Below are positions 1-64,000 of a stretch of DNA of 64,000 nucleotides, piece after piece. Origin of the DNA: Fusobacterium perfoetens ATCC 29250 (lineage in GTDB: Bacteria; Fusobacteriota; Fusobacteriia; Fusobacteriales; Fusobacteriaceae); the NCBI RefSeq assembly GCF_000622245.1, contig NZ_JHXW01000006.1:1-64000 (forward strand), in the 5' to 3' direction. A program made the position numbers and the translations under genes. The number at the start of each line of letters is the position of its first letter. Position 1 is the first letter of the stretch. The notes beneath the pieces are model-generated. The model was given only the letters and a program-made list of their open reading frames with translations, was not told the origin of the DNA and did not search any database.

Positions 1-130
<130 letters not shown>

Positions 131-262
131 AACTTTATATTTATTGACTAGGTCAATTATCAACACTTACCGTTATTAAACACCAAAATATGGTTGTTTG
201 CTTGTCATATATCTCTATTCTGTTGTTAATGTCCTTAGTTCCGTATCTCACGGACAAGATTA

Positions 263-291
263 ATTATACCTTAGAAATTAAAATATGTCAA
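263..291 (-). promoter_or_regulatory. rRNA operon promoter (perfect sigma-70 consensus)
   Basis: On the minus strand TTGACA (286-291) and TATAAT (263-268) are separated by exactly 17 nt, an ideal housekeeping promoter. Just upstream of the -35 box lies an A-rich tract resembling an UP element. Transcription would start about 7 nt past the -10 box, near base 256, giving a leader of roughly 125 nt before 16S. The leader has a small hairpin (TCCGT/ACGGA, 240-254) and a palindrome TTGAC-CTA-GTCAA (144-156), which may be a processing signal. Confidence 0.9.
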
Positions 292-749
292 CATATTTTT
301 TTATTATTTTTACGAATTTATAGTTTTTCTTTATTTTTCAATACTTTCTATTTTATTTTTTATTTTCTTAGTATATTTCTTTTCAAAATATTCATTAAAA
401 TTTTTAAATTATTTAAAAATAATTTTACAATATTAAATAATTATTAATATATTTAATTTAATAATATTATTTCTAAATATATTTTTTAATATCAAAAACT
501 TATATTATTAATTTAAAGTTAATATTACTAAAATTTCTTTAAAATTATTTTAATATAAGAGAAAAATTTTTCAAATATATTAAGATTAAATATTTATAAA
601 CCATAATTTTATAAAATTAAAAACTTAAGTAATATTTTTTAATATTTTGTTCAACTATTTTTGCTTGTTATTAAAATTTTTTTATTTTTAAAGTATTTTA
701 TTTATTAGTTTCTTATCAAAAATCAAATTATAATTTTCTTAAAATATAT
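292..749. other. AT-rich intergenic spacer, no gene seen
   Basis: About 460 bases of extremely AT-rich sequence between the rRNA promoter and the terminator downstream of sepF. The only open frames are low-complexity Phe/Ile/Leu stretches without a ribosome-binding site. I see no tRNA, repeat unit or conserved RNA. The part next to the promoter probably acts as an UP element. Confidence 0.7.
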
Positions 750-781
750 AAAAAAGAGTTATTATATTTAAATATAATAAC
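750..781 (-). terminator. Intrinsic terminator of the nrnA-sepF unit
   Basis: A perfect 24-bp palindrome (758-781) beginning GTTATTATATTT is followed on the minus strand by CTCTTTTTT. It sits 31 bases after the sepF stop codon. The stem is almost entirely A-U, with G-C pairs only at the base. Confidence 0.8.
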
Positions 782-812
782 CCTATAAAATTAGTTTTAT
801 TTAAAATTTTTC

Positions 813-1130
813 TTATCTTCTAAATATTGGAATTATTTCTTCTTCTTCATCATAAGAACCTGGATAATCTTTCTTAGAAAGTTTATTTTCATATTCTAAG
901 AAATATTTTCCATTTTTAGGAACTGTACAAATAATATTTTCTCCTAAATAAATAATTTTTCCTTCTTGAATAAACATAGCACCACTAAGAAAATCCATTA
1001 TTCTTTTTTTAGTATTTTCCTCTACATCTGCTAAATTTATATGAACATACTTATTTTCTTTTAAGTATCCTACATATTTTAAACATTCTTCAAATCTTTC
1101 TGGTTTAAAAAAAGCTATTTCGCAATCCAT
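813..1130 (-). CDS. sepF: Cell division protein SepF
   Basis: SepF binds FtsZ and tethers the Z-ring to the membrane, often replacing or supporting FtsA. This 105-residue protein matches the SepF core: an opening that places proteins by FKPERFEE, the strand HINLADVEENTKKRIMDFLSG near residues 31-50 (the family's VVNL...R..DF.SG motif), and a closing strand ending in ICTVPKNG. It is shorter than the usual ~150 residues because the N-terminal membrane-binding helix and linker are absent, so membrane attachment must differ or be supplied by a partner. The start has an AGGAG Shine-Dalgarno. It lies 10 bases after nrnA and shares its promoter. Confidence 0.85.
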   Translation of the reverse strand: MDCEIAFFKPERFEECLKYVGYLKENKYVHINLADVEENTKKRIMDFLSGAMFIQEGKIIYLGENIICTVPKNGKYFLEYENKLSKKDYPGSYDEEEEIIPIFRR

Positions 1131-1140
1131 GATATCACTC

Positions 1141-2082
1141 CTATACTCTTTCTATTATTGATATTATTATATCTTTTTCCATTAAATCTGTAGTAAAACC
1201 TGCTGCTCTTTTATGTCCTCCACCATCAAAAATTCTTGCAACATTATTTACATCTACTTTTTCTTTACTTCTTAAACTTCCTTTTATCTTTCCATTTTCT
1301 TCTTCTTTTAAAAATAACGCCACTTCACATCCGACATATTCTAACATTTTTTCAACAATACCATCAGTTTCATCTTTTTGAATATTCTCTTTAATTATAA
1401 AATCTCTACTTAAAGTAAAATATACCAATTTTTTTTCTTTAATTATATTCATTTTAGAAAGTGCTAGTCCTAAAACTTTCATATATCCTAAAGTTCTACT
1501 TTTATAAATATGATTTATAATCTTATCTTTATCAATTCCTTTTTCTAATAATTTGCTTGCAACTTCAAAAGTTTCCTTTGTTGTACTTTCATATTGAAAA
1601 CTTCCAGAATCAGTAGTTATTCCCACATAAAGACATTCTGCTATAGTTTTGTCAATATCAATTTTTAAAATATCTGTTAAAACTTCATATAAAACTTCAC
1701 TTGCAGAAGAACTTTGTTTAACAAAATTATAATCTCCAAAATTTGAATTACTTATATGATGGTCAATATTTACTAAAAAAGCATCTTTTTTAAATTCTCC
1801 AACTCTACCTATTCTTTTAAAATTTGCTGAATCTATAACTATAAAAATATCTGCTTTAGGCTCATCTTTTAAATTAATATATTTTTCAATTTTATCTGCT
1901 CCTTTTAAAAATTTATAATTATAAGGAACATTATCTTCTATTATATATCTTATATTTTTTTTAGGATATTTATTTTTTATGGCCCAATATAAAGCTAATC
2001 CACTTCCTATTGAATCACCATCTGGATTTACATGAGACGATATAATTATATTTTTACTTTTTTCTAATTTTTCTAAAAACAT
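1141..2082 (-). CDS. nrnA: DHH-family phosphoesterase, NrnA-like oligoribonuclease / pAp phosphatase
   Basis: NrnA-type enzymes degrade 2-5 nt RNAs and dephosphorylate pAp. The 313-residue product has the DHH domain with Mn-binding motifs HVNPDGDS (about residues 17-24), VIDSA (about 82-86) and NIDHH (about 106-110). It ends in a DHHA1 domain with GGGHKRAAG near residue 290, which binds the substrate phosphate. The length is typical for NrnA (about 310-325). It is the first gene of a two-gene unit with sepF, transcribed from a near-consensus promoter 50-80 bases upstream. RecJ, at 40866, is the larger DHH relative in this window. Confidence 0.9.
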   Translation of the reverse strand: MFLEKLEKSKNIIISSHVNPDGDSIGSGLALYWAIKNKYPKKNIRYIIEDNVPYNYKFLKGADKIEKYINLKDEPKADIFIVIDSANFKRIGRVGEFKKDAFLVNIDHHISNSNFGDYNFVKQSSSASEVLYEVLTDILKIDIDKTIAECLYVGITTDSGSFQYESTTKETFEVASKLLEKGIDKDKIINHIYKSRTLGYMKVLGLALSKMNIIKEKKLVYFTLSRDFIIKENIQKDETDGIVEKMLEYVGCEVALFLKEEENGKIKGSLRSKEKVDVNNVARIFDGGGHKRAAGFTTDLMEKDIIISIIERV

Positions 2083-2131
2083 TAAGTTTTTTCCCCTTTC
2101 TTTAAAAAGAAAATTAAAATTTTATTTTGAT

Positions 2132-2160
2132 ATTATACCTTAATTTTTTTATAATTTCAA
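2132..2160 (-). promoter_or_regulatory. Promoter of nrnA-sepF
   Basis: The minus strand shows TTGAAA (2155-2160), a 17-nt spacer and TATAAT (2132-2137). It lies between the hprK stop codon and the nrnA start and would start transcription near base 2125. Confidence 0.75.
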
Positions 2161-2167
2161 AATTTTT

Positions 2168-4078
2168 TTATTTCATTAATATTTTTTTTAATTTTTCATA
2201 AGAATTTTCTGGATTATGCCCTAATTTTTTAGCCATTAAATTCATAACTACTATTTCTACCATTGCTGCAGCATTTCTACCTGATGACATATAAATCTCA
2301 GCTTTATAGACCTCTTTATCTAAAATTTTATCTTTTCCTGTAGAATAATTTACTCTTGTTAAATAATCATCTGATTCTTGTTCTTTAATCTCTATTATAG
2401 CTTCTATATTTTTACTTAAAACAACAGAACTCATTCCATAAAGAGTTTTTATATCAATTATCCCTAAACCTCTAATTTCCATAAAAAATGGTAATTTAGA
2501 AGCTGTACCTACAACAACTCCATCAGCACTTTTTCTAAACTTCACTAAATCATCTGCCACTAATCTATGCCCTCTATGAATTAATTCAAGAGCTGTTTCA
2601 CTTTTACCAATACCACTTCTACCTGTTAATAAAATTCCAAAGCCATACATTTCTAAAAATACTCCATGAACTGTTAAAGTATCTGCTAAGCGTTGTTCAA
2701 GGTATGTATTTAAACTTGCTATAATTCTTGAAGGATTGCTTTCAGGAGATTTTAACACTATTTTTTTATTTTCTCTTACTAACTCTTTAAAATCTTCTGG
2801 TATATTTAGGTCTCCACAAATTATTATTCCTGGAAAATTATATGAAAAATATTTTTTTAAATTTTCATCTCTCTTTTCTTGAGGTAATCTTTTTAAATAT
2901 TCAAGTTCTACTGAGGTAATAAGTTGTAATCCTTTATTTTCATATATTTCTTCTTCTAGATTAAAAAATCCTGAAAGAGCCATTGCTGGTCTTGTTATAC
3001 TTGTTGAAGTTATATAATTTTCTTTTAAATACTCTTCTCCATATAATATTTCTAGTGGATTAAATTTTATAAATTCTTCCATAGAAACTTTTTTTTCTTC
3101 CATATTTTCTCCTCTTTTTTTTCTTTCTCTTTTCTCTTTTATAATTCTTTGTGACTCTTCCATAAAATATTTTGCAGAATTAACACCCATTAATCTTAGA
3201 CGAGAATCTATAGTAGCTGTTTCTATAACAACAGCTAAATTTCTACCTTTTCTACCTGGTAAAGTTATTTTTTTAATTGGGTGGTCTAAAATATATTCAA
3301 ATACTTCATCTACTCCCAATCTATCATAAAACCTTTTTTCATCCCAATATTCTAAATCTATTATTAGTTCTATTCTTTTTCTCATCTCATTGGAAATAAT
3401 TCCAAAATTTAATGTAAGGTTTATATCTTCTTGGTCTTCTCCCATTAAAAGATAATAATCTCTCTCTGGTTGTACTTTAGCTCTTGTATTAATCCCTATT
3501 AAACCTCTATCAGTTTCTTTAACTAAAATATTTTTATCACTTATAAATTTGTGTCCTCTTTCAATTAACTCTATAGTAACACCAATTTTAAGGTCCTTTT
3601 CTCCTCTAATTAATACACCCATTCCATAAATATCCAATAAAATAGCATCATCAATTATTGTTTCTCTTCCTAAAATATTTCTTAAAAGATTGTTAAAGTC
3701 TCTTATAAACTCTGTAGTTCTATTTTTAGTTCTTAAAACCACCTTATTATAAATCTTAGCCCTTTCTAAAATACTTTCTATATATTTTGTTTTACAACTT
3801 AAAATAAGAGCAGGAAATTTATGTGAAAAATATCTATCTAAAATTTTATGTCTCTCTTCTGAAGATAGTCTTAATAAATATTCACTTTCTCTATGTCCCA
3901 TTACATGAACGGACCTTTTTAATTCTTCTTTATCAACAAAAAATCCTGTAAATTCATATCCAACTCTATGAATTTCATTCATATATATTCTTTGATCCAA
4001 ATCTCCATCTACTAAAACTTCTAAATTAAAATGTTCTATTATATCTCTAAGAGTAACTATTTTTGGTTCATCTAACAC
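2168..4078 (-). CDS. hprK: Tandem-fused HPr kinase/phosphorylase (degenerate N-terminal copy + active C-terminal copy)
   Basis: HprK phosphorylates and dephosphorylates Ser46 of HPr to control sugar uptake and catabolite repression. The 636-residue frame holds two HprK-like halves. Residues 326-636 (311 aa, the normal family length) keep the catalytic His (VHGVFLEMYG, H471), the P-loop GRSGIGKS (486-493), VADD and the signature EIRGLGIIDI. Residues 1-325 align throughout but have Asp144 at the His position, GEKDLKIG (159-166) in place of the P-loop and ISDK for VADD, so this half should not bind ATP normally. It does keep the C-terminal PGRKGRNLAVVIETA region. An internal ATG with its own Shine-Dalgarno (3101-3114) could yield the C-terminal half alone. 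The family assignment is firm; the role of the N-terminal copy is unknown. Confidence 0.88.
   Translation of the reverse strand: MLDEPKIVTLRDIIEHFNLEVLVDGDLDQRIYMNEIHRVGYEFTGFFVDKEELKRSVHVMGHRESEYLLRLSSEERHKILDRYFSHKFPALILSCKTKYIESILERAKIYNKVVLRTKNRTTEFIRDFNNLLRNILGRETIIDDAILLDIYGMGVLIRGEKDLKIGVTIELIERGHKFISDKNILVKETDRGLIGINTRAKVQPERDYYLLMGEDQEDINLTLNFGIISNEMRKRIELIIDLEYWDEKRFYDRLGVDEVFEYILDHPIKKITLPGRKGRNLAVVIETATIDSRLRLMGVNSAKYFMEESQRIIKEKRERKKRGENMEEKKVSMEEFIKFNPLEILYGEEYLKENYITSTSITRPAMALSGFFNLEEEIYENKGLQLITSVELEYLKRLPQEKRDENLKKYFSYNFPGIIICGDLNIPEDFKELVRENKKIVLKSPESNPSRIIASLNTYLEQRLADTLTVHGVFLEMYGFGILLTGRSGIGKSETALELIHRGHRLVADDLVKFRKSADGVVVGTASKLPFFMEIRGLGIIDIKTLYGMSSVVLSKNIEAIIEIKEQESDDYLTRVNYSTGKDKILDKEVYKAEIYMSSGRNAAAMVEIVVMNLMAKKLGHNPENSYEKLKKILMK
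3101..3114 (-). promoter_or_regulatory. Internal ribosome-binding site and ATG inside hprK
   Basis: On the minus strand GAGGAG (3109-3114) lies 5 nt before an in-frame ATG (3101-3103), codon 326 of the long hprK frame. Starting here gives a 311-residue HprK of normal length with all catalytic motifs. The spacing and strength equal those of the true starts of neighbouring genes. Use of this start is inferred, not shown. Confidence 0.6.
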
Positions 4079-4091
4079 TTTTTCCTCCTAG

Positions 4092-4301
4092 TTATTTTGA
4101 TTTATCTATTTTTATTTCTCTTATTATTTTACTATTATCAAGAAAAGAAAGAGTAACTTTCTCAGTCTTATTAGTTGTTTTATTTACAATATTATTTATC
4201 TCAAATAAATAAGAAAATTCTTTATAAAATAAAAAACAAACAGCAATTCCTATTATTGTATTTGCTACGAAGAAAAATATTGGTTTTAAAATTTTTAACA
4301 T
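4092..4301 (-). CDS. Small single-span membrane protein, unknown function
   Basis: I do not recognise this 69-residue protein. Residues ~5-26 form one hydrophobic segment (IFFFVANTIIGIAVCFLFY). A polar tail follows, rich in Asn, Thr and Lys, predicted to fold as short strands. The start codon lies inside the end of folC (7-base overlap), so translation is probably coupled to FolC. The next gene downstream is hprK, 13 bases away. The codon pattern matches its neighbours and supports a real gene. A septum or transport accessory role is possible, but nothing in the sequence shows it. Confidence 0.6.
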   Translation of the reverse strand: MLKILKPIFFFVANTIIGIAVCFLFYKEFSYLFEINNIVNKTTNKTEKVTLSFLDNSKIIREIKIDKSK

Positions 4302-5542
4302 AATTCCACTTCCTTTTTAAATTTTTCACATGTATAAAAAGAACCACAAACTATTATTATTTTTTTATTTAAACTTTTTGCATAAGTATAAGCTTCTTGC
4401 ATATCTTCTATTGATATAAAAACTTTATTTTTATCTGAATAATCATAAAGTTCTTTAGCTGATAATCCTCTAGGATTTTCTTTTAAAGAAGTTAAAATTA
4501 TATTATTACTCATTTCCTGACAAACCTTTAACATTTCTTTTATTTTTTTATCTTTTAATATTGATACAATAAGAACAACCTCATCTTTCAAATACTCTTT
4601 TTCTATTATTTGTTTTAAATTTTTTATTCCATCTATATTATGAGCTCCTTCTAAAATAGTAATAGGATTTTTTCTATAAACTTCAAATCTACATTGCCAA
4701 ATAACTTCTTTTATTGCTTCTTCTATTATAGACTTCGGAACTTCTAATTTACATAAAGCTTCATAAGCACATAAAAAATTTTTTACTTGATAATCGCCAA
4801 ATAATGAAAGTTGATATTTTTTATCTTCTAAAAAAATATCTGTATTAAACTTTTCAAAATTTAATTTATAATCTACAGATTTATATTTTTCAATAACATC
4901 TACAAAATTTTCTGTTTTTTCTTTTATTGCTTTAAGAAAATCTTCTTGATTATCGCCTATTATTACATAACTTTTCTCTTTTATAATTCCAGCTTTTTCT
5001 CTAGAAATTTCATAAATAGTTTTTCCTAAATATTCTATATGGTCTAAAGAAACATTTGTTATTATAGCTATATCTGATTGAACAACATTAGTAGCATCAA
5101 ATCTTCCTCCCATTCCTACTTCTAAGATGGCATATTCTATTTTTTTTCTAGAAAAATATAAAAACATCATTGCGGTAGTTACTTCAAAAAATGTTGGAGT
5201 TATTTTTAATTCTTCTATTTTTTCTTTAACTATTTTATAAATTTCTGATATATCTTTATCTGATATATCTTCTCCATCTACTCTTATTCTTTCATTAAAT
5301 TTTAAAATATGTGGAGAAGTATATTTTCCAACAGAATAACCTGCTTTTAAAAGAACTGTTTCTATTATTGTAGAAGTCGAACCCTTTCCATTGGTTCCTG
5401 TAATATGGATAATTTTATAGTTATTTTGTGGATTTCCTAATGCTTCACAAATTTTTTGTATATTTTCTAAACCTAATTTTATTCCATGTAATGAATAAGA
5501 ATATAATTCATCTAAAAGTTCTTGCATTTCCAAAATTATCAC
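4295..5542 (-). CDS. folC: Bifunctional folylpolyglutamate synthase / dihydrofolate synthase
   Basis: FolC joins glutamate to dihydropteroate and adds further glutamates to folates, using ATP. The protein (about 415 aa) has the Mur-ligase-type P-loop ITGTNGKGST near residues 47-56, the folate loop region KYTSPHILKFNERIRVDG, the Mg-binding stretch ILEVGMGGRFDATN and a C-terminal ligase domain with EGAHN. Typical length is ~420-430. The start is uncertain: a GTG at 5542 lies 2 nt after a GAGGAG, while the ATG at 5527 is 17 nt away, so the first five residues are tentative. It heads a unit with the small membrane protein and hprK. Folate genes metF, metH and a 5-formyl-THF cyclo-ligase occur later in the window. 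Confidence 0.92.
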   Translation of the reverse strand: MIILEMQELLDELYSYSLHGIKLGLENIQKICEALGNPQNNYKIIHITGTNGKGSTSTIIETVLLKAGYSVGKYTSPHILKFNERIRVDGEDISDKDISEIYKIVKEKIEELKITPTFFEVTTAMMFLYFSRKKIEYAILEVGMGGRFDATNVVQSDIAIITNVSLDHIEYLGKTIYEISREKAGIIKEKSYVIIGDNQEDFLKAIKEKTENFVDVIEKYKSVDYKLNFEKFNTDIFLEDKKYQLSLFGDYQVKNFLCAYEALCKLEVPKSIIEEAIKEVIWQCRFEVYRKNPITILEGAHNIDGIKNLKQIIEKEYLKDEVVLIVSILKDKKIKEMLKVCQEMSNNIILTSLKENPRGLSAKELYDYSDKNKVFISIEDMQEAYTYAKSLNKKIIIVCGSFYTCEKFKKEVELC

Positions 5543-5568
5543 TTCTCCTCTTTATTCTTAATACTGAA

Positions 5569-5635
5569 ATTATACCATATTTTTTTACTTTTATAGAATA
5601 TTTTTATAGAATAATCAATTATTTTCCTGTATAAT
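5569..5635. promoter_or_regulatory. Divergent promoter region folC / dnaE
   Basis: A TATAAT on the minus strand (5569-5574) sits upstream of folC, and a TATAAT on the plus strand (5630-5635) sits 38 bases before the dnaE ATG. Neither has a good -35 box at 17 nt, so both are tentative. Confidence 0.4.
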
Positions 5636-5672
5636 ATTTATTAAGAAATATAATCCATTAAGGAGGTACGTT

Positions 5673-8600
5673 ATGGAAAAAAACTTTGTTCATTTACATC
5701 TACATACTGAATATAGTCTTCTTGATGGAGTAGGAAAAATAGAAGAGTATATTAAAAAAGCAAAAGATTTAAAAATGAAAAGTATAGGTATAACTGACCA
5801 TGGAAATATGTTTGGAGCTATTGAAATGTATCAAAAAGCAATTTCTAATGGTATTAAACCTATCATTGGAATAGAGACTTATATAGCTGAGTTTGGTATA
5901 GAATCTAAAGAGGGAAAAATATTTCATCTTGTATTACTTGCTATGAATAATATAGGATATAAAAATCTTATGAAAATAAGTTCTTTTGCTTATACAAAAG
6001 GTTTTTATTATAAGCCTAGAGTAGATAAAAAATTTTTAAAAGAACATAGTGAAGGAGTTATTGCTCTTTCAGCTTGTATGCAGGGAGAAATCTCAAGAAA
6101 AATTTTAGACAATGAAGATGAAGAAAAAATAAATAATTCTGTTAAAGAATATATAGATATTTTTGGAAAAGAAAATTTTTATATTGAAGTTCAAAGTAAT
6201 GGTTTTCAAGAACAAAAAGAACTTAATAAAAAATTATTAAGTATAGCTCAAAAGTTTAATTTAAAAATTGTAGCTACAAATGATACTCACTATGTCAATA
6301 AAGGTGAGGAAGTTTTACAAGATATTTTACTTTGTATTCAAACAGGAACAAAAATTTCTGATGAAAAAAGAATGAAAATTGATACTGATGAACTTTTTTT
6401 TAAAAGTCGTCAAGAGATGATAGATTCTTTGGGAGAAGAATATATCGAAGCTATTAATAATACAGAAGAAATTGCTAATCGTTGTAATTTATCTATTGAA
6501 TTTGGAAAATTTAAGTTTCCTTATTATGAAATTCCAAAAGAATTTTCTTCTACTTACGATTATTTAAAAAATTTAGTTTATAAAGGATTAGAAGAAAGAT
6601 ATCCTCTAGGACTTTCTGATACTATTTTAAATAGAGTTGAATATGAATTATCAGTTATAAAAAATATGGGATATTCTGAATACTTTGTAGTTGTGTGGGA
6701 TTTTATTAATTTTGCTAAGACTAATAATATTCCTATTGGACCTGGAAGAGGTTCGGCAGCTGGAAGTTTAGTTGCTTATGCACTTAAAATAACAGAGTTA
6801 GACCCTTTAAAATATCATTTAATTTTTGAAAGATTTTTAAATCCTGAAAGAATATCTATGCCAGATATTGATATTGATATTTGTCAAGAAAGAAGACAAG
6901 AGTTAATAGATTATGTAACAGATAAATATGGTCATGATAAAGTTGCACAAATTATCACATTTGGAACTTTAAAAGCAAGAGCTGCCATAAGAGACATAGG
7001 AAGAGTATTAGATGTTCCAATTTCCAAAATTGATAAAGCAGCTAAACTTATTCCTTTCAATTATACTATTAAAGAATCATTAGAGGAAATTCAAGAATTT
7101 CATGATTTATATCAAACTGATTCTCAGATAAAAAGAGTTGTAGATTTTTCAAAAAAATTAGAAAATAAAGTAAGACATTCTTCTATTCATGCTGCTGGTA
7201 TAGTTATCACTAAAGATTCTTTAGATGAAACAGTCCCTTTATATCAAGATAAAGATTCTGTTATAGCTACACAATATCAGATGAAAGAGTTAGAAGAACT
7301 AGGACTTCTTAAAATGGATTTCTTAGGACTTCGTAATCTTACGAATATTCAAAGAACTATAGATTATATAAAAAAAGATTTAAATATAGATATAAAACTT
7401 TCTGATATTCCACTTGATATAAAAGAAATTTATCAAATGTTATCACTTGGAGATACTTTAGGAGTATTCCAATTAGAGTCTATTGGAATTAGAAAAATTT
7501 TAACAAAACTTAAACCAGATAAATTTGAAGATATTATAGCCTTACTTGCTCTTTATAGACCTGGACCTTTAGGTTCTGGAATGGTTGATGATTTTATAAA
7601 TTGTAAAAATGGAATATCACAAATAAAATATCCTCATGACTCATTAGAAGATATTTTAAAAGAAACTTATGGAGTTATTCTTTATCAAGAACAAGTTATG
7701 AGTATTGCCAATCGTATGGCTGATTATACTTTAGGAGAAGCTGATTTACTTAGACGGGCAATGGGAAAGAAAAAATTTAATATAATGAATGAAAATAGAG
7801 AAAAATTTATTAATCGTTCATTGAAAAAAGGTTATTCAGAAGAAATTGCCAGTGAAATTTTTGATTTAATTTATAAATTTGCTGGTTATGGATTTAATAA
7901 ATCTCATTCAGCTGCTTATGCTTTAGTTGCCTATTGGACAGCCTTTTTTAAAGTAATGTATCCAAAATATTATTATGCTGCTTTAATGACTTCCGAGATG
8001 AAAGATATAGAAGATATTGCTCTTTATTTACAAGATGCTAAAAAACATGGAATAAAAATAGAACTTCCAAATATTAATAAAGCTGAATCAAAATTTATTG
8101 TGAAAGATGATAAAATTATCTTTTCTCTTTCAGCTATAAAAAATGTTGGAGAAAAGGTAGCTGAAAATATAAAAAAAGAATGGGAAGAAAATGGAGATTA
8201 CAAAACTTTTGAAGACTTTGTAATAAGAACAAAGGCTTATGGAGTTAATAAAAAGACTTTAGAAGCTCTTATCTTCTCTGGGGCTACTGATATTTTACCT
8301 GGAAATAGAAATGAAAAATTAATGTCACTTACTAAAACTATAGATTATGCCAACAAAGTTTTAAAAGAGGATGAAATTCAACAAATGAATCTTTTTGGAG
8401 AGGCAAAATCTACTATAAATTCTTTTTCTCTTATAAATTCTCCTGATTTTTCTTTAGATGAAAAATTGGAAAAAGAAAAAGAAGTCCTTGGATTTTATTT
8501 TAGTGGACATCCTTTAGATAAATATTCTAAGCTTATAAATTCTTTTGACAAGGAGGATATTAAAAACTTAAAATCTGAAAATGACAATAAAGAAATTAAA

Positions 8601-9086
8601 ATTTTTGGTATTTTAAGAAATATAAAAAAAATTGTTACAAAAAATTCTGGAGAAATTATGGGAGCCTTTGAAGTTGAAGATTTTACTGGAAGCATTTCTG
8701 GTATTATTTTTCCTAGAAATTTTTCTGAATATCAAAATAATTTTTTAGAAGGAAATAAAGTTTGTATTATTGGAAACATTCAAACTGATTATTTCAATGG
8801 AAATGAAAGTAAAAAAATTATTGCTAAAAAAATTTTATTTATAGAAGATATTTTAAATGAAAAATTTTTAAAAGGATATATTCTATTGAAAGAAGAAAAT
8901 AAAGAAATTTTTCCTAAATTAAAATCAATTTTAAAAAAACACATTGGGGATATTCCTATATTTTTTGCTATTAAGACTAATACTAAAAAAGAAGTAAAAC
9001 CTTCTAATTTTAAAATTACGATTTCTTTAAATTTTATTGAAGAAATTAATTCTTTATTTGGTGAAGGATGCCTAAAATTTAGATAA
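5673..9086 (+). CDS. dnaE: DNA polymerase III alpha subunit
   Basis: This is the replicative C-family polymerase. The 1137-residue protein opens with a PHP domain (HLHTEYSLLDG near residues 7-17). The palm follows, with the glycine-rich GPGRGSAAGSLVAYAL and the catalytic PDIDID near residue 396. Next come the thumb/finger region (RPGPLGSGM, YQEQVM) and the HhH/OB-fold tail (FGILRNIKK...). Its length is close to E. coli DnaE (1160), and it lacks the internal exonuclease of PolC. The start has AAGGAGGT 7 nt upstream. It stands alone; the next promoter begins 6 bases after its stop codon. Confidence 0.97.
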   Translation: MEKNFVHLHLHTEYSLLDGVGKIEEYIKKAKDLKMKSIGITDHGNMFGAIEMYQKAISNGIKPIIGIETYIAEFGIESKEGKIFHLVLLAMNNIGYKNLMKISSFAYTKGFYYKPRVDKKFLKEHSEGVIALSACMQGEISRKILDNEDEEKINNSVKEYIDIFGKENFYIEVQSNGFQEQKELNKKLLSIAQKFNLKIVATNDTHYVNKGEEVLQDILLCIQTGTKISDEKRMKIDTDELFFKSRQEMIDSLGEEYIEAINNTEEIANRCNLSIEFGKFKFPYYEIPKEFSSTYDYLKNLVYKGLEERYPLGLSDTILNRVEYELSVIKNMGYSEYFVVVWDFINFAKTNNIPIGPGRGSAAGSLVAYALKITELDPLKYHLIFERFLNPERISMPDIDIDICQERRQELIDYVTDKYGHDKVAQIITFGTLKARAAIRDIGRVLDVPISKIDKAAKLIPFNYTIKESLEEIQEFHDLYQTDSQIKRVVDFSKKLENKVRHSSIHAAGIVITKDSLDETVPLYQDKDSVIATQYQMKELEELGLLKMDFLGLRNLTNIQRTIDYIKKDLNIDIKLSDIPLDIKEIYQMLSLGDTLGVFQLESIGIRKILTKLKPDKFEDIIALLALYRPGPLGSGMVDDFINCKNGISQIKYPHDSLEDILKETYGVILYQEQVMSIANRMADYTLGEADLLRRAMGKKKFNIMNENREKFINRSLKKGYSEEIASEIFDLIYKFAGYGFNKSHSAAYALVAYWTAFFKVMYPKYYYAALMTSEMKDIEDIALYLQDAKKHGIKIELPNINKAESKFIVKDDKIIFSLSAIKNVGEKVAENIKKEWEENGDYKTFEDFVIRTKAYGVNKKTLEALIFSGATDILPGNRNEKLMSLTKTIDYANKVLKEDEIQQMNLFGEAKSTINSFSLINSPDFSLDEKLEKEKEVLGFYFSGHPLDKYSKLINSFDKEDIKNLKSENDNKEIKIFGILRNIKKIVTKNSGEIMGAFEVEDFTGSISGIIFPRNFSEYQNNFLEGNKVCIIGNIQTDYFNGNESKKIIAKKILFIEDILNEKFLKGYILLKEENKEIFPKLKSILKKHIGDIPIFFAIKTNTKKEVKPSNFKITISLNFIEEINSLFGEGCLKFR

Positions 9087-9091
9087 TTAAG

Positions 9092-9120
9092 TTGATACTT
9101 ATATTCATTTGTGATAAAAT
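9092..9120 (+). promoter_or_regulatory. Promoter of the accB-nusB operon
   Basis: TTGATA (9092-9097), a 17-nt spacer and TAAAAT (9115-9120). It lies directly after dnaE and 37 bases before the accB start codon. It overlaps an in-frame upstream extension of accB, which argues against a start at 9092. Confidence 0.8.
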
Positions 9121-9157
9121 AATGAGAGATTTTATTTTAAAATTTATAGGAGGAGTC

Positions 9158-9577
9158 GTGGAAAAAGACAATATTTTAATTGATAATCTAATTGATATAT
9201 TGAATAAAAATGAATTATCAGAAATAGATTTTCAAGATAAAGATTTAAAAATAAAAGTAAAAAAAGATATTATTGTTGAAGAAATTGTTGAACAAGAAGA
9301 AATAATTGAAGAATTTTCTAAAGAAGATGATGATTTTATTTATATAAAATCAAATAATATTGGAAAATTCTTCTTCTATGATAAAACAGGTGTTCCTTTA
9401 ATTTCTGTTGGTCAAAATATAAAAATAGGTCAAACTATTGGATTTGTATCTACTGTGGGAATTAAAACTCCTATAAAATCAGAAGTTGCTGGTTATGTTG
9501 AACAAATACTTCTTAAAAATGGTGAAATAACTGATTATGGAAAAAATCTAATAAAATTAAAAAAAGTTCTTGATTAA
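9158..9577 (+). CDS. accB: Biotin carboxyl carrier-like protein lacking the canonical biotinyl-lysine motif
   Basis: AccB carries biotin between the carboxylase and transferase of acetyl-CoA carboxylase. The product (139 aa from the GTG at 9158, preceded by AGGAGG) has the usual short N-terminal segment (LIDNLIDILNKNELSEI), an acidic linker and a biotinyl/lipoyl-type barrel with VGQNIKIGQTIGFV and SEVAGYVEQILLKNGEITDYG. Where other AccB proteins read EAMKM, this one reads STVGIKTPI. The modified Lys aligns with Gly101, and the nearest Lys (103) is not in a Met-Lys-Met turn. The gene is first in an operon with accC. Either carboxylation uses a different carrier, or another Lys is modified, or this is a non-catalytic scaffold. 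Confidence 0.75.
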   Translation: MEKDNILIDNLIDILNKNELSEIDFQDKDLKIKVKKDIIVEEIVEQEEIIEEFSKEDDDFIYIKSNNIGKFFFYDKTGVPLISVGQNIKIGQTIGFVSTVGIKTPIKSEVAGYVEQILLKNGEITDYGKNLIKLKKVLD

Positions 9578-9606
9578 TATTGAATTAAAGTTATGGAGGA
9601 AACAAA

Positions 9607-10947
9607 TTGAAAAAATTACTTATTGCTAATAGAGGGGAAATTGCTGTTAGAATTATAAGGGCTGCTAAAGAATTAGGAATTAAAACAGTTGCTGTTTATT
9701 CAGAAGCTGATAAAAATAGTCTTCATGTAAAAATGGCTGATGAAGCTGTATGTATTGGACCAGCTCCAGCTATTGATTCTTACTTAAAAATACCTAATAT
9801 TATAGCAGCTGCTGAAATAACGGGAGCTGATGCTATACATCCTGGTTATGGATTTTTAGCTGAAAACTATAGATTTGCAAAAATTTGTAGAATACATAAT
9901 CTTATTTATGTAGGACCTAACCATGAATGTATAAAACAAATGGGAGATAAAGCTACAGCTAGACAAAAAGCTATTGAAAATAATGTTCCTGTAACTAATG
10001 GTACTGGAATTATAACTGATATCGAAGCAGCTAAAAAAGAAATTCATGAAAGAATAGGATATCCTGTAATGATAAAAGCCACTGCTGGTGGTGGTGGTAA
10101 AGGAATGAGAATAGCTAGAAATGATAAAGAACTTGAAAAAAATATTGTCGCTGCTCAAAATGAAGCTGAAGCTGCTTTTAATAATCCAGATGTTTTTGTA
10201 GAAAAATATATTGAAAATCCAAAACATATTGAAATTCAAGTTGTTGGAGATAAACATGGAAATATAATTCATCTTGGAGAAAGAAACTGTTCTATTCAAA
10301 GAAGAAACCAAAAACTTATAGAAGAATCTCCATCTTTCAGACTTCCTGAAAAAGTTAGAAAAGCTATGGGAGAAGCTGCTGTAAGATTAGCTAAGTCTAT
10401 TGAATATGATTCAGCTGGTACATTAGAATTCCTTGTTGATGACCAAAATAATTTTTATTTTATGGAAATGAACACAAGAATTCAAGTAGAACATACTGTT
10501 ACTGAAGCTGTTACTGGTTTAGACATAATAAAATTACAAATAAGTTTAGCTGAAGGAGATAGATTAAATATATCTCAAGAAGATATTATTCCTTATGGAC
10601 ATGCTATTGAATGTAGAATAAATGCTGAAGATACTGAGAATGGTTTCATTCCTTGTCCCGGAGTTATAACTAAATATGTTGTTCCTGGAGGAATTGGTAT
10701 AAGAGTTGATTCTCATTCTTATCAAGGGTACGAAATTTCTCCTTACTATGATTCTATGATAGGAAAGCTTATTACTTTTGGTATGGACAGAGATGAAGCA
10801 ATAGCTAGAATGGAAAGAGCTCTTAAAGAATTTGTTATTGAAGGAGTTGAAACAACTATTCCATTCCATTTAAAAGTTTTAAAAAATGAAAACTATTTAA
10901 AAGGAAATATAACTACTGCATTTATTGAAAAGGAATTTGGTTTATAA
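9607..10947 (+). CDS. accC: Biotin carboxylase subunit of acetyl-CoA carboxylase
   Basis: AccC uses ATP and bicarbonate to carboxylate biotin on its carrier protein. The 446-residue protein has the biotin carboxylase N-domain ([16 protein letters not shown]), the ATP-grasp glycine loop [12 protein letters not shown], the motif CSIQRRNQK, the catalytic [18 protein letters not shown] and a C-terminal domain. It is full length (E. coli 449). The start is TTG, with GGAGG 7 nt upstream. It directly follows accB, 29 bases away. The enzyme itself looks intact, in contrast to the odd carrier. The order accB-accC-asp23-nusB resembles that of Bacillus. Confidence 0.95.
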
Positions 10948-10994
10948 CAACGAATAATAACTATAAAATACAATAAATTAAAGGAGGATTTACT

Positions 10995-11378
10995 ATGAGT
11001 AACTTAGGAAATATAAAAATTGCTGATGACGTTGTAAAAACTATAGCAGCAAAAGCTACAGAAGATGTTGAAGGTGTATATAGATTAGCTGGTGGAGTAG
11101 CTGATGAGTTTGGTAAAATTCTTGGTAAAAAAAGAGGAGTTAATGGGATTAAAGTAGAAGTTGGAGAAAAAGAATGTAGTATAGATACTTTCATCATCAT
11201 TAAACATGGATATCCTATATCTGAAGTTGCTAAAAAAGTTCAAGAATCTGTTTTAGAATCTGTTTCTCGTTTAACTGCTTTAAAAGTTATTGAAGTTAAT
11301 GTTTTCGTACAAGATATTAAAATTGAAGATGACAAAAATGCTAAAGAAGAAAATGAAACAGCTGGAGAAATAGAATAA
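10995..11378 (+). CDS. Asp23/Gls24 family protein (YqhY-like)
   Basis: A 127-residue Asp23/Gls24 (DUF322) protein: GNIKIADDVVKTIAAKA, the DVEGVYRLAGG turn, a middle block VNGIKVEVGEKECSID and HGYPISEVAKKVQESV near the end. The family is best known as alkaline-shock proteins in Firmicutes. In Bacillus the acc-linked paralogue YqhY affects acetyl-CoA carboxylase activity. Here it lies in the accBC operon and is followed by a matching membrane anchor, so it probably sits at the membrane next to lipid synthesis. The start has AAGGAGG 7 nt upstream. Confidence 0.85.
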   Translation: MSNLGNIKIADDVVKTIAAKATEDVEGVYRLAGGVADEFGKILGKKRGVNGIKVEVGEKECSIDTFIIIKHGYPISEVAKKVQESVLESVSRLTALKVIEVNVFVQDIKIEDDKNAKEENETAGEIE

Positions 11379-11398
11379 TTTTAAAAGGACGTGATTTT

Positions 11399-11905
11399 AT
11401 GATAAAAAATATTATATTTTTCTTTGCATGGATTGGAATATTCTTATTATCTATGTTTGGAATTATTTACATAGTAAGTCCTGAATTTTTAGTATCATTT
11501 AATATAAATACTCTTATTGGAAATACTTTTATTTTAACTATTTCTATAGTTTACTTTATTATTTCTTTATTTAGATTTATCACTCTTTTCTCACGAACTA
11601 AAGGCTACTCTATTACAAGTTCTCATGGAGAAGTATTAGTATCTACAGAATCTATTAAAAGTATAATCAAAGAAACTTTAGAAGATGATACTGAAATTAA
11701 AAATCTTAAAATTTCTTGTGGTAAAAAAGGTAGACATTATAAAGTAACTCTTTTTATAGATATGAATACTCAAAGAAGTATTGCTGAAAAAAGTTCTGAA
11801 ATTCAACAAAAAGTTAAAGATGAATTATTTAGAAGATTAGAACTTGAAATTCAAATAGTAGAAATTAAAATTTCTAAAGTTTCTATAAAAAATCAAAGTA
11901 ATTAA
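11399..11905 (+). CDS. amaP: AmaP-like alkaline shock membrane anchor protein
   Basis: AmaP anchors Asp23 to the membrane. This 168-residue protein has two N-terminal membrane segments (about residues 3-26 and 40-63). The cytoplasmic domain (residues 70-160) is Asp23-like in its strand pattern: SSHGEVLVSTESIKSIIKETL, NLKISCGKKGRHYKVTLFIDM, EIQQKVKDELFRRL. Start follows AAAAGGACG. It lies 20 bases after asp23 and before a DUF2273 membrane protein, the usual trio in Firmicutes, which supports a physical complex with the acc-linked Asp23 protein. Confidence 0.75.
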   Translation: MIKNIIFFFAWIGIFLLSMFGIIYIVSPEFLVSFNINTLIGNTFILTISIVYFIISLFRFITLFSRTKGYSITSSHGEVLVSTESIKSIIKETLEDDTEIKNLKISCGKKGRHYKVTLFIDMNTQRSIAEKSSEIQQKVKDELFRRLELEIQIVEIKISKVSIKNQSN

Positions 11906-11931
11906 TGAATAAAAATTTGTGGGGTGATTAA

Positions 11932-12162
11932 ATGCTTGAAGAATTTATATATTCTTTAATAGAAAATAGAAAGAAAATATTTTGGGGAGCAGTATTTTTT
12001 GTAATCTCCATATTATTTATTGCTTTCGGTTTATTCTCTACAATTTTTATTGTTGTAATGACTATTATTGGATATCACTTTGGAGATATGGATAATAAAA
12101 ATATAATAGTAAAACTAAAAAATATGCTAACAAATTTACTTAACAAAATAGATACAAATTAA
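11932..12162 (+). CDS. DUF2273-like small membrane protein
   Basis: A 76-residue protein with two close hydrophobic segments (about 17-37 and 37-57) forming a hairpin, ending in an amphipathic tail (VKLKNMLTNLLNKID). The pattern KKIFWGAVFFVISILFI, then FGLF and VVMTIIGYHFG, fits DUF2273 proteins found beside Asp23 and AmaP. The biochemical role is unknown. The Shine-Dalgarno is GGGGTGA. It lies 26 bases after amaP and 15 before nusB. Confidence 0.7.
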   Translation: MLEEFIYSLIENRKKIFWGAVFFVISILFIAFGLFSTIFIVVMTIIGYHFGDMDNKNIIVKLKNMLTNLLNKIDTN

Positions 12163-12177
12163 TATAAAGGGGTAAAA

Positions 12178-12579
12178 ATGACTAGAAAAGCTGCTAGAGA
12201 GCAATTATTCAAATTAATATTTGAAGCAGAATTAAAAGAAACTTCTTTAAATGAAATTTTTAATTCTTTTTTAAAAAGAGTTTCTGAAGAAGAAATAGAA
12301 ATTAGTGAAGAATCTTTAAATTTTATAAAAAAATATGCTTTAGGTATTTCTGAACATTCTGATGAAATACTTAAAAAAATTGAAAATACTATGGAAGGTT
12401 GGAGTTTTGAAAGAATAGGAAACATTGAAAAGGCTCTTTTAAAAGGTGCTGTATATGAACTTTCTTATGAAAATACTCCTAAAGAAATAGTTATAAATGA
12501 AACTGTTGAACTTGCTAAAAAATATGGAGACACTAAATCTTCTGAATTTTTAAATGGTGTATTAGCAAAATTTGTATAA
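12178..12579 (+). CDS. nusB: Transcription antitermination factor NusB
   Basis: NusB, with NusE (S10), binds boxA RNA to make RNA polymerase resistant to termination on rRNA operons. The 133-residue helical protein has the family's opening TRKAAREQLFKLIFEAE, the central helix region GWSFERIGNIEKALLKGAVYEL and the conserved PKEIVINETVELAKKYG...FLNGVLAKF close. It is full length. It is the last gene of the acc operon, before a strong terminator. NusA is encoded at 45630. Confidence 0.95.
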   Translation: MTRKAAREQLFKLIFEAELKETSLNEIFNSFLKRVSEEEIEISEESLNFIKKYALGISEHSDEILKKIENTMEGWSFERIGNIEKALLKGAVYELSYENTPKEIVINETVELAKKYGDTKSSEFLNGVLAKFV

Positions 12580-12584
12580 AAATA

Positions 12585-12625
12585 AAGGGTTGTTACTAAA
12601 AATATTGTAATAACCCTTTTTGTTT
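12585..12625 (+). terminator. Intrinsic terminator after nusB
   Basis: A 13-bp stem AAAGGGTTGTTAC (12585-12597) / GTAATAACCCTTT (12607-12619), containing one G-U pair, is followed by TTTTGTTTTTT. It also lies just beyond the end of the converging MATE gene and may stop transcripts from both sides. Confidence 0.88.
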
Positions 12626-12634
12626 TTTAATTTT

Positions 12635-13966
12635 TTATATAAATTTTTTATCTTTCCACTTTCCACTTTTCCATCTAAGTAACATTGCTATTCCTCTAAA
12701 CCATTCATCAGCTGCATTGGCTACCCAAATTCCTACAAGTCCCCAACCTAATTTTAAACCAAAAATATATGAAAAAGGAACTGCTACTATAAAAATAAAT
12801 ATTATTCCCATAAACATTGGAAATTTTATATCTCCAGCTGCATGAAGTGAATTTATTATTACTATATTAAAAACCCTTCCTACTTCTAAAACTATCATAA
12901 GTGGAAAAACTTTTAAAGAAGCTTCTAAAATCTCCTGATTATCTGTAAATATTCTCATTATTTGACTTCTCATAGCCCATACTATAACTGTTACAACAAA
13001 AGCTAAAAATATTGAAATATATAAGCTTCTAAAACATTTTTTATATGCTTCATCTGTTTCTCCAGCCCCTACAAGTTGTCCTACTTGAATAGCTGTTCCA
13101 TGTCCTAATGCTATAGAAAATGTCATTATAAAATTAGCTAAAAGCATTAAATAAGTACGAGAAGTTATCATAACTGTTCCCATAGTATTTATCATTGACA
13201 TTATTATAAGTTGTCCTACATTCCAAGCTAAATTTTCACCAGCTGTTGGAATACCTATTGATAAAATATTTTTTATTACATGGAATGGAAATGGTTTTAA
13301 GAATTTTTTTCTAAACTTAAATTTGCAATAGTGACTCATAACTAAAAATCCTACCACACAACCAATAGCCCTTGAAACTACTGTAGATATTCCAACTCCT
13401 GTAGGTCCTAATATTGGCATTCCAAACCAACCAAAAATAAACATTCCATTACCAAAAATATTTAATAAATTTACTCCCATATTTACAAATAACATTTGCT
13501 TTGGATTTCCATGGCTTTTCATCACAGCTCCACAAGTAAGAGTCACAGCTTGAAATATACACATTCCACCAACTAATTTAAAATAAGTTTTACCTATTCC
13601 TATAAGCTCTAAAGGTAATTTTATTTTCTCTAAAATAAATTGTGAAAATCCAAAATATATTCCTCCTAATAATAAACCTAATACTAAATTTACTATTAAA
13701 GAAACTGTTATTACTTCTTGAACCTTTTTCTTATTTTTAGCTCCTATAAATTGAGCACAAAGAATAGTAGTAGCCAAATTTACAAACCCAAAAATAACAT
13801 TTTGAATATTTAAAACTTGACTTATTCCCCCTACAGCTCCTACAGCAGCATCACTATAATGTTTTAACATTATAGTATCTATATTTCCTACTATAGTTAC
13901 AAGAAGTAATTCTAAAAAAATAGGGATTGTTAAAGATACCAAAGATTTTATTTTTATTTTACTCAT
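12635..13966 (-). CDS. MATE family multidrug/cation antiporter
   Basis: The 443-residue protein is a multispanning exporter of the MATE family (NorM/DinF-like), which expels organic cations or drugs against Na+ or H+. It has about 12 hydrophobic segments in two similar halves. Family signatures are TIPIFLELLLVTIVGNIDTIML in the first helix, FVNLATTILCAQFIGA, and GTAIQVGQLVGAGETDEAYK at the start of the second half. It is full length. It follows the aminotransferase in the same direction but behind a hairpin terminator, so it is expressed by read-through or from its own weak promoter. The substrate cannot be read from sequence. Confidence 0.9.
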   Translation of the reverse strand: MSKIKIKSLVSLTIPIFLELLLVTIVGNIDTIMLKHYSDAAVGAVGGISQVLNIQNVIFGFVNLATTILCAQFIGAKNKKKVQEVITVSLIVNLVLGLLLGGIYFGFSQFILEKIKLPLELIGIGKTYFKLVGGMCIFQAVTLTCGAVMKSHGNPKQMLFVNMGVNLLNIFGNGMFIFGWFGMPILGPTGVGISTVVSRAIGCVVGFLVMSHYCKFKFRKKFLKPFPFHVIKNILSIGIPTAGENLAWNVGQLIIMSMINTMGTVMITSRTYLMLLANFIMTFSIALGHGTAIQVGQLVGAGETDEAYKKCFRSLYISIFLAFVVTVIVWAMRSQIMRIFTDNQEILEASLKVFPLMIVLEVGRVFNIVIINSLHAAGDIKFPMFMGIIFIFIVAVPFSYIFGLKLGWGLVGIWVANAADEWFRGIAMLLRWKSGKWKDKKFI

Positions 13967-13990
13967 TTTTTCTCCTAAATTTTATTATTC

Positions 13991-14024
13991 AAAAAAAATA
14001 AGGATTACTCCTTTGAGTATCCTC
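13991..14024 (-). terminator. Terminator at the end of the lysine/DAP operon
   Basis: On the minus strand AGGATACTC (14015-14023) pairs with GAGTAATCCT (14001-14010) with one bulged A and an AAAG loop, followed by TATTTTTTTT. It separates the aminotransferase from the MATE gene. Confidence 0.75.
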
Positions 14025-14085
14025 ATTTTTTATTTTCCATAGATAATTTTATCAAAAAAATTATTTTTATTCAAGATATTTAAAA

Positions 14086-15228
14086 TTATTTTTTATGATT
14101 TTCTACATATGTTTTTAATCTTTCTAAAGCTACTCCTAACCTATCAATTTCAGAAACTAAAGAAATTCTAAAATAATTTTCTAGTCCAAAAGATATTCCA
14201 GGTACTAAAGCTACTTGAACTTCTTTTAATACATCCATTGCAAAATCAAAAGAGTTTAAATCTGATATACTTGAATAATCAGCAAATATATAGAAAGCTC
14301 CTTTAGGTTTTACAACTTTAAATCCTAATTTAGAAAGTCCTTCAGCCATAAATTCAGCTCTTTCTTTATAGATTTTTCTTACATGTGACCTATCAGAATA
14401 TTTTGTTAAAGCTGACTCAGCTGCTGCTATTGATACAGCCATTGGTGAACTTAAAGTAAATAATGTTGTATTTAAGAATGGTTTTCTATATTCTAATGGT
14501 AATATTGTATAACCTATTCTCCATCCTGTCATTGAGTGAGATTTTGAAAATCCATTTATTATTATTAACTTATCTTTTATTTTATCAAAACTTGCAAATG
14601 ATGTAAATTTACCAAAAGAAAGTTCACTATAAATTTCATCAGCTACTACAAATATATCTTTATTAGCTAAATAATTAATAATATTATTTATTTCTTCATA
14701 ATCCATTACATTTCCAGATGGATTACAAGGGTTACAGAATAAAACTATTTTTGTTTTATCTGTAATATATTTTTCTAAAAGTTCTGGTGTTACTTTGAAG
14801 TCTGTTTTAGATATGTCAACAAATACAGGTTTAGCATAACACATTTCTATCATTGGTAGATATCCAGCATAAAATGGAACAAAAACAATTACTTCATCAT
14901 CCACATTTAAAAGTGCTCTAAAACATGAAGATATAGCTTCTGAAGCTCCAACATTAACTATTACATTATCAGCTACAAATGAGCTTCCATATTTTTTATT
15001 ATAATAATCTGCAATAGTTTTTCTAATTTCTGGCCCTCCTCCTGTTGGTGGATAACCTAATTTATGTGTTAAAGCATAATTACAAGCGTCTTCTACTATT
15101 CCTTTTTCTGTAAGTATATCTGGTTCTCCTATAGTTAAATCAATAGAATTTTTATATTTTCTAGATTCTTCATTAAGTAATCTGATTAAAGAATACTTAA
15201 GTTTTGCTACATTCTGGTTTATTACCAT
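14086..15228 (-). CDS. patA: PLP-dependent aminotransferase, probable N-acetyl-LL-diaminopimelate aminotransferase
   Basis: A class I/II aminotransferase of 380 residues. The PLP lysine sits in GFSKSHSMTGWRIGY near residue 230. Other marks are NPCNPSGN, VADEIYSELSFG and the C-terminal YFRISLVSE arginine. It closes the lysC-asd-dapA-dapB-dapH operon. From that context I infer it converts N-acetyl-2-amino-6-oxopimelate to N-acetyl-LL-2,6-diaminopimelate using glutamate (PatA/DapX role). By sequence alone it could be another aspartate-type aminotransferase. The gap to dapH is 28 bases. Confidence 0.8.
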   Translation of the reverse strand: MVINQNVAKLKYSLIRLLNEESRKYKNSIDLTIGEPDILTEKGIVEDACNYALTHKLGYPPTGGGPEIRKTIADYYNKKYGSSFVADNVIVNVGASEAISSCFRALLNVDDEVIVFVPFYAGYLPMIEMCYAKPVFVDISKTDFKVTPELLEKYITDKTKIVLFCNPCNPSGNVMDYEEINNIINYLANKDIFVVADEIYSELSFGKFTSFASFDKIKDKLIIINGFSKSHSMTGWRIGYTILPLEYRKPFLNTTLFTLSSPMAVSIAAAESALTKYSDRSHVRKIYKERAEFMAEGLSKLGFKVVKPKGAFYIFADYSSISDLNSFDFAMDVLKEVQVALVPGISFGLENYFRISLVSEIDRLGVALERLKTYVENHKK

Positions 15229-15256
15229 AAATAAAACTCCTCCTACATTTTGTTTT

Positions 15257-15961
15257 TTATTTTCTTAAATCATCAACTAATTGAGTTTTTTCTAATGTTT
15301 TTTCATCAACAGTTTTTATAACTCTAGCTGGATTCCCTGTTACTACAGCTCCTGCTGGTACATCTTCTATTACTACAGCCCCTGCTCCAACAACAGCTCC
15401 TTTTCCAATTCTAACACCTTCTATAACAACAGCATTAGCTCCAATTAAAACTCCATCTTCTACTATAACAGGTGTTGCTGAAGGTGGTTCAACTACTCCA
15501 GCTAATACAGCTCCTGCTCCTATGTGACAATTTTTTCCAACAGTAGCTCTTCCTCCTAATACAGCTCCCATATCTATCATTGTTCCATCTCCAATAATAG
15601 CTCCTATATTAATAACTGCTCCCATCATTATAACTGCATTGTCACCTATTGTAACTTTATCTCTTATTATTGCTCCTGGCTCTATTCTAGCATTGATATT
15701 TCTTATATCAAGCATAGGAACTCCAGAATTTCTTCTGTCATTTTCTATATATACATCTTTTATAGTTTTTTTATTATTTTCTAATATTTTTTCTATTTCT
15801 GTTGATTCTCCTATAATTATATAAGAACCATCACCTTTAAAAACTTTAGCTGAAGTTTCTAAATTATTTAATTCTCCGTTTATATAAGCTTTAACAGGTG
15901 TTTTTTTAGTAGAATTTTTTATAAATGCTATTATTTCTTCTGCTGTATTTACTCCGTTCAT
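15257..15961 (-). CDS. dapH: 2,3,4,5-tetrahydropyridine-2,6-dicarboxylate N-acetyltransferase
   Basis: DapH acetylates tetrahydrodipicolinate with acetyl-CoA, the first step of the acetylase branch to diaminopimelate. The 234-residue protein has the N-terminal domain ([22 protein letters not shown]). A left-handed beta-helix of hexapeptide repeats follows from about residue 85 ([21 protein letters not shown] and onward) and ends with [14 protein letters not shown]. Length and the [12 protein letters not shown] entry match DapH rather than succinyl-type DapD. It lies between dapB and the aminotransferase in the lysine-regulated operon. Confidence 0.93.
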
Positions 15962-15973
15962 CTGTCCTCCTAA

Positions 15974-16678
15974 TTATAAATTACTAAATATATCTTTCAT
16001 GCTGTAAAGACCTGGCTCTTTTCCTACAAGAAATTTTGCAGCTTTAATAGCTCCCATTCCAAATATTTTTTTAGAAAGAGCTGTATGTTTTATCTCTATT
16101 ATTTCATCATTTCCACAAAATAAAACAGAATGTTCTCCAACTATTGTTCCACCTCTAACAACATGAACTCCTATTTCATTTTCTTCTCTTTTTTTAATTC
16201 CTTCTCTTCCATAAACTCTTTCCATTTTTTCAGAACAACCTTTTTCTATAACTTCTAACATAGTTTTTGCTGTTCCACTAGGAGAGTCAACTTTTTTATT
16301 ATGATGTTTTTCTATAAGTTCTATATCATAATTTCCATATAAAATTGGAACTATCCTTTCTAATATATCTTGCATTAAATTTACACCTAAAGACATATTA
16401 GAAGATATTAAGATAGGAATTTTTTTAGAAGTTTCTTTTATTTTTTCTAAAACTTCATCAGAGTATCCTGTAGTAGCTATTACTAAAGGAATTCTATTTT
16501 TTTCTGAATAATTTAATAAACTTTCTAATCTAGAAAAATGAGAAAAATCTATAATGACATCTCCTTTTTCTGTTGTAAGTTCATCAGCAAAACCTGTAAT
16601 TTTTATCTCTTTATCTTGAAAAGCTAAGTCTGAAACTACTGTTCCCATAGCTCCTGTTCCATGTATAATTAACTCCAT
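15974..16678 (-). CDS. dapB: 4-hydroxy-tetrahydrodipicolinate reductase
   Basis: DapB reduces the DapA product to tetrahydrodipicolinate with NAD(P)H. The 234-residue protein has a shortened nucleotide-binding start (IIHGTGAMGTVVSDL). It then has VIDFSH, the active-site ELIEKHHNKKVDSPSGTA (catalytic His, then Lys and the substrate-binding SGT) and a closing ARAA-like SMKDIF segment. Most DapB proteins are ~250-270 residues; this compact form is also seen in other anaerobes. Its start overlaps the end of dapA by 10 bases, so translation is coupled. Confidence 0.93.
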   Translation of the reverse strand: MELIIHGTGAMGTVVSDLAFQDKEIKITGFADELTTEKGDVIIDFSHFSRLESLLNYSEKNRIPLVIATTGYSDEVLEKIKETSKKIPILISSNMSLGVNLMQDILERIVPILYGNYDIELIEKHHNKKVDSPSGTAKTMLEVIEKGCSEKMERVYGREGIKKREENEIGVHVVRGGTIVGEHSVLFCGNDEIIEIKHTALSKKIFGMGAIKAAKFLVGKEPGLYSMKDIFSNL

Positions 16679-17556
16679 TTTTTTACCTCATGTCTTTCTA
16701 TTATTCCATATAATTTTTCTTTATTTTCTTGATACATTTCTCCTAGAGGTAATCTACATTGACCAACTTCATATCCTAAATAATTCATTGCCTCTTTTAC
16801 AGGAACTGGATTTGTTTCTATAAACATTCCATTAGATAATTCATTATATCCTAGTTGTAATCTACAAGCTTCTTTTATATCACCTTTTAAAAAGCTCATT
16901 ACCATATTATGAATAGTTTCAGGAATAATATTAGCTGATACAGATATCACTCCTTTTCCTCCTACTGATAAAATAGGAACTGTTAAATCATCATTTCCTG
17001 AATATATATCAAGTTCTGGAACTTGTCTTGCTACTTCTGTAGTATAAGACATATTTCCACTAGCCTCTTTTATAGCTACAATATTTTCAATACAAGCTAA
17101 TCTTTTTAAAAGATTTATAGATAAGTTTACACCAGTTCTACCAGGTACATTATACAATATTATTGGTAATTTTACAACTGAGGCTATTGATTTATAGTGT
17201 TCATATATTCCATTTTCATTTCCTTTATTATAGTAAGGAGTAACTACTAATAGAGCATCTACGCCTAATTCTTCAACTTTTTTACTAAATTCCACAGCAG
17301 TTTTTGTACAGTTAGAACCTGTTCCAGCTATTACTGGTATTCTTTTATTAATTTTTTCTACAGTGAATTTTATAACTTCTAATCTCTCTTCCTCTGTCAT
17401 TGTTGAAGCTTCTCCTGTAGTTCCAACTACAACTATAGCATCAGTTTTATTTTCTACATGAAATTCTAATAATTCCTCTAATTTTTTATAATTTACTTGA
17501 TTATCATTTGTAAATGGTGTTACTAGGGCTACCCCTGAACCTGTAAAAATTGACAT
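16669..17556 (-). CDS. dapA: 4-hydroxy-tetrahydrodipicolinate synthase
   Basis: DapA condenses pyruvate with aspartate semialdehyde through a Schiff base. The 295-residue TIM barrel has GTTGEASTM (about 45-53), Tyr135 in ILYNVPGRTG and the Schiff-base Lys163 in VAIKEASGN. The length is standard. It lies 10 bases after asd, the enzyme that makes its substrate, and overlaps dapB. Regulation is by the lysine riboswitch at the head of the operon. Confidence 0.96.
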   Translation of the reverse strand: MSIFTGSGVALVTPFTNDNQVNYKKLEELLEFHVENKTDAIVVVGTTGEASTMTEEERLEVIKFTVEKINKRIPVIAGTGSNCTKTAVEFSKKVEELGVDALLVVTPYYNKGNENGIYEHYKSIASVVKLPIILYNVPGRTGVNLSINLLKRLACIENIVAIKEASGNMSYTTEVARQVPELDIYSGNDDLTVPILSVGGKGVISVSANIIPETIHNMVMSFLKGDIKEACRLQLGYNELSNGMFIETNPVPVKEAMNYLGYEVGQCRLPLGEMYQENKEKLYGIIERHEVKKWS

Positions 17557-17566
17557 TTTTTTCTCC

Positions 17567-18562
17567 TTAAGCTAATTTATTTTTTATATCTCTAAATAAT
17601 TCGGCTATTTGAACAGCATTAGTAGCTGCTCCTTTTCTTATATTGTCAGCCACAGTCCATAAGTTTACACTATTTTCTGTACTGAAATCTCTTCTTATTC
17701 TTCCTACTAAAACTTTATCTTGTCCACTAGCTTCAGTAGCTAAAGGATATTCATTATTTTTAGGATTGTCCACTAATATTATTCCTTCATACTCACCAAT
17801 AACTTTTTTTACATCTTCTATATCAAATTCACTATTAAGCTCAGCTGTAATTGATACTGAGTGAGAATTTATAACTGGAACTCTTACACAAGTAGCTGTT
17901 ACAGGTAAATCTGGAAGTTCTAATATTTTTCTTGTTTCATTTATCATTTTTATCTCTTCTTTTGTATATCCATTATCCATAAATACATCTATATGTGGTA
18001 AACAGTTATTTACAATTTGATGAGGATATACTTTAGGAGCTAATCCTTTTAATCCATTTTGTAAATCCTCTACACCTTTTTGTCCTGTACCTGATACAGC
18101 TTGATATGTATTGTATATTACTCTTTTTAATCCATATTTTTCAGCTAAAGCTTTTAATGGAGCCATACATTGAATTGTTGAACAGTTTGGATTTGCTATA
18201 ATTCCATGATTTGTAAATGCTGCCTCTTTATTAACTTCTGGTACAACTAATGGAACTTCTGGATCCATTCTCCAGGCTGAAGAGTTATCAACTACTAAAC
18301 ATCCTTTTGAAGCTGCTATTGGGGCATATTTTTTACTTATATCTCCACCAGCTGAAAATAGAGCTATATCAATTCCTCTATCAAAACTATTTTCTGTTAA
18401 TTCTTCTACTGTATATTCTTTTCCTCTAAAAGTTATTTTTTTACCAGCACTTCTTGCTGAAGCAAATAAATATAACTCTGTTATTCCTAAATCTCTTTCC
18501 TCTAAAACTTTTAAAAATGTACTTCCTACTAATCCTGTAGCTCCTACAATAGCAACTCTCAT
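17567..18562 (-). CDS. asd: Aspartate-semialdehyde dehydrogenase
   Basis: Asd reduces aspartyl phosphate to aspartate semialdehyde with NADPH. From the ATG at 18562 it is 331 residues. It opens with the Rossmann motif VAIVGATGLVGSTFL. The catalytic Cys127 is in ANPNCSTIQ, and the TYQAVSGTGQKG loop follows. A longer in-frame opening begins with a TTG five codons upstream, but those codons are the GAGGAGG Shine-Dalgarno itself, so I reject it. The gene lies 23 bases after lysC, consecutive in the pathway. Confidence 0.96.
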   Translation of the reverse strand: MRVAIVGATGLVGSTFLKVLEERDLGITELYLFASARSAGKKITFRGKEYTVEELTENSFDRGIDIALFSAGGDISKKYAPIAASKGCLVVDNSSAWRMDPEVPLVVPEVNKEAAFTNHGIIANPNCSTIQCMAPLKALAEKYGLKRVIYNTYQAVSGTGQKGVEDLQNGLKGLAPKVYPHQIVNNCLPHIDVFMDNGYTKEEIKMINETRKILELPDLPVTATCVRVPVINSHSVSITAELNSEFDIEDVKKVIGEYEGIILVDNPKNNEYPLATEASGQDKVLVGRIRRDFSTENSVNLWTVADNIRKGAATNAVQIAELFRDIKNKLA

Positions 18563-18585
18563 ATTTATCCTCCTCAAATTATTCT

Positions 18586-19791
18586 CTATAAATTAAATTC
18601 TTCTGCTACTACTTCTACTGCTTTATTTATATCTTTTCTTTCTATACTACATGAAACACTTATCTCTGATGTTGTTACTTGATAAAAATTTATTCCTGCT
18701 CTACTTAAAGCTGAGAAGAATTTACCAGATACTCCAGAGTTATTTATCATTCCTACACCTACTATTGAAATCATTGATAAGTTATCATTATATCCTAACT
18801 CTATACAAGGTAATTCCATCTTTATTCTTTCAATAGCTTGGTCTAATAAATATTTTTCTCCTTCTACACAGCTAAATGATATTTTAGCTTTATTGTCATT
18901 TGAAACATTTTGAGAAATCATATTTATATTTAATCCCACTTCATTAATTATTGTAAATATTTTTGCTATTTTTTCACTAGAATAATTAATATTTGAAAGA
19001 GTTGTTACTATTATCTCTTTTGTTATACTAATTCCTGTTACTAATTTATCCTCTAAAACATCATTCATATCCATTATCCAAGTTCCTCCTGTCTCACTTA
19101 AAGTTTTTCCAACAAAAATAGGAATATTATATTTTTTACCAATTTCCACAGCTCTTGTCTCCATTACTCCAGCTCCAAGATTAGCCATTTCCATCATTTC
19201 TTCATAAGAAATTTTATCTAAAAATTTAGCATTTTTATAAAGTCTTGGGTCAACACTATAAATTCCCTCAACATCTGTATATATTCTACATTCACATTTT
19301 AGAGAAGCAGCTAAGGCAACAGCACTTGTGTCTGACCCTCCTCTTCCTAATGTGGTTATATCTCCATGGTCATTTATTCCTTGAAATCCAGCTACTATAA
19401 CAACATTATTATCTTTTAAATATTCTTCTATTTTTTCTGTATCAATATTTTTGATTTTACTTTTTGTATGAACTCCTACAGTTTTTACATTAGCTTGATA
19501 CCCTGTTAATGATACAGCTTTTTGTCCCAAAGAATTTATAGCCATTGATAATAAAGAAACTGTTTGTTGTTCCCCTGTAGATAAAAGAGAATCTAATTCT
19601 CTTTGATTTGGTGAATCAGAGATTTCTTTTGCCATAGCAATAAGGGCATTTGTTGTTTTTCCCATTGCTGAAGCAACAACTATAATTTCATTATATTTTG
19701 TTTTCTTTAAGTTCACTATATATTCAGCTATCGCTTTAATTTTTTCAATAGTTGCTACACTAGAACCACCATATTTTAATACTACTCTCAT
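18586..19791 (-). CDS. lysC: Aspartate kinase
   Basis: LysC phosphorylates aspartate, the committed step toward lysine, DAP, threonine and methionine. The 401-residue protein has the kinase start VVLKYGGSSVA, the GFQGIN and TTLGRGGSDTSAVALAA motifs, and two C-terminal ACT domains (from about residue 255: ISITKEIIVTTLS and SMISIVGVGMINNSGVSGKFF) that usually bind lysine for feedback. It heads the operon. The Shine-Dalgarno AAGGAGATAAT lies just downstream of a riboswitch-controlled terminator, so transcription also responds to lysine. Confidence 0.96.
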   Translation of the reverse strand: MRVVLKYGGSSVATIEKIKAIAEYIVNLKKTKYNEIIVVASAMGKTTNALIAMAKEISDSPNQRELDSLLSTGEQQTVSLLSMAINSLGQKAVSLTGYQANVKTVGVHTKSKIKNIDTEKIEEYLKDNNVVIVAGFQGINDHGDITTLGRGGSDTSAVALAASLKCECRIYTDVEGIYSVDPRLYKNAKFLDKISYEEMMEMANLGAGVMETRAVEIGKKYNIPIFVGKTLSETGGTWIMDMNDVLEDKLVTGISITKEIIVTTLSNINYSSEKIAKIFTIINEVGLNINMISQNVSNDNKAKISFSCVEGEKYLLDQAIERIKMELPCIELGYNDNLSMISIVGVGMINNSGVSGKFFSALSRAGINFYQVTTSEISVSCSIERKDINKAVEVVAEEFNL

Positions 19792-19818
19792 ATATTATCT
19801 CCTTTTTCATTTTAAAAT

Positions 19819-19847
19819 AAAAAACCAACAGACTTATCTGTTGGTTT
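19819..19847 (-). terminator. Riboswitch-controlled terminator ahead of lysC
   Basis: An 11-bp perfect stem AAACCAACAGA/TCTGTTGGTTT with a 4-nt loop (19822-19847), followed on the minus strand by a T-run. It lies 40 bases after the lysine aptamer and 28 before lysC: the expression platform of an OFF switch. Confidence 0.88.
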
Positions 19848-19886
19848 ATATTTCATTTTGAGATAATATAATTTATTTTTAGTATC

Positions 19887-20090
19887 ACAACAATGAATAA
19901 CACAACAGAAAGCACAACATTGAATATCAATGACAGTTATATGGATATTCTCCATATTCCCAACCTAAAAATCCTCCCTATAATTTTTAGATTTCGGCAA
20001 AATCCCCTTTCATTATATCTCAAAGTTAGGTAACTCAACATAATTACTTTTGTCATTTGCTCCTCAATCCGTTTCCTATTTTATTGTTGT
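19887..20090 (-). promoter_or_regulatory. Lysine riboswitch (L box)
   Basis: The minus strand reads through the L-box conserved blocks in order: GAGGAGC, AAAGTA, TGAAAGGGGA, GCCGAA, GGTTGGG, AACTGTCA and TGTTGTGC. The first and last strands, ACAACAATAAAATA (20077-20090) and the complement of ACAACAATGAATAA (19887-19900), form P1 with a small bulge. With lysine bound, P1 is stable and the downstream terminator forms, shutting off lysC-asd-dapAB-dapH-aminotransferase. A possible -10 (TATAAA, 20094-20099) sits right upstream; its -35 is poor. Confidence 0.93.
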
Positions 20091-20177
20091 CATTTTATAA
20101 CAATTTCTATAAAAAATAAAATATAAATTTTATATCTTAAACTATATATTATATAAATTTATTTTTTATAATTTTTA

Positions 20178-20206
20178 TTGTTTTATAGATTTTTTTTTGC
20201 TATAAT
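20178..20206 (+). promoter_or_regulatory. Promoter of the M20 amidohydrolase gene
   Basis: TTGTTT (20178-20183), 17-nt spacer, TATAAT (20201-20206) with an extended -10 (TGC before it). It is divergent from the lysine operon and lies outside its riboswitch. Confidence 0.75.
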
Positions 20207-20234
20207 TCTTATTAATTAATTTATGGAGGTTTTT

Positions 20235-21428
20235 ATGAATAATATAATTTTAAATAATATAGATAAATATAATGATTGGTTTATAAAAGTTAGAAGAGAT
20301 TTACATAAAATTCCTGAGTTAGATTTTGATTTACCAAAAACAATAAAATATATTTCTTCAACTTTAGATGAACTTAATATAAATTATAAAACAAATATTG
20401 GAAAAAGTGGAATTGTAGCTGATATCCCTGGAAAAGATTCTTCTATTACTATTGCTTTAAGAGGAGATATTGATGCTTTACCAATATTAGAAAATAATGA
20501 TTTTGAATTTAAATCTGAGCATATTGGAAAAATGCATGCCTGTGGTCATGATGTTCATAACACAGTTTTATTAGGAGTAGCCAAAATTTTATCAGAAATA
20601 AAAGATGAAATTCCTTGTAATATCAGACTTATTTTTCAACCAGCAGAAGAAACTACTGGTGGAGCTCTTCCCATGATAGAGGATGGAGTTTTAAAAAATG
20701 TAAATGCTATATTTGGACTTCATGTTGACCCTTTTGTAAATGTTGGAAGTATAGGAATTAAATATGGGCCTATGTTTGCCTCTTCTTGTGGAGTAAAAAT
20801 AAAAGTTATAGGAAAAAGTACTCATGGAGCTTTTCCAAGTGAGGGGGTTGATGCTATAGTTACTACAGCTCAAATTATTAGTTCTATTCAATCTATTGTT
20901 TCAAGAAATACAGATGCTAGAGAATCTGTAGTTATAACTTTTGGTACTATTAATGGTGGAACAAAAGAAAATATAGTTGCTGGAGAAGTTGAAGTTACAG
21001 GAATTTTAAGAACTCTTTCTACTGAAAGTAGAGAATACAATAAACAAAGAATCAAAGAAATGGCTGAATTTGTAGCAAAAGGATATGGAGCTACAGCTAT
21101 TGTTAATTTTAGAAATAGTTATAATGCTTTAATAAATCATGATGAATATGTAGATATTGTTAAAGAAGTTGGAAATGAAGTTTTAGGAAAAGAAAATGTT
21201 ATTACTAAAAAATATTCAGAAATGGGAGCAGAAGATTTTTCTTATTATCTCGAAAGAGTACCTGGAGCTTTCTTTTATTTAGGTATTAGAAATGAAAGTA
21301 TTGGTGCTTGTGAACCATTACATAATGATAAATTTATGATAGATGAAAATGCTATTAAGGTTGGAGTAAAAGTCCAAATAGCTAATATTTTTAAAGCTTA
21401 TGAAAATTTAAAAAATAATTTAAAATAA
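20235..21428 (+). CDS. M20D-family amidohydrolase, probable N-acetyldiaminopimelate deacetylase
   Basis: A zinc/manganese aminoacylase-type peptidase of 397 residues. Metal-site motifs are RGDIDALP (76-83), MHACGHDVH (100-108), FQPAEE and the late EMGAEDFSYYL; an inserted dimerization domain lies between. M20D proteins are annotated as hippurate hydrolase, IAA-amino-acid hydrolase or N-acetyl-DAP deacetylase. The acetylase-type dap operon next door lacks a deacetylase, so that role is the best inference. The start is the ATG at 20235, five bases after GGAGG. An ATG four codons earlier is part of the Shine-Dalgarno. It shares a transcript with a small membrane protein. Confidence 0.8.
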   Translation: MNNIILNNIDKYNDWFIKVRRDLHKIPELDFDLPKTIKYISSTLDELNINYKTNIGKSGIVADIPGKDSSITIALRGDIDALPILENNDFEFKSEHIGKMHACGHDVHNTVLLGVAKILSEIKDEIPCNIRLIFQPAEETTGGALPMIEDGVLKNVNAIFGLHVDPFVNVGSIGIKYGPMFASSCGVKIKVIGKSTHGAFPSEGVDAIVTTAQIISSIQSIVSRNTDARESVVITFGTINGGTKENIVAGEVEVTGILRTLSTESREYNKQRIKEMAEFVAKGYGATAIVNFRNSYNALINHDEYVDIVKEVGNEVLGKENVITKKYSEMGAEDFSYYLERVPGAFFYLGIRNESIGACEPLHNDKFMIDENAIKVGVKVQIANIFKAYENLKNNLK

Positions 21429-21438
21429 AGGGGAAAAT

Positions 21439-21813
21439 ATGTGGGAAATCTTAGAAATAATCTTTTTTATAATATTATTAATATTTATTTTTCAAAATAT
21501 GAAAAGGAGAAATAAAATTAGAGCTGGAGAAAAACTTACAGGAAAAATTGTTGAAGTTACTCCTCTAAAAAGACTGATAATTGAAATTGGAAATAAAAAA
21601 GAAAAAAAGAAAGTTCAAACCTTAGAATCAGGTTTATTCCAATATTCTAAAAAAAATATTGGTGAAAAAATTGAAGTTTATTATAACAAAGAAATCTACA
21701 ATAAGTGTTCCTTAGTAGAATTTAATAAATGGGACTTAAAAAAATCTATAAAATTTTTCTTAATTTTTGTTATAATTTATACTATCATTTGGATTTTTAT
21801 TAATATTTTATAA
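21439..21813 (+). CDS. Membrane protein of unknown function with soluble middle domain
   Basis: I do not recognise the family. The 124-residue protein has an N-terminal membrane segment (about residues 4-20), a charged loop, a middle domain of strands (LTGKIVEVTPLKRLIIEIG, KIEVYYNKEIY) and a second membrane segment at the C-terminus (about 103-123). The layout and the strand-rich middle resemble DUF3592-type proteins, but I cannot confirm that. It starts 10 bases after the amidohydrolase with a GGGG Shine-Dalgarno and is followed by a terminator. Confidence 0.65.
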   Translation: MWEILEIIFFIILLIFIFQNMKRRNKIRAGEKLTGKIVEVTPLKRLIIEIGNKKEKKKVQTLESGLFQYSKKNIGEKIEVYYNKEIYNKCSLVEFNKWDLKKSIKFFLIFVIIYTIIWIFINIL

Positions 21814-21816
21814 AAA

Positions 21817-21890
21817 AAAGGATTGTTATTTTAATGTACCTAAAATTCTTAAATATCTAAGTAATAGGATACTTATTATAACAATCCTTT
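21817..21890. terminator. Convergent hairpin terminator with long loop
   Basis: A perfect 13-bp stem AAAGGATTGTTAT (21817-21829) / ATAACAATCCTTT (21878-21890) encloses a 48-nt loop with a weaker inner stem (GTACCTA/TAGG-TAC). T-rich tracts follow on both strands. It separates the plus-strand membrane gene from the converging AbfD-family gene. Confidence 0.75.
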
Positions 21891-21968
21891 TATTTCTAAA
21901 TCATAAAATTTTTATTATTCTAAATTAATTCTCTATTTTTATATTTATAAAATAATTTTAATTTTTAA

Positions 21969-23516
21969 CTATTTATCACTTTTAGGTAAATCTCCTATAG
22001 TACAAATACGCCCATTTCTTCTTCCTATATCATTTATAATTTCATCATATTTATCTCCATCTTTTGTAATTCCACAAGCACTTTTAGCTATATTTTGAAG
22101 ATGTTTCCAATCTGTAAATGAACGAGCCATTACTGTAGAAGCTTCTTGATTTCCTCCACCATGAAGAGCCATTGCTGTCCAGTTTGAACCTCTAACCATA
22201 TGTTCTATAAAACGAACTGCTCTTAATCTATCAAATGAATCATATTCTGGATTTCCAGGATTGAAAGCCCTTCTACAAATTTCTCCAATTTCTGGTGAAC
22301 GCATATCAAACTCTGAAGGAGCTGTTTCTCCAAAACCAGCAATAATATCTCTAGCATAACGAACAGCATCAAATGGTATTTTTGTACATGTATATTTACA
22401 TGTATGAGATAATAATGGATTAGGAATCCAGAAACCACTTGGATGTTTAAATCCTTCAATTCCTGAAGCTATTGATAAAGCATATACAGTTTCAGCAATC
22501 ATAGCCATTTCTGTAAGTTTTGTTTTTATATGTCCAGCTTTTTGAACTCCTACCATCTCGGTTATTAAACTTGCAGCTCCACAAAGAGCTGTACATCCAC
22601 CAGCTTTACATCCACCAGCAGTTAAACGGTGAACAGCTGTAAAATAACTTAAAAGACGGCCAACATATTTTGTTTCTCCACACATAAATACCCTTTCATT
22701 AGGTACAAATACTTTATCAAAATAAACCATTGCTTGATGGTCAGCATATTTTTTACCTAAATCTATACCTTCAATATCTCCACCTATTTCAAAAAATCTT
22801 TTATCTTGAGGAGTACGTCCTAAAACAAAAGTGATGTTTGGAGAATCGGCTGGTATAGCACAAGCTAAAGCAAAGTCTTTATCTTCTGGTTGCATAGCTG
22901 TTGTAGGTACTATAATAATTTCATGTGCAAACAAAATACCAGTTTGATTACATTTATATCCACTAATTATAATACCATCATCTCTTATTTCATCAATATG
23001 AACATAAGAATTTCTATCTGGTTGTTTATGTGGTGGTAAAGTTCTCAATCCTTTTACATCAGTAACTGTAACTGTACAAGTTAAATCATTCTTTTGAACA
23101 TAATCTAAAAATTTCATAAATCTATCAAAATAATTAGTACCTAAATCTTGGTCCATATCATAAGTACATGGTCCTAAACCAGCAAAAGCTTCTGAACCTG
23201 TACAACGATGAGTACAACATCCTATAACTTCAGCCAATGCTCTAGCTGCTCTTGTTTTTCTATTGGCATCTTCTGGAGAACTTAATGGTGCATTATAAAT
23301 ACTTACATCTTCTCCGTTTAAATGAGATTTAACAGTTATTAAATCTTTCCAACTAGGATTACTTTGTAATTCATATACCTTAGATATTGCATTAAAACTA
23401 GCAGATAATACAGGATATGTAGTCAAGTCTTCTATTTTTTCTCCTAAAAACCAAACATTCATAGGCTTTCTTGCTCTTATGCTATTTTGATATTGTTCTC
23501 TTGTCATTAGTCCCAT
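21969..23516 (-). CDS. AbfD-family (4-hydroxybutyryl-CoA dehydratase-like) [4Fe-4S] flavoprotein, divergent active site
   Basis: AbfD dehydrates 4-hydroxybutyryl-CoA to crotonyl-CoA with FAD and a [4Fe-4S] cluster; the fold is shared with 4-hydroxyphenylacetate 3-hydroxylase. From the ATG at 23516 (7 nt after GGAGG) it is 515 residues. All cluster ligands align with the Clostridium aminobutyricum enzyme (C99, C103, H292, C299): C101, C105, H296 and C303. Lys304 matches K300. However, E257, Y296 and E455 correspond to Gln261, Ala300 and about Met449. So it is a family member whose reaction may differ. It lies 134 bases after cbiN in the same direction. The reference numbering is from memory of that protein. 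Confidence 0.75.
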   Translation of the reverse strand: MGLMTREQYQNSIRARKPMNVWFLGEKIEDLTTYPVLSASFNAISKVYELQSNPSWKDLITVKSHLNGEDVSIYNAPLSSPEDANRKTRAARALAEVIGCCTHRCTGSEAFAGLGPCTYDMDQDLGTNYFDRFMKFLDYVQKNDLTCTVTVTDVKGLRTLPPHKQPDRNSYVHIDEIRDDGIIISGYKCNQTGILFAHEIIIVPTTAMQPEDKDFALACAIPADSPNITFVLGRTPQDKRFFEIGGDIEGIDLGKKYADHQAMVYFDKVFVPNERVFMCGETKYVGRLLSYFTAVHRLTAGGCKAGGCTALCGAASLITEMVGVQKAGHIKTKLTEMAMIAETVYALSIASGIEGFKHPSGFWIPNPLLSHTCKYTCTKIPFDAVRYARDIIAGFGETAPSEFDMRSPEIGEICRRAFNPGNPEYDSFDRLRAVRFIEHMVRGSNWTAMALHGGGNQEASTVMARSFTDWKHLQNIAKSACGITKDGDKYDEIINDIGRRNGRICTIGDLPKSDK

Positions 23517-23650
23517 AATCATACCTCCTTTTAATCCAATTAATCAATGTATAAATTTTACTTTTTGACGCAAAAAAAGATTTAAAAGTTTTGTTTTTGC
23601 ATTTTTTATTTAATTTTTACACAATTTTCTAAAACCATGAAAATAAAATA

Positions 23651-23968
23651 TTATAAATCTTCTTCTTCTTTTCCTAATCTTTTTCTTTCATACATTCTTC
23701 CCATATAAAAAGCTATAATTCCAACTCCTATAGCTGTTTGAAGACAGAAAAATAAACTTTCTACCTCTCCAGGTAACTCTCCTCCTATTGCTTTTTCTAA
23801 AATAGGAGTAAACCATGGTTCATACTCATTATTTATATTTTCTATCATTGTACTACCTGCATTATCAGAACCACCAAATTTTGCATTTTTTAAAATAAAA
23901 AGAGGAGTAAATACTGTTAATATCACTATAATTAATAAGGTAACCACTATTTTTTTATCTTTTTTCAT
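23651..23968 (-). CDS. cbiN: Cobalt ECF transporter accessory subunit CbiN
   Basis: CbiN is the small two-span protein that works with CbiM to load Co2+ into the CbiMNQO importer. The 105-residue product has an N-terminal membrane segment (residues 7-26), a periplasmic loop with EYEPWFTPILEKAIGGELPGEVESLFFCLQ (a family-typical block, here read piecewise) and a second membrane segment (about 76-95). It lies 11 bases after cbiM. It is the last gene of the cobalamin-riboswitch operon unless the AbfD-like gene is co-transcribed. Confidence 0.9.
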   Translation of the reverse strand: MKKDKKIVVTLLIIVILTVFTPLFILKNAKFGGSDNAGSTMIENINNEYEPWFTPILEKAIGGELPGEVESLFFCLQTAIGVGIIAFYMGRMYERKRLGKEEEDL

Positions 23969-23979
23969 GAGCTTCTCCT

Positions 23980-24702
23980 TTAAAATCCTATATTTCTTAA
24001 TTCTTTTCTAGCGTAATTTTCAAGACCAATCATAATAATAACTGTTAATATTCCTTCTACAATAGCAAGAGGTATTTGAGTTGGAGCAAAAACTCCTAAA
24101 AATTTTATGCTTGAAACTAAAACTCCTCCATCTGTTGAAGGGAAAGCAAAGGCTAATTGAAGACTTGTCACACAATATGTTATTAAATCTCCTAACATAG
24201 CTCCAAAGAATATGGCTATTCTTTTATTAACTTTCAATTTTAATAATAATTTATAAATAACAAAAGTTACTATAGGTCCTACTATACACATAGAAAATAT
24301 ATTAGCACCTAAAGTAGTAAGCCCCCCATGAGCTAAAAGTATAGCTTGAAATAATAAAACTATAGTTCCTAACACACTTACTGCTAATGGTCCAAATAAT
24401 ATTGCTCCTAAACCTACTCCTGTCATATGTGAGCAACTTCCTGTTACTGATGGAATTTTTAAAGAAGAAATTACAAATATAAAAGCTCCTGACATAGCTA
24501 TTAAAGTTATATTTTTTCTATTAGCTTCTATACTTTTTCCTAATCTTTTAGTTCCTAAATATAAAAATGGAATAGAAATAATTCCCCAAGTTATACAAAA
24601 ATTTAATGGTAAATATCCCTCCATTATATGCATTCCATAAGAATTTAGAGATATAACAAGCATCAATAAACAAATAATAAAAATATTTTTATCTGTTTTC
24701 AT
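23980..24702 (-). CDS. cbiM: Cobalt ECF transporter substrate-capture subunit CbiM
   Basis: CbiM binds Co2+ at its N-terminus and forms the transport core. The 240-residue protein has an N-terminal cleavable or membrane segment, then the hallmark GMHIMEGYLP (residues 23-32), whose His residues coordinate cobalt. Several membrane spans follow, with SVTGSCSHMTGVGLGAILFGP and LLAHGGLTTLGAN. The order is cbiQ-cbiO-cbiM-cbiN. Its start overlaps cbiO by 14 bases and has GGAGGA upstream. Confidence 0.94.
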   Translation of the reverse strand: MKTDKNIFIICLLMLVISLNSYGMHIMEGYLPLNFCITWGIISIPFLYLGTKRLGKSIEANRKNITLIAMSGAFIFVISSLKIPSVTGSCSHMTGVGLGAILFGPLAVSVLGTIVLLFQAILLAHGGLTTLGANIFSMCIVGPIVTFVIYKLLLKLKVNKRIAIFFGAMLGDLITYCVTSLQLAFAFPSTDGGVLVSSIKFLGVFAPTQIPLAIVEGILTVIIMIGLENYARKELRNIGF

Positions 24703-25534
24703 TTTTTCCTCCTAGTATATTTTTTATTTCTTTCATAGTTTTTGGAAACTCATCTTTATTCAATAAGCCTCTTGATTGTAATTCTTCTGATATTTCAAAT
24801 AATATAGGTTTTCTCAAGTAAAGTTTTTGCAAAATCTCCTGATTTTTAAATATATTTTCTGGAATGTCACTAGCAATTACTTTTCCATCTGAAAAAATTA
24901 TTATTCTATCAGCAAATTTATAAGCAAAATCTATATCATGAGTTGAAATAATAAGAGTTTTTCCCTCACTATTTAATTCTTCTAAAGTAATTTCTAATTC
25001 TTTAATACTTTTTTGGTCTAGCTCTGAGGTAGGTTCATCAAAAATAATAATTTCAGGTTCCATTACCACAATGTCAGCTATAGTTAGTCTTTTTTTCTCA
25101 CCTCCACTTAAATAATGTGGTGGTGTCTTTAAATATTTTTCTAAATTGAATTTTTTACCTATCTCTACCACCTTTTTTTCTACTTTAGAATTTTCTTCAC
25201 CTATATTTAAAAGTCCAAAAGCCAATTCATCAAATACTGTTGTACCTATTATTTGACTATCAGAATTTTGAAAAACAATTCCTATATTTTTTCTTAAAAA
25301 ATTTATATCTTTTTTATTTTTTTCTATTTTTCTCCCTTTAAAAAAAATCTCTCCACTATCCGGTATGTATACTCCATTTATATTTTTAAAAAAAGTTGTC
25401 TTTCCAGACCCATTATTTCCAAGTACAGCTACTTTTTCCCCTTGAAAAATTTCTAAAGATATTCCATCTAATACTTTTTTATTTTCTTCATAGGAATATG
25501 TTAAATTTTCTATTTTTAAAATTATATCTTTCAT
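24689..25534 (-). CDS. cbiO: Cobalt ECF transporter ATPase CbiO
   Basis: The energizing ATPase of the cobalt importer, 281 residues from the ATG at 25534. It has Walker A LGNNGSGKTT, the Q-loop GIVFQNSDSQI, the signature LSGGEKKR, Walker B IIIFDEPT and a switch His in STHDIDF. The start overlaps the cbiQ stop as TGATG with AGGTGG 5 nt upstream. A GTG three codons earlier is less likely. A C-terminal extension after residue ~240 is typical of CbiO. Confidence 0.93.
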   Translation of the reverse strand: MKDIILKIENLTYSYEENKKVLDGISLEIFQGEKVAVLGNNGSGKTTFFKNINGVYIPDSGEIFFKGRKIEKNKKDINFLRKNIGIVFQNSDSQIIGTTVFDELAFGLLNIGEENSKVEKKVVEIGKKFNLEKYLKTPPHYLSGGEKKRLTIADIVVMEPEIIIFDEPTSELDQKSIKELEITLEELNSEGKTLIISTHDIDFAYKFADRIIIFSDGKVIASDIPENIFKNQEILQKLYLRKPILFEISEELQSRGLLNKDEFPKTMKEIKNILGGKNENR

Positions 25535-26397
25535 CAATTCCACCTATTTTTTTCAAAAATAAATACTAAAATCAAAAATACAATAGACAATAGCATACAA
25601 ATAAATATCTTCTTTTGAAATTTTTCCTTTCTCTCAAAAAATATCAATTTTCCATTATAATTTCTTGCTTCCATTGCTTCATAAAAAACTATACTTTTCC
25701 TAAATGAAATTAAAAAAATATTAGAAATTATTTTACCAAAAGAGTTTAAAGATAATTTATAATTTATAAAACCAAGTCTTGATTCTATAGCTACTCTCAT
25801 TTCATAATAAGTATTTAATAATATAAAAATATATCTATAAGTTAAATACATTATTTCTATTATAATATCTGGCATTTTTATTTTTCTTAAAACTTTTATT
25901 ATTTCTTCAATAGAAGTTGAATATATAAGCATATACATTGAACTAATGCCACTTAAGACTCTAAAAAAGATTTCAATACTTTCATATAATTTTTCTTTTG
26001 TAAAATATATATAATTATTAAGAAAATAAAAATTATAATCTCCTATTTTTTCTTTTGAGATATTAATATTTATAACAATTATTGTAAAAATTAAAAATAA
26101 AAAGGGAATTTTCCAAGAATCTATATATCGTTTTATAGGAATTTTTCCAAGATATATTGTTATATAATTGGTAATTAGAAATATAAAAAGTGATACTAGA
26201 ATATTATTTAAACCAACAGATAAAAATATTAATATTATTGGATAAAAAACTTTTAAGTATGAATTCCAATCTCTTATTTGAGATTTATAACTATAATATT
26301 CAAAATATTTTTCTCTTTTATCCACAGAATAATTATTTTTTCTTTTTAATATAAAATATAGAAAAAATATTGTAAGAAATATTATTAATAACTTCAT
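25534..26397 (-). CDS. cbiQ: Cobalt ECF transporter transmembrane subunit CbiQ
   Basis: CbiQ is the T-component that couples CbiO to CbiM. The 287-residue protein has an N-terminal span, then about five more hydrophobic segments, and the cytoplasmic coupling helices with RLGFINYKL and FYEAMEARNYNGK (the Ala-Arg-Gly-like motif). The start is the ATG at 26397 with AGGAG 4 nt upstream. The seven codons ahead of it are the terminator T-run and Shine-Dalgarno, so the longer frame is rejected. The ribosome-binding site abuts the riboswitch terminator. Confidence 0.88.
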   Translation of the reverse strand: MKLLIIFLTIFFLYFILKRKNNYSVDKREKYFEYYSYKSQIRDWNSYLKVFYPIILIFLSVGLNNILVSLFIFLITNYITIYLGKIPIKRYIDSWKIPFLFLIFTIIVININISKEKIGDYNFYFLNNYIYFTKEKLYESIEIFFRVLSGISSMYMLIYSTSIEEIIKVLRKIKMPDIIIEIMYLTYRYIFILLNTYYEMRVAIESRLGFINYKLSLNSFGKIISNIFLISFRKSIVFYEAMEARNYNGKLIFFERKEKFQKKIFICMLLSIVFLILVFIFEKNRWN

Positions 26398-26406
26398 TTT
26401 TCTCCT

Positions 26407-26441
26407 AAAAAAAAGCACACAACCCTAAAAGAATTGTGTGC
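26407..26441 (-). terminator. Cobalamin-riboswitch terminator
   Basis: On the minus strand GCACACAA pairs with TTGTGTGC (26434-26441 / 26415-26422), followed by TTTTTTTT. The T-run runs straight into the cbiQ Shine-Dalgarno, so terminator formation removes cbiQOMN expression. Confidence 0.87.
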
Positions 26442-26454
26442 ACTAAAAAATCAT

Positions 26455-26600
26455 ACTAATTATTCACAGTATGTTATTCCTATATTTCCCCACCCAAAAA
26501 TATAGTTTCTATTATGCGACCTGACTTATATAATTTCTTATAATCACAGTAGGGGTAAGCCTGTATCAGATTTCCACTGATTTCCACATTCTAAAGTTTT
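26455..26600 (-). promoter_or_regulatory. Cobalamin riboswitch
   Basis: The minus strand carries the B12-box core: GTGGAAATC, GATACAGGC, CCCCTACTGTGA and AGTCAGGTCGC, matching the conserved B12-box blocks in order. A hairpin (CATACT...AGTATG, about 26450-26472) lies between aptamer and terminator. A TATAAT (minus strand, 26601-26606) sits exactly at its upstream edge but has no clear -35. The aptamer begins 12 bases after the stop codon of the CoA-transferase gene, so it may also be reached by read-through. Confidence 0.85.
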
Positions 26601-26611
26601 ATTATAATCTA

Positions 26612-27961
26612 TTATTTTTTGTTAGATTTTCTCCAAATTTTCATTTTTTCAGCTTCTCTTATTAACTCTTCTCTAAATTCTGGATGAGCTATATTAATTA
26701 AAGCTTCTGCTCTTTGCCAAGTAGTTTTTCCTTTTAAGTTAGCTTTTCCATACTCTGTTACAACAAAATGAGTATTTGCTCTTGTATCTGTTACTATTGT
26801 TCCTTCTGTTAAAGTAGGACGAATTCTTGATTGTAATTTTCCATCTTTTGTTTTAAATGATGAAGAACAACAAATGAAACTTTTTCCACCTTTTGATAAG
26901 TAAGCTCCCATAACAAAGTCTAATTGTCCTCCAGCTCCACTTATATGTTTTGTTCCAGAAGATTCAGCATTTACTTGTCCAAATAAGTCTAAATCTACAG
27001 CGTTATTGATAGATATAAAATTATCTATTTGAGATACAACTCTTACATCATTTACATAATCTACTGGAGCTGCCATAATTTCTGGGTTATCATTTAGATA
27101 ATCATATAAATCTTGTCCTCCAGCTGCGAAAGCAAATGTTTGTCTATATCTGTCTATTGTTTTTTTAGAACCTGTTATTTTTCCAGCTTTTGCCATTTCA
27201 ACAAAAGAGTCAACATACATTTCTGAGTGAACTCCTAAATCTTTTAAATCTGATTTAGCTATTAATGACCCAACAGCTGTAGGCATTCCTCCAATACCTA
27301 ATTGAATACAACAACCATCTTGTAATTCCTCAACTATTAATTTAGCAACAGCATTATCTACATCAGTAGCTTCTCCTGGTCCTGGTAATATTGAAACATT
27401 AGGATTATCTCCCTCTACTATCATATCAACTTGTGATACATGAATTGCATGCTCATATCCTCCATGACAAACTGGTAAGTTTTTATTTACTTCAACTATA
27501 ACCACTTTAGCTGTTTCACAAACTGCCATTGAATGACTTGGACTTACACTAAAGTTAAAATATCCAAATTTATCCATTGGAGTAACTTGTAATATTGCCA
27601 CATCTATTTTTTGAAATCCTTGTCTATAGAATCCTGGAACTTCTGAATATCTAATTGGAGAATAGAAAGCTTTTCCCTCTCCTACTCTTCTTCTTTCAAT
27701 TCCACTTGCATGCCAAGTATTCCATGTAAAGTGATTTTCTCCACCTTCAACTTTAAATATTTCTGGTTGTTTTAATAAAACTCCTCCAAAAATATTTACA
27801 TCCTCAACTTCCATTATTCTTTTAGCAAAAGCTCTGTCTACTGCATCTGTAGTTGTTCCACACCAACCATAGTCTACAAAATCTCCTGATTTTATAACTT
27901 TTGCTGCTTCTTCTGCTGATACTAATTTGCTTTTATATTCATTTTCAAAACTTGGTAACAA
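26612..27961 (-). CDS. Acetyl-CoA hydrolase/transferase family CoA-transferase (butyrate/4-hydroxybutyrate type)
   Basis: The enzyme moves CoA between acyl groups through a glutamyl-CoA intermediate. The 449-residue protein has [10 protein letters not shown] near the N-terminus, the oxyanion loop LGIGGMP (221-227), the catalytic Glu247 in [11 protein letters not shown] and [12 protein letters not shown] for CoA binding. Best matches by motif are butyryl-CoA:acetate or 4-hydroxybutyrate CoA-transferases. Succinyl-CoA:acetate transferase (Cat1) is possible. The start is TTG with an AGAGGGGGG Shine-Dalgarno. It has its own promoter. With an AbfD-like protein four genes downstream, a 4-hydroxyacyl-CoA route is suggested but not proven. 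Confidence 0.85.
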
Positions 27962-27995
27962 AGTAATACCCCCCTCTTTTGTCTTTGATATTTTT

Positions 27996-28024
27996 ATTTT
28001 ATCACAAAAAACTTAACAATACAA
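27996..28024 (-). promoter_or_regulatory. Promoter of the CoA-transferase gene
   Basis: Minus strand TTGTAT (28019-28024), 17-nt spacer, TAAAAT (27996-28001) with extended -10 TGA. It lies between the oxidoreductase stop and the CoA-transferase start. Confidence 0.7.
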
Positions 28025-28042
28025 GTATCCATATCTTACTTC

Positions 28043-29149
28043 TTAAAAATGTTCTTCTAATCTTTTTCTAAACTCTTGTGAGTTTAATGGTATTTCAATT
28101 TCTTTCTTTTCCCAAGAAGAAAGATAAGCACCATTTATTATATATAGAGATTTTAAAGCATCTTTTGGAGTACATAATATTTTTTTATTATTTTCTAAAG
28201 CTTCTATAAAATTATTTACAATTCCTGCTTGTTGAATTCTATTATCACTGTCATCAAAATATAATTTAGTTTCTACATAAGAAATTTTTCCAAATAATTC
28301 TTTTGTAGTTTTAGAATACTCTCTCTCATCTATTTCTAATTTTCTAAAAATTAATTCAGAATCATCATTTAAAATTATTTGCCCTTTACTTCCTATTATT
28401 TCTAATCTATTTGTTCCTGGAAATTCTCTAGAAGAAGCTATAAATTGTCCTGTAGCACCATTTTCAAATTCTAATTGAATTGTAACATCATTTTCTACTT
28501 GTATGTCTCTTTCTTTTCCACAATAACAAAATCCAGTAACTTTGACAATATTTGGTGATATCCAAACCAATAAATCTAATTGATGAGAAGCTTGTGTCAT
28601 TAAAAGTCCTCCCCCTTCTCCTTTATAACTTCCTCTCCAAGAACCAGAATCATGATAGGCCTGTGTTCTATAAAGATTAGTTATAATCCAACAAACTCTT
28701 TTAATCTCCCCTACTTCTCCATTTTCTACTAGTTCTTTTATTTTATTAAATGCTTTACTTGTTCTTCTACAATAAAGAACTCCACTTTTTATATTTTCTT
28801 TTTCATCTAATAATTTTACAAGTTTTTCAACCTCATCAGAATACACACCAATAGGTTTTTCTATTAATGGATGAATATTTTTTTCTACTGCCTTTATTGC
28901 CATGTTAGGATGTAAAAAATGTGGAGTACAAATCATTACCATATCTATTAAACCACTGTCTAACATTTTTTCATAATCTGTAAATAAAGTAACATTCTTA
29001 AGAGAATATTTCTCACATATATCTTTCATATGTATTTCATTTCTACTTGAAAAAGCTATTACTTTACAATTTGTTATTTTATTTTCAACTATTAATTTTA
29101 TATATTCTTCTGCTATTGCCCCTATTCCTGCTATTCCTATCCTTACCAT
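28043..29149 (-). CDS. Gfo/Idh/MocA family NAD(P)-dependent oxidoreductase
   Basis: The 368-residue protein has an N-terminal Rossmann fold (RIGIAGIGAIAEEYI), the MICTPHFLHPNMAIKA segment, the family's EKPIG (residues about 97-101, with the active Lys), and a C-terminal substrate domain containing GEGGGLLMTQASHQLDLLVW, where the His near the substrate lies. Members oxidize or reduce sugars, inositols and related polyols. The substrate cannot be told from the sequence. It has no sugar-gene neighbours. Start follows AAAGGAAAAAT. Confidence 0.85.
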   Translation of the reverse strand: MVRIGIAGIGAIAEEYIKLIVENKITNCKVIAFSSRNEIHMKDICEKYSLKNVTLFTDYEKMLDSGLIDMVMICTPHFLHPNMAIKAVEKNIHPLIEKPIGVYSDEVEKLVKLLDEKENIKSGVLYCRRTSKAFNKIKELVENGEVGEIKRVCWIITNLYRTQAYHDSGSWRGSYKGEGGGLLMTQASHQLDLLVWISPNIVKVTGFCYCGKERDIQVENDVTIQLEFENGATGQFIASSREFPGTNRLEIIGSKGQIILNDDSELIFRKLEIDEREYSKTTKELFGKISYVETKLYFDDSDNRIQQAGIVNNFIEALENNKKILCTPKDALKSLYIINGAYLSSWEKKEIEIPLNSQEFRKRLEEHF

Positions 29150-29190
29150 ATTTTTCCTTTCATACTTTGATTTATATTAAATATTTTTAC

Positions 29191-29199
29191 ATTATAACA
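29191..29199 (-). promoter_or_regulatory. Extended -10 element upstream of the oxidoreductase gene
   Basis: Minus strand TGT-TATAAT; the -35 region at 17 nt is only TTTATT. Located about 45 bases before the start codon. Confidence 0.45.
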
Positions 29200-29327
29200 T
29201 ATTTTTATCTCTAAATAAAAATTTTATTTTAATTTTCTCTTACTTATTATATTTAATCTAAATTTCTATTATTAAATATTTTATGTTATACTATATTATA
29301 ATAATAAGTTATAGAGGTGAATTTTTT

Positions 29328-30170
29328 ATGCTAAAAACTAAAACTATTGTCCTTGATAATAAGGAAAGTATTGTTTACAGAGAATATGGAACTGGTAATG
29401 AAATATTAATCTTCATTCATGGAAACATTTGTTCTGGAATATTTTTTGAGCCTTTTTTAAATTATTTTAACAAAAATAAATATAGAATCTTAATACCTGA
29501 TTTAAGAGGTTTTGGAGAAAGTAGTTATTTAACTAAAATTAATAGTATTTCTGATTTTTCAGATGATTTAAATGATTTTTTTTCTAAATTAAATATAAAT
29601 AATTTTACTTTACTTGGTTGGTCAGCTGGTGGACCTATATGCATGAATTATTCTTCCTCTTATCCTATGAAAGTTAAAAGTTTAATACTCATTAATAGTG
29701 TTGGAGTTAATGGTTACCCTATGTATGATGAAAATGGAAAAAAATATATATCAGTTGAAGAAATTAGTCAAGAAAAATCTCAAGTTCTACCTGTTCTAAA
29801 TGCTATTAAAAATCAAGATAAATTATTTATAAAAAATTTATGGAATAATGCAATATATATTTATAAAAAACCTAATTGTCAACAATCTGAGATAGAAGTT
29901 TCAGCTTCTTTAAAACAAAGAAATCTTCCAGAAGTATATCTTGCTTTATCTAATTTTAATATGACTTCTATTTTATTTCCTAATATTCCATCTTTAATTA
30001 TATTTGGAGATAGTGATTCTATCATTAAAAAAGAAGATATTTTTCTTACTGCTAAATATTTAAATACAAATAACATAATAAAAATTTTAAATTGTGGACA
30101 TTCTCCTTTTATAGACTCTCCTAATGAGCTTTTTAAATATATAGATAATTTTATTAAAAATTTTAAATAA
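29328..30170 (+). CDS. Alpha/beta hydrolase
   Basis: A soluble alpha/beta hydrolase of 280 residues from the ATG at 29328 (GAGGTGA Shine-Dalgarno 7 nt upstream). The longer frame from 29283 starts inside the promoter region. It has the oxyanion HGNICSG, the nucleophile elbow GWSAGG (Ser), the acid Asp in FGDSDSII and the catalytic His in NCGHSPF near the C-terminus. So the triad is complete. Substrate is unknown; the fold covers esterases, lipases, haloperoxidase-like and C-C hydrolases. It stands alone, ending at a strong bidirectional terminator. Confidence 0.88.
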   Translation: MLKTKTIVLDNKESIVYREYGTGNEILIFIHGNICSGIFFEPFLNYFNKNKYRILIPDLRGFGESSYLTKINSISDFSDDLNDFFSKLNINNFTLLGWSAGGPICMNYSSSYPMKVKSLILINSVGVNGYPMYDENGKKYISVEEISQEKSQVLPVLNAIKNQDKLFIKNLWNNAIYIYKKPNCQQSEIEVSASLKQRNLPEVYLALSNFNMTSILFPNIPSLIIFGDSDSIIKKEDIFLTAKYLNTNNIIKILNCGHSPFIDSPNELFKYIDNFIKNFK

Positions 30171-30193
30171 AAAATTATGATTTTATATATAAT

Positions 30194-30230
30194 AAAAAAG
30201 AAGTTATAATATTTCAATAACTTCTTTTTT
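30194..30230. terminator. Bidirectional terminator
   Basis: A 14-bp perfect stem AAAAAAGAAGTTAT (30194-30207) / ATAACTTCTTTTTT (30217-30230) with a 9-nt loop and T-runs in both directions. It ends the hydrolase gene and the converging Na/Pi cotransporter. Confidence 0.88.
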
Positions 30231-30235
30231 ATTCT

Positions 30236-31876
30236 TTACTTATCTAATAAATATAATTCTATTATATTAACCATATGGTCTCTTAATCTTCTATAATAGT
30301 TTAACATATCCATATAACCTATACTTTGGGATACAGAAATTCCTAATTTAGAAACATTTTGTAAATGAATATCTCTTCCTTTTCTAAATTCTTTTAAAAC
30401 TTCATTTGCTTTTTCATTAGCTATAACAAATTTTGTTTTATCTTTATTTATATATCCTTGATTAATTAACTCATATATTTCAACAATACCCTTATTTAAA
30501 ACTTTTAATCTAATTCTTTCATTTTCTGTAAGCTTTATTTCTGAATCAGCAAATTTATTTAAAACTTTACCAATTCTTACTCCATAATCACTTATAGTTT
30601 CATATTCATCACAAATTTCTATATTTTTTCTAGTATCATCTTTCATCTCATCATTTATTTCAGAAGTTAATACTAAATAGTTAATATCTGTAATCTCTTT
30701 TTGATATAAATCCATTCTCTCTTCAATAACTTGTAATTTTTTTAATTTATCTTCTGATAAAAATCTTTGTTTATTAGTATCAAAGAAATCTGTTAAAATT
30801 TTTAACATATCTTCAATTTCTGTATGCATATTTAAAACTTCTTGTCTAGATTGTTCTATAACAACTGATGGAGTCTTTAACATCAATTTATCTAATTGAG
30901 TTACTTTCTTCTCTATATCTACACCATCATCTTTAACTATTTTACATAAAAATTTAGCTAACTGTCCAATAAATGGTGTAAATAATATAACATTTATTAC
31001 ATTAAACATAGTATGAGCTGTTGCAATTCCTAATGTTAAATTAGAAGTAGGATTTACTAAAAAATCTAAGAACTCTAAATAATATGGAAATATACTAATA
31101 GCCCAACAAACCCCAACTATATTAATTATAGAATGAGCATAAGCAGCTCTTTTTGCATTAGAATTAGCACTAAGAGAAGCTAAAAAAGCTGTAATTGTTG
31201 TTCCTACATTCTCTCCTAATACTAAAGCTACAGCTGTAGGATAATTTATTAATCCTTGTGCTGCTAAAGTAATAGTTATCCCTAAAGTTGCTGATGATGA
31301 TTGAACTATTGCAGTTATTAAAGCTCCAACTATAGCTGCTTTTAAAGCTCCAAAATATGAGTCAGCATTGAATAAACTAAATAAACTTACAAATTCTGGC
31401 ATACTTCTAATTGGTTTTAATCCATTACTCATTAACTCTAATCCAAAGAAAATCAATCCTAATCCCATTACTGTTAAAGCTCTTGTTTTCCATTTCTCAC
31501 TTTTAGAAAACATATGGAATATTGCTGCTGCTCCAGCCATTGGTAAACCATATTTTCCTATATTTAAAACAAGAATCCAACCAGTAATAGTAGTACCTAT
31601 ATTAGCTCCTAAAATTAAACCCAAAGCTTGTTGTAAAGTTAATAAAGAAGCATTAACAAATCCTATTGCCATTACAGTACTTACTGATGAAGATTGAACA
31701 AGCATTGTTACAAACATACCAACAGCCACAGCTAAAAATCTATTAGTTGTTAAAACTGTTAATATTTTTTTTAACCTTTTACCAGCAATCTTTTGCATCC
31801 CACTAGACATATTATCCATTCCATATAAGAATAGACCCAGTCCACCTACAACTTTCATTACAATTTCTAAATACAT
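30236..31876 (-). CDS. Na/Pi-cotransporter family protein with C-terminal PhoU-like domain
   Basis: The 546-residue protein has about nine membrane segments with the paired QSSS repeats of the NptA/PNaS family (MLVQSSSVSTVMAIGF near residue 62 and AIVQSSSATLGITITLA), which form the phosphate and sodium site. From about residue 330 a cytoplasmic helical PhoU-like domain follows. It likely moves phosphate with Na+, in a gene of the YjbB class. The start is the ATG at 31876; the four codons before it are the GGGAGG Shine-Dalgarno. It is last in the long valS-side gene block and ends at a terminator. Confidence 0.88.
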   Translation of the reverse strand: MYLEIVMKVVGGLGLFLYGMDNMSSGMQKIAGKRLKKILTVLTTNRFLAVAVGMFVTMLVQSSSVSTVMAIGFVNASLLTLQQALGLILGANIGTTITGWILVLNIGKYGLPMAGAAAIFHMFSKSEKWKTRALTVMGLGLIFFGLELMSNGLKPIRSMPEFVSLFSLFNADSYFGALKAAIVGALITAIVQSSSATLGITITLAAQGLINYPTAVALVLGENVGTTITAFLASLSANSNAKRAAYAHSIINIVGVCWAISIFPYYLEFLDFLVNPTSNLTLGIATAHTMFNVINVILFTPFIGQLAKFLCKIVKDDGVDIEKKVTQLDKLMLKTPSVVIEQSRQEVLNMHTEIEDMLKILTDFFDTNKQRFLSEDKLKKLQVIEERMDLYQKEITDINYLVLTSEINDEMKDDTRKNIEICDEYETISDYGVRIGKVLNKFADSEIKLTENERIRLKVLNKGIVEIYELINQGYINKDKTKFVIANEKANEVLKEFRKGRDIHLQNVSKLGISVSQSIGYMDMLNYYRRLRDHMVNIIELYLLDK

Positions 31877-31951
31877 TTTTCCTCCCAAGTTATTTTTTTG
31901 TATTTATTTTAATTTTTATTAGAAATGATATTATATGATTAATTTTTTATT

Positions 31952-34609
31952 TTATCCTTTTAACTCTTTTATATTTTCTAAAATCTTATCATATTTATCT
32001 TGATATTCTTTTTGAATTCTTCTATCTCTTTCTAAAATATGTGCAGGTGCTTTTGATGTAAATTTCTCATTTGATAATTTAGCATTTATTTTTTCTAATT
32101 CTTTAGAAACTTTTTCTAATTGAGCTTCTAGTTTTTTAATTTCAGCATCAATGTCTAAAAGTCCTGTAAGTACCATATAAACTTCTGAATCTTTTGCTAC
32201 TCTAAATCCACTTTGAGTAGGTTTTTCTATATCTTTTCCATATGCAATTTCTTCTAAATTACAAAGTTTTGTTATGAATTTATAATTTTCTTTTATTATA
32301 TTTAATTCATTTTCATTAGATGATTTTATAACAACTTTAGCAAATTTAGCTGGTGAAATTCCTGCTTCAGCTCTAATATTTCTTAATGAAGATACTATTT
32401 CTTGAATATATTCAAAAGCTTTATCTACATTTTCATCAACTAATTTTTCATCACATACTGGATATTTTTGTAACATAACAGTTTCTCCAGATACTTTAAT
32501 TATTTGCCAAATTTCTTCAGTTAAGAATGGCATAAATGGATGTAAAAGTCTCATTCCAGCTTCTAATATTGTCCATAATACATATTGAGCTGTTATTTTA
32601 GAATCCTCATCTTCAGAGTTATATAATCTTATTTTAGCTAATTCAACATACCAATCACAGAAATCTCCTCTTAAGAACTCATATACTGATTTTGCTGCTT
32701 CATCTAATTGGAATTTATCTAACTCTATTGCTACATTTCTACTTGTTTCATTTAATCTTGAGAATATCCACTTATCAACTAATTCATATTTTAATTTAGA
32801 TTTATCTACTTTTGTTACATCAAAGCCATCTAAGTTCATTATAACAAATCTTGATACGTTCCAAATTTTATTAGCAAAGTTTCTTCCCATCTCTAATAAT
32901 TTTTCAGAGAAGTGTACATCTTGTCCTTGAGATGTATTATAAAGCATTGTAAATCTTATAGCATCAGCTCCATATTTATCTATTAAATCTAATGGGTCTG
33001 GTGAGTTTCCTAAAGATTTAGACATTTTTCTTCCAATTTCATCTCTTACTATTCCATGTAAATATACATTATGGAATGGTTTATCTCCTTGAGTATACTC
33101 TCCAAACATTATCATTCTAGCAACCCAGAAGAATAATATATCTGCTCCTGTTACTAATGTTGATGTTGGATAGAACATCTCTAATTCTTTTGTTTTTTCT
33201 GGCCAACCTAAAGTTGAGAAAGGCCATAAAGCTGATGAGAACCAAGTATCTAAAACGTCTTTTTCTTGTTCTAATGTAACGTCTTTTCCATAAAATTCTT
33301 TTGCTTGAGCATAAGCTTCTTCTTCTGTATGAGCTACAAATATTTTTTTATCTGGTCCATACCAAGCTGGTATTCTATGTCCCCACCAAATTTGTCTTGA
33401 AATACACCAATCTCTAATATTCTCTAACCAGTTGTAGTAAACTTTTTCCCATCTCTTAGGCATTATTTTTACTTCACCATTTCTTACAACTTCTAGAGCT
33501 TTTTCAGCTAATGGTTTCATTTTTACAAACCATTGATTTGATACTCTAGGCTCTATAGCTGTATGACATCTATAACAAGTTCCTACATTGTGAGAATATG
33601 GTTCAAATTTTACTAAATATCCTTGTTCTTTTAAATCTTCTCCAATAACTTTTCTTGCTTCAAATCTATCTAATCCAGAATATTTTCCATATCCTTCTAC
33701 TATTTTAGCGTCATTTGTAAATACATTGATTATTGGTAAATTAAATTTATTTCCTATTGCAAAGTCATTAGGGTCATGAGCTGGAGTTATTTTTAAAGCT
33801 CCTGTTCCAAATTCCATATCAACATATTTATCAGCAATAATTTCAATTTCTCTTCCTATTAATGGAAGGATTGCTTTTTTACCAACAAATTTTTTATATC
33901 TTTCATCATCTGGATGAACAGCAATAGCAACGTCTCCAAGCATTGTTTCTGGTCTAGTTGTAGCTACTATTAAATATTCATCAGTATCCTTTACTTGATA
34001 TTTAATATGCCAGAATCCACCAGCTTGGTCTTCAAATTCTACCTCATCATCAGCTAAAGCTGTACCACATCTTGGACACCAGTTTACCATATATTCACCT
34101 TGATAAATTAGTCCATCATTATATAATTTTACAAATATATCTCTTACAGCTTTAGAAAGTCCTTCATCCATTGTAAATCTTTCTCTATCCCAATCAAGTG
34201 AAGCTCCTAGTTTTCTTAATTGAGAAGTTATGATTCCACCATGTTTTTCTTTCCATCTCCATGTTTCCTCAATGAATTTCTCTCTTCCTAAATCTTCTTT
34301 TTTTAATCCTTCTTCAGCTAATTTCTTTTCAACTTTATTTTGAGTAGCTATTCCTGCATGGTCCATTCCAGGCATCCATAAAGTGTTAAATCCTGACATT
34401 CTCTTATATCTTATTAAAGTATCTTGAATGCTGTTATTTAAGATATGTCCCATGTGTAATATTCCTGTTACATTTGGTGGAGGAATCATTATTGAATAAC
34501 TTTCTTTTCCTTCATCCATTGTAGCTGCAAAATATTTTGATTCTTCCCAGTGTTTATACCATTTTTTCTCTATTTCACTAGGAGAATATATTTTTTCTAA
34601 CTCCTTCAT
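31952..34609 (-). CDS. valS: Valyl-tRNA synthetase
   Basis: ValS charges tRNA-Val. The 885-residue class Ia enzyme has PPPNVTGILHMGHILN (HIGH motif near residue 45). The CP1 editing domain carries TTRPETMLGD and ITPAHDPNDF; KMSKSLGNS follows near residue 525. An anticodon-binding helical domain comes next, and a C-terminal coiled coil (from about 815) typical of ValS. It is full length. It sits 42 bases after engB in a colinear block. Confidence 0.97.
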   Translation of the reverse strand: MKELEKIYSPSEIEKKWYKHWEESKYFAATMDEGKESYSIMIPPPNVTGILHMGHILNNSIQDTLIRYKRMSGFNTLWMPGMDHAGIATQNKVEKKLAEEGLKKEDLGREKFIEETWRWKEKHGGIITSQLRKLGASLDWDRERFTMDEGLSKAVRDIFVKLYNDGLIYQGEYMVNWCPRCGTALADDEVEFEDQAGGFWHIKYQVKDTDEYLIVATTRPETMLGDVAIAVHPDDERYKKFVGKKAILPLIGREIEIIADKYVDMEFGTGALKITPAHDPNDFAIGNKFNLPIINVFTNDAKIVEGYGKYSGLDRFEARKVIGEDLKEQGYLVKFEPYSHNVGTCYRCHTAIEPRVSNQWFVKMKPLAEKALEVVRNGEVKIMPKRWEKVYYNWLENIRDWCISRQIWWGHRIPAWYGPDKKIFVAHTEEEAYAQAKEFYGKDVTLEQEKDVLDTWFSSALWPFSTLGWPEKTKELEMFYPTSTLVTGADILFFWVARMIMFGEYTQGDKPFHNVYLHGIVRDEIGRKMSKSLGNSPDPLDLIDKYGADAIRFTMLYNTSQGQDVHFSEKLLEMGRNFANKIWNVSRFVIMNLDGFDVTKVDKSKLKYELVDKWIFSRLNETSRNVAIELDKFQLDEAAKSVYEFLRGDFCDWYVELAKIRLYNSEDEDSKITAQYVLWTILEAGMRLLHPFMPFLTEEIWQIIKVSGETVMLQKYPVCDEKLVDENVDKAFEYIQEIVSSLRNIRAEAGISPAKFAKVVIKSSNENELNIIKENYKFITKLCNLEEIAYGKDIEKPTQSGFRVAKDSEVYMVLTGLLDIDAEIKKLEAQLEKVSKELEKINAKLSNEKFTSKAPAHILERDRRIQKEYQDKYDKILENIKELKG

Positions 34610-34651
34610 TGAAACTTTGCCTCCTATATTTTAAAATTTTTAATTTATTTA

Positions 34652-35269
34652 TTATTTTGTAGTTTCTTCTTCTGTATGTGGATTATATTCTTCTATAATT
34701 TCTCCAATAAAATCTAAAATTTCTTGTTTTCCACTATTTTTTAGTGAAGAATGGAAAAATACATCTTCATTTGAAAATTCCAATTTTGTTCTAATATCTT
34801 TAAGACATTTAAATTTTTCATTATTAGATACTTTATCCATTTTAGTAAAAATAATTTTATAAGGAACGTTGAAGTGTTCTAACCACTCCAACATCTCTAT
34901 ATCTTCACCACTAGGTACTCTTCTTATATCTAAAAGTACAAAAACAAGTTTTTTTCTATTACTTGCTAAATATCTTTCCATTGTTTGTCCCCATTCAGCT
35001 TTCATAGCCTTAGGAACTTTTGCAAAACCATAACCAGGTAAATCTACAAAAAACACATCTCTATTGATTAAAAAATAATTTATAAGTTGTGTTCTTCCTG
35101 GAGTTTTACTTGTTCTAGCAAGTTTATTTCTTCCAGTTATACTGTTTATTAAAGAAGATTTTCCTACATTTGACCTACCTACAAAGGCAAACTCTATATT
35201 TCCAATCTCTTCTGGATAATCCTTCTCATATACAGCTGACTTTACAAATTCTGCTTGTTTTATTATCAT
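34652..35269 (-). CDS. engB: Ribosome biogenesis GTP-binding protein EngB (YsxC/YihA)
   Basis: EngB is a small GTPase needed for large-subunit assembly. From the ATG at 35269 (AGGAG 5 nt upstream) it is 205 residues. G motifs are GRSNVGKSSLIN (G1), the T in SKTPGRTQ (G2), DLPGYGFA (G3), FTKMDK (G4) and SSLKNSG (G5). The first seven codons of the longer frame contain the Shine-Dalgarno and are excluded. It follows lon and precedes valS. Confidence 0.95.
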   Translation of the reverse strand: MIIKQAEFVKSAVYEKDYPEEIGNIEFAFVGRSNVGKSSLINSITGRNKLARTSKTPGRTQLINYFLINRDVFFVDLPGYGFAKVPKAMKAEWGQTMERYLASNRKKLVFVLLDIRRVPSGEDIEMLEWLEHFNVPYKIIFTKMDKVSNNEKFKCLKDIRTKLEFSNEDVFFHSSLKNSGKQEILDFIGEIIEEYNPHTEEETTK

Positions 35270-35289
35270 TTTTTCTCCTATAATAATCA

Positions 35290-37605
35290 CTAGTCTTGTT
35301 TAAAAACTAACTTCTCAACATCATCATAAGTTTTAGCATAATGAATTGTAATATCTTTTTTAACTTCTGCTGGAATTTCATCAGCATCCACTCTATTGTC
35401 TTCAGGTAATATTACTTCTCTTATGCCAGCTCTATAAGCTCCTATAACTTTTTCTTTAACTCCACCTATAGCTAATACTTCTCCTGTTATTGTAATTTCT
35501 CCTGTCATAGCTATATCTTGTCTTATTTCTCTTCCTGTTAAAACAGATAATATTGCTGTAGTAATAGTGATTCCTGCTGATGGTCCATCTTTTGGAGTAG
35601 CACCTTCTGGGAAGTGTAAATGAATATTTTTATTTTCTAAGAAATCTTTTTCATCAATATTATATTTTTTGAAATTAGATTTTACATAAGTAAATGCAAC
35701 TTCTCCAGATTCTTTCATTACATTTCCTAAAGTTCCTGTTAGGCTTAATTGTCCTTTTCCAGGTATTAATACTCCTTGAACCTCTAAAGTAACTCCACCT
35801 ACTGAAGTCCAAGCAAGTCCATTAACTATTCCTACTTTATATTCTCTTTCTTTTAATTTTTCAGGTCTAAACTTAGGTTTTCCTAAATATTTTTCAAGAT
35901 TATTTACATTAATAGTTAATTTATCAACTTTTTCTTTAACTACTTTTCTAGCAATTTTTCTATATAATGAATTTATTTCTCTTTTTAAATTTCTAACTCC
36001 AGCTTCTCTTGTATATTCATTTATTATTTTTAATATAACTTTATCTGAAATAGAAATTTTTATATCTTTTAATCCATTTTCTTCTTGAATTTGTTTAATT
36101 AAATATTTTTGAGCTATATGTAATTTTTCATATTCAGTATATGAAGAAAGATGAATTATCTCCATTCTATCTATTAACGGACCAGGTATATTTCTTAAAT
36201 CATTAGCTGTTCCTAAGAAAAATACTTCTGATAAATCAAATGGAACATCTACATAATGGTCTTCGAAATGGATATTTTGCTCAGGGTCTAATACCTCTAA
36301 CATTGCTGATGCTGGGTCCCCTTTAAAATCGCTTGCCATTTTATCTAACTCATCTAATAATATAAATGGATTTTTAGTTCCTGCTAATTTCATAGCTTTC
36401 ATTATTCTTCCTGGCATAGAACCAATATATGTTCTTCTGTGTCCTCTTATTTCAGCTTCATCTCTAACTCCACCTAAAGAAACTCTTACAAATTTTCTTC
36501 CCATAGCCTCAGCTATTGATTTAGCTATTGATGTTTTTCCTACTCCTGGAGGTCCAACAAGACAAATTATAGTTCCTCTCATTTTTGGATTTAATTGTTT
36601 TACAGCTAAATAGTCTAGGATTCTATCTTTTACTTCTTTTAAACCATAATGGTCTCTATCTAATATTTCAGCAGCTTTTTCTATATCTAAGATATCTTTT
36701 GACATTTTTTTCCATGGCAAATCTAAAAGAACATCTATATAGTTTCTTGAAACTGACGCTTCAGCTGAAAAAGCTGGCATTTTACTCATTTTCTTTAATT
36801 CTTCATCAATTTTTTTCTTTACTTCAGCTGGTAATTTAGCTTTTTCAATTTTTTCTTTTAAATCTGAATTTTCTTCTTCTGGAGTATAATCATGAATTTC
36901 ATCTTTCATAGCATTTATTTTTTCTCTTATATAATATGCCTTTTGAGCTTCATTCATTTTATTTCTTACTTTGTCTTCTACTTTTTTCTCAATTTCATTA
37001 ATTTCAATCTCTTTTGATAGTATATCAAGAATTAAATATCCTCTTTCTTTAGTATCAAAGCTTTCTAATATTCTTTGCTTTTCTTGATTATCTATATAAA
37101 GATTATTAGCTATAATATCTAAAGCTCCATTAATATCTTTTGTAGATTTTAAATTAATTAGAAGTTCTGGTAAAACTTTTCCACCTAATTTACTGTATCT
37201 TTCAAAATATTCTAAAACTTTTCTATATACTGCTGTTGTTTCTTTATTTTCTGTATTTACACATTCAATTACTGAGTATTCAGCCTCATATTCTCCATCA
37301 ACTTCTCTTGGATTTATAATTGTTACTCTATTTTCAGCTTCTACTAATAATTTTATTGTATTATTTGGCATTTTTACAGTTTGTAATATATTAACTATTA
37401 CTCCTATATCATAGACATCTTTTGGTAATTCTGGATTTTCTACTAAAGAATCTTTTTGCATACCAAATAACATTTTACTATCTTCATTATCCATAACTCT
37501 TTCAAGAGTTTTGATGCTTTTATCTCTTCCAACATATACAGGAGTTACAACTCCAGGGAAGATAACTAAATCTCTAGTGGGTAAAAACGGTAATTTATTG
37601 TTCAA
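35290..37605 (-). CDS. lon: ATP-dependent protease Lon
   Basis: Lon is the AAA+ protease for damaged and regulatory proteins. The 771-residue protein has the LAN substrate domain ([14 protein letters not shown] start), a coiled coil, Walker [10 protein letters not shown] and Walker [10 protein letters not shown], then the serine-lysine protease domain with [11 protein letters not shown] (catalytic Ser) and a downstream Lys in [10 protein letters not shown]. It is full length (E. coli 784). The first 11 bases overlap clpX. The tig-clpP-clpX-lon order is common in bacteria. Confidence 0.97.
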
Positions 37606-38854
37606 TAGTTTCTCCTCCTCTTTTTATAATTTTTACTTTGTGATAATCATCAAGACTATCTACATCTACAATAACTTTTTCTACATCTTTCATAGATGGA
37701 ATCTCAAACATAAGTTCCATCATTGTATTTTCTAATATAGCTCTAAGCCCTCTAGCTCCTATTTTTCTAGCTAAAGCTCTTTTTGCTACTTCTCTTAAAG
37801 CTTCTTCTGTTATTTCTAATTCTATATTTTCCATTTCAAAGAATTTTTTATATTGTTTTACTATGGCATTTTTTGGTTCCACTAATATTTTTAATAAAAT
37901 ATCCTCACTTAAGTTTTCTAAAGTTGTAATAAGTGGTAATCTTCCTACTAATTCAGGAATAATTCCTCTTTTTACTAAATCTTCTGGAGTTACTTTAGCA
38001 AATACTTTTCCCTCTTCTCCAGCTTTTTCTTTAGTCACATCTCCACCAAATCCCATATTTTTATTTAAAGTTCTCTTATTGATAACTTTTTCTAATCCTT
38101 CAAAAGCTCCACCAACTATAAATAAAATATTTTTAGTATCTATTTCTATAAGTGGTTGATTTGGATGTTTTCTCCCACCTTGTGGAGGTACTTGAGCCTT
38201 TGTTCCTTCTATTATTTTTAAAAGAGCTTGTTGTACTCCCTCTCCTGAAACATCTCTTGTTATTGAAACATTTTCAGATTTTCTTGCTATCTTATCTATT
38301 TCATCTATAAAAACTATTCCTTTTTCTGCTGCTTCTACATCATAATCAGCTGCTTGTAAAAGTCTTACTAAAACGTTTTCTACGTCATCTCCAACATATC
38401 CAGCCTCTGTAAGAGTGGTAGCATCAGCTATAGCAAAAGGTAAATTTAAAATTTTAGCCAATGTTTGAGCCATTAAAGTTTTTCCTGAACCTGTAGGTCC
38501 TATTATTAAAACATTAGATTTTTGTAATTCTATATCTTTAGAATCATTTTCTTCTAAATTTTTTATTCTTTTATAATGGTTATATACAGCAACTGATAAA
38601 ACTTTTTTAGTTTCCTCTTGCCCTATTACATATTCATCTAATTTAGCTTTAATCTCTTTTGGGGTAAGTATCTCGGTTTTAGTAATATTGTTATTTTTTA
38701 TATCTTCTAAATCTATTTCATCTTCTGGATATAATATATCATAACAAGCTTCTATACAGTTATCACAAATATATACTCCATTTCTACCTGAAAAAAGTTC
38801 ATTAACTTCACTTTGAGGTCTTCCACAAAAAGAGCAAACAGGTTTATTATCCAT
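37595..38854 (-). CDS. clpX: ATP-dependent Clp protease ATP-binding subunit ClpX
   Basis: ClpX unfolds substrates and feeds them to ClpP. The 419-residue protein has an N-terminal zinc-binding domain (CSFCGRPQ... CDNCIEAC), Walker [17 protein letters not shown], Walker [12 protein letters not shown], the pore loop GYVGDD and sensor 2 GARGLRAIL. It lies 17 bases after clpP, and lon starts inside its end. ClpP here carries the usual docking surface, so the pair should form ClpXP. Confidence 0.97.
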
Positions 38855-38871
38855 TATATCACCTCTTTCTC

Positions 38872-39453
38872 CTAATCTCTACTAGTAAATACTTTATCAA
38901 TAATTCCATACTCCAAAGCTTCAGTAGCTGTCATAAAATTATCTCTTTCAGTATCTTTAAGTATTTCTTCTTTTGTTTTTCCACAATTTTTAGCTAAGAT
39001 TTCACTTAATTTATCTTTTATTTTTAATATCTCTTTAGCTTGAATTTCTATATCTGTAGCTTGTCCTTGAGCTCCACCTAAAGGTTGATGTATCATTACT
39101 CTTGAATTTGGAAGAGCATATCTTTTTCCTTTAGCTCCTGCTGATAAAAGAAAAGCTCCCATACTAGCTGCTTGTCCTATACATACTGTTTGTACATCAG
39201 GTTTTATATAATTCATTGTATCATATATTGCCATTCCTGAAGTTACCACTCCACCAGGACTATTTATATACATAATAATATCTTTTTCTGGGTCTTCTGC
39301 TTCTAAAAACAATAATTGAGCTACAATAGCATTTGCTACATTGTCATTTATCTCTGTTCCTAAAAATATTATTCTATCTTTTAGAAGTCTTGAATATATA
39401 TCATAAGATCTTTCTCCATAACTTGTATTTTCTATAACTATTGGATTATACAT
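38872..39453 (-). CDS. clpP: ATP-dependent Clp protease proteolytic subunit ClpP
   Basis: ClpP is the serine protease barrel. From the ATG at 39453 (AAGGAGG 7 nt upstream) it is 193 residues, the normal size. The triad is Ser in [11 protein letters not shown], His in VMIHQPLGG and Asp in DTERDNFM. An in-frame extension of 18 codons covers leader hairpin sequence and the Shine-Dalgarno and is rejected. It lies 93 bases after tig with two hairpins between. Confidence 0.97.
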
Positions 39454-39480
39454 ATTTAACCTCCTTTTTATCTTTAGGCA

Positions 39481-39538
39481 AAAGATAAAAGTTTTTTTAT
39501 CTTTCACTTAAAGGGACATTGGAGATAGTCCAATGTCC
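39481..39538 (-). promoter_or_regulatory. Two hairpins between tig and clpP
   Basis: Minus strand: GGACATTGGA / TCCAATGTCC (39514-39538, loop CTATC), then AAAGATAAAA / TTTTATCTTT (39481-39504). Neither is followed by a proper T-run. They may be mRNA processing or stability elements, or a weak attenuator that adjusts clpP relative to tig. Confidence 0.6.
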
Positions 39539-39546
39539 TAATAAAA

Positions 39547-40833
39547 TTATTTTGCATTAGCAACGATGAAATCAATAGCTTTATTTAAGATAATTTCATT
39601 TTTTACATTAATTTCAAAGTTTTCAAAGTTTTTATTTTTTACTAACTCTTCTTTTAATGATTCAGCTGTCATACCATACATTTTAGCTATATCTTCCATT
39701 TTGTTGTTAAATTCTTCTTCAGTAGCTTCGATTTTTTCAGTTTCAGCTATTTTATCAAGGATTATATCCATTTTAACTTTGCTTTCGCTCATTGGAGCTA
39801 ATTGATTAAATATAGCTTCGTGAGTCATTCCTGTCATTGATAAGTAAGATTTTAAATCCATTCCTTGAGCCATTAATTGTTGCTCTAATTCTGCTAATCT
39901 TCCTTCAACTTCTCTATAAACTAAAGATCTAGGTACTTCAAAGTTTGTTCCTTCTACAACTTTCTTTAATAAAGCTGCTCTGTATTGATTTTTAGCATTT
40001 TCAGTTTCTCTTTTTTCAACATCTTCTCTTGTTTTTGCTTTCATATCTTCAACAGATTCATATCCTAAAGTTTTAGCAAATTCATCATTTAATTCAGGAA
40101 CTTTATCAAATTTTATAGCTTTTACTTTTACTTTGAATACAGCAGGTTTTCCAGCTAATTCTTTAGCATGATATTGTTCAGGGAAAGTAACATTAACTTC
40201 TCCTTCTTGTCCAACTTCATATCCTACTAATTGGTCTTCAAAAGTATCGATGAAAGAGTGGCTTCCTAATTCTAACATATGAGTGTCAGCTTTTCCACCT
40301 TCAAATGGAACTCCGTCGATAAATCCTTCAAATGATAATTCTACTGTATCTCCCATTTGAGCTTTGTGTCCAGCTTCATAATCAGTTAAAGTTGATTTTC
40401 TTTTTAAGATGTTTTGGATTTCAGTATCTAATCTTTCATCAGTCATTTGGAATTCAACTTTTTCAGCTTCTAATCCTTTGTATTGTCCTAATTCAAATTC
40501 TGGGAATACATCTACATGTACTACTAATGTAGCTTCTTCTTCAACTTTTAAACTTCCATTGTATAATGGGCTTACAGGTTTTAAGTTTTCATTTTTTATA
40601 ACTTCACCAAAGAATTTTTTTATGATTTCATCACAAACTTGCTCTTCAGTTTCTTTAGCATATTTAGCTTTGATTTGCTCTAATGGAGCATGTCCTTTTC
40701 TAAATCCTGGGATTTCAACATCCTTTTGAGCTTTTGTTAATACAGCTCCTTCAATTGGATTGTACTCTTCTTTAGTTAAAGTCATTGTAACTTCTAAAGC
40801 AGATTTTTCAAGTTTTTTAATTTCGTATTTCAT
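39547..40833 (-). CDS. tig: Trigger factor
   Basis: Trigger factor is the ribosome-bound chaperone and peptidyl-prolyl isomerase. The 428-residue protein has the ribosome-docking signature PGFRKGHAP near residue 42, an FKBP-like domain (about 150-240: GDTVELSFEGFIDGVPFEGG) and a long helical C-terminal chaperone domain. It is full length. It is preceded by GGAGGA, follows recJ, and is followed by clpP. Confidence 0.96.
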   Translation of the reverse strand: MKYEIKKLEKSALEVTMTLTKEEYNPIEGAVLTKAQKDVEIPGFRKGHAPLEQIKAKYAKETEEQVCDEIIKKFFGEVIKNENLKPVSPLYNGSLKVEEEATLVVHVDVFPEFELGQYKGLEAEKVEFQMTDERLDTEIQNILKRKSTLTDYEAGHKAQMGDTVELSFEGFIDGVPFEGGKADTHMLELGSHSFIDTFEDQLVGYEVGQEGEVNVTFPEQYHAKELAGKPAVFKVKVKAIKFDKVPELNDEFAKTLGYESVEDMKAKTREDVEKRETENAKNQYRAALLKKVVEGTNFEVPRSLVYREVEGRLAELEQQLMAQGMDLKSYLSMTGMTHEAIFNQLAPMSESKVKMDIILDKIAETEKIEATEEEFNNKMEDIAKMYGMTAESLKEELVKNKNFENFEINVKNEIILNKAIDFIVANAK

Positions 40834-40865
40834 TTTTCCTCCTTAGTTTGTTTATATAAAACTTT

Positions 40866-42560
40866 TTATATTTGCTTTATACTTTTAACCCTGATATTAT
40901 ATCTATCTTTTCCTTTGATATTTATTTTTTCAGGATAATAAACTATTTTTACTTTTTTATTTAAATCTATATTTTCAATTTCATTAGAAAGATTGAAAGC
41001 TATAAAAGAAAATTCTTTTCCTTCTTTTTCTAACATTCCATTAAAATGCCTATCTTCAACACCGAATTTTTCTATCCATTTTATTTTAATGTTTTCATCT
41101 AAAAATAAAGGCTGTAAATTTTCAAGTCCATATGGGGAAAGTTTTTTCATATCTTGAATTAACTCTTCATCTATAGAAGTTACTGATAATTTCATATCCA
41201 CCTCTATAATTTTTTCCTCTTTCTCCTTATCTATCTTTTCAATCTCTTTTGAAAACATCTCTTCTATTTCTGGTAAATCTTCTGTTCTAGCTATAAATCC
41301 CGCCGCTAAATCATGACCACCATATCTTACTAATTTTTCCTTTATCTTTGTAAAAATATTAAAAATATTTATTCCTGCTACACTTCTACATGAAGCTTTT
41401 CCAACTCCATTTCCTGTAGCAATTAAAATAACTGGTAATCTATATTTTATCGAAAGTCTTGATGAAACTACTCCAATTACACCTGGATGCCATTCTTCTG
41501 AAGTTAAAAAGATATATTTTAAATTCTTATAATCAGATTTTTGTTTTAAAAACTCTATTGCTTCATCATAGATTTTTTTCTCTAATTTTCTTCTAATCTT
41601 ATTCATCTTTTTCATTTCTTCAATGATATTATATATTTTAAATTCATCTTCTTCTATAAAGAAATCAGCACCTACTTTTGACACTCCTATTCTTCCTAAA
41701 GAATTTATAAGTGGTGATATAAAATAACTTACATCTGTAGTAGTAATATTTTTATTTTGGAATTTAAGATATTTTAAAAGATAAATAAGCCCTTTTACCT
41801 TGGTATTTTTAAGAATTCTTAATCCATTACTTATTATTATTCTATTTTCATCTATCATAGGGACAACATCAGCTACTGTCCCTATCATAACTATATCTAA
41901 ATACTTATATAATATATCTTCTGATTTGCCTAATTTTATTAGTAGAGCTTGTGCTAATTTTAAAGCTACTCCTGCTCCTGAAAGGTACTTAAACTTATAA
42001 TTTTCACTTAGTTTTGGATTTATCATTATATATTCTTCATCAAACTTATCTTTTACAGATTTATGATGGTCTGTAACAATAATATCTATTCCAATACTCT
42101 TAGCATATCTTATATCTTCAATGGAATTAGCTCCTGTATCTACAGTAATAACCAATCTTCCATCTCTTTTCCTCATATAATCAGCTGTTTTTTTATCAAA
42201 ACCATAAGTTTCTTCCATACGACTAGGAATATAATAACCTGTATCTATTCCTACTTCTCTAAATACTCTAACTAGGAAAGAGGCTGCACTTATTCCATCT
42301 ACATCATAATCTCCATAAATATATACTTTTTCATTTCTATTCTTTTTTTCTATGATTTTTTCAACAGCTTCTTCCATTTTTTCAAAATCAAATGGGTTTC
42401 TAAGTAGTGACATACTTGAATCAATAAATTTTTCTACTTCGTTTTTTTCTGAAATTTTCTTATTTAACAAAAGTTTGGTTAAAATTTTTGATGTTTTCCA
42501 CTCTTTTGATTTTTCTTCTATGATAGAATCTGATACTTCACTTAACTTCCATATCATCAT
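40866..42560 (-). CDS. recJ: Single-stranded-DNA exonuclease RecJ
   Basis: RecJ digests single-stranded DNA 5' to 3' in recombination and repair. The 564-residue protein has the DHH core IYGDYDVDGISA, ITVDTGANS and VTDHHKS, the DHHA1 domain with RYGGHDLAAGF and an OB-fold tail. It is near the family length (~560-580). Start follows AGGAATGGATG; the first two codons are both ATG. It overlaps the rbfA region by short spacing (9 bases) in the same direction. Confidence 0.94.
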   Translation of the reverse strand: MMIWKLSEVSDSIIEEKSKEWKTSKILTKLLLNKKISEKNEVEKFIDSSMSLLRNPFDFEKMEEAVEKIIEKKNRNEKVYIYGDYDVDGISAASFLVRVFREVGIDTGYYIPSRMEETYGFDKKTADYMRKRDGRLVITVDTGANSIEDIRYAKSIGIDIIVTDHHKSVKDKFDEEYIMINPKLSENYKFKYLSGAGVALKLAQALLIKLGKSEDILYKYLDIVMIGTVADVVPMIDENRIIISNGLRILKNTKVKGLIYLLKYLKFQNKNITTTDVSYFISPLINSLGRIGVSKVGADFFIEEDEFKIYNIIEEMKKMNKIRRKLEKKIYDEAIEFLKQKSDYKNLKYIFLTSEEWHPGVIGVVSSRLSIKYRLPVILIATGNGVGKASCRSVAGINIFNIFTKIKEKLVRYGGHDLAAGFIARTEDLPEIEEMFSKEIEKIDKEKEEKIIEVDMKLSVTSIDEELIQDMKKLSPYGLENLQPLFLDENIKIKWIEKFGVEDRHFNGMLEKEGKEFSFIAFNLSNEIENIDLNKKVKIVYYPEKINIKGKDRYNIRVKSIKQI

Positions 42561-42569
42561 CCATCATTC

Positions 42570-42932
42570 CTATTCCTGTTGAATTTTCAAATCATCTAAT
42601 AATTTTGAAATTTTAACAGCATATTCTATTGAATCATCTATTTTTACTCTAATTTCTGGTACATATCTTAAGGCTAATTCTTCTGATATTTTTTTTCTTA
42701 AAAATCCCTTTATTTCATTAAGTCCTTCTTCAACTTTTGCTTTATTTACCTCACTATTTTCATCTGAATATATAGTAAAATATAAATCAGCAAATTTTAA
42801 GTCCTCTGTTACTCTAACTTTTACTAAAGAAACCAATCCTTTTACCTTTGGGTTTTTTACATCCTCTAGTAAAGTTTTTGATATAACTCTTAGTACTTCT
42901 TTTTCTATTGCTGCTAATCTTTGTTTTCTCAT
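42570..42932 (-). CDS. rbfA: 30S ribosome-binding factor RbfA
   Basis: RbfA helps mature the 16S 5' end. The product is 120 residues from the ATG at 42932, nine bases after GGAG. A start three codons earlier touches the Shine-Dalgarno. It has the KH-like fold: RKQRLAAIEKEVLRVIS, VKVRVTEDLKFADLYFTIY and a C-terminal LRYVPEIRVKIDDS strand (the family's P-E-I/L motif). It follows infB by 28 bases and precedes recJ. Confidence 0.93.
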   Translation of the reverse strand: MRKQRLAAIEKEVLRVISKTLLEDVKNPKVKGLVSLVKVRVTEDLKFADLYFTIYSDENSEVNKAKVEEGLNEIKGFLRKKISEELALRYVPEIRVKIDDSIEYAVKISKLLDDLKIQQE

Positions 42933-42960
42933 AGTTATCATCTCCTTTACTAGGCTTTTA

Positions 42961-45099
42961 CTACTTAGTTAAATTAGTTAAAGTTCTTTTTACTTCAACC
43001 ATATCAAATGCTTCTACTATATCTCCATCTTTGATGTCATTGAAGTTTTCTATTCCAAGACCACATTCTTGTCCTGCTACAACCTCTTTTGCATCATCTT
43101 TAAATCTCTTAAGTGACGCTAACTTTCCTTCATAAACTATAGTTCCATTTCTTACTATTCTTATATTAGAATCTCTTCTAACTTTTCCATCTACAACTAC
43201 ACAACCAGCTACATTTCCAACTTTAGCAACTTTAAAGATTTGTTTTATCTCTATTCTTCCTAAATATTGTTCTTTATATTCTGGTTTTAACATTCCTGTT
43301 AAAGCTTTTTCAATATCTTCTATAATTTCATAAATGATTGAAGATGTTCTAACTTCTATTCCAGAAGTTTCAGCTTCTTTTATAGCTTTTGTTGTAGGTC
43401 TAACATTAAATCCTATTATAATTGCTTGTGATACTTCAGCAAGTTTTATGTCACTTTCTGTAATAGCTCCTGGAGCTGATTGAATAACATTAACAGCCAC
43501 TTCATTATTGTTTAATTTCATTAATGAATCTTTAAGAGCTTGAGCTGAACCTTTGGAATCTGCTCTTATAACTAAGTTAAGTTCTTTAACTTCTTGATTT
43601 TCTAAGCTTTCTGATAATGACTCAAGAGTTATAGTTCTCTTAGATTGCTCTCCTAATCTTCTTTCTTTAGCCATCTCTTCAACTATTCTCTTAGCATGTT
43701 GTTCATTTTGAATTACATAAACAGTATCTCCAGCTTCTGGAACACTATTAAATCCTATAATCTCTACAGGTTGAGACATTTCTCCTCTGTTTATTTTATT
43801 TCCTTTATCATCTATAATTGCTCTTACTTTTCCGTAAGATTCTCCAGCAACTACAACATCACCTATTTTAATATTTCCTTCTTGAATTAATATGTCTGCT
43901 ACTGGTCCAACTTTAGAATCTAGTTTTGATTCAAGAACAACAGCTTTTCCTCTTTTCTTAGGGTTAGCTTTTAATTCAAGAATTTCAGCTGTAATAAGTA
44001 TTGTTTCTAGTAAAACGTCTAAGTTTATCTTAGCTTTTGCTGAAACTTCTACAAATTCAACATCTCCTCCCCATTCAACTGAAACAAGTTCATGTTCCAT
44101 TAACTCTTGTTTTACTCTCATAGGGTTAGCTTCTGGTTTATCAATTTTGTTTATAGCTACAATTATTGGTACTCCAGCTGCTTTAGCATGGGAAATGGCC
44201 TCTATTGTTTGTGGCATTACTCCGTCATCTGCTGCTACTACAAGAATTGCTATATCTGTTACTTGAGCTCCTCTAGCTCTCATATCTGTAAAAGCTTCGT
44301 GTCCTGGAGTGTCAACAAATGTTATTTTCTTTCCATTTTTTACAACTTGGTAAGCTCCAATTTTTTGAGTGATTCCTCCAGCCTCTCCTTCAACTACTTG
44401 TGTACTTCTAATAGCATCAAGTAATGAAGTTTTTCCATGGTCAACGTGTCCCATAATTGTAATAACAGGAGCTCTCTCTTCTAAATCAGATTCTTTATCT
44501 TCTATTTCAAGAGCAAATTTATCTCCAAAAGCTAATTCTTCTTGTTCTTCTTCCTCTACTAATACATCATAATCAGCTGCTATTTCTTCAGCTAACTCAA
44601 TATTTATAGGGCTATTTATTGTAAACATTTTTCCTTTTAAGAATAATTTTTTAATTATCTCAGAACTGTTTACATTTAATTTCTCAGCAAAATCACCTAA
44701 AGTCATTTCACCTTTCATTTTTATGATTTTTATTCCGTCTTCTTCTACTACTTTTCCAACTTCAGTATCAGCTTTTTTAACAACGAAATCTGTTCTTCTT
44801 CCTTTTTTCTTTTTCTTATTTTTTTCTTTTCTATCATCATCAGAAGATTCATCATTATTTTTTTTATTTTTCATATTTTTATTTTTAGATTTTTTCTTTT
44901 TCTTATGTTCTACTACTTCATCATCTTCTTCTGGTTCTTCTTTAACAAAATGATTTTTTATTTTATCAACTTGTTCTTCTGTAAGTCCTGCTAAATGAGA
45001 TGTCACCTCTATCCCTAATTCTTGAAGTAAATTTAAGAAGTCTTTATTTCCCATCTCATATTTTTTTGCCAACTCATGTACCCTTACTTTACCTACCAT
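42961..45099 (-). CDS. infB: Translation initiation factor IF-2
   Basis: IF-2 brings fMet-tRNA to the small subunit and helps subunit joining with GTP. The 712-residue protein has an N-terminal IF2N domain (VHELAKKYEMGNKDFLNLL), a highly charged Lys/Glu linker and a second N-domain. The G domain follows with GHVDHGKTSLLD near residue 217, DTPGHE and NKIDK, then domains II-IV. The N-terminal arm is short compared with E. coli, and total length is close to Bacillus IF-2. It sits 10 bases after ylxRQ. Confidence 0.97.
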   Translation of the reverse strand: MVGKVRVHELAKKYEMGNKDFLNLLQELGIEVTSHLAGLTEEQVDKIKNHFVKEEPEEDDEVVEHKKKKKSKNKNMKNKKNNDESSDDDRKEKNKKKKKGRRTDFVVKKADTEVGKVVEEDGIKIIKMKGEMTLGDFAEKLNVNSSEIIKKLFLKGKMFTINSPINIELAEEIAADYDVLVEEEEQEELAFGDKFALEIEDKESDLEERAPVITIMGHVDHGKTSLLDAIRSTQVVEGEAGGITQKIGAYQVVKNGKKITFVDTPGHEAFTDMRARGAQVTDIAILVVAADDGVMPQTIEAISHAKAAGVPIIVAINKIDKPEANPMRVKQELMEHELVSVEWGGDVEFVEVSAKAKINLDVLLETILITAEILELKANPKKRGKAVVLESKLDSKVGPVADILIQEGNIKIGDVVVAGESYGKVRAIIDDKGNKINRGEMSQPVEIIGFNSVPEAGDTVYVIQNEQHAKRIVEEMAKERRLGEQSKRTITLESLSESLENQEVKELNLVIRADSKGSAQALKDSLMKLNNNEVAVNVIQSAPGAITESDIKLAEVSQAIIIGFNVRPTTKAIKEAETSGIEVRTSSIIYEIIEDIEKALTGMLKPEYKEQYLGRIEIKQIFKVAKVGNVAGCVVVDGKVRRDSNIRIVRNGTIVYEGKLASLKRFKDDAKEVVAGQECGLGIENFNDIKDGDIVEAFDMVEVKRTLTNLTK

Positions 45100-45109
45100 T
45101 TATACCTCC

Positions 45110-45637
45110 TTACTTACTGTTTTCAATAAGTCCTCGAGCTACCTTTTTATTTTTTATGGCAATGACATTAATTTCGTCTTTTCCAAATATCTCTCCTAAC
45201 TGACTTTTATTTCCATAATGTACATAAGAGATATTTTTTTCTTTCAACTTATCTATAAGTTTTCTGTTATTTCTTTCACTTATATCTGTTGCAATTACTA
45301 CAAAATTTATTTTTTCTATTTCTTCTAATATCATATTTATTCCAAAAACAAGTTCTTGTGAGTTTTTCATTGCTTTTAGAATCTTAAGGTAATCCTTTGA
45401 CTCTTTTTTTAATAAATTAACCATTTTTAAAAGGTCTTCTATTGAAACCTTTATTTTTTTATGTTTTGAAAGTCTATTAAGACAATTATGTTCCTTACAA
45501 ATATATTGTCCTCTAGACTGAACTATTTGTTTTTCATCTAAAACATAAATCCCATCTTTTTCTACTATTCTAAAAAGTTGTGATTTTTCTTTTTTAGACT
45601 TGCAAATTATACAAGTTCTTTCAGGTTGATTACTCAT
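45110..45637 (-). CDS. YlxR-YlxQ fusion: DUF448 RNA-binding domain plus L7Ae-like domain
   Basis: Two proteins that are separate in Bacillus (YlxR and YlxQ/RplGA) are joined here. Residues 1-85 carry YlxR motifs: RTCIICKSKKEKSQLFRIV and GRGQYIC-like SRGQYICKEHNCL. Residues ~86-172 form an L7Ae-like RNA-binding domain: LKAMKNSQELVFGINMILEEI, FVVIATDISERN, LIDKLKEKNISYVHYG and IFGKDEINVIAIK. YlxR has been linked to RNase P and to transcription; L7Ae-like domains bind kink-turns. Its last 8 bases of gene start overlap nusA. Confidence 0.85.
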   Translation of the reverse strand: MSNQPERTCIICKSKKEKSQLFRIVEKDGIYVLDEKQIVQSRGQYICKEHNCLNRLSKHKKIKVSIEDLLKMVNLLKKESKDYLKILKAMKNSQELVFGINMILEEIEKINFVVIATDISERNNRKLIDKLKEKNISYVHYGNKSQLGEIFGKDEINVIAIKNKKVARGLIENSK

Positions 45638-46709
45638 TTGCTCCCTCTACATCTTTAGTAGATTTTTTTTCTAAAACTTTAATATCAACTCTCATCCCTG
45701 TTAATTTTGCTGCTAATCTAGCATTTTGTCCATTTTTACCAATAGCTAATGAAAGTTGAGAAGGTTCTACCATTACTCTTGCTGTAGTTCCATCTTCTAA
45801 GATTTCTACACTATTAACTTTTGCTGGACTTAATACAGCTGATACAAATTCTTCCATTGAATCTTTCCATTCAACTATATCTATTTTTTCTCCATTTAAC
45901 TCATCAACTATATTTTTTATTCTAAGTCCTTTTTGTCCAATACAAGCTCCTATAGTATCTATATTTTTATCTTTTGAATATACAGCTATCTTAGCTCTTG
46001 AACCAGCTTCTCTAGCTACTGATTTTATTTCTATTAAGCCTTCAGCTATTTCAGGAATTTCTAATTCGAATAATTTTCTTAATAAACCTTCATTTTTTCT
46101 AGAAATTACAACTCTAGGGAATTTATTAGTTTTTTCAACTTCAGCTACATAAACTTTTATTCTTTCTCCAACTCTATATACATCAGCTGGTGATTGTTCC
46201 ATAGTTGGTAGAAAAGCTTCTGTCCCATCAAATTCTATAAAAATACTTCTTTTTTCATCTATTCTTCTGATAATTCCTGTCATAATATCAAATTCTTTAG
46301 CTTTAAACTTTTCATATATATTAGTTCTTTCAGCTTCTCTTACTTTTTGAATAACTATTTGTTTTCCATTTTGAATTGCATTTCTTCTAAATTCTTCACA
46401 ATTTACAGGAACTTTTACAATATCTCCTATTTTACAATTTTTCTTTGTAACTTCTTTTGCATCAGCTGGACTGATTTCAAGTGCAGCATCATATACATCA
46501 TCTACTACTTTTTTAATTTCGTAAACTTTTATCTCTCCACTTTCTCTGTCAATCTCAACTTGAACATTTTCTTCTTCACCAAAATGTTTTTTATAAGCTG
46601 CCAAAAGAGCTTGTTCAACTGTTTCTAATAAACTTTCTTTACTAATTCCTTTTTCTTGTTCTAGAGTAGCTAGTGCTTCAAGAAAAATTTTTCCATCTTT
46701 TCCTTTCAT
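45630..46709 (-). CDS. nusA: Transcription termination/antitermination protein NusA
   Basis: NusA binds RNA polymerase and controls pausing, termination and antitermination. The 359-residue protein has the N-terminal polymerase-binding domain, S1 (about residues 130-200), then two KH domains with GIGACIGQKGLRIKN-like IGACIGQKGLRI and SLAIGKNGQNARLAAKLTG. It lacks the C-terminal acidic repeats of E. coli NusA, as in Firmicutes. It lies between rimP and ylxRQ. Confidence 0.96.
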   Translation of the reverse strand: MKGKDGKIFLEALATLEQEKGISKESLLETVEQALLAAYKKHFGEEENVQVEIDRESGEIKVYEIKKVVDDVYDAALEISPADAKEVTKKNCKIGDIVKVPVNCEEFRRNAIQNGKQIVIQKVREAERTNIYEKFKAKEFDIMTGIIRRIDEKRSIFIEFDGTEAFLPTMEQSPADVYRVGERIKVYVAEVEKTNKFPRVVISRKNEGLLRKLFELEIPEIAEGLIEIKSVAREAGSRAKIAVYSKDKNIDTIGACIGQKGLRIKNIVDELNGEKIDIVEWKDSMEEFVSAVLSPAKVNSVEILEDGTTARVMVEPSQLSLAIGKNGQNARLAAKLTGMRVDIKVLEKKSTKDVEGANE

Positions 46710-46737
46710 TATTTTCCTCCTAAAGTAGACTTATAAA

Positions 46738-47214
46738 TTAAATATTTTTGAAGTCATATACTAAATTAGCTTTTCTAATTTCTTTAAATGGTATTTCTAA
46801 CATTTCTTTGTTGGTTTTAAGAAAAACAGTTTCATTTTCAAATTTTTCTAAAATTCCTTCAAAATTTTTATTTTCATTTATTTTATGTTTTAAACTTACT
46901 TTTACTTTGTTTCCTACAAATCTAACATAATCTTTTTCTTTTTTTAATGGCCTTTCCACTCCAGGAGAAGAAATTTCTAAGAAAAATTTTTCATCGATAA
47001 TCTTATCAATATCATCTTCTACTGCAACACTAACCTTAGCACAATCATCTAATGAAACCTCTTTATCTAAGAACTCAATATAAATTCTTACATAAAAATA
47101 TCCACCTTCTTGAAGATATTCAATATCAACTAATTCTAGTCCTTGTTCCTTCAATACAGGTAAAACAATCTTTTCAATTTTTCCTATTATTTCATTTGTA
47201 TTTTCTTTTGACAA
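46738..47214 (-). CDS. rimP: Ribosome maturation factor RimP
   Basis: RimP helps assemble the 30S subunit. The 158-residue protein has the N-domain (EKIVLPVLKEQGLELVDIEYLQEGG), the central YVRIYIE and VSLDDCAKVSVAVEDDID, the signature LEISSPGVERPLKKEKDY and the C-terminal SH3-like barrel with EIPFKEIRKANL. It is full length. It is first in the rimP-nusA-ylxRQ-infB-rbfA block and has its own promoter and a leader hairpin. Confidence 0.95.
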   Translation of the reverse strand: MSKENTNEIIGKIEKIVLPVLKEQGLELVDIEYLQEGGYFYVRIYIEFLDKEVSLDDCAKVSVAVEDDIDKIIDEKFFLEISSPGVERPLKKEKDYVRFVGNKVKVSLKHKINENKNFEGILEKFENETVFLKTNKEMLEIPFKEIRKANLVYDFKNI

Positions 47215-47250
47215 TCATGTCACCTCACTTTCATTTTTAGCCATAAATAA

Positions 47251-47270
47251 AGAGTGGGTTGCCCCACTCT
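47251..47270 (-). promoter_or_regulatory. Leader hairpin with GCAA tetraloop, rimP operon
   Basis: Minus strand AGAGTGGG-GCAA-CCCACTCT: an 8-bp G/C-rich stem closed by a GNRA loop, in the leader 36-56 bases before rimP. It is followed by TTTATTTAT, a weak T-tract, so it may be a partial terminator, a protein target or a stabilizer. Confidence 0.7.
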
Positions 47271-47300
47271 CTCCACAAGCTAGTATAATTAATCTATCGT

Positions 47301-47329
47301 ATTATATCATAATTTTTCAAAAAAATCAA
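47301..47329 (-). promoter_or_regulatory. Promoter of the rimP-nusA-infB operon
   Basis: Minus strand TTGATT (47324-47329), 17-nt spacer, TATAAT (47301-47306). Transcription would begin near 47294. No equally clear promoter was seen for genes further down this strand. Confidence 0.78.
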
Positions 47330-47450
47330 ATTATTCTTTAATAAAATGATTATTTTTTATTGTAGAATTTTTATTTATGTTGAGCAATTTATCTATCTTT
47401 TTGTTATTTTCTTCATGAATTTTTTTTAGACTTTTTTTATTAAAAAAAAG

Positions 47451-47470
47451 TTTTATATAAAAGTATTTTT
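47451..47470 (+). repeat. Upstream copy of the MarR-operon palindrome
   Basis: TTTTATATAAAAGTATTTTT, sharing 19 bases with the right half of the palindrome at 47499-47522. It lies just before the -35 box, centred 54 bp from the other copy. Confidence 0.75.
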
Positions 47471-47472
47471 CA

Positions 47473-47502
47473 TTGACAAAAAATATTTAAAAGTGTTAAA
47501 AT
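47473..47502 (+). promoter_or_regulatory. Promoter of the marR-ABC transporter operon
   Basis: TTGACA (47473-47478) and TAAAAT (47497-47502), spaced 18 nt (or TTAAAA at 17). It is bracketed by two palindrome copies, the right-hand one overlapping the -10 box. Confidence 0.8.
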
Positions 47503-47522
47503 ACTTTTATATAAAAGTATTT
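47499..47522 (+). promoter_or_regulatory. 24-bp palindromic operator overlapping the -10 box
   Basis: A perfect 24-bp palindrome (left arm AAATACTTTTAT, right arm ATAAAAGTATTT) covers the end of the -10 box and the start site. It ends 16 bases before the marR start codon. By position it is the likely repressor site of the MarR protein encoded next to it. Confidence 0.78.
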
Positions 47523-47538
47523 TCAGGAGGTAATTTTT

Positions 47539-47994
47539 ATGAAAAAAGAAACTTTCTCAAATAAAATCAGTAATATTAGATATTGTTGTAATTCCTTAAT
47601 CAATCAAGAACTTGCTAATTATGGTTTTCCAGAATTACAATCATCTTATGGAGCAATTATCTATACTCTTTTTAATTATCATCCTCTTACTATGAAAGAA
47701 TTAGCTGAAAAAGTCCAAAGGGACCCTTCAACTCTTACTGTTTTAGTTAGGAAATTAATTGAAAAAGGTTACATAAAAAAAATTGATAACGAAAAAGATT
47801 CACGTTCTAAATTAATTATACTTACTGAAAAATCATATAAAGCAAAAAAAGTTTTTGATAAAATTTCTAAAAAATTAAATAGTGTTATTTGGGAAGATTT
47901 TTCTGATGAAGAAATAAAAAATCTTTGTGATGGTTTAGAAAAAATTCATAAAAATTTAAAAACTTTTAATAAATTAGAAAATAATGGGAGGTAA
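47539..47994 (+). CDS. MarR family transcriptional regulator
   Basis: A 151-residue winged-helix regulator. The HTH reads MKELAEKVQRDPSTLTVLVRKLIEKGYIKK (residues ~54-83, given here as the family pattern), with the wing DNEKDSRSKLIILTEK matching the MarR D-x-R-S/G motif. Dimerization helices flank it. It begins a five-gene operon and is followed by a transporter gene 3 bases after its stop. Two palindromes at its promoter suggest autoregulation. The ligand is unknown; the transported amino acid or a toxic analogue is a fair guess. Confidence 0.9.
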   Translation: MKKETFSNKISNIRYCCNSLINQELANYGFPELQSSYGAIIYTLFNYHPLTMKELAEKVQRDPSTLTVLVRKLIEKGYIKKIDNEKDSRSKLIILTEKSYKAKKVFDKISKKLNSVIWEDFSDEEIKNLCDGLEKIHKNLKTFNKLENNGR

Positions 47995-47997
47995 TTT

Positions 47998-48807
47998 ATG
48001 AAAAAATTATTATTATTTTTTATTTTAATAACAGGAATATTATTTACAAGTTGTGGAGAAGAGAAAAAAACTAATGAAAATAAACCTTTAATTGTTGGTA
48101 TGGAACTTGCATATCCTCCATTTGAAACTAAAGATTCTAATGGAAATCCTACAGGAATAAGTGTAGATTTTGCAAAAGAATTTGGGAAATTTATAGGAAA
48201 AGATGTAAAAATAGAAAATATAGCTTGGGACGGACTTATTCCATCTATTCAAACAAAAAAAGTTGATATGGTAATTTCATCTATGACTATAACAGAAGAA
48301 AGAAAAAATATAGTAGATTTTTCTATTCCTTATGCTAATTCTCTTTTAGGAATGTTAATAAATAAAAACTCTCCTATTAAGGATGCTCAAGACCTGAATA
48401 AAAATAATATAACTATAGCAGTAAAAACAGGCTCTACTGGATTTATTTATGCTAACAAATATCTAACTAATGCTAAGATAACTTCTTTAGCTGATGAAAG
48501 TGCTTGTGTTACTGAAGTTATCCAAGGAAAAGCTGATGTATTTTTATATGACCAGCTTACTATATATAGAAATTGGGAGAAAAATCAAAATACTACTAAA
48601 GCTGTATTTATCCCTTTCCAAAATCCTGAAAAATGGGGTGTTGCTGTTAGAAAAGGAGATACAGAACTTTTAAATAAAATGAATGAATTTATAGAAAAAT
48701 TTAATAAAGAAGGTGGCTTTGATAAGTTAACAGAAAAATATCTATCTGAAGAAAAAGAAAACTTTGATAAATTAGGCTTCAAATGGTTCTTTGATTTAGA
48801 TGAATAG
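47998..48807 (+). CDS. Polar amino-acid ABC transporter substrate-binding lipoprotein
   Basis: A family 3 solute-binding protein, 269 residues, with a lipoprotein signal: hydrophobic residues 4-16, then FTSC with Cys19 to be acylated. The binding lobes show GMELAYPPFETKD, GISVDFAKEFGK, WDGLIPSIQTKKVDMVISSMTITEER and DQLTIYRNWEK. These match cystine/glutamine/arginine-type receptors; the substrate-binding Arg-Asp pattern (SSMTIT...R) is present. In this outer-membrane organism it is probably anchored to the inner membrane facing the periplasm. Confidence 0.93.
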   Translation: MKKLLLFFILITGILFTSCGEEKKTNENKPLIVGMELAYPPFETKDSNGNPTGISVDFAKEFGKFIGKDVKIENIAWDGLIPSIQTKKVDMVISSMTITEERKNIVDFSIPYANSLLGMLINKNSPIKDAQDLNKNNITIAVKTGSTGFIYANKYLTNAKITSLADESACVTEVIQGKADVFLYDQLTIYRNWEKNQNTTKAVFIPFQNPEKWGVAVRKGDTELLNKMNEFIEKFNKEGGFDKLTEKYLSEEKENFDKLGFKWFFDLDE

Positions 48808-48810
48808 GAG

Positions 48811-49596
48811 ATGATTAAAATAAAAAATTTATTTTTAGTTACTGATAAAAAAATATCTCTCTCAAAATTTTTAATAAATATTTTTATTTTAGGAATAATA
48901 ATTTTTTCTGTTGGATATTTTTCATTTAAAAAAATAGGACTTACTCTTGATTTTAGTTTTTTAATTCTTTTAAAATCAAGATTGATAAAAGGTTTTCTTA
49001 TGACTTTTTATATAAGTCTTGGAAGTTTTATTTTAAGTTCATTGATAGGTATAATTACTGTATTATTCCAAAAGTCTAATATAATTATTCTAAAATATAT
49101 TTCTCTTTTATATGTAAAATTTATAAGAGGAACCCCCCTTATTATGCAAATCTATTTATTTTTCTATATAATTGGTACTGCTTGGGGAATTGAAAATAGA
49201 TTTATTGCCGGAATAATAATTTTATCTACATTTGAGGGAGCATATATTTCTGAGATTTTAAGAGGTAGTTTAGATTCTATTGATAAAAGTCAATTAGAAA
49301 TTGGAAAATCTGTAGGATTTACTAAAAAACAAACTTTTAAATTTGTTATTTTTCCTCAACTAATGGCTAGAACTATGCCAGCTCTTACAGGGCAATTTGC
49401 TTCTATTGTAAAAGATTCATCACTTTTATCTATAATAGCTATAATAGAATTAACTCAAACTATGAGAGAAATTTCAGCTACAAATTTTAAATTATTTGAA
49501 TCTTATATGGCTTTAGGATTACTTTATCTTGTATTTACTCTTCCACTTTCATACATAAGTGAGAAACTAGAAAGGAGGTTTAAATATGAAAGTTAA
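48811..49596 (+). CDS. Polar amino-acid ABC transporter permease
   Basis: A HisMQ-type permease, 261 residues, with about five membrane segments and the EAA coupling loop EGAYISEILRGSLDSIDKSQLEIGKSVGF (near 145-173, read piecewise). The C-terminal part ends in LTQTMREISATNF. The start is unclear: AGGAG directly abuts the ATG at 48811 with no spacer, so the ribosome may begin a few codons in. It overlaps the ATPase gene by 11 bases. Confidence 0.9.
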   Translation: MIKIKNLFLVTDKKISLSKFLINIFILGIIIFSVGYFSFKKIGLTLDFSFLILLKSRLIKGFLMTFYISLGSFILSSLIGIITVLFQKSNIIILKYISLLYVKFIRGTPLIMQIYLFFYIIGTAWGIENRFIAGIIILSTFEGAYISEILRGSLDSIDKSQLEIGKSVGFTKKQTFKFVIFPQLMARTMPALTGQFASIVKDSSLLSIIAIIELTQTMREISATNFKLFESYMALGLLYLVFTLPLSYISEKLERRFKYES

Positions 49597-50323
49597 TCTA
49601 AAAAATCTTTCTAAAAGTTTTGAAAATAAAAGAACAGTTTTAAAAAATATTAATTTTCATGAAGAGGTCCATTCACTTGCTATTATAGGTCCATCTGGTG
49701 GAGGAAAGTCTACCCTTTTAAAAATAATTGGTGGACTTATTAATCCTACTAGTGGAGAAATAGAGATAGATGGAAATAAATTATCTTTTTCTGAAAATGA
49801 GCTTTTTAAATATAGAAAATCTATTGGATTTATATTTCAACAAGATGGACTCTTTAAACATATGACAGTTCTTGAAAATATTATTATTCCTCTTATACAT
49901 GTTCATGGTTATGGTGAGGAAGAAGCAAAAGAAAAAGCCTTATCTCTTTTAAAAAGATTTGGACTTGAAAAAGAAATAAATAAAAAACCTTTTGAATTGT
50001 CTGGTGGACAAAAACAAAGAGTTGGCATTGTTAGAGCTTTAGCTCATAGACCTAAATTTTTATTATTTGATGAACCAACCTCTGCCTTAGACCCTGAATA
50101 TACTGTAGAAGTTTTGGATATCATAAAAGAACTTAAAGATGAAGGTATTGATTTTATAATAGTAACTCATGAAATGGGATTTGCTAGACATGCTTGTGAT
50201 AAAGTTTGTTTTTTATATGATGGAGATATATTAGAATATGGAGATAGCTCAGAAATTTTCACTAATCCTTCGTCTAAAGAATTGAAAAAGTTTTTAGGAA
50301 AAATTTTAGAATGGAATATATAA
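49586..50323 (+). CDS. Polar amino-acid ABC transporter ATPase
   Basis: A GlnQ/HisP-type ATPase of 245 residues: Walker A GPSGGGKST, Q-loop FIFQQDGLF, signature LSGGQKQR, Walker B FLLFDEPTSALDPE and switch VTHEMGFA. Preceded by GAAAGGAGG inside the permease gene. It completes a one-permease importer, typical of cystine- or glutamine-type systems. Confidence 0.94.
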   Translation: MKVNLKNLSKSFENKRTVLKNINFHEEVHSLAIIGPSGGGKSTLLKIIGGLINPTSGEIEIDGNKLSFSENELFKYRKSIGFIFQQDGLFKHMTVLENIIIPLIHVHGYGEEEAKEKALSLLKRFGLEKEINKKPFELSGGQKQRVGIVRALAHRPKFLLFDEPTSALDPEYTVEVLDIIKELKDEGIDFIIVTHEMGFARHACDKVCFLYDGDILEYGDSSEIFTNPSSKELKKFLGKILEWNI

Positions 50324-50339
50324 TTTTTAGGAGGGATTT

Positions 50340-50636
50340 ATGAAAAAGAAATTTGCTTTTATTTTAATGGGAAAAGATTATTCTGAAAAAGATAATGCTA
50401 CTTTTGAAACTGAAAATTGTGTAACATATATCTGTACTGTAAGGAGTTTTGAAGAAGCTTATAAAAAAGTTTTAGAATTAAAAGAAGAAGGAGTTGGGGC
50501 TATAGAAATTTGCGGAGCTTTTGGAAAAGAAAGAGCTGAAAAAATTATAGAACTCACTGATAACAAAGTAGCTGTTGGATATGTGGTTCATGACCCTAAA
50601 CAAGATGATTTATTTATGAAATTTTTTGGTAATTAA
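50340..50636 (+). CDS. DUF6506-like protein in an amino-acid transporter operon
   Basis: A 98-residue soluble protein: KFAFILMGKDYS, a middle TYICTVRSFEEAYKKVLELKEEGVGAIEICGAFG and a closing VAVGYVVHDPKQD. The pattern strand-helix-strand with E-I-C-G-x-F-G resembles DUF6506 proteins, whose function is unknown to me. It is the last gene of the MarR operon, 16 bases after the ATPase and before a strong terminator, so it probably acts on the imported compound or its sensing. Confidence 0.7.
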   Translation: MKKKFAFILMGKDYSEKDNATFETENCVTYICTVRSFEEAYKKVLELKEEGVGAIEICGAFGKERAEKIIELTDNKVAVGYVVHDPKQDDLFMKFFGN

Positions 50637-50664
50637 AAATTTATATTTTTTAGTATTATTTTAG

Positions 50665-50702
50665 ATGTAGACAAAAAACAATTTTTTTGTCTACATTTTT
50701 AT
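50665..50702 (+). terminator. Terminator of the MarR-ABC operon
   Basis: A 14-bp stem ATGTAGACAAAAAA (50665-50678) / TTTTTTGTCTACAT (50683-50696) with a 4-nt loop, followed by TTTT. Confidence 0.88.
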
Positions 50703-50720
50703 AATAACTCGATAATAATT

Positions 50721-51491
50721 TTATATAAATTTCTTCATCAATACTTTTACTTTACCCTTTTTATTTTCTCCCAATTCTTTAGAAAAAATAAATTTTCCAA
50801 CTTTTTTAATAGTTATAACATCATTTTCTTTTACTTCTACAGATTTATCTCTTTGAATATTATAATTTAACATTACTAATCCCTCTTCTATAAGAGTAAC
50901 TGCCTTTTGTCTAGAAGTATTAGCAATTTCAGAGACCACACTATCAAATCTAACTGACGGGATAGTGATAATTATTTCTTGAAACTCACTTTTAGGAATT
51001 TCATTTTCATCTATTTCAAATATTTTTACAGGAACATTTGAAACTTTTTCAAGCTCATCTAAAAAACTAAACTTTTCTTTATAAATAACTCCATAAGCAA
51101 TATTATCCTTTACAATCAAATCTCCTAAAATCTCCCTTTTTATTCCAAGACTCATTATTGTTCCTAAAAAATCTTTATGAAGCAACTCTCTAAATTTATT
51201 TTTTCCATCAATTTTAAAATAAGTGAGATTAAATTCTGGCATATCTTGAGAAAAATTTTCAGGAATAATAATTATATTTTTCTTTTCACTATCCTCTCTC
51301 AAACCTTTAAATAAAAATCTCACATTATTAATATTTGTTTTTTCTAAAATACTCCAAATATTAGGAGGATAAAACTCCTCTGTTTCTATATAATAATCTA
51401 TATTGTTAGCAAGTTCTATATTTTCCCACAACTTTACAATTAAATCTTTATTTTCTTCCTTAAAAAGATTCAAAAAATTCTTCTTATCCAT
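50721..51491 (-). CDS. YlmH-type S4-domain RNA-binding protein
   Basis: The 256-residue protein resembles YlmH of Gram-positive bacteria. A mixed N-terminal domain is followed by an S4 domain from about residue 180 (SVVSEIANTSRQKAVTLIEEGLVMLNYN..., typical S4 helix-turn with R, G and V at the RNA face). YlmH has been tied to cell division and to rescue of stalled ribosomes. Here it stands alone on the minus strand. A TGA-TATAAT extended -10 (51516-51524) is 25 bases upstream. Confidence 0.82.
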   Translation of the reverse strand: MDKKNFLNLFKEENKDLIVKLWENIELANNIDYYIETEEFYPPNIWSILEKTNINNVRFLFKGLREDSEKKNIIIIPENFSQDMPEFNLTYFKIDGKNKFRELLHKDFLGTIMSLGIKREILGDLIVKDNIAYGVIYKEKFSFLDELEKVSNVPVKIFEIDENEIPKSEFQEIIITIPSVRFDSVVSEIANTSRQKAVTLIEEGLVMLNYNIQRDKSVEVKENDVITIKKVGKFIFSKELGENKKGKVKVLMKKFI

Positions 51492-51515
51492 ATTTCTTCC
51501 TTTCCTTTTTTCTAA

Positions 51516-51524
51516 ATTATATCA
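51516..51524 (-). promoter_or_regulatory. Extended -10 upstream of the YlmH-like gene
   Basis: Minus strand TGA-TATAAT; the -35 is not clear. It is located 25 bases before the start codon. Confidence 0.5.
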
Positions 51525-51637
51525 CAGACTTTTCCCTTTTCCACAACTATTATTTTATAATTTTTACTCTTTTATAAATTCCATAATTATGGTATCATAT
51601 AATATAAAATTACATTAATATAATTGAGGTAAAAATT

Positions 51638-52888
51638 ATGAAAAAAATTATAATAATCATGCTTATGTTGTTGGGGATAAATTCTTTTTCTTATGATTTC
51701 CCTTTGAAAGACCCATATATTGCCACAGTATTTGGTTCTTCTACTCTTATGACACAGGGAGTTATTGAGAAAATACCATTAAAACTTTATAGAACTGAGC
51801 TTATCTCTACTAGAGAAATTCCAGAAAATTTAGAATATCAAAAAGGATATAAATTTTCTGTAGCTTTACAAAAGAAAAAAGCTCCTCTTGTATTTATATT
51901 ATCAGGTACAAGTTCCAGTTCTACATCATTAAAGACTCAATATTTCCAAAGAATTTTTTATACTGCTGGATACCATGTAGTTGGTATTTCATCTATTACT
52001 AATACAAATTCATTGGTTGCTCTTTCTTATGAAAAAATACCTGGAAATTTAATGAATGATGGAATGGATATTTATAGAGGATTACAATACATTAAAAATT
52101 TAGTAGAGAAAAAAGCCCAAGTTGAAGATTATAGTATTATGGGATATAGTTTAGGAGGAACTCACTCTGCTATAATATCTTTTATTGATAGTAAGGAAAA
52201 AGTATTTAATTTTAACAAGGTATTTATGTTAAATCCTGCTGTAAATCTTTATGAATCAGCTACTATATTAGATAATATGTTTGTTGAAGGTACTGATAAT
52301 AATGTAGATAATTTCTTTATAAAGGTAAATAGTCTTATGGGATTACTTTCTAGTTATAGAGATGGATTTAAAGATATTTCTGGTAATCCTTATGAAGTTT
52401 TAAAAGCTCTTAATGTTACTGAAAAAGATTTAAAAATGGGGATAGGTTTTGTATTTAGACTTAATTCCATTGATATTAACTTTTTAACCGATTATGTTAA
52501 TGATATGAAAGTTTATTCTGATAGAAAAATTGAAAAATATGAAAATATGGGTAAATATTTTGAAAAAATAAATTTTGCTAATTTCCAAGATTATATTGAT
52601 AGAATAGCTTTACCTTATTATCAACAACATTATAAGAAAAATTTAACTAAAAAAGAGTTATCTAAATTTACAGATTTAAAAATGATAGAGGATTATTTGA
52701 AAACTGCTAAAAATATTAGATGTGTAACTAATAAAGATGAAATTATCCTTACAAAAAAACATTTTGATTTCTTAAAGAAAACTTTTGGTAAAAACTTATA
52801 TATCTACCCTTATGGAGGACATTGTGGAAATATGTTCTATCAAGAAAATGTAGATTATATGCTTAAGTTTATGAAAGAGGGGAGATAA
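51638..52888 (+). CDS. Exported alpha/beta hydrolase next to mlaA
   Basis: The 416-residue protein has an N-terminal signal peptide (IIIIMLMLLGINSFSYD, probable cleavage near residue 18). An alpha/beta hydrolase domain follows: the nucleophile elbow GYSLGG (about residues 168-173) and a late His in YPYGGHCGNM. An acidic residue from CVTNKDEI would complete the triad. It should act in the periplasm or at the outer membrane. mlaA follows 2 bases later, so a role in lipid handling is likely. The substrate is unknown. Confidence 0.8.
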   Translation: MKKIIIIMLMLLGINSFSYDFPLKDPYIATVFGSSTLMTQGVIEKIPLKLYRTELISTREIPENLEYQKGYKFSVALQKKKAPLVFILSGTSSSSTSLKTQYFQRIFYTAGYHVVGISSITNTNSLVALSYEKIPGNLMNDGMDIYRGLQYIKNLVEKKAQVEDYSIMGYSLGGTHSAIISFIDSKEKVFNFNKVFMLNPAVNLYESATILDNMFVEGTDNNVDNFFIKVNSLMGLLSSYRDGFKDISGNPYEVLKALNVTEKDLKMGIGFVFRLNSIDINFLTDYVNDMKVYSDRKIEKYENMGKYFEKINFANFQDYIDRIALPYYQQHYKKNLTKKELSKFTDLKMIEDYLKTAKNIRCVTNKDEIILTKKHFDFLKKTFGKNLYIYPYGGHCGNMFYQENVDYMLKFMKEGR

Positions 52889-52890
52889 TT

Positions 52891-53664
52891 ATGAAAAAAT
52901 TATTTAAGATAACTTTATTAGTTTTAATTTCTTCTTTTATGATTTCATGTTCATCAGTAGATAAAAAAGTAAAAGTATCTAATCAAGAATATATAGAACT
53001 TCAAGTGGAAGAAGATAAAAATATATTATTTGGTAAAACAGATTATCTTTCTCCACTTAATAGAAGGTTTTATGCTTTTAATCGTTTTGCTGACAGAACT
53101 GTTATCTATCCTGTAATGACAACTTATGATTACTATGTACCTAATTTTGTACAAGATAGACTTAAAAATTTTGTTAGTAATTTTGGAGATATTAGGAATA
53201 CAACAAACCTTTTATTACAATTTAGAATATTAGAAGCTGTAGAATCTACTTTTAGATTTGCTATTAACTCAACAATAGGACTTTTAGGGATGTTTGATGT
53301 TGCTAGTGAAATGGGAATTAAAAAATACCAAGAAAGTTTAGGAAATACTTTAGCTTACTACGGAGTGGGAGAAGGATTTTATATTATGGCTCCTTTAATT
53401 GGACCTACTACTTTAAGAGACAGTATTGGACTTGGGGCTGAAGGATATGGTCTAGCTGAACTTGACCCATATGATGTTATTAATATAGATGTAGGAACTA
53501 TTTGGTTTTCTACTTTAGTTGGTTTTCAAATGAAAAAAGATGCAAATGTTTATTTTGGGGAATCTGATTATATATTTGAATATGAATATCTTAATTATTT
53601 AAGTTCAAAATTGAGAGAACTTAATTTACAACAAGCAAAAACTACGAGAAAAAATATTTTTTAA
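52891..53664 (+). CDS. mlaA: MlaA (VacJ) outer-membrane lipid asymmetry lipoprotein
   Basis: MlaA sits in the outer membrane and removes phospholipids from the outer leaflet. The 257-residue protein has a lipoprotein signal (FMISC, Cys20), the family start PLNRRFYAFNRFADR, the helical doughnut region with NTTNLLLQF and STIGLLGMFDVASEMG, and LGNTLAYYGVGEGFYIMAPLIGPTTLRDS. This marks a diderm cell. The inner-membrane MlaFEDB partners are not in the window. It is translated with the hydrolase before it. Confidence 0.92.
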   Translation: MKKLFKITLLVLISSFMISCSSVDKKVKVSNQEYIELQVEEDKNILFGKTDYLSPLNRRFYAFNRFADRTVIYPVMTTYDYYVPNFVQDRLKNFVSNFGDIRNTTNLLLQFRILEAVESTFRFAINSTIGLLGMFDVASEMGIKKYQESLGNTLAYYGVGEGFYIMAPLIGPTTLRDSIGLGAEGYGLAELDPYDVINIDVGTIWFSTLVGFQMKKDANVYFGESDYIFEYEYLNYLSSKLRELNLQQAKTTRKNIF

Positions 53665-53682
53665 TTTATAGAAAGGATAAAA

Positions 53683-54465
53683 ATGGAAGTATCTATACTT
53701 GGAAGTGGAAGTGGTGGAAACTCTACTTTTGTAAATATCGATGGTGTTAAAATTTTAGTTGACGCTGGTTTTAGTGGAAAAAAATTAGAAGAAAAATTAA
53801 ATAATATAGGAGAAACTCTTACTGAGATAAAAGGAATTCTTATTACACATGAACATACAGACCATATTCAAGGAGCTGGTATTGTTTCAAGAAAATATAA
53901 TATTCCTATCTATATAACAAAAGAAAGTTATTTAGCAGGAAGTGCCAAATTAGGAAAAATCTCAGAAGGTAATTTAATATTTATTGATACCTTTGAATTT
54001 ATTATAAAAGAAAAAATAAAAGTTCAACCTTTTGATGTTATGCATGATGCTGAAAGAACTGTTGGGTTTAGAATAGAGGAAATTTCTTCTGGAAAAACTT
54101 TAGGAATATCCACTGATATTGGATATATTGATACCCGTGTAAGAGCATTTTTTAGAGATGTAAATATTATGATAATTGAATCGAATTATGATTATCAAAT
54201 GCTTATGGACTGTAATTATCCATGGGATTTAAAAGATAGAGTAAAAAGTAGAAATGGACATCTTTCAAATAATGATGCTGCTAGATTTATATGTGATAAT
54301 TATTCTTCTAATTTAAAAAAAGTATATCTTGCTCATATAAGTAAAGATAGTAATAAATTTTCTATTGTTTCTCATACAATAACAAGTGAAATGAATAGAA
54401 GAAATATCAGTATTCCTGTTGAAATAACAACTCAAGATACTGTTACAGAACTTTATAAATTATAA
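53683..54465 (+). CDS. MBL-fold metallohydrolase (YycJ/WalJ-like)
   Basis: The 260-residue beta-lactamase-fold protein has GSGSGGNSTFV at the start, the metal motif THEHTDH (about residues 55-61), LGISTDIGYID, IIESNYD and LAHIS. These match the YycJ/WalJ family of putative DNA or RNA exonucleases linked to cell-wall stress in Gram-positive bacteria. Preceded by GAAAGGAT. It is in a plus-strand run with mlaA and the UDG-like gene. Confidence 0.87.
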   Translation: MEVSILGSGSGGNSTFVNIDGVKILVDAGFSGKKLEEKLNNIGETLTEIKGILITHEHTDHIQGAGIVSRKYNIPIYITKESYLAGSAKLGKISEGNLIFIDTFEFIIKEKIKVQPFDVMHDAERTVGFRIEEISSGKTLGISTDIGYIDTRVRAFFRDVNIMIIESNYDYQMLMDCNYPWDLKDRVKSRNGHLSNNDAARFICDNYSSNLKKVYLAHISKDSNKFSIVSHTITSEMNRRNISIPVEITTQDTVTELYKL

Positions 54466-54483
54466 TACAATGAGGTGATACTT

Positions 54484-55107
54484 ATGGAAAATAAAAAAGA
54501 ACTGTGGGAAGATCTTTCTTTTGAGATAAATAAATTTCCTAAAATTCGTGAATCCCTAGAAGAAGATGAGGAAACTTTTGTAGGTAGTGGAAATAAAAAT
54601 GCTAATCTTCTTTTTATTGGAGATGAAAATGACCTCTATGAAAACGAAGATTTAAAAGTTTCAATAGGCTCTACTGGAGAATTTTTGATAAGACTTTGTG
54701 ATATGGGAGAATTTATTCCTGAAGATTACTACATAACTACTCTTACAAAATGTAAAATAAAATATAAAGATTTTTTCTCTGATGAACAAGATTTCTTAAA
54801 AGAATTACTTCATATGCAAATTGCTCTTATTGAACCAAAAATCATTGTAACTTTAGGACAATATTCAGCTGAGGCTCTACTTGGTAGAGAAGTAGACTTT
54901 GTAAAAGAAAGAGGAAAACTTATAGATTGGAAGGCTGGAATAAAAGTTTTAATAACTTATGATGTTAAATATATAAAAGAGGTTCGTGAAAATAGTGGTA
55001 AAAAATCTAAAGCACCTCTTGAATTTTGGAAAGATTTACTTCTTGTAAAAAAAGAATTAGATATTTTAAATTCTACTAATAATGAGGAAGAAAGTAACAA
55101 TGAATAA
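54484..55107 (+). CDS. Uracil-DNA-glycosylase-fold protein, catalytic motifs missing
   Basis: From the ATG at 54484 (after GAGGTGA) it is 207 residues. The fold pattern of family 4 UDG is visible: NLLFIGDENDLYENED, the TGEFLIRLCD helix, YYITTLTKCK and PKIIVTLGQYSAEALLG. However, the GEAPG acid motif is changed to GDEND, the His loop (usually THPS/YHPA) reads TYDVKY, and the four iron-sulfur cysteines are not there (one Cys in TKCK). A weak or non-enzymatic DNA-binding role is possible. Its stop overlaps the next gene. Confidence 0.7.
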   Translation: MENKKELWEDLSFEINKFPKIRESLEEDEETFVGSGNKNANLLFIGDENDLYENEDLKVSIGSTGEFLIRLCDMGEFIPEDYYITTLTKCKIKYKDFFSDEQDFLKELLHMQIALIEPKIIVTLGQYSAEALLGREVDFVKERGKLIDWKAGIKVLITYDVKYIKEVRENSGKKSKAPLEFWKDLLLVKKELDILNSTNNEEESNNE

Positions 55108-55657
55108 TGAAAGAAAAAATACTCTTAGAAAAGAAATTAAAAGAAAAAGAGAATCTTTATCTTTAGAAGAAAAAAATTTATTAAGTAAAAAAATAATATC
55201 TAATTTTTTAAATGAAGATATTTTAAAAAATTCTAAAACTATTATGAGTTATATGTCTTTTAAAAATGAAGTTGAAACCAAAGAATTAAATAATTTTATA
55301 AAATCTCAAGGAAAAACTTTAATATTACCAAGAATTATTAATAATGAAATAGTTCCTATAAAAGATGAAGGAAATTTTTTCTCTGGAGTTTTTGGAGTTA
55401 CAGAACCTATTGGAGAAATTTTTAAAGAAAAAATAGATTTAATAATAGTCCCTGGTATTGTTTTTAACAACTTAGGAGATAGAATTGGTTTTGGAAAAGG
55501 GTATTATGATAGATTTCTTTCTAATCCTCTTTATAATGATTCTTTTAAAATATCTCTAGTTTACTCTTTTCAAATAGATAATAGCTTTTCTGGTGATATA
55601 TTTGATAAGAAAGTTAATAAGCTTATAACAGAAAAAGAAATAATAGAAATTTTATAA
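55100..55657 (+). CDS. 5-formyltetrahydrofolate cyclo-ligase
   Basis: The enzyme turns 5-formyl-THF into 5,10-methenyl-THF with ATP. About 185 residues, with LRKEIKRKRESLSLEEK at the N-terminus, the substrate region MSYMSFKNEVET and the signature NNLGDRIGFGKGYYDRFL. Two starts are possible (55082 or 55100); the ATG at 55100, overlapping the previous stop by 8 bases, has the better spacing. It supplies folate one-carbon units that MetF and MetH, encoded next, use. Confidence 0.92.
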   Translation: MNNERKNTLRKEIKRKRESLSLEEKNLLSKKIISNFLNEDILKNSKTIMSYMSFKNEVETKELNNFIKSQGKTLILPRIINNEIVPIKDEGNFFSGVFGVTEPIGEIFKEKIDLIIVPGIVFNNLGDRIGFGKGYYDRFLSNPLYNDSFKISLVYSFQIDNSFSGDIFDKKVNKLITEKEIIEIL

Positions 55658-55674
55658 GTGGTTAGTTTAAAATA

Positions 55675-55703
55675 TTGAAAATTTTAAATTATTGTGCTAA
55701 AAT
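55675..55703 (+). promoter_or_regulatory. Promoter of yebC
   Basis: TTGAAA (55675-55680), 17-nt spacer, TAAAAT (55698-55703) with extended -10 TGC. It overlaps an in-frame 5' extension of yebC, which supports the later start. Confidence 0.78.
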
Positions 55704-55737
55704 AACTAGAAAGGATTTTTTATTTAGGAGGATTTTA

Positions 55738-56490
55738 ATGTCAGGACATAGTAAATGGAATAACATACAACATAGAAAAGGAGCTCAAGATAAGAAGAGA
55801 GCTAGTTTATTCACTAAATTAGGAAAAGAATTAACAATAGCTGCTAGAGAAGGTGGAGGAGACCCTTCTTTCAACCCAAGACTTAGACTTGCTATTGATA
55901 AAGCTAAGGCTGGAAATATGCCTAAAGATATATTAGAAAGAGCTATTAAAAAAGGAACTGGAGAATTAGGAGGAGTAGACTATATCGAAATGAGATATGA
56001 AGGATATGGACCAGCTGGAACAGCTTTCATAGTTGATGTAGTTACTGATAATAAAAATAGATCTGCTTCTGAAGTTAGAACTGCATTTTCAAGAAAAGGT
56101 GGAAACTTAGGAGCTGACGGAGCTGTATCTTGGATGTTCAATAAAAAAGGAGAAATTATTTTCTTAGCTGAACATATAGCTGATTCAGAAGAATTTATGA
56201 TGGTTGCTTTGGATGCTGGAGCTGAAGATATAATTGAAGAAGATGGAGAATTCCAAGTTTTAACAGACCCAGCTGAATTCCAAAATGTTCTTCAATCTTT
56301 AACAGATGCTGGATATAAATATGATGAAGCAGAAATTACTATGATACCAGAAAACAAAGTTGCTATTACTGATTTAGATACAGCAAAAAAAGTTATGGTT
56401 TTATATGATGCTTTAGATGATTTAGACGATGTTCAAGAAGTTTACTCTAACTTCGATATTCCAGATGAAATAATGGAACAATTAGACTAA
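55738..56490 (+). CDS. yebC: YebC/PmpR family protein
   Basis: From the ATG at 55738 (AGGAGG 6 nt upstream) it is 250 residues and starts with the family's MSGHSKWNNIQHRKGAQD. It continues with ARLGGGDP-like AREGGGDPSFNPRLRLAI, GYGPAGTAFIVD and VQEVYSNFDIP. YebC proteins were described as transcription regulators, and more recently as ribosome-associated factors that ease stalling at prolines. It has its own promoter and terminator, so it is a single-gene unit. Confidence 0.95.
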   Translation: MSGHSKWNNIQHRKGAQDKKRASLFTKLGKELTIAAREGGGDPSFNPRLRLAIDKAKAGNMPKDILERAIKKGTGELGGVDYIEMRYEGYGPAGTAFIVDVVTDNKNRSASEVRTAFSRKGGNLGADGAVSWMFNKKGEIIFLAEHIADSEEFMMVALDAGAEDIIEEDGEFQVLTDPAEFQNVLQSLTDAGYKYDEAEITMIPENKVAITDLDTAKKVMVLYDALDDLDDVQEVYSNFDIPDEIMEQLD

Positions 56491-56513
56491 TAAAAATTAT
56501 ATTTATAATTAAG

Positions 56514-56550
56514 AGGAAGATTTCAACTTTTGTTGTTTTCTTCCTTTTTA
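56514..56550 (+). terminator. Terminator after yebC
   Basis: AGGAAGA (56514-56520) pairs with TCTTCCT (56539-56545); an inner CAAC-TTTT-GTTG stem stacks on it. A T-run follows. Confidence 0.82.
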
Positions 56551-56590
56551 TTTTACTTTAAAAAAATTTTTTCTATAATTAAGTTTATTA

Positions 56591-56619
56591 TTGACATTAA
56601 AAACAGCTTATGATAGAAT
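56591..56619 (+). promoter_or_regulatory. Promoter of metF-metH
   Basis: TTGACA (56591-56596), 17-nt spacer, TAGAAT (56614-56619) with extended -10 TGA. Transcription would start near 56626, right before the SAM aptamer. Confidence 0.82.
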
Positions 56620-56632
56620 TATTAAAATTATT

Positions 56633-56726
56633 AATCCATATAGAGAGATTGAAGGACAGGCCTTATGATATCTCAGCAACCTACTGTAAATAGTGTGGTG
56701 CTAATTCCTGATAGATGGTAAGTATA
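56633..56726 (+). promoter_or_regulatory. SAM-I (S-box) riboswitch
   Basis: Conserved S-box blocks appear in order: AGAGATTGAAGGACAGGCC, CAGCAACC, GTGGTGCTAATTCC and GATAGATGG. The 3' strand CTGATAGA (56708-56715) is perfectly complementary to TCTATCAG (56747-56754) inside the terminator loop, so without SAM an antiterminator can form. SAM binding favours the terminator and turns off metF-metH. Confidence 0.92.
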
Positions 56727-56734
56727 TACAAATC

Positions 56735-56772
56735 AAACTTCTTTTATCTATCAGATTAAAAGAAGTTTTTTT
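56735..56772 (+). terminator. SAM-riboswitch terminator
   Basis: 12-bp perfect stem AAACTTCTTTTA (56735-56746) / TAAAAGAAGTTT (56757-56768) and a T-run to 56772. It ends 5 bases before the metF Shine-Dalgarno (GGAGG). Confidence 0.9.
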
Positions 56773-56787
56773 ATTTTGGAGGTATAA

Positions 56788-57672
56788 ATGAAAATAGCAG
56801 AATTATTTACTAAAAAACAACCAACAATATCTTTTGAAGTTTTTCCACCTAATAATATATATACTCTAGAAGATGTTTATCATGCAATTGATGAATTATC
56901 CATTTTAAAACCAGATTTTATGAGTGTTACATATGGAGCTGGTGGAAGTACTAGAAGAAATAGTGTGTCTATAGCCTCGAAAATTAAAAATGTAAATAAA
57001 ATAGAAGCTCTTGCACATCTTACTTGTATAGGGGCTAAGAAAAATGAAATTGATAAAATTTTAGAAGAATTAAAAAACAACAATATTGAAAATATTATGG
57101 CTTTAAGAGGAGATATTCCTCAAAATGGAAATATTGAAAAAGGAGATTTTTTATATGCTAGTGATTTAATAAAACATATAAAAACTAAAGAAAATTTTTC
57201 AATAGGTGGTGCTTTTTATCCTGAAGGTCATCAAGAAACTAATGATATTTTAGACCTTTTTAATTTAAAAAATAAAATAGAAAGTGGTACAGATTTTTTA
57301 ATTTCACAAATCTTTTTTGATAATGAAAAATTTTATGAGTTTAAAGAAAAATTAAAAAAATTAAATATAGATATTCCATTAATTGCTGGAATAATGCCAA
57401 TAACAAATGGTAAACAAATTAGAAAAATAACTTCTATGTGTGGTTGTAGTATCCCTCCAAAATTAAAAAAAATATTAGATAGATATGAAAATAATCCAAT
57501 AGCCATGAGAGAAGCTGGAATTGCTTATGCTATGGAACAAATTGTAGAATTAATTTCTGATGATGTTTCTGGAATACATATCTATACAATGAATAGAGTA
57601 GAGGCTTCTAAAAAAATAATGGAAAATATTGGAAGTATCTTAAGAAAGAGAGATGAAAATAATGGATATTAG
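56788..57672 (+). CDS. metF: Methylenetetrahydrofolate reductase
   Basis: MetF reduces 5,10-methylene-THF to 5-methyl-THF with FAD. The 294-residue TIM barrel has ISFEVFPPNN (catalytic Glu), SVTYGAGGSTR, HLTCIG, ALRGDIP (FAD site) and GAFYPEGH, and ends with the usual PITNGKQI region. Length is standard. Its product is the methyl donor of MetH, encoded right behind it with overlapping ends. Control is by the SAM riboswitch. Confidence 0.96.
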   Translation: MKIAELFTKKQPTISFEVFPPNNIYTLEDVYHAIDELSILKPDFMSVTYGAGGSTRRNSVSIASKIKNVNKIEALAHLTCIGAKKNEIDKILEELKNNNIENIMALRGDIPQNGNIEKGDFLYASDLIKHIKTKENFSIGGAFYPEGHQETNDILDLFNLKNKIESGTDFLISQIFFDNEKFYEFKEKLKKLNIDIPLIAGIMPITNGKQIRKITSMCGCSIPPKLKKILDRYENNPIAMREAGIAYAMEQIVELISDDVSGIHIYTMNRVEASKKIMENIGSILRKRDENNGY

Positions 57673-60600
57673 AGAAGATTTAAAAAAGAAAGTATTAGTT
57701 TTAGATGGAGCTATGGGAACAGCCATTCAAAACTATAATTTAACTTCAGAAGATTTTTTAGGAAAAAAAGGTTGTAATGAAATTTTAAATTTAACTAGAC
57801 CTGATATTATAAAAGATATACATAAAAAATATATAGAAGCTGGTGCTGATATTTTAGAAACCAACTCTTTTAACTGTAACTGTATTTCTTTAGAAAAATA
57901 TAAAATAGAAGATAAAGTTTATGAACTTTGTAAAAAAAGTGCTGAGTTAGCTAAAGAAGTAATTAAAGCTAGTAATAGGAAAATATATCTTGCTGGTTCT
58001 ATTGGACCTACAAGTAAATCTCTTACTATTCCTAGTGGAAAAAATCCTTATGATAGAACTTTGGATTTTGATACTTTAAAAGAAGCATATAAAGAACAAA
58101 TAAGAGGATTAATTGATGGAGGAGTAAACCTTTTACTTATAGAAACAATTTTTGATGGACTTAATGCTAAGTGTTGTGTAATAGCTGCTGAAGAAATTAT
58201 GAAAGAAAAAAATATAAAACTTCCTATAATGATTTCTGCTACTGTAAATAAAGAAGGGAAAATATTCACTGGTCAAAGTATTGAATCTCTAATTGTATCT
58301 TTAGACAGAGATTCTATTATCTCTTATGGTTTTAACTGTTCTTTTGGAGCCAAAGAATTAATTCCTCTTATTCAAAAATTAGGTAAATTTATTAAAAAGC
58401 CAGTATCTTTATACCCTAATGCTGGTCTTCCAAATGAAAATGGAGAATATGATGAAACCCCTGAAATAACAGCAAAACATTTAAAAGAATTAGTAGATAA
58501 AAAAGAAATAAATATTTTAGGTGGTTGTTGTGGAACTACTTTTGAGCATATAAGAAAAATATCTGAACTTGTAAAAGAAAAAGAGCCTAGAAAATTTCAA
58601 GAGAATTTTAAAATTACTGGATATTTATCAGGAAATGAAATATATAATTTTGAAAATAAATTTACTATAGTAGGAGAAAGAAATAATGTAGCTGGTTCTA
58701 AAATTTTCAAGAGTTTGATAGTAGAAAAAAATTATATTAAAGCTTTAGATATTACAAGAAGAGAAATAGAACAAGGAGCTAAAATAATAGATATAAATAT
58801 GGATGATGGACTCCTTGAATCTGAAATTGAAATGGAAAAATTCTTAAGAATAATTCAAAATGATAATGAAATATCAAAATATCCTGTAATGATAGATTCT
58901 TCCGATTTTTCTGTAATTAAAAGAGCTCTTAAAAATATTCCTGGGAAACCTGTTGTAAACTCAATAAGTTTAAAAGAAGGGGAAGATAAATTTATTAAGA
59001 AAGCTCTCCTTATAAAAAAATATAATGCTTCTGTAATAGTTATGGCTTTTGATGAAAATGGACAAGGGGTATCCTATGAAAGAAAAATAGAAATTTGTTC
59101 AAGAGCATATAAAATATTAAAAAATCTTAATTTTGCTGATGAAGACATTATTTTTGATTTAAATATACTTGCTATTGGTACTGGAATGGAAAATGATAAC
59201 TATAATGGTTTAAATTATTTAAAAGCTTGTAAATGGATTAAAGAAAATTTTAAAAATGTAGGAGTTATCGGAGGTCTTAGTAATCTTTCATTTGCATTTA
59301 GAGGAAATAATCTTCTAAGAGCAGGAATACATTCTATCTTTTTAGAAGAGGGAAAGAAAAGAGGATTAAATTTTGCTATTTTAAATCCTGGAGAAAAAGT
59401 CCCTTTATTAACTGATGAAGATAAAAATATTATAAAAGATTTAATCTTTGGAAAAAAAGAAAGTTTAGAAAAGATTTTCACTCTTCATCTTCAAAATAAA
59501 AAAGAAGAAATTTTACCTACTAAAGAATTAACTTTAGAAGAAAAAATCAAAAAAGCTTTAATAATAGGGGGAACTCCTGAATTTGAAGAAAATATAAAAG
59601 ATGCTTTAAAACTTTATTCACCTCTTGATATAATTCAAAATATATTAATGGAGGGAATGAAAGAATTAGGAGAACTTTTTGAAAAAGGAAAAGTTTATTT
59701 ACCTCAACTTATTCGTTCTTCAGAAGTAATGAATAAAGCTGTAGAATTAATTACTCCTTATCTTGAAAAAAATGAAAAAATAAACTCTAAAGGAAAAATT
59801 GTTATGGCTACAGTTGAAGGAGATGTTCATGATATAGGAAAGAATATTGTAGGAACTGTCTTAAAATGTAATGGATATGATATTATAGACGTTGGTGTTA
59901 TGGCTTCTAAAGAAAAGATTTTTCAAGCTGTAAAAGAAAATAATGCGGATTTAGTAACTTTAAGTGGACTTATAACACCTTCTCTTAAAGAAATGGAAAA
60001 AGTCTTAAAATATTTTCAAGAAAACAATATGGAAATTCCAATATTAATAGCTGGAGCAACTACTTCTCCTCTTCATACTGCTTTAAAATTAGAACCTTTT
60101 TATCAGGGAAAAACTTTACATGTCCATGAAGCTATAGATACATTACAAGCAGCTAATAAAATTTGCTCTTTAGAAAAAAATAATTTCTTAAAAATAAAAA
60201 CAGAAGAATTATATAATTTAAGAAGATTATATAATGATAATAAAAAAGAAAATAAAACAGCAAATACTAATCTTACTTCTCCTCCTATTATTCCAAAAGA
60301 AATTGGAGATAAATATTTAGAAATTAATTTAGAAGACTTAGAAAAATATATAAATTTAGATATTCTTCTCCTTACTTTAAAAGTAAAAAATACATCTGAA
60401 GAAGAAAAAGTAAAAAAAGAAATAAACTATATTTTTTCTAAAATGAAAGAAGAAAATAAGAAAGTAAAGTGTGTTTACGGAATTTTTCCTAGTAAAAAAG
60501 TATCTAATAAATTATTAATTGAAGATGAAGTAATAGCTGAAAAAGAAGATTTTATTTATAATTTTGTAAATGATAATGACTATATTGGAGTTTTTGCTGT

Positions 60601-60910
60601 TTCATTTAAAAGTAATATATTCGTGGAAAAAGAATATTTAAAAATTTTAGAAGAACTTTTAAATACAAGAATTGTAGAAGCTGGTGCTGAATATTTACAA
60701 GAATATATCAATAATAATATTTGGAATATAAATATTAGACCAGCTATAGGTTATCCTACTATTCCAAATCATTCTCTAAAGAAAAATATTTTAAAAATTT
60801 TGAAAGGAGAAAGAGTAGAAATATCTCTTACTTCTAATTATGCAATGATTCCTCTTAGTAGTGTTTGTGGCTTATATTTTGCTAATCCTAAAAGTTATTA
60901 CAAAAAATAA
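57653..60910 (+). CDS. metH: Cobalamin-dependent methionine synthase
   Basis: MetH moves the methyl group from 5-methyl-THF to homocysteine through cobalamin. The 1085-residue protein has all four modules. The homocysteine domain (1-~310) has zinc Cys in YGFNCSFG and GGCCGTTFEH. The folate domain (~335-600) has TIVGERNNVAGS. The cobalamin domain (~640-870) has EGDVHDIGKNIVGTVL with the cobalt-ligand His. A shortened SAM-reactivation domain has IRPAIGYPTIPNHS and LTSNYAM. It is shorter than the E. coli enzyme (1227). The start may be the ATG at 57662. It needs cobalamin, which links it to the cbi transporter. Confidence 0.96.
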   Translation: MKIMDIREDLKKKVLVLDGAMGTAIQNYNLTSEDFLGKKGCNEILNLTRPDIIKDIHKKYIEAGADILETNSFNCNCISLEKYKIEDKVYELCKKSAELAKEVIKASNRKIYLAGSIGPTSKSLTIPSGKNPYDRTLDFDTLKEAYKEQIRGLIDGGVNLLLIETIFDGLNAKCCVIAAEEIMKEKNIKLPIMISATVNKEGKIFTGQSIESLIVSLDRDSIISYGFNCSFGAKELIPLIQKLGKFIKKPVSLYPNAGLPNENGEYDETPEITAKHLKELVDKKEINILGGCCGTTFEHIRKISELVKEKEPRKFQENFKITGYLSGNEIYNFENKFTIVGERNNVAGSKIFKSLIVEKNYIKALDITRREIEQGAKIIDINMDDGLLESEIEMEKFLRIIQNDNEISKYPVMIDSSDFSVIKRALKNIPGKPVVNSISLKEGEDKFIKKALLIKKYNASVIVMAFDENGQGVSYERKIEICSRAYKILKNLNFADEDIIFDLNILAIGTGMENDNYNGLNYLKACKWIKENFKNVGVIGGLSNLSFAFRGNNLLRAGIHSIFLEEGKKRGLNFAILNPGEKVPLLTDEDKNIIKDLIFGKKESLEKIFTLHLQNKKEEILPTKELTLEEKIKKALIIGGTPEFEENIKDALKLYSPLDIIQNILMEGMKELGELFEKGKVYLPQLIRSSEVMNKAVELITPYLEKNEKINSKGKIVMATVEGDVHDIGKNIVGTVLKCNGYDIIDVGVMASKEKIFQAVKENNADLVTLSGLITPSLKEMEKVLKYFQENNMEIPILIAGATTSPLHTALKLEPFYQGKTLHVHEAIDTLQAANKICSLEKNNFLKIKTEELYNLRRLYNDNKKENKTANTNLTSPPIIPKEIGDKYLEINLEDLEKYINLDILLLTLKVKNTSEEEKVKKEINYIFSKMKEENKKVKCVYGIFPSKKVSNKLLIEDEVIAEKEDFIYNFVNDNDYIGVFAVSFKSNIFVEKEYLKILEELLNTRIVEAGAEYLQEYINNNIWNINIRPAIGYPTIPNHSLKKNILKILKGERVEISLTSNYAMIPLSSVCGLYFANPKSYYKK

Positions 60911-60933
60911 AGGGAGTATTCCCTTTATTTTTT
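60904..60933. terminator. Bidirectional terminator overlapping the metH stop
   Basis: 12-bp stem AAAATAAAGGGA / TCCCTTTATTTT (60904-60931) with a 4-nt loop and a T-run; the left arm contains the metH stop codon. It also ends the converging deacetylase genes. Confidence 0.85.
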
Positions 60934-60935
60934 AA

Positions 60936-61760
60936 TTATTTTTCAATATTATTTTCTGTAATATATTTTTCTATTTCACTTCCTGTAGCAAACCATGGAG
61001 TATCTTTAGAAAGCATAAATTCAAATAATTCTTCTAAAATTCCAATTCTACCTGGTGTTCCTATGGTTTGAGGGTCTAATTGCAATACATAACAAAGCCC
61101 TTCCTTGTGATATCCTATATACTCATTTTTCCAATTATTTAAAACTTGTGTATAATTAGCTATCCTTCCTTGTCCTTTTGGAAATGCTGGTCTATAGTTA
61201 AAAGCAAAGTATGGAAAATCAAATAATGCCCAATGAATTGGTATTTCTACTAAATTTCCATTAAATAATTTATGAATATAAGGACAATCATCATTACTTA
61301 AATTACTTGAATATGTAAATCCATTTTCTTTTGCAATTTCAAGAGTTTCTTTAGTAAGCTCTCCCTCTGGAGCTCTAAATCCTTTTGGATAATCACCCAA
61401 AATATTTTTTATACTCTCCATTCCTTTCCTAAAAACTTCTTTTTGCTCATCTTTTGTCATTAAACCAAAGTTTTCATGTTCATATCCATGAAATCCTATT
61501 TCATGTCCTCTTTTAACAATTTCTTTTATATCTTCTGGATATTTTTCTACTACTTTTCCTAGAGTAAAAAATGTTGCTTTTATATTATATTTATCAAATA
61601 AATCTAATATTCTAGGTAATCCTCTCAACATTCCATATTGTCCCATTGACATTGTTTTTGGTCTATTAATACAATCAGGAGATAATGAAAGCCAAAAAAA
61701 TTCAGCATCAAGATTTACACTTACCATTACTACACAACTAGAATTATTTTTCCATCTCAT
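60936..61760 (-). CDS. Polysaccharide deacetylase-family protein, catalytic Asp replaced by Asn
   Basis: A NodB-fold protein of 274 residues, paralogue of its upstream neighbour. The metal ligands remain: Asp18 in VNLDAEF and His91/His95 in GFHGYEHE. The catalytic base position, Asp16 in the neighbour, is Asn16 here. Other family blocks are KATFFTLGKV, GFRAPEGE and HWALFDFPYF. Relatives include peptidoglycan deacetylases (HpPgdA type) and PuuE-type amidohydrolases. It starts with the A of the neighbour's stop codon (TAATG), so the two are made together. Confidence 0.78.
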   Translation of the reverse strand: MRWKNNSSCVVMVSVNLDAEFFWLSLSPDCINRPKTMSMGQYGMLRGLPRILDLFDKYNIKATFFTLGKVVEKYPEDIKEIVKRGHEIGFHGYEHENFGLMTKDEQKEVFRKGMESIKNILGDYPKGFRAPEGELTKETLEIAKENGFTYSSNLSNDDCPYIHKLFNGNLVEIPIHWALFDFPYFAFNYRPAFPKGQGRIANYTQVLNNWKNEYIGYHKEGLCYVLQLDPQTIGTPGRIGILEELFEFMLSKDTPWFATGSEIEKYITENNIEK

Positions 61761-62602
61761 TACTTTTCCTCCTTTCCATTCTCAATATACCAATTTGCTA
61801 TTTCACTTCCTGTAGCAATCCAAACATCATCTTTTTCTAAAATATGTTTTATTAATTTTTCTAATATTTGAATATGTCCTGGAGTTCCAATAACTTGAGG
61901 ATGCATCATTGGTACAAAACAAAGTCCATATTTATAATATCCATCAAATTCTCTTGTAAAATTATCTAATACTTGTTCATATCCTGATATTCTATCTAAT
62001 CCACTTGGCTCTTCTGGAAAATAATTATATGCCATAGCAACATAGTCATCTAATTCCCAATGAGTAGGAATTTCTATAAAATTAGTTTTTTTATTTTCAA
62101 TGATAGTATTATATGGTCTGTCATCACCACGCATTGAACTAGAATATAAAAAACCTCTTTTATATAATAATTTTGGAGTTTCTATAGCCCAATCTCCTGA
62201 AGGAGTTCTAAAACCTTTAGCTTCTTTATTAATTATTTTTTTATAAATCTTTTGTGTTTTTTCTATTATTTCAATTTGTTCTTCTACTGTTTTATCAAAA
62301 AATCTTTCATGAGTATATCCATGATGTCCTATTTCATGTCCCTCTTCGTCAATTTTTTTTATTAATTCAGGATTATCTTCTGCTACTTTTCCTGGTACAA
62401 AAAATGTTGCTTTTATATTATATTTTTTTAATAAATTTAGTATTCTTTCAACTGCCCTTTTAGGTCCATATTGTCCTATTGAAATAGACTTTATGTATTT
62501 TTCTCCATTAGGATATCCATCATTTCCATTTTTCCAAGTTGTATCACTATCCAAATCAAAACTAAACATTACAGCACATTTAGAATTTTCTTTCCATTCC
62601 AT
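61760..62602 (-). CDS. Polysaccharide deacetylase-family hydrolase
   Basis: A NodB-fold enzyme of 280 residues with a complete motif set: Asp16 (base) and Asp18 (metal) in SFDLDSD, His94/His98 in HHGYTHE, KATFFVPGKV, GFRTPSGD and HWELDDYV. No signal peptide is visible, so it probably works in the cytoplasm on a small amide or acetylated sugar rather than in the cell wall. It starts 15 bases after argH and is coupled to its paralogue. Confidence 0.82.
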   Translation of the reverse strand: MEWKENSKCAVMFSFDLDSDTTWKNGNDGYPNGEKYIKSISIGQYGPKRAVERILNLLKKYNIKATFFVPGKVAEDNPELIKKIDEEGHEIGHHGYTHERFFDKTVEEQIEIIEKTQKIYKKIINKEAKGFRTPSGDWAIETPKLLYKRGFLYSSSMRGDDRPYNTIIENKKTNFIEIPTHWELDDYVAMAYNYFPEEPSGLDRISGYEQVLDNFTREFDGYYKYGLCFVPMMHPQVIGTPGHIQILEKLIKHILEKDDVWIATGSEIANWYIENGKEEK

Positions 62603-62617
62603 GCTATTTTCTCCTTA

Positions 62618-64000
62618 CTAAAAAATATCATTTAATTTATAACTTTTTAAATTTTCTACTTCTTTTTCTATAAATTTATCTACAGATTCTATATGAGAAT
62701 TTATACTTTTTTCTGAAGGTCCTCCTATTGTAGTTCTTTTTTCTACACATTTTTCTATACTTATTTCTTCATAAATATCATTTTCAAATAATTCTGAATA
62801 AGTTTTATATTCTTCCATAGAAAGATTATCTAAAGTTTTTTTATTATCAATACAATAAGCAACTATACTTCCAACAATTTTATAAGCATCTCTGAAACTC
62901 ATTCCTTTATTTGTTAAATAGTCAGCCACATCAGTAGCATTTATAAATCCATCATGACAAGCTTTTAACATATTTTCTTTTAAAGGTTTTGTTGTAGATA
63001 TCATTCCATTGAAAACATCTATACATTTTTTTACTGTATCAATAGCATCAAATAAAGCTTCTTTATCTTCTTGCATATCTTTATTATAAGCTAGTGGAAT
63101 TCCTTTCATTGTTGTTAATATGCTCATCATATCTCCAAAAACTCTTCCACTTTTTCCTCTTATAAGTTCAGCAGCATCTGGGTTTTTCTTTTGAGGCATA
63201 ATGCTACTTCCTGTTGAAAATTTATCACTTAATTCTATATAAGAAAAATCATTTGAAGAATAAACTACTATTTCTTCACAAAATCTTGATAAATGTACCA
63301 TTATTATAGATAAGTCACTTATGAAACTCATAACATGGTCTCTATCTGATACTCCATCTAAACTATTTGCTATAGGTCCTTTAAATCCTAATACTTTACT
63401 TGTATATTCCATATCTAATGGATAAGAAGTTCCAGCAAGAGCAGCTGAACCAAGTGGAGAATAATTTGTTAATTCAAAAGTATTTTCTAATCTTTTATAA
63501 TCTCTTTTAAACATTTCTACATAAGCTAATAAATAATGAGCAAAACTTATAGGTTGAGCTTTTTGTAAATGTGTAAATCCTGGCATATAAGTTTTTACAT
63601 TTTCTTTAGCCATTTTAATTAAAATTTCTATTAATTCCATTAAATATGATTGTACTTTTTTTATCTCATCTTTTATATAAAGTTTTAAATCTAAAGCACA
63701 TTGGTCATTTCTACTTCTTCCTGTATGAAGTTTTTTTCCTATATCTCCTATTCTATCAATAAGATTTTTTTCTACATTCATATGAATATCTTCGTATTCA
63801 ATAGAAAATTTAATTTTTTTACTTTCTATATCTTCTAATATTTCTCTCAAAGTTTTTTCTATAAGTTCAGCTTCCTCTACTGTAACTATTCCTTGTTTAC
63901 CTAAACCTCTTACATGAGCTATACTTCCCATAATATCATAATAAGCTAACTTATCCTCAAATTGAATTGTAGAATGAAACTCTAAAATTGAATTACTTGC
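62618..64000 (-). CDS. argH: Argininosuccinate lyase (5' end outside the window)
   Basis: ArgH splits argininosuccinate to arginine and fumarate. The frame stays open to the window edge. The residues before the ATG at 63931 read KLAYYDI, the conserved lead-in to GSIAHVRGLG, so that ATG is internal and the gene continues past 64000. Visible motifs are HTGRSRNDQ, PGFTHLQKAQP, SPLGSAALAGTS and the signature GSSIMPQKKNPD with the catalytic Ser. 460 codons are seen; the missing part is probably a few residues. It may share a transcript with the deacetylase pair, which is not a usual arginine neighbourhood. Confidence 0.95.
   Translation of the reverse strand, partial: ASNSILEFHSTIQFEDKLAYYDIMGSIAHVRGLGKQGIVTVEEAELIEKTLREILEDIESKKIKFSIEYEDIHMNVEKNLIDRIGDIGKKLHTGRSRNDQCALDLKLYIKDEIKKVQSYLMELIEILIKMAKENVKTYMPGFTHLQKAQPISFAHYLLAYVEMFKRDYKRLENTFELTNYSPLGSAALAGTSYPLDMEYTSKVLGFKGPIANSLDGVSDRDHVMSFISDLSIIMVHLSRFCEEIVVYSSNDFSYIELSDKFSTGSSIMPQKKNPDAAELIRGKSGRVFGDMMSILTTMKGIPLAYNKDMQEDKEALFDAIDTVKKCIDVFNGMISTTKPLKENMLKACHDGFINATDVADYLTNKGMSFRDAYKIVGSIVAYCIDNKKTLDNLSMEEYKTYSELFENDIYEEISIEKCVEKRTTIGGPSEKSINSHIESVDKFIEKEVENLKSYKLNDIF

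What the first reader, a model, noticed from the sequence alone, without database searches (positions are those of the whole stretch)
2168..4078. Tandem HprK fusion: a dead kinase half in front of a live one, with an internal start
A 636-residue frame encodes two full HprK-like units. The first has lost the catalytic His, the P-loop and the Asp pair; the second has all of them and begins with its own GAGGAG-ATG. Two products, a long regulated form and a normal-length enzyme, are possible. The degenerate copy could be a regulatory lid for the hexamer.
Basis: partly seen in the sequence, partly recalled or inferred. Interest (0 to 1): 0.65.

Follow-up and report, generated by a model that had tools for sequence, protein, structure and literature searches.

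The report
Tandem HPr kinase with shared active site
In fusobacteria a key sugar-signalling enzyme is made as two joined copies that have each lost the opposite half of the active site, so neither should work alone, and the gene carries a conserved second start signal that would also make the second copy by itself.

Summary
One 636-codon frame (minus strand, GTG at 4078) encodes two complete HprK units, with an ATG and Shine-Dalgarno (SD) site at 3103 between them. It is no assembly accident: 58 full-length homologues from 18 genera are single-frame tandems, and each half forms one clade. The tandem itself was noted in Fusobacterium nucleatum in 2008.

Two points appear new. First, the halves are complementary. 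HprK sites are composite: one subunit gives His140, P-loop, Asp179 and Glu204; its neighbour gives Arg245, the K3 loop and the C-terminal helix. The C half keeps the first set and has lost the second; the N half does the reverse (mean retention 0.91/0.15 against 0.18/0.86). A reduced relative (269 aa) keeps only the N-half clamp joined to the C-half catalytic region. So the dead half is probably part of the active site, and the short form is not a normal HprK. Second, an internal start with SD sits at the junction in 58 of 58 (ATG, GTG or TTG amid variable residues), far above any other internal position. The likely substrate, an HPr with a Ser46 motif, was found only in HprK-positive genomes. 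Geometry, activity and both products are untested.

The parts
2168..4078 (-). hprK tandem ORF, 636 aa (long form)
   Evidence: conserved as one frame in 58 full-length genes
4084..4089 (-). Shine-Dalgarno AGGAGG of the main GTG start
   Evidence: SD at this start in 55/58 genomes
3104..4078 (-). N half: catalytically dead HprK unit (residues 1-325)
3584..3604 (-). Remnant of the P-loop in the N half (GEKDLKI), one residue short
   Evidence: S157, G158, G160, S162 kept in 0-2% of N halves
3650..3652 (-). Asp143 in place of catalytic His140 (L. casei numbering) in the N half
3164..3352 (-). N-half clamp: E243-x-W245...YDR253LG (Arg245 loop), K3 loop (P274-R279; 3242-3259), C-terminal helix to F305
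   Evidence: assigned to the neighbouring subunit's contribution by PMC9399212
3109..3114 (-). Internal Shine-Dalgarno GAGGAG
3101..3103 (-). Internal ATG (codon 326), start of the short form
   Evidence: ATG/GTG/TTG in 58/58 genomes
2171..3103 (-). C half: HprK unit with the catalytic face (311 aa as short form; residues 326-636)
2666..2668 (-). Catalytic His471 (His140)
   Evidence: 58/58 C halves
2600..2623 (-). P-loop GRSGIGKS (486-493)
2549..2554 (-). Asp509-Asp510 pair (178/179)
2471..2479 (-). Glu534-x-Arg536 (Glu204 metal ligand, signature region)
2348..2386 (-). Degenerate Arg245-loop region of the C half (565-577); an Arg aligns at 575 in the window but in only 7% of C halves
   Evidence: pLDDT below 50 at 572-575
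2276..2293 (-). Degenerate K3 loop of the C half (YMSSGR, 596-601)

Best explanation
An HPr kinase/phosphorylase whose composite, inter-subunit active site has been split between two fused copies. After one duplication-fusion in the common ancestor of the sampled Fusobacteriota, the N half lost the nucleotide-binding, catalytic face but kept the part a subunit donates to its neighbour (Arg245 loop, K3 loop, C-terminal helix). The C half kept the catalytic face and lost the donated part. Each long chain would therefore form one complete site: the C-half P-loop/His/Asp/Glu with the N-half Arg/K3/helix. It would act on the Ser46-type HPr (HPr-a) rather than on the PTS HPr beside ptsI. A second, conserved SD-start at the junction makes the free C half in addition; lacking a clamp, this short form should be weak or inactive alone (especially in phosphorolysis) and should act by joining mixed oligomers with the long form. 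SHOWN from sequence: tandem, complementary loss, conserved internal start, co-occurrence with HPr-a, a minimal natural version. INFERRED: that the two halves pair to form the site, that both products are made, and what the ratio does.
For: Conservation against 75 single HprKs, at literature-defined positions: catalytic set retained 0.18 in N / 0.91 in C; neighbour set 0.86 in N / 0.15 in C; none of 96 circular shifts and 0 of 20,000 random sets reach this contrast. Subunit assignment of these residues: PMC9399212. Minimal relative G087 (269 aa ORF, still next to nrnA) keeps exactly N-half clamp + C-half catalytic region and has lost both Hpr_kinase_N domains and the N-half P-loop region; its model is a coherent fold (pTM 0.81). 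N and C halves each one clade, support 100/98 and 100/99. Internal start: 58/58 genomes, 18/18 genera, 46 ATG, 10 GTG, 2 TTG; SD<=-6 in 44/58 against at most 9/58 in any other internal window. GTG is 12% of Val codons in these genes, yet all 10 Val at this site are GTG. HPr-a Ser46 motif in 64 of 69 HprK-positive genomes (one more, G034, is visible) and 0 of 29 HprK-negative.
Against: No structure of the assembled enzyme: AF2 gave single chains only and coordinates could not be inspected, so N-C contact is not shown. If the composite site in the hexamer runs round a three-fold ring and not across a two-fold, N and C cannot alternate and only some sites would be complete. A synonymous-codon shuffle shows the SD largely follows from the linker amino acids, so in most single genomes it is not unusual by itself; the argument rests on conservation across genera. 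mRNA openness at the internal start is only slightly above average. The window's C half has an Arg aligned with position 245. Some SDs are weak (g12: -4.3 to -4.8 in four of five).
Confidence: 0.77

Rival explanations
1. Regulatory pseudokinase: the N half is an inhibitory or effector-sensing lid on a self-sufficient C half, and the short form is a normal unregulated enzyme.
For: N half lacks catalysis and keeps a full fold and an Hpr_kinase_N domain; an internal start would release the C half.
Against: C half has lost the Arg245 loop (0-7% retention at most of its positions), P266 and the C-helix residues that are 85-100% conserved in single HprKs, and these are exactly what the N half keeps; the minimal relative discards nearly all of the N half except this clamp.
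Confidence: 0.13
2. The internal SD-start is only a relic of the once separate second gene, or an SD-like pause site in a purine-rich linker, and makes no product.
For: Linkers are Lys/Glu/Arg/Gly-rich, which gives SD-like DNA; synonymous shuffles usually reach the observed SD.
Against: A start codon persists in 18/18 genera while neighbouring residues change; replacements of ATG are only GTG or TTG, in at least four genera (g4, g1, g10, g2); no other internal window exceeds 9/58. A pause site would not need a start codon.
Confidence: 0.12
3. The N half is a decaying copy kept only by the fusion, with no function of its own.
For: Catalytic residues lost; N halves are somewhat more divergent than C halves (mean column identity 51% against 55%).
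Against: R253, L254, G255, P274, G278, R279, E286, R293, F305 are invariant in N halves over the whole sampled phylum, and the frame is open in 58/58.
Confidence: 0.03

Closest known systems
Single-unit HPr kinase/phosphorylase (HprK/P; TIGR00679; PDB 1JB1, 1KKL, 1KKM, 1KO7, 1KNX)
   Same: Fold, motifs, N-terminal domain and the residue set of the composite site; best sequence and structure matches.
   Different: There one chain carries both faces of the site; here the faces are on different halves of a fused chain. 75 single-unit HprKs and the matches in a 101-genome sample of another phylum are not fused.
Fusobacterium nucleatum tandem HPrK reported in PMC2405797 (2008)
   Different: In the passages read, that paper does not describe a dead half, complementary loss, the phylum-wide distribution or an internal start.
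Conserved internal-start isoforms such as ClpB/ClpB-deltaN (PMC6168691) and AerR (PMC6199135)
   Same: One gene, two in-frame starts, an N-terminally truncated form (of an oligomeric protein in the case of ClpB).
   Different: Here the removed part is a degenerate paralogue of the whole remaining enzyme that appears to supply part of its active site.

Membership tests
HPr(Ser) kinase/phosphorylase (HprK/P) | Hpr_kinase_N + Hpr_kinase_C architecture and TIGR00679 above cut-off | tested here: met
   C half 282 bits against cut-off 240; N half 191.7 bits, below it; whole protein 463 bits
HPr(Ser) kinase/phosphorylase (HprK/P) | His140, P-loop GxxGxGKS, Asp179, Glu204 in the unit | tested here: met
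   C half 95-100% for these; N half not met (H140 0%, P-loop Ser/Gly 0-2%, D179 14%, E204 19%)
HPr(Ser) kinase/phosphorylase (HprK/P) | Arg245 loop, K3 loop and C-terminal helix in the same unit | tested here: not met
   C half lacks them, N half has them; met only by the fusion as a whole
HPr(Ser) kinase/phosphorylase (HprK/P) | Genome encodes an HPr with Ser46 motif | tested here: met
   HPr-a NGKSIMGLM at G000:C5:36505-36741; motif found in no HprK-negative genome
HPr(Ser) kinase/phosphorylase (HprK/P) | Kinase and phosphorylase activity, hexamer | not testable with these tools
   needs purified protein
Genes with conserved alternative internal start | In-frame start codon with SD conserved across genera beyond chance | tested here: met
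Genes with conserved alternative internal start | Both products detected | not testable with these tools
   no proteomics or ribosome profiling at hand

The most novel reading that the evidence does not exclude
A whole phylum runs its HPr-Ser46 switch with an obligately asymmetric enzyme: a homo-oligomeric composite active site split by complementary degeneration between two fused paralogues, with a conserved internal start setting the ratio of catalytic halves to clamp halves and perhaps the balance of kinase and phosphorylase.
Probability: 0.55. Interest if true: 0.75.

Novelty: new variant of a known kind. Interest (0 to 1): 0.66.

Why it matters
It is an unusually clean natural case of a shared inter-subunit active site divided between duplicated copies, readable from sequence alone and preserved through a phylum that includes human pathogens and commensals. 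It separates the two faces of the HprK site genetically, so the question of what each face does in kinase against phosphorylase activity can be tested by mixing halves. The conserved internal start adds a possible built-in control of subunit ratio, and standard annotation will miss the short protein.

Tried and rejected
Assembly frameshift or fusion artefact: rejected (58 genes in one frame; the only broken one, G081/L056, is a 62% complete assembly). 'Stop inside' flags of G013, G025 and G033 are their ordinary terminal stops. Separate genes in relatives: none found. The search for related loci with the full protein found nothing; the C-half alignment gave 75 outgroup loci, none tandem. Sample of 101 genomes of another phylum: no fusion. 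Synonymous-codon shuffle as a test of the SD: uninformative in most genomes. mRNA openness at the internal start: weak, on average a third of other windows are as open. CcpA as downstream partner: three LacI regulators, none over the CcpA cut-off. No paper linking HprK and Fusobacterium other than PMC2405797 in the held library.

Full report
OBSERVATION. The frame is on the minus strand, GTG at 4078 to TAA at 2168, with AGGAGG five bases before the GTG. Pfam finds Hpr_kinase_N and Hpr_kinase_C twice, and TIGR00679 matches twice. The halves align at 25% identity over 304 residues. An ATG lies at 3103 with GAGGAG at 3109-3114. The neighbours are folC, a 69-aa ORF with a hydrophobic N-terminus (4092-4301), then after hprK nrnA (DHH/DHHA1) and a sepF-like gene.

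DISTRIBUTION. Of 98 Fusobacteriota genomes, 69 have HprK, and all intact ones except the reduced G087 have two units in one frame, including three other families of the order and one outside it (f2, f3, f4-g21 and f6). I extracted 58 full-length genes; all are single frames. N halves form one clade and C halves another, with near-maximal support, so one duplication-fusion preceded the sampled members of the phylum. Outside the phylum, 75 HprK loci and the matches in a 101-genome sample show no fusion. The tandem state in F. nucleatum was stated in 2008 (PMC2405797); its authors found no other case among 222 genomes.

COMPLEMENTARY LOSS. In L. casei HprK/P each HPr is held by two adjacent subunits. 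One gives His140, the P-loop (155-162), Asp179, Arg180 and Glu204. The other gives Arg245 in the flexible loop 235-251, the K3 loop (266-271, needed for dephosphorylation, and lying at the neighbour's P-loop) and the C-terminal helix (294, 297, 301, 305) (PMC9399212). I aligned 58 N halves, 58 C halves and 75 single HprKs and measured how often positions conserved in single HprKs are kept. First face: H140 N 0% / C 100%; S157 2/100; G160 0/100; S162 0/100; D179 14/100; E204 19/100; R206 2/100. Second face: E235 100/0; W237 98/0; D244 93/0; R245 100/7; G247 100/3; P266 100/0; F297 100/9. Core positions (G148, G150, G155, G193, G218, K226, G270, R271, E278) are kept in both. For the literature-defined sets the mean retention is 0.18/0.91 and 0.86/0.15; no circular shift (96) and no random set (20,000) reaches the contrast. 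This was not predicted in advance: the pattern was seen in the alignments first, then compared with the published residue lists.

NATURAL MINIMAL VERSION. Genome G087 has a 269-aa ORF (L196:2112-2921), overlapping the start of nrnA by four bases, so at the orthologous place. It consists of the N-half clamp (LVNWNKEEHFDRLG...IPIKKGRD..., C-helix) joined directly to the C-half catalytic region (HSVHG...GKSGVGKSE...IADD...MEVRGLGI). Both Hpr_kinase_N domains and the N-half P-loop region are gone. AlphaFold2 gives a coherent single fold (pLDDT 81, pTM 0.81). This is what the shared-site reading predicts should survive reduction. The assembly is 88% complete, and no second case is known.

INTERNAL START. 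At the junction every one of 58 genomes has an in-frame ATG (46), GTG (10) or TTG (2) preceded by an SD-like stretch; median duplex energy is -8.2 kcal/mol. Scanning all 9-column windows of the alignment for an in-frame start with SD at or below -6, the main start scores 55/58, the junction 44/58, the next best 9/58, the median 1. All 18 genera have it at -6 or better in at least one species. The residues around the start vary, the SD is encoded by different amino acids (KRGE, QGEE, SKED, RKDK), and ATG has been replaced only by the other start codons, in at least four genera. Within a single genome a synonymous shuffle often gives an equal SD, so the case rests on conservation. I conclude that initiation at 3103 is very probably real; it has not been observed.

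SUBSTRATE. Fusobacterial genomes mostly carry two HPr genes. In the window's genome HPr-b (GTSLLKLL) lies directly before ptsI. HPr-a (NGKSIMGLM, the Ser46 motif of Bacillus-type HPr, from general knowledge) lies beside genes that look like ispH, rpsA and glnA (named by eye), away from PTS genes. A DNA pattern for the HPr-a motif is found in 64 HprK-positive genomes and in none of 29 HprK-negative ones; G034 is missed by the pattern but has the motif. So HprK and HPr-a appear to be inherited and lost together.

MECHANISM. Each long chain probably supplies one complete site, C-half catalytic face with N-half clamp, and one dead site. The Hpr_kinase_N domains, paired in known hexamers (general knowledge of the 1KNX and 1KO7 work; salt bridge at the N-domain dimer in PMC8004850), could pair within a chain. 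The full-length model shows both halves folded (pLDDT 83.6, pTM 0.69), and Foldseek returns HprK structures. Whether the composite site lies across a two-fold or round a three-fold decides whether three or two sites per six units are live; I could not determine it. The short form would add catalytic faces without clamps, which is why I expect it to work only in mixed oligomers.

VERDICT. The dead half is better explained as a part of the active site than as a lid, and the short product as a clamp-less catalytic half than as a normal enzyme. The tandem is already known; the complementary split and the conserved internal start were not found in the papers searched.

Noticed in passing
G000:C5:36505-36741 and G000:C8:63383-63625 (L194, L195): Two HPr paralogues: one beside ptsI, one with a Ser46 'NGKSIMGLM' motif away from PTS genes; the second type is seen only in HprK-positive Fusobacteriota.
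   Followed up: yes
L196:2112-2921 (G087): Reduced 269-aa HprK consisting of N-half clamp fused to C-half catalytic region, overlapping nrnA by 4 nt.
   Followed up: yes
family f4: Most genomes of this family have no HprK at all; four g21 genomes keep a divergent 608-612 aa tandem.
   Followed up: partly
window 4092-4301, minus strand: 69-aa ORF with a hydrophobic N-terminus between folC and hprK; function unknown. A SPOR-like protein (judged by eye) sits in a similar place in G087.
   Followed up: no
L041 (G009:C4:91296-91451): Short HprK-like fragment with a stop (E=8e-4); possibly chance.
   Followed up: no

Follow-up and report, generated by a model that had tools for sequence, protein, structure and literature searches.

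The window analysed here is a 64,000-nucleotide stretch of Fusobacterium perfoetens ATCC 29250 (contig NZ_JHXW01000006.1), in which a short gene related to accB lies directly upstream of accC, the biotin carboxylase gene of acetyl-CoA carboxylase (ACC), the drug-targeted enzyme through which carbon is committed to fatty acids. The genes and features of the locus are as follows.

9148..9154, + strand: strong ribosome-binding site, AGGAGGA, just 5' of the GTG start (direct reading of the sequence)
9158..9577, + strand: Lys-free AccB/BCCP homologue, 139 aa, GTG start (open reading frame, profile matches, phylum comparison)
9170..9265, + strand: AccB-like N-terminal helix and beta-hairpin, residues 5-36 (E. 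coli AccB alignment, predicted structure)
9266..9331, + strand: variable acidic linker, residues 37-58 (predicted structure, conservation)
9335..9562, + strand: biotinyl-type barrel, residues 60-135 (predicted structure, Foldseek)
9449..9463, + strand: STVGI turn where EAMKM is expected, with the Gly codon at 9458-9460 (alignment with the genome's own AccB)
9607..10947, + strand: accC, biotin carboxylase, 446 aa, the genome's only Biotin_carb_C match (profile searches, alignment)
10995..11378, + strand: Asp23-family (YqhY-type) gene (PF03780, 102.2 bits)
11399..11905, + strand: membrane protein, presumably AmaP-like, with a weak Asp23 match (PF03780, 26.3 bits, under the cut-off of 28)
11932..12162, + strand: DUF2273 small membrane protein (PF10031)
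12178..12579, + strand: nusB (PF01029)

The original prediction, that this gene heads the operon of an intact biotin carboxylase, is borne out by the gene that follows it, whose product scores 694.9 bits against TIGR00514 (cut-off 626.5). When AccC is aligned with the biotin carboxylase of S. aureus, its ATP-grasp and catalytic motifs are, by eye, intact, and the sequence is that of a functional enzyme. A promoter scan returned a site at 9092-9120 matching at 10 of 12 positions, but the counts equal those in shuffled sequence (24 vs 25.2).

The protein encoded at 9158-9577 is a full-length AccB/BCCP homologue with glycine at the position of the biotinyl lysine. It scores 30.9 bits against the Pfam Biotin_lipoyl profile, above the cut-off of 22.1, and 43.2 bits against the TIGR00531 BCCP profile, far under the curated cut-off of 115.2. 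When a profile of the family (22 members) was compared with solved structures, E. coli AccB was the best match (residues 22-176, E 5.8e-17); the aligned span covers almost the entire protein and places the family glycine under the biotinyl lysine of E. coli AccB. Alignment to the genome's own AccB likewise sets STVGI against EAMKM, with Gly for Lys. The protein has the N-terminal module and the biotinyl barrel of an AccB and lacks the biotinyl lysine in an E-A-M-K turn, and so by the defining feature of the AccB carrier family it stands outside that family.

The predicted structure agrees with this layout. In the model the N-terminal module comprises a helix (residues 8-17) and two strands (22-27 and 30-35), linker residues 37-57 are disordered (pLDDT <50), and the barrel is modelled with a pLDDT of about 81-90 by block, within a whole model of moderate quality (mean pLDDT 73.2; 4 rows). 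Foldseek matched the model to E. coli BCCP, structure 4hr7_G, with an rmsd of 1.1 and a TM of 0.88 by target, and to Arabidopsis BCCP1 (9a87; 0.87). Mean conservation across the Lys-free family is similar in the N-terminal module (0.505) and the barrel (0.513) and lower in the linker (0.268). The barrel is nevertheless less conserved than that of true AccB (0.690), and therefore its contacts may differ; the thumb, which is altered in the Lys-free protein and deleted in some genera, could also mean different contacts.

The original prediction had offered three options, namely that a second carrier exists, that another lysine is modified, or that the protein is a structural partner, and it called for a genome search for an MKM-containing carrier and for birA. 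The F. perfoetens genome (25 contigs, 99.97% complete) does encode a second carrier, since a separate AccB with EAMKM lies on contig 11 (L001:1279-1725) and passes the NCBI BCCP cut-off (117.7 bits vs 115.2 for TIGR00531). AccA and AccD are both present, as are two BirA-type biotin ligases and one lipoate ligase. Both BirA-type ligases are encoded on contig 2 (L040, L041), and only one of them has a DNA-binding domain. The genome further encodes an OadA-type protein (pyruvate carboxylase subunit B), a lipoyl protein and a carrier of the decarboxylase type.

In B. subtilis the corresponding operon has been described as accBC-yqhY, where loss of yqhY selects for mutations in ACC subunits, and Fusobacteria are named among the holders of this operon (PMC5437119). 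Because the gene order in the window matches that of accBC-yqhY, the Lys-free gene occupies the accB slot of an accB-accC-asp23 operon, and the working carrier is encoded elsewhere. This corrects the annotation: what stands in the accB position of the accBC-yqhY operon in Fusobacteria encodes the Lys-free protein, not the carrier. An Asp23 gene also lies 3' of accC in 17 of the 18 other loci checked, a count from which two additional loci, where accC is a second copy, were set aside.

Among 98 Fusobacteriota genomes, tblastn with the Lys-free protein matched 82, and a standalone AccC was found in 81 (83 genomes with Biotin_carb_C matches, minus G056 and G060, where the matching frames are 1155 and 874 aa long). 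In 80 of these 81 genomes accC has the Lys-free gene immediately upstream; in the remaining one (G087) the two genes each lie at contig ends. Where a standalone AccC is lacking (17 genomes), only G025 has a match, and that copy is cut by the contig end before the turn. The family of the window protein includes named Cetobacterium and Fusobacterium records. In the copies read through the turn, the residue is Gly in 81/81 genomes and Lys in 0/81, which is far more than chance would give. The comparison with relatives that the original prediction had asked for thus upholds an AccB-like barrel with Gly at the biotinyl position, and neither outcome that it had named as refuting, a local sequence error or MKM in close relatives, was found; because all 81 copies read carry Gly, the reading is no sequencing error. 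Among the 81 genomes, 37 yielded a readable canonical AccB, always with EAMK and never linked to AccC, and a true AccB with EAMK also occurs in G051 and G060, where AccC and the Lys-free gene were not found.

Several exceptions were noted within the phylum. Neither a standalone AccC nor the Lys-free protein was found in G016-G018, G064, G082, G083, G091-G096 and G001, where the absence of both genes suggests that the components of ACC may have disappeared together. Four genomes (G070, G071, G076, G078) have a second standalone AccC plus a third AccB-like match; where this third match was read, in G070 (L067), it has the Lys, and the second AccC loci L397 and L398 have no downstream Asp23 gene and no AccB-like match. 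In G028 (L046) the barrel part of the Lys-free gene is open and its N-terminal portion falls in a different frame.

It is highly improbable that the protein is a carrier after all, bearing biotin or another prosthetic group on a different lysine. The window protein does have a Lys two positions after the Gly (STVGIK), and K31 is present in 75 of the 81 copies. However, the +2 Lys is found in 37/81 copies only, none of the lysines in the barrel is invariant among the 81 Fusobacteriota copies, and the genome has its separate EAMKM AccB, so that modification of another lysine finds no support. In Chloroflexus BC1, moreover, the K553A substitution abolished biotinylation (PMC11077971).

Lys-free copies are not confined to Fusobacteriota. 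In a domain-wide sample of 193 genomes from outside the phylum, extended by follow-up searches, AccC-linked AccB was found with Lys in 88 genomes (a figure that includes the Bacteroidota locus L088, if this counts as a genome) and without Lys in 10, where the position is taken by Gly (G101, G249, G114, G261, G168, G223), Glu (G125), Asp (G164, G272) or Ser (G215). Three further genomes (G239, G219, G186) have Asn at this position, with no accC within the stretch read. In 12 of these 13 genomes there is also a copy of AccB type bearing EAMK or ESMK; in G272, whose genome is 81% complete, none was found. One of the follow-up searches matched 48 genomes, of which 30 were read, and the counts exclude weak matches in G115, G167, G180, G191, G241 and G273. 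A motif scan of genome contigs, with poor patterns, returned three loci, one of them an ordinary Bacteroidota AccB, and searching plasmids yielded 14 matches, all of them weak and part-length. The phylum of G101 was sampled more densely (61 genomes searched, 59 matching, 30 loci read, L403-L432): 22 of the 30 AccC-linked copies are without Lys, having Gly (16), Arg (3), Thr (2) or His (1) instead; several of them keep the remainder of the motif (RAMGLMNE, ESMRILNP), and most of the copies are located some 260-570 bases 5' of the AccC frame.

Loss of the lysine from AccC-linked AccB is thus either recurrent or old. In a tree built without biotin proteins of the decarboxylase type (MKME and similar motifs), the Fusobacteriota Lys-free copies form one group (98/75), and most other Lys-free copies lie nearby, on a weak branch (73/86). 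AU tests on 141 columns rejected neither a single origin of all Lys-free copies (p-AU 0.308) nor an origin inside Fusobacteriota (p-AU 0.294).

The diversity of residues that replace Lys in different lineages is what might be expected of a relic, an old operonic accB decaying after a second AccB took over, but this explanation is barely credible. The Lys-free gene is under purifying selection, like true AccB: against three congeners its dN/dS is 0.137, 0.160 and 0.237, compared with 0.153, 0.232 and 0.267 for true AccB and 0 to 0.05 for AccC. It is also retained with accC in all 81 AccC-bearing genomes, with the Gly fixed throughout, and for Fusobacteriota these selection and retention data refute decay. 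A sequencing error or pseudogene was likewise rejected, given Gly in 81/81 phylum copies and a dN/dS of 0.14-0.24.

As a lookalike of the biotin carrier that is kept beside accC but has lost the biotin lysine, the protein probably takes part in assembling or tuning ACC for fatty-acid synthesis, much like a similar protein in plant chloroplasts, and we consider it rather likely that the gene encodes a biotin-free AccB paralogue acting as a non-catalytic partner of AccC of some kind. Among the three options of the original prediction, that of a structural partner is the one best supported by inference as a role. From its chemistry, a protein without the lysine would be unable to carry CO2 or carboxybiotin, while the retained N-terminal module and barrel could dock on AccC, on the true AccB, or on both. 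Such docking might promote assembly of the AccC-AccB subcomplex, as a cap or as glue, or might compete with charged AccB and so set the activity of ACC, and expression from one operon with AccC would fix the ratio of the two proteins. The proposed mechanism is thus that of a non-catalytic subunit which is produced together with AccC and would hold or gate the AccC-AccB subcomplex.

The effect could carry either sign, assembling or inhibiting, as has been debated for the plant protein BADC. That the same partner mainly inhibits, filling the AccB docking site of AccC without biotin, is possible and on balance unlikely. Early work on plant BADC described inhibition (PMC11926652, PMC12873504), and the asp23/yqhY gene, which shares the operon, has a genetic link to ACC in B. 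subtilis (PMC5437119); strict co-retention and co-expression with AccC from one operon would nevertheless better suit a built-in subunit. A further reading, in which the protein serves as an adaptor through which the one AccC could charge a carrier other than AccB, for instance the OadA-type protein, would fit a genome with a single biotin carboxylase and several biotinyl proteins, but is very unlikely given that the Lys-free gene accompanies AccC across the whole phylum. For the preferred reading, a non-catalytic partner of AccC, a broader form can also be put forward, on which our judgement is evenly divided: biotin-free, AccC-pairing AccB paralogues may be a widespread bacterial device, arising through conversion of the operonic AccB, probably several times. 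In this device the non-catalytic subunit would assemble or tune ACC and a second AccB would carry the biotin.

Three known systems invite comparison. With the AccB/BCCP of heteromeric ACC (TIGR00531), the Lys-free protein shares the N-terminal module, the linker, the barrel and the slot beside accC and asp23; it differs in having neither the biotinyl Lys nor EAMKM, in scoring far below the family cut-off, and in that the carrier here is a second gene. YqhY/Asp23 of the accBC-yqhY operon is likewise an ACC-linked, non-catalytic protein encoded in the same operon, but it belongs to an unrelated fold family and its gene comes after accC in the window. The third system is plant BADC, which is BCCP-like, lacks a biotinylation motif, interacts with BC and BCCP, and has been described both as an inhibitor and as an assembly glue (PMC11926652, PMC12873504). 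A 2025 paper calls BADC, as non-biotinylated BCCP-like subunits, unique to the plant enzyme (PMC11926652), and a search of the open-licence literature found no bacterial BADC or Lys-free BCCP. The Lys-free protein is also BCCP-like and free of the motif, and its organism likewise has a true BCCP; unlike BADC, its gene is bacterial, operonic with accC and fixed across a phylum, and plant BADC was not among the best 60 of the 85 PDB profile matches. On present evidence, the Lys-free protein would work like plant BADC, a likeness of description. If biotin-free partners of AccC are indeed a widespread bacterial device, BADC-type control would not be unique to plants. A phylum-wide bacterial version encoded with AccC and asp23 would offer a simple system in which to test whether such proteins assemble or inhibit the enzyme.
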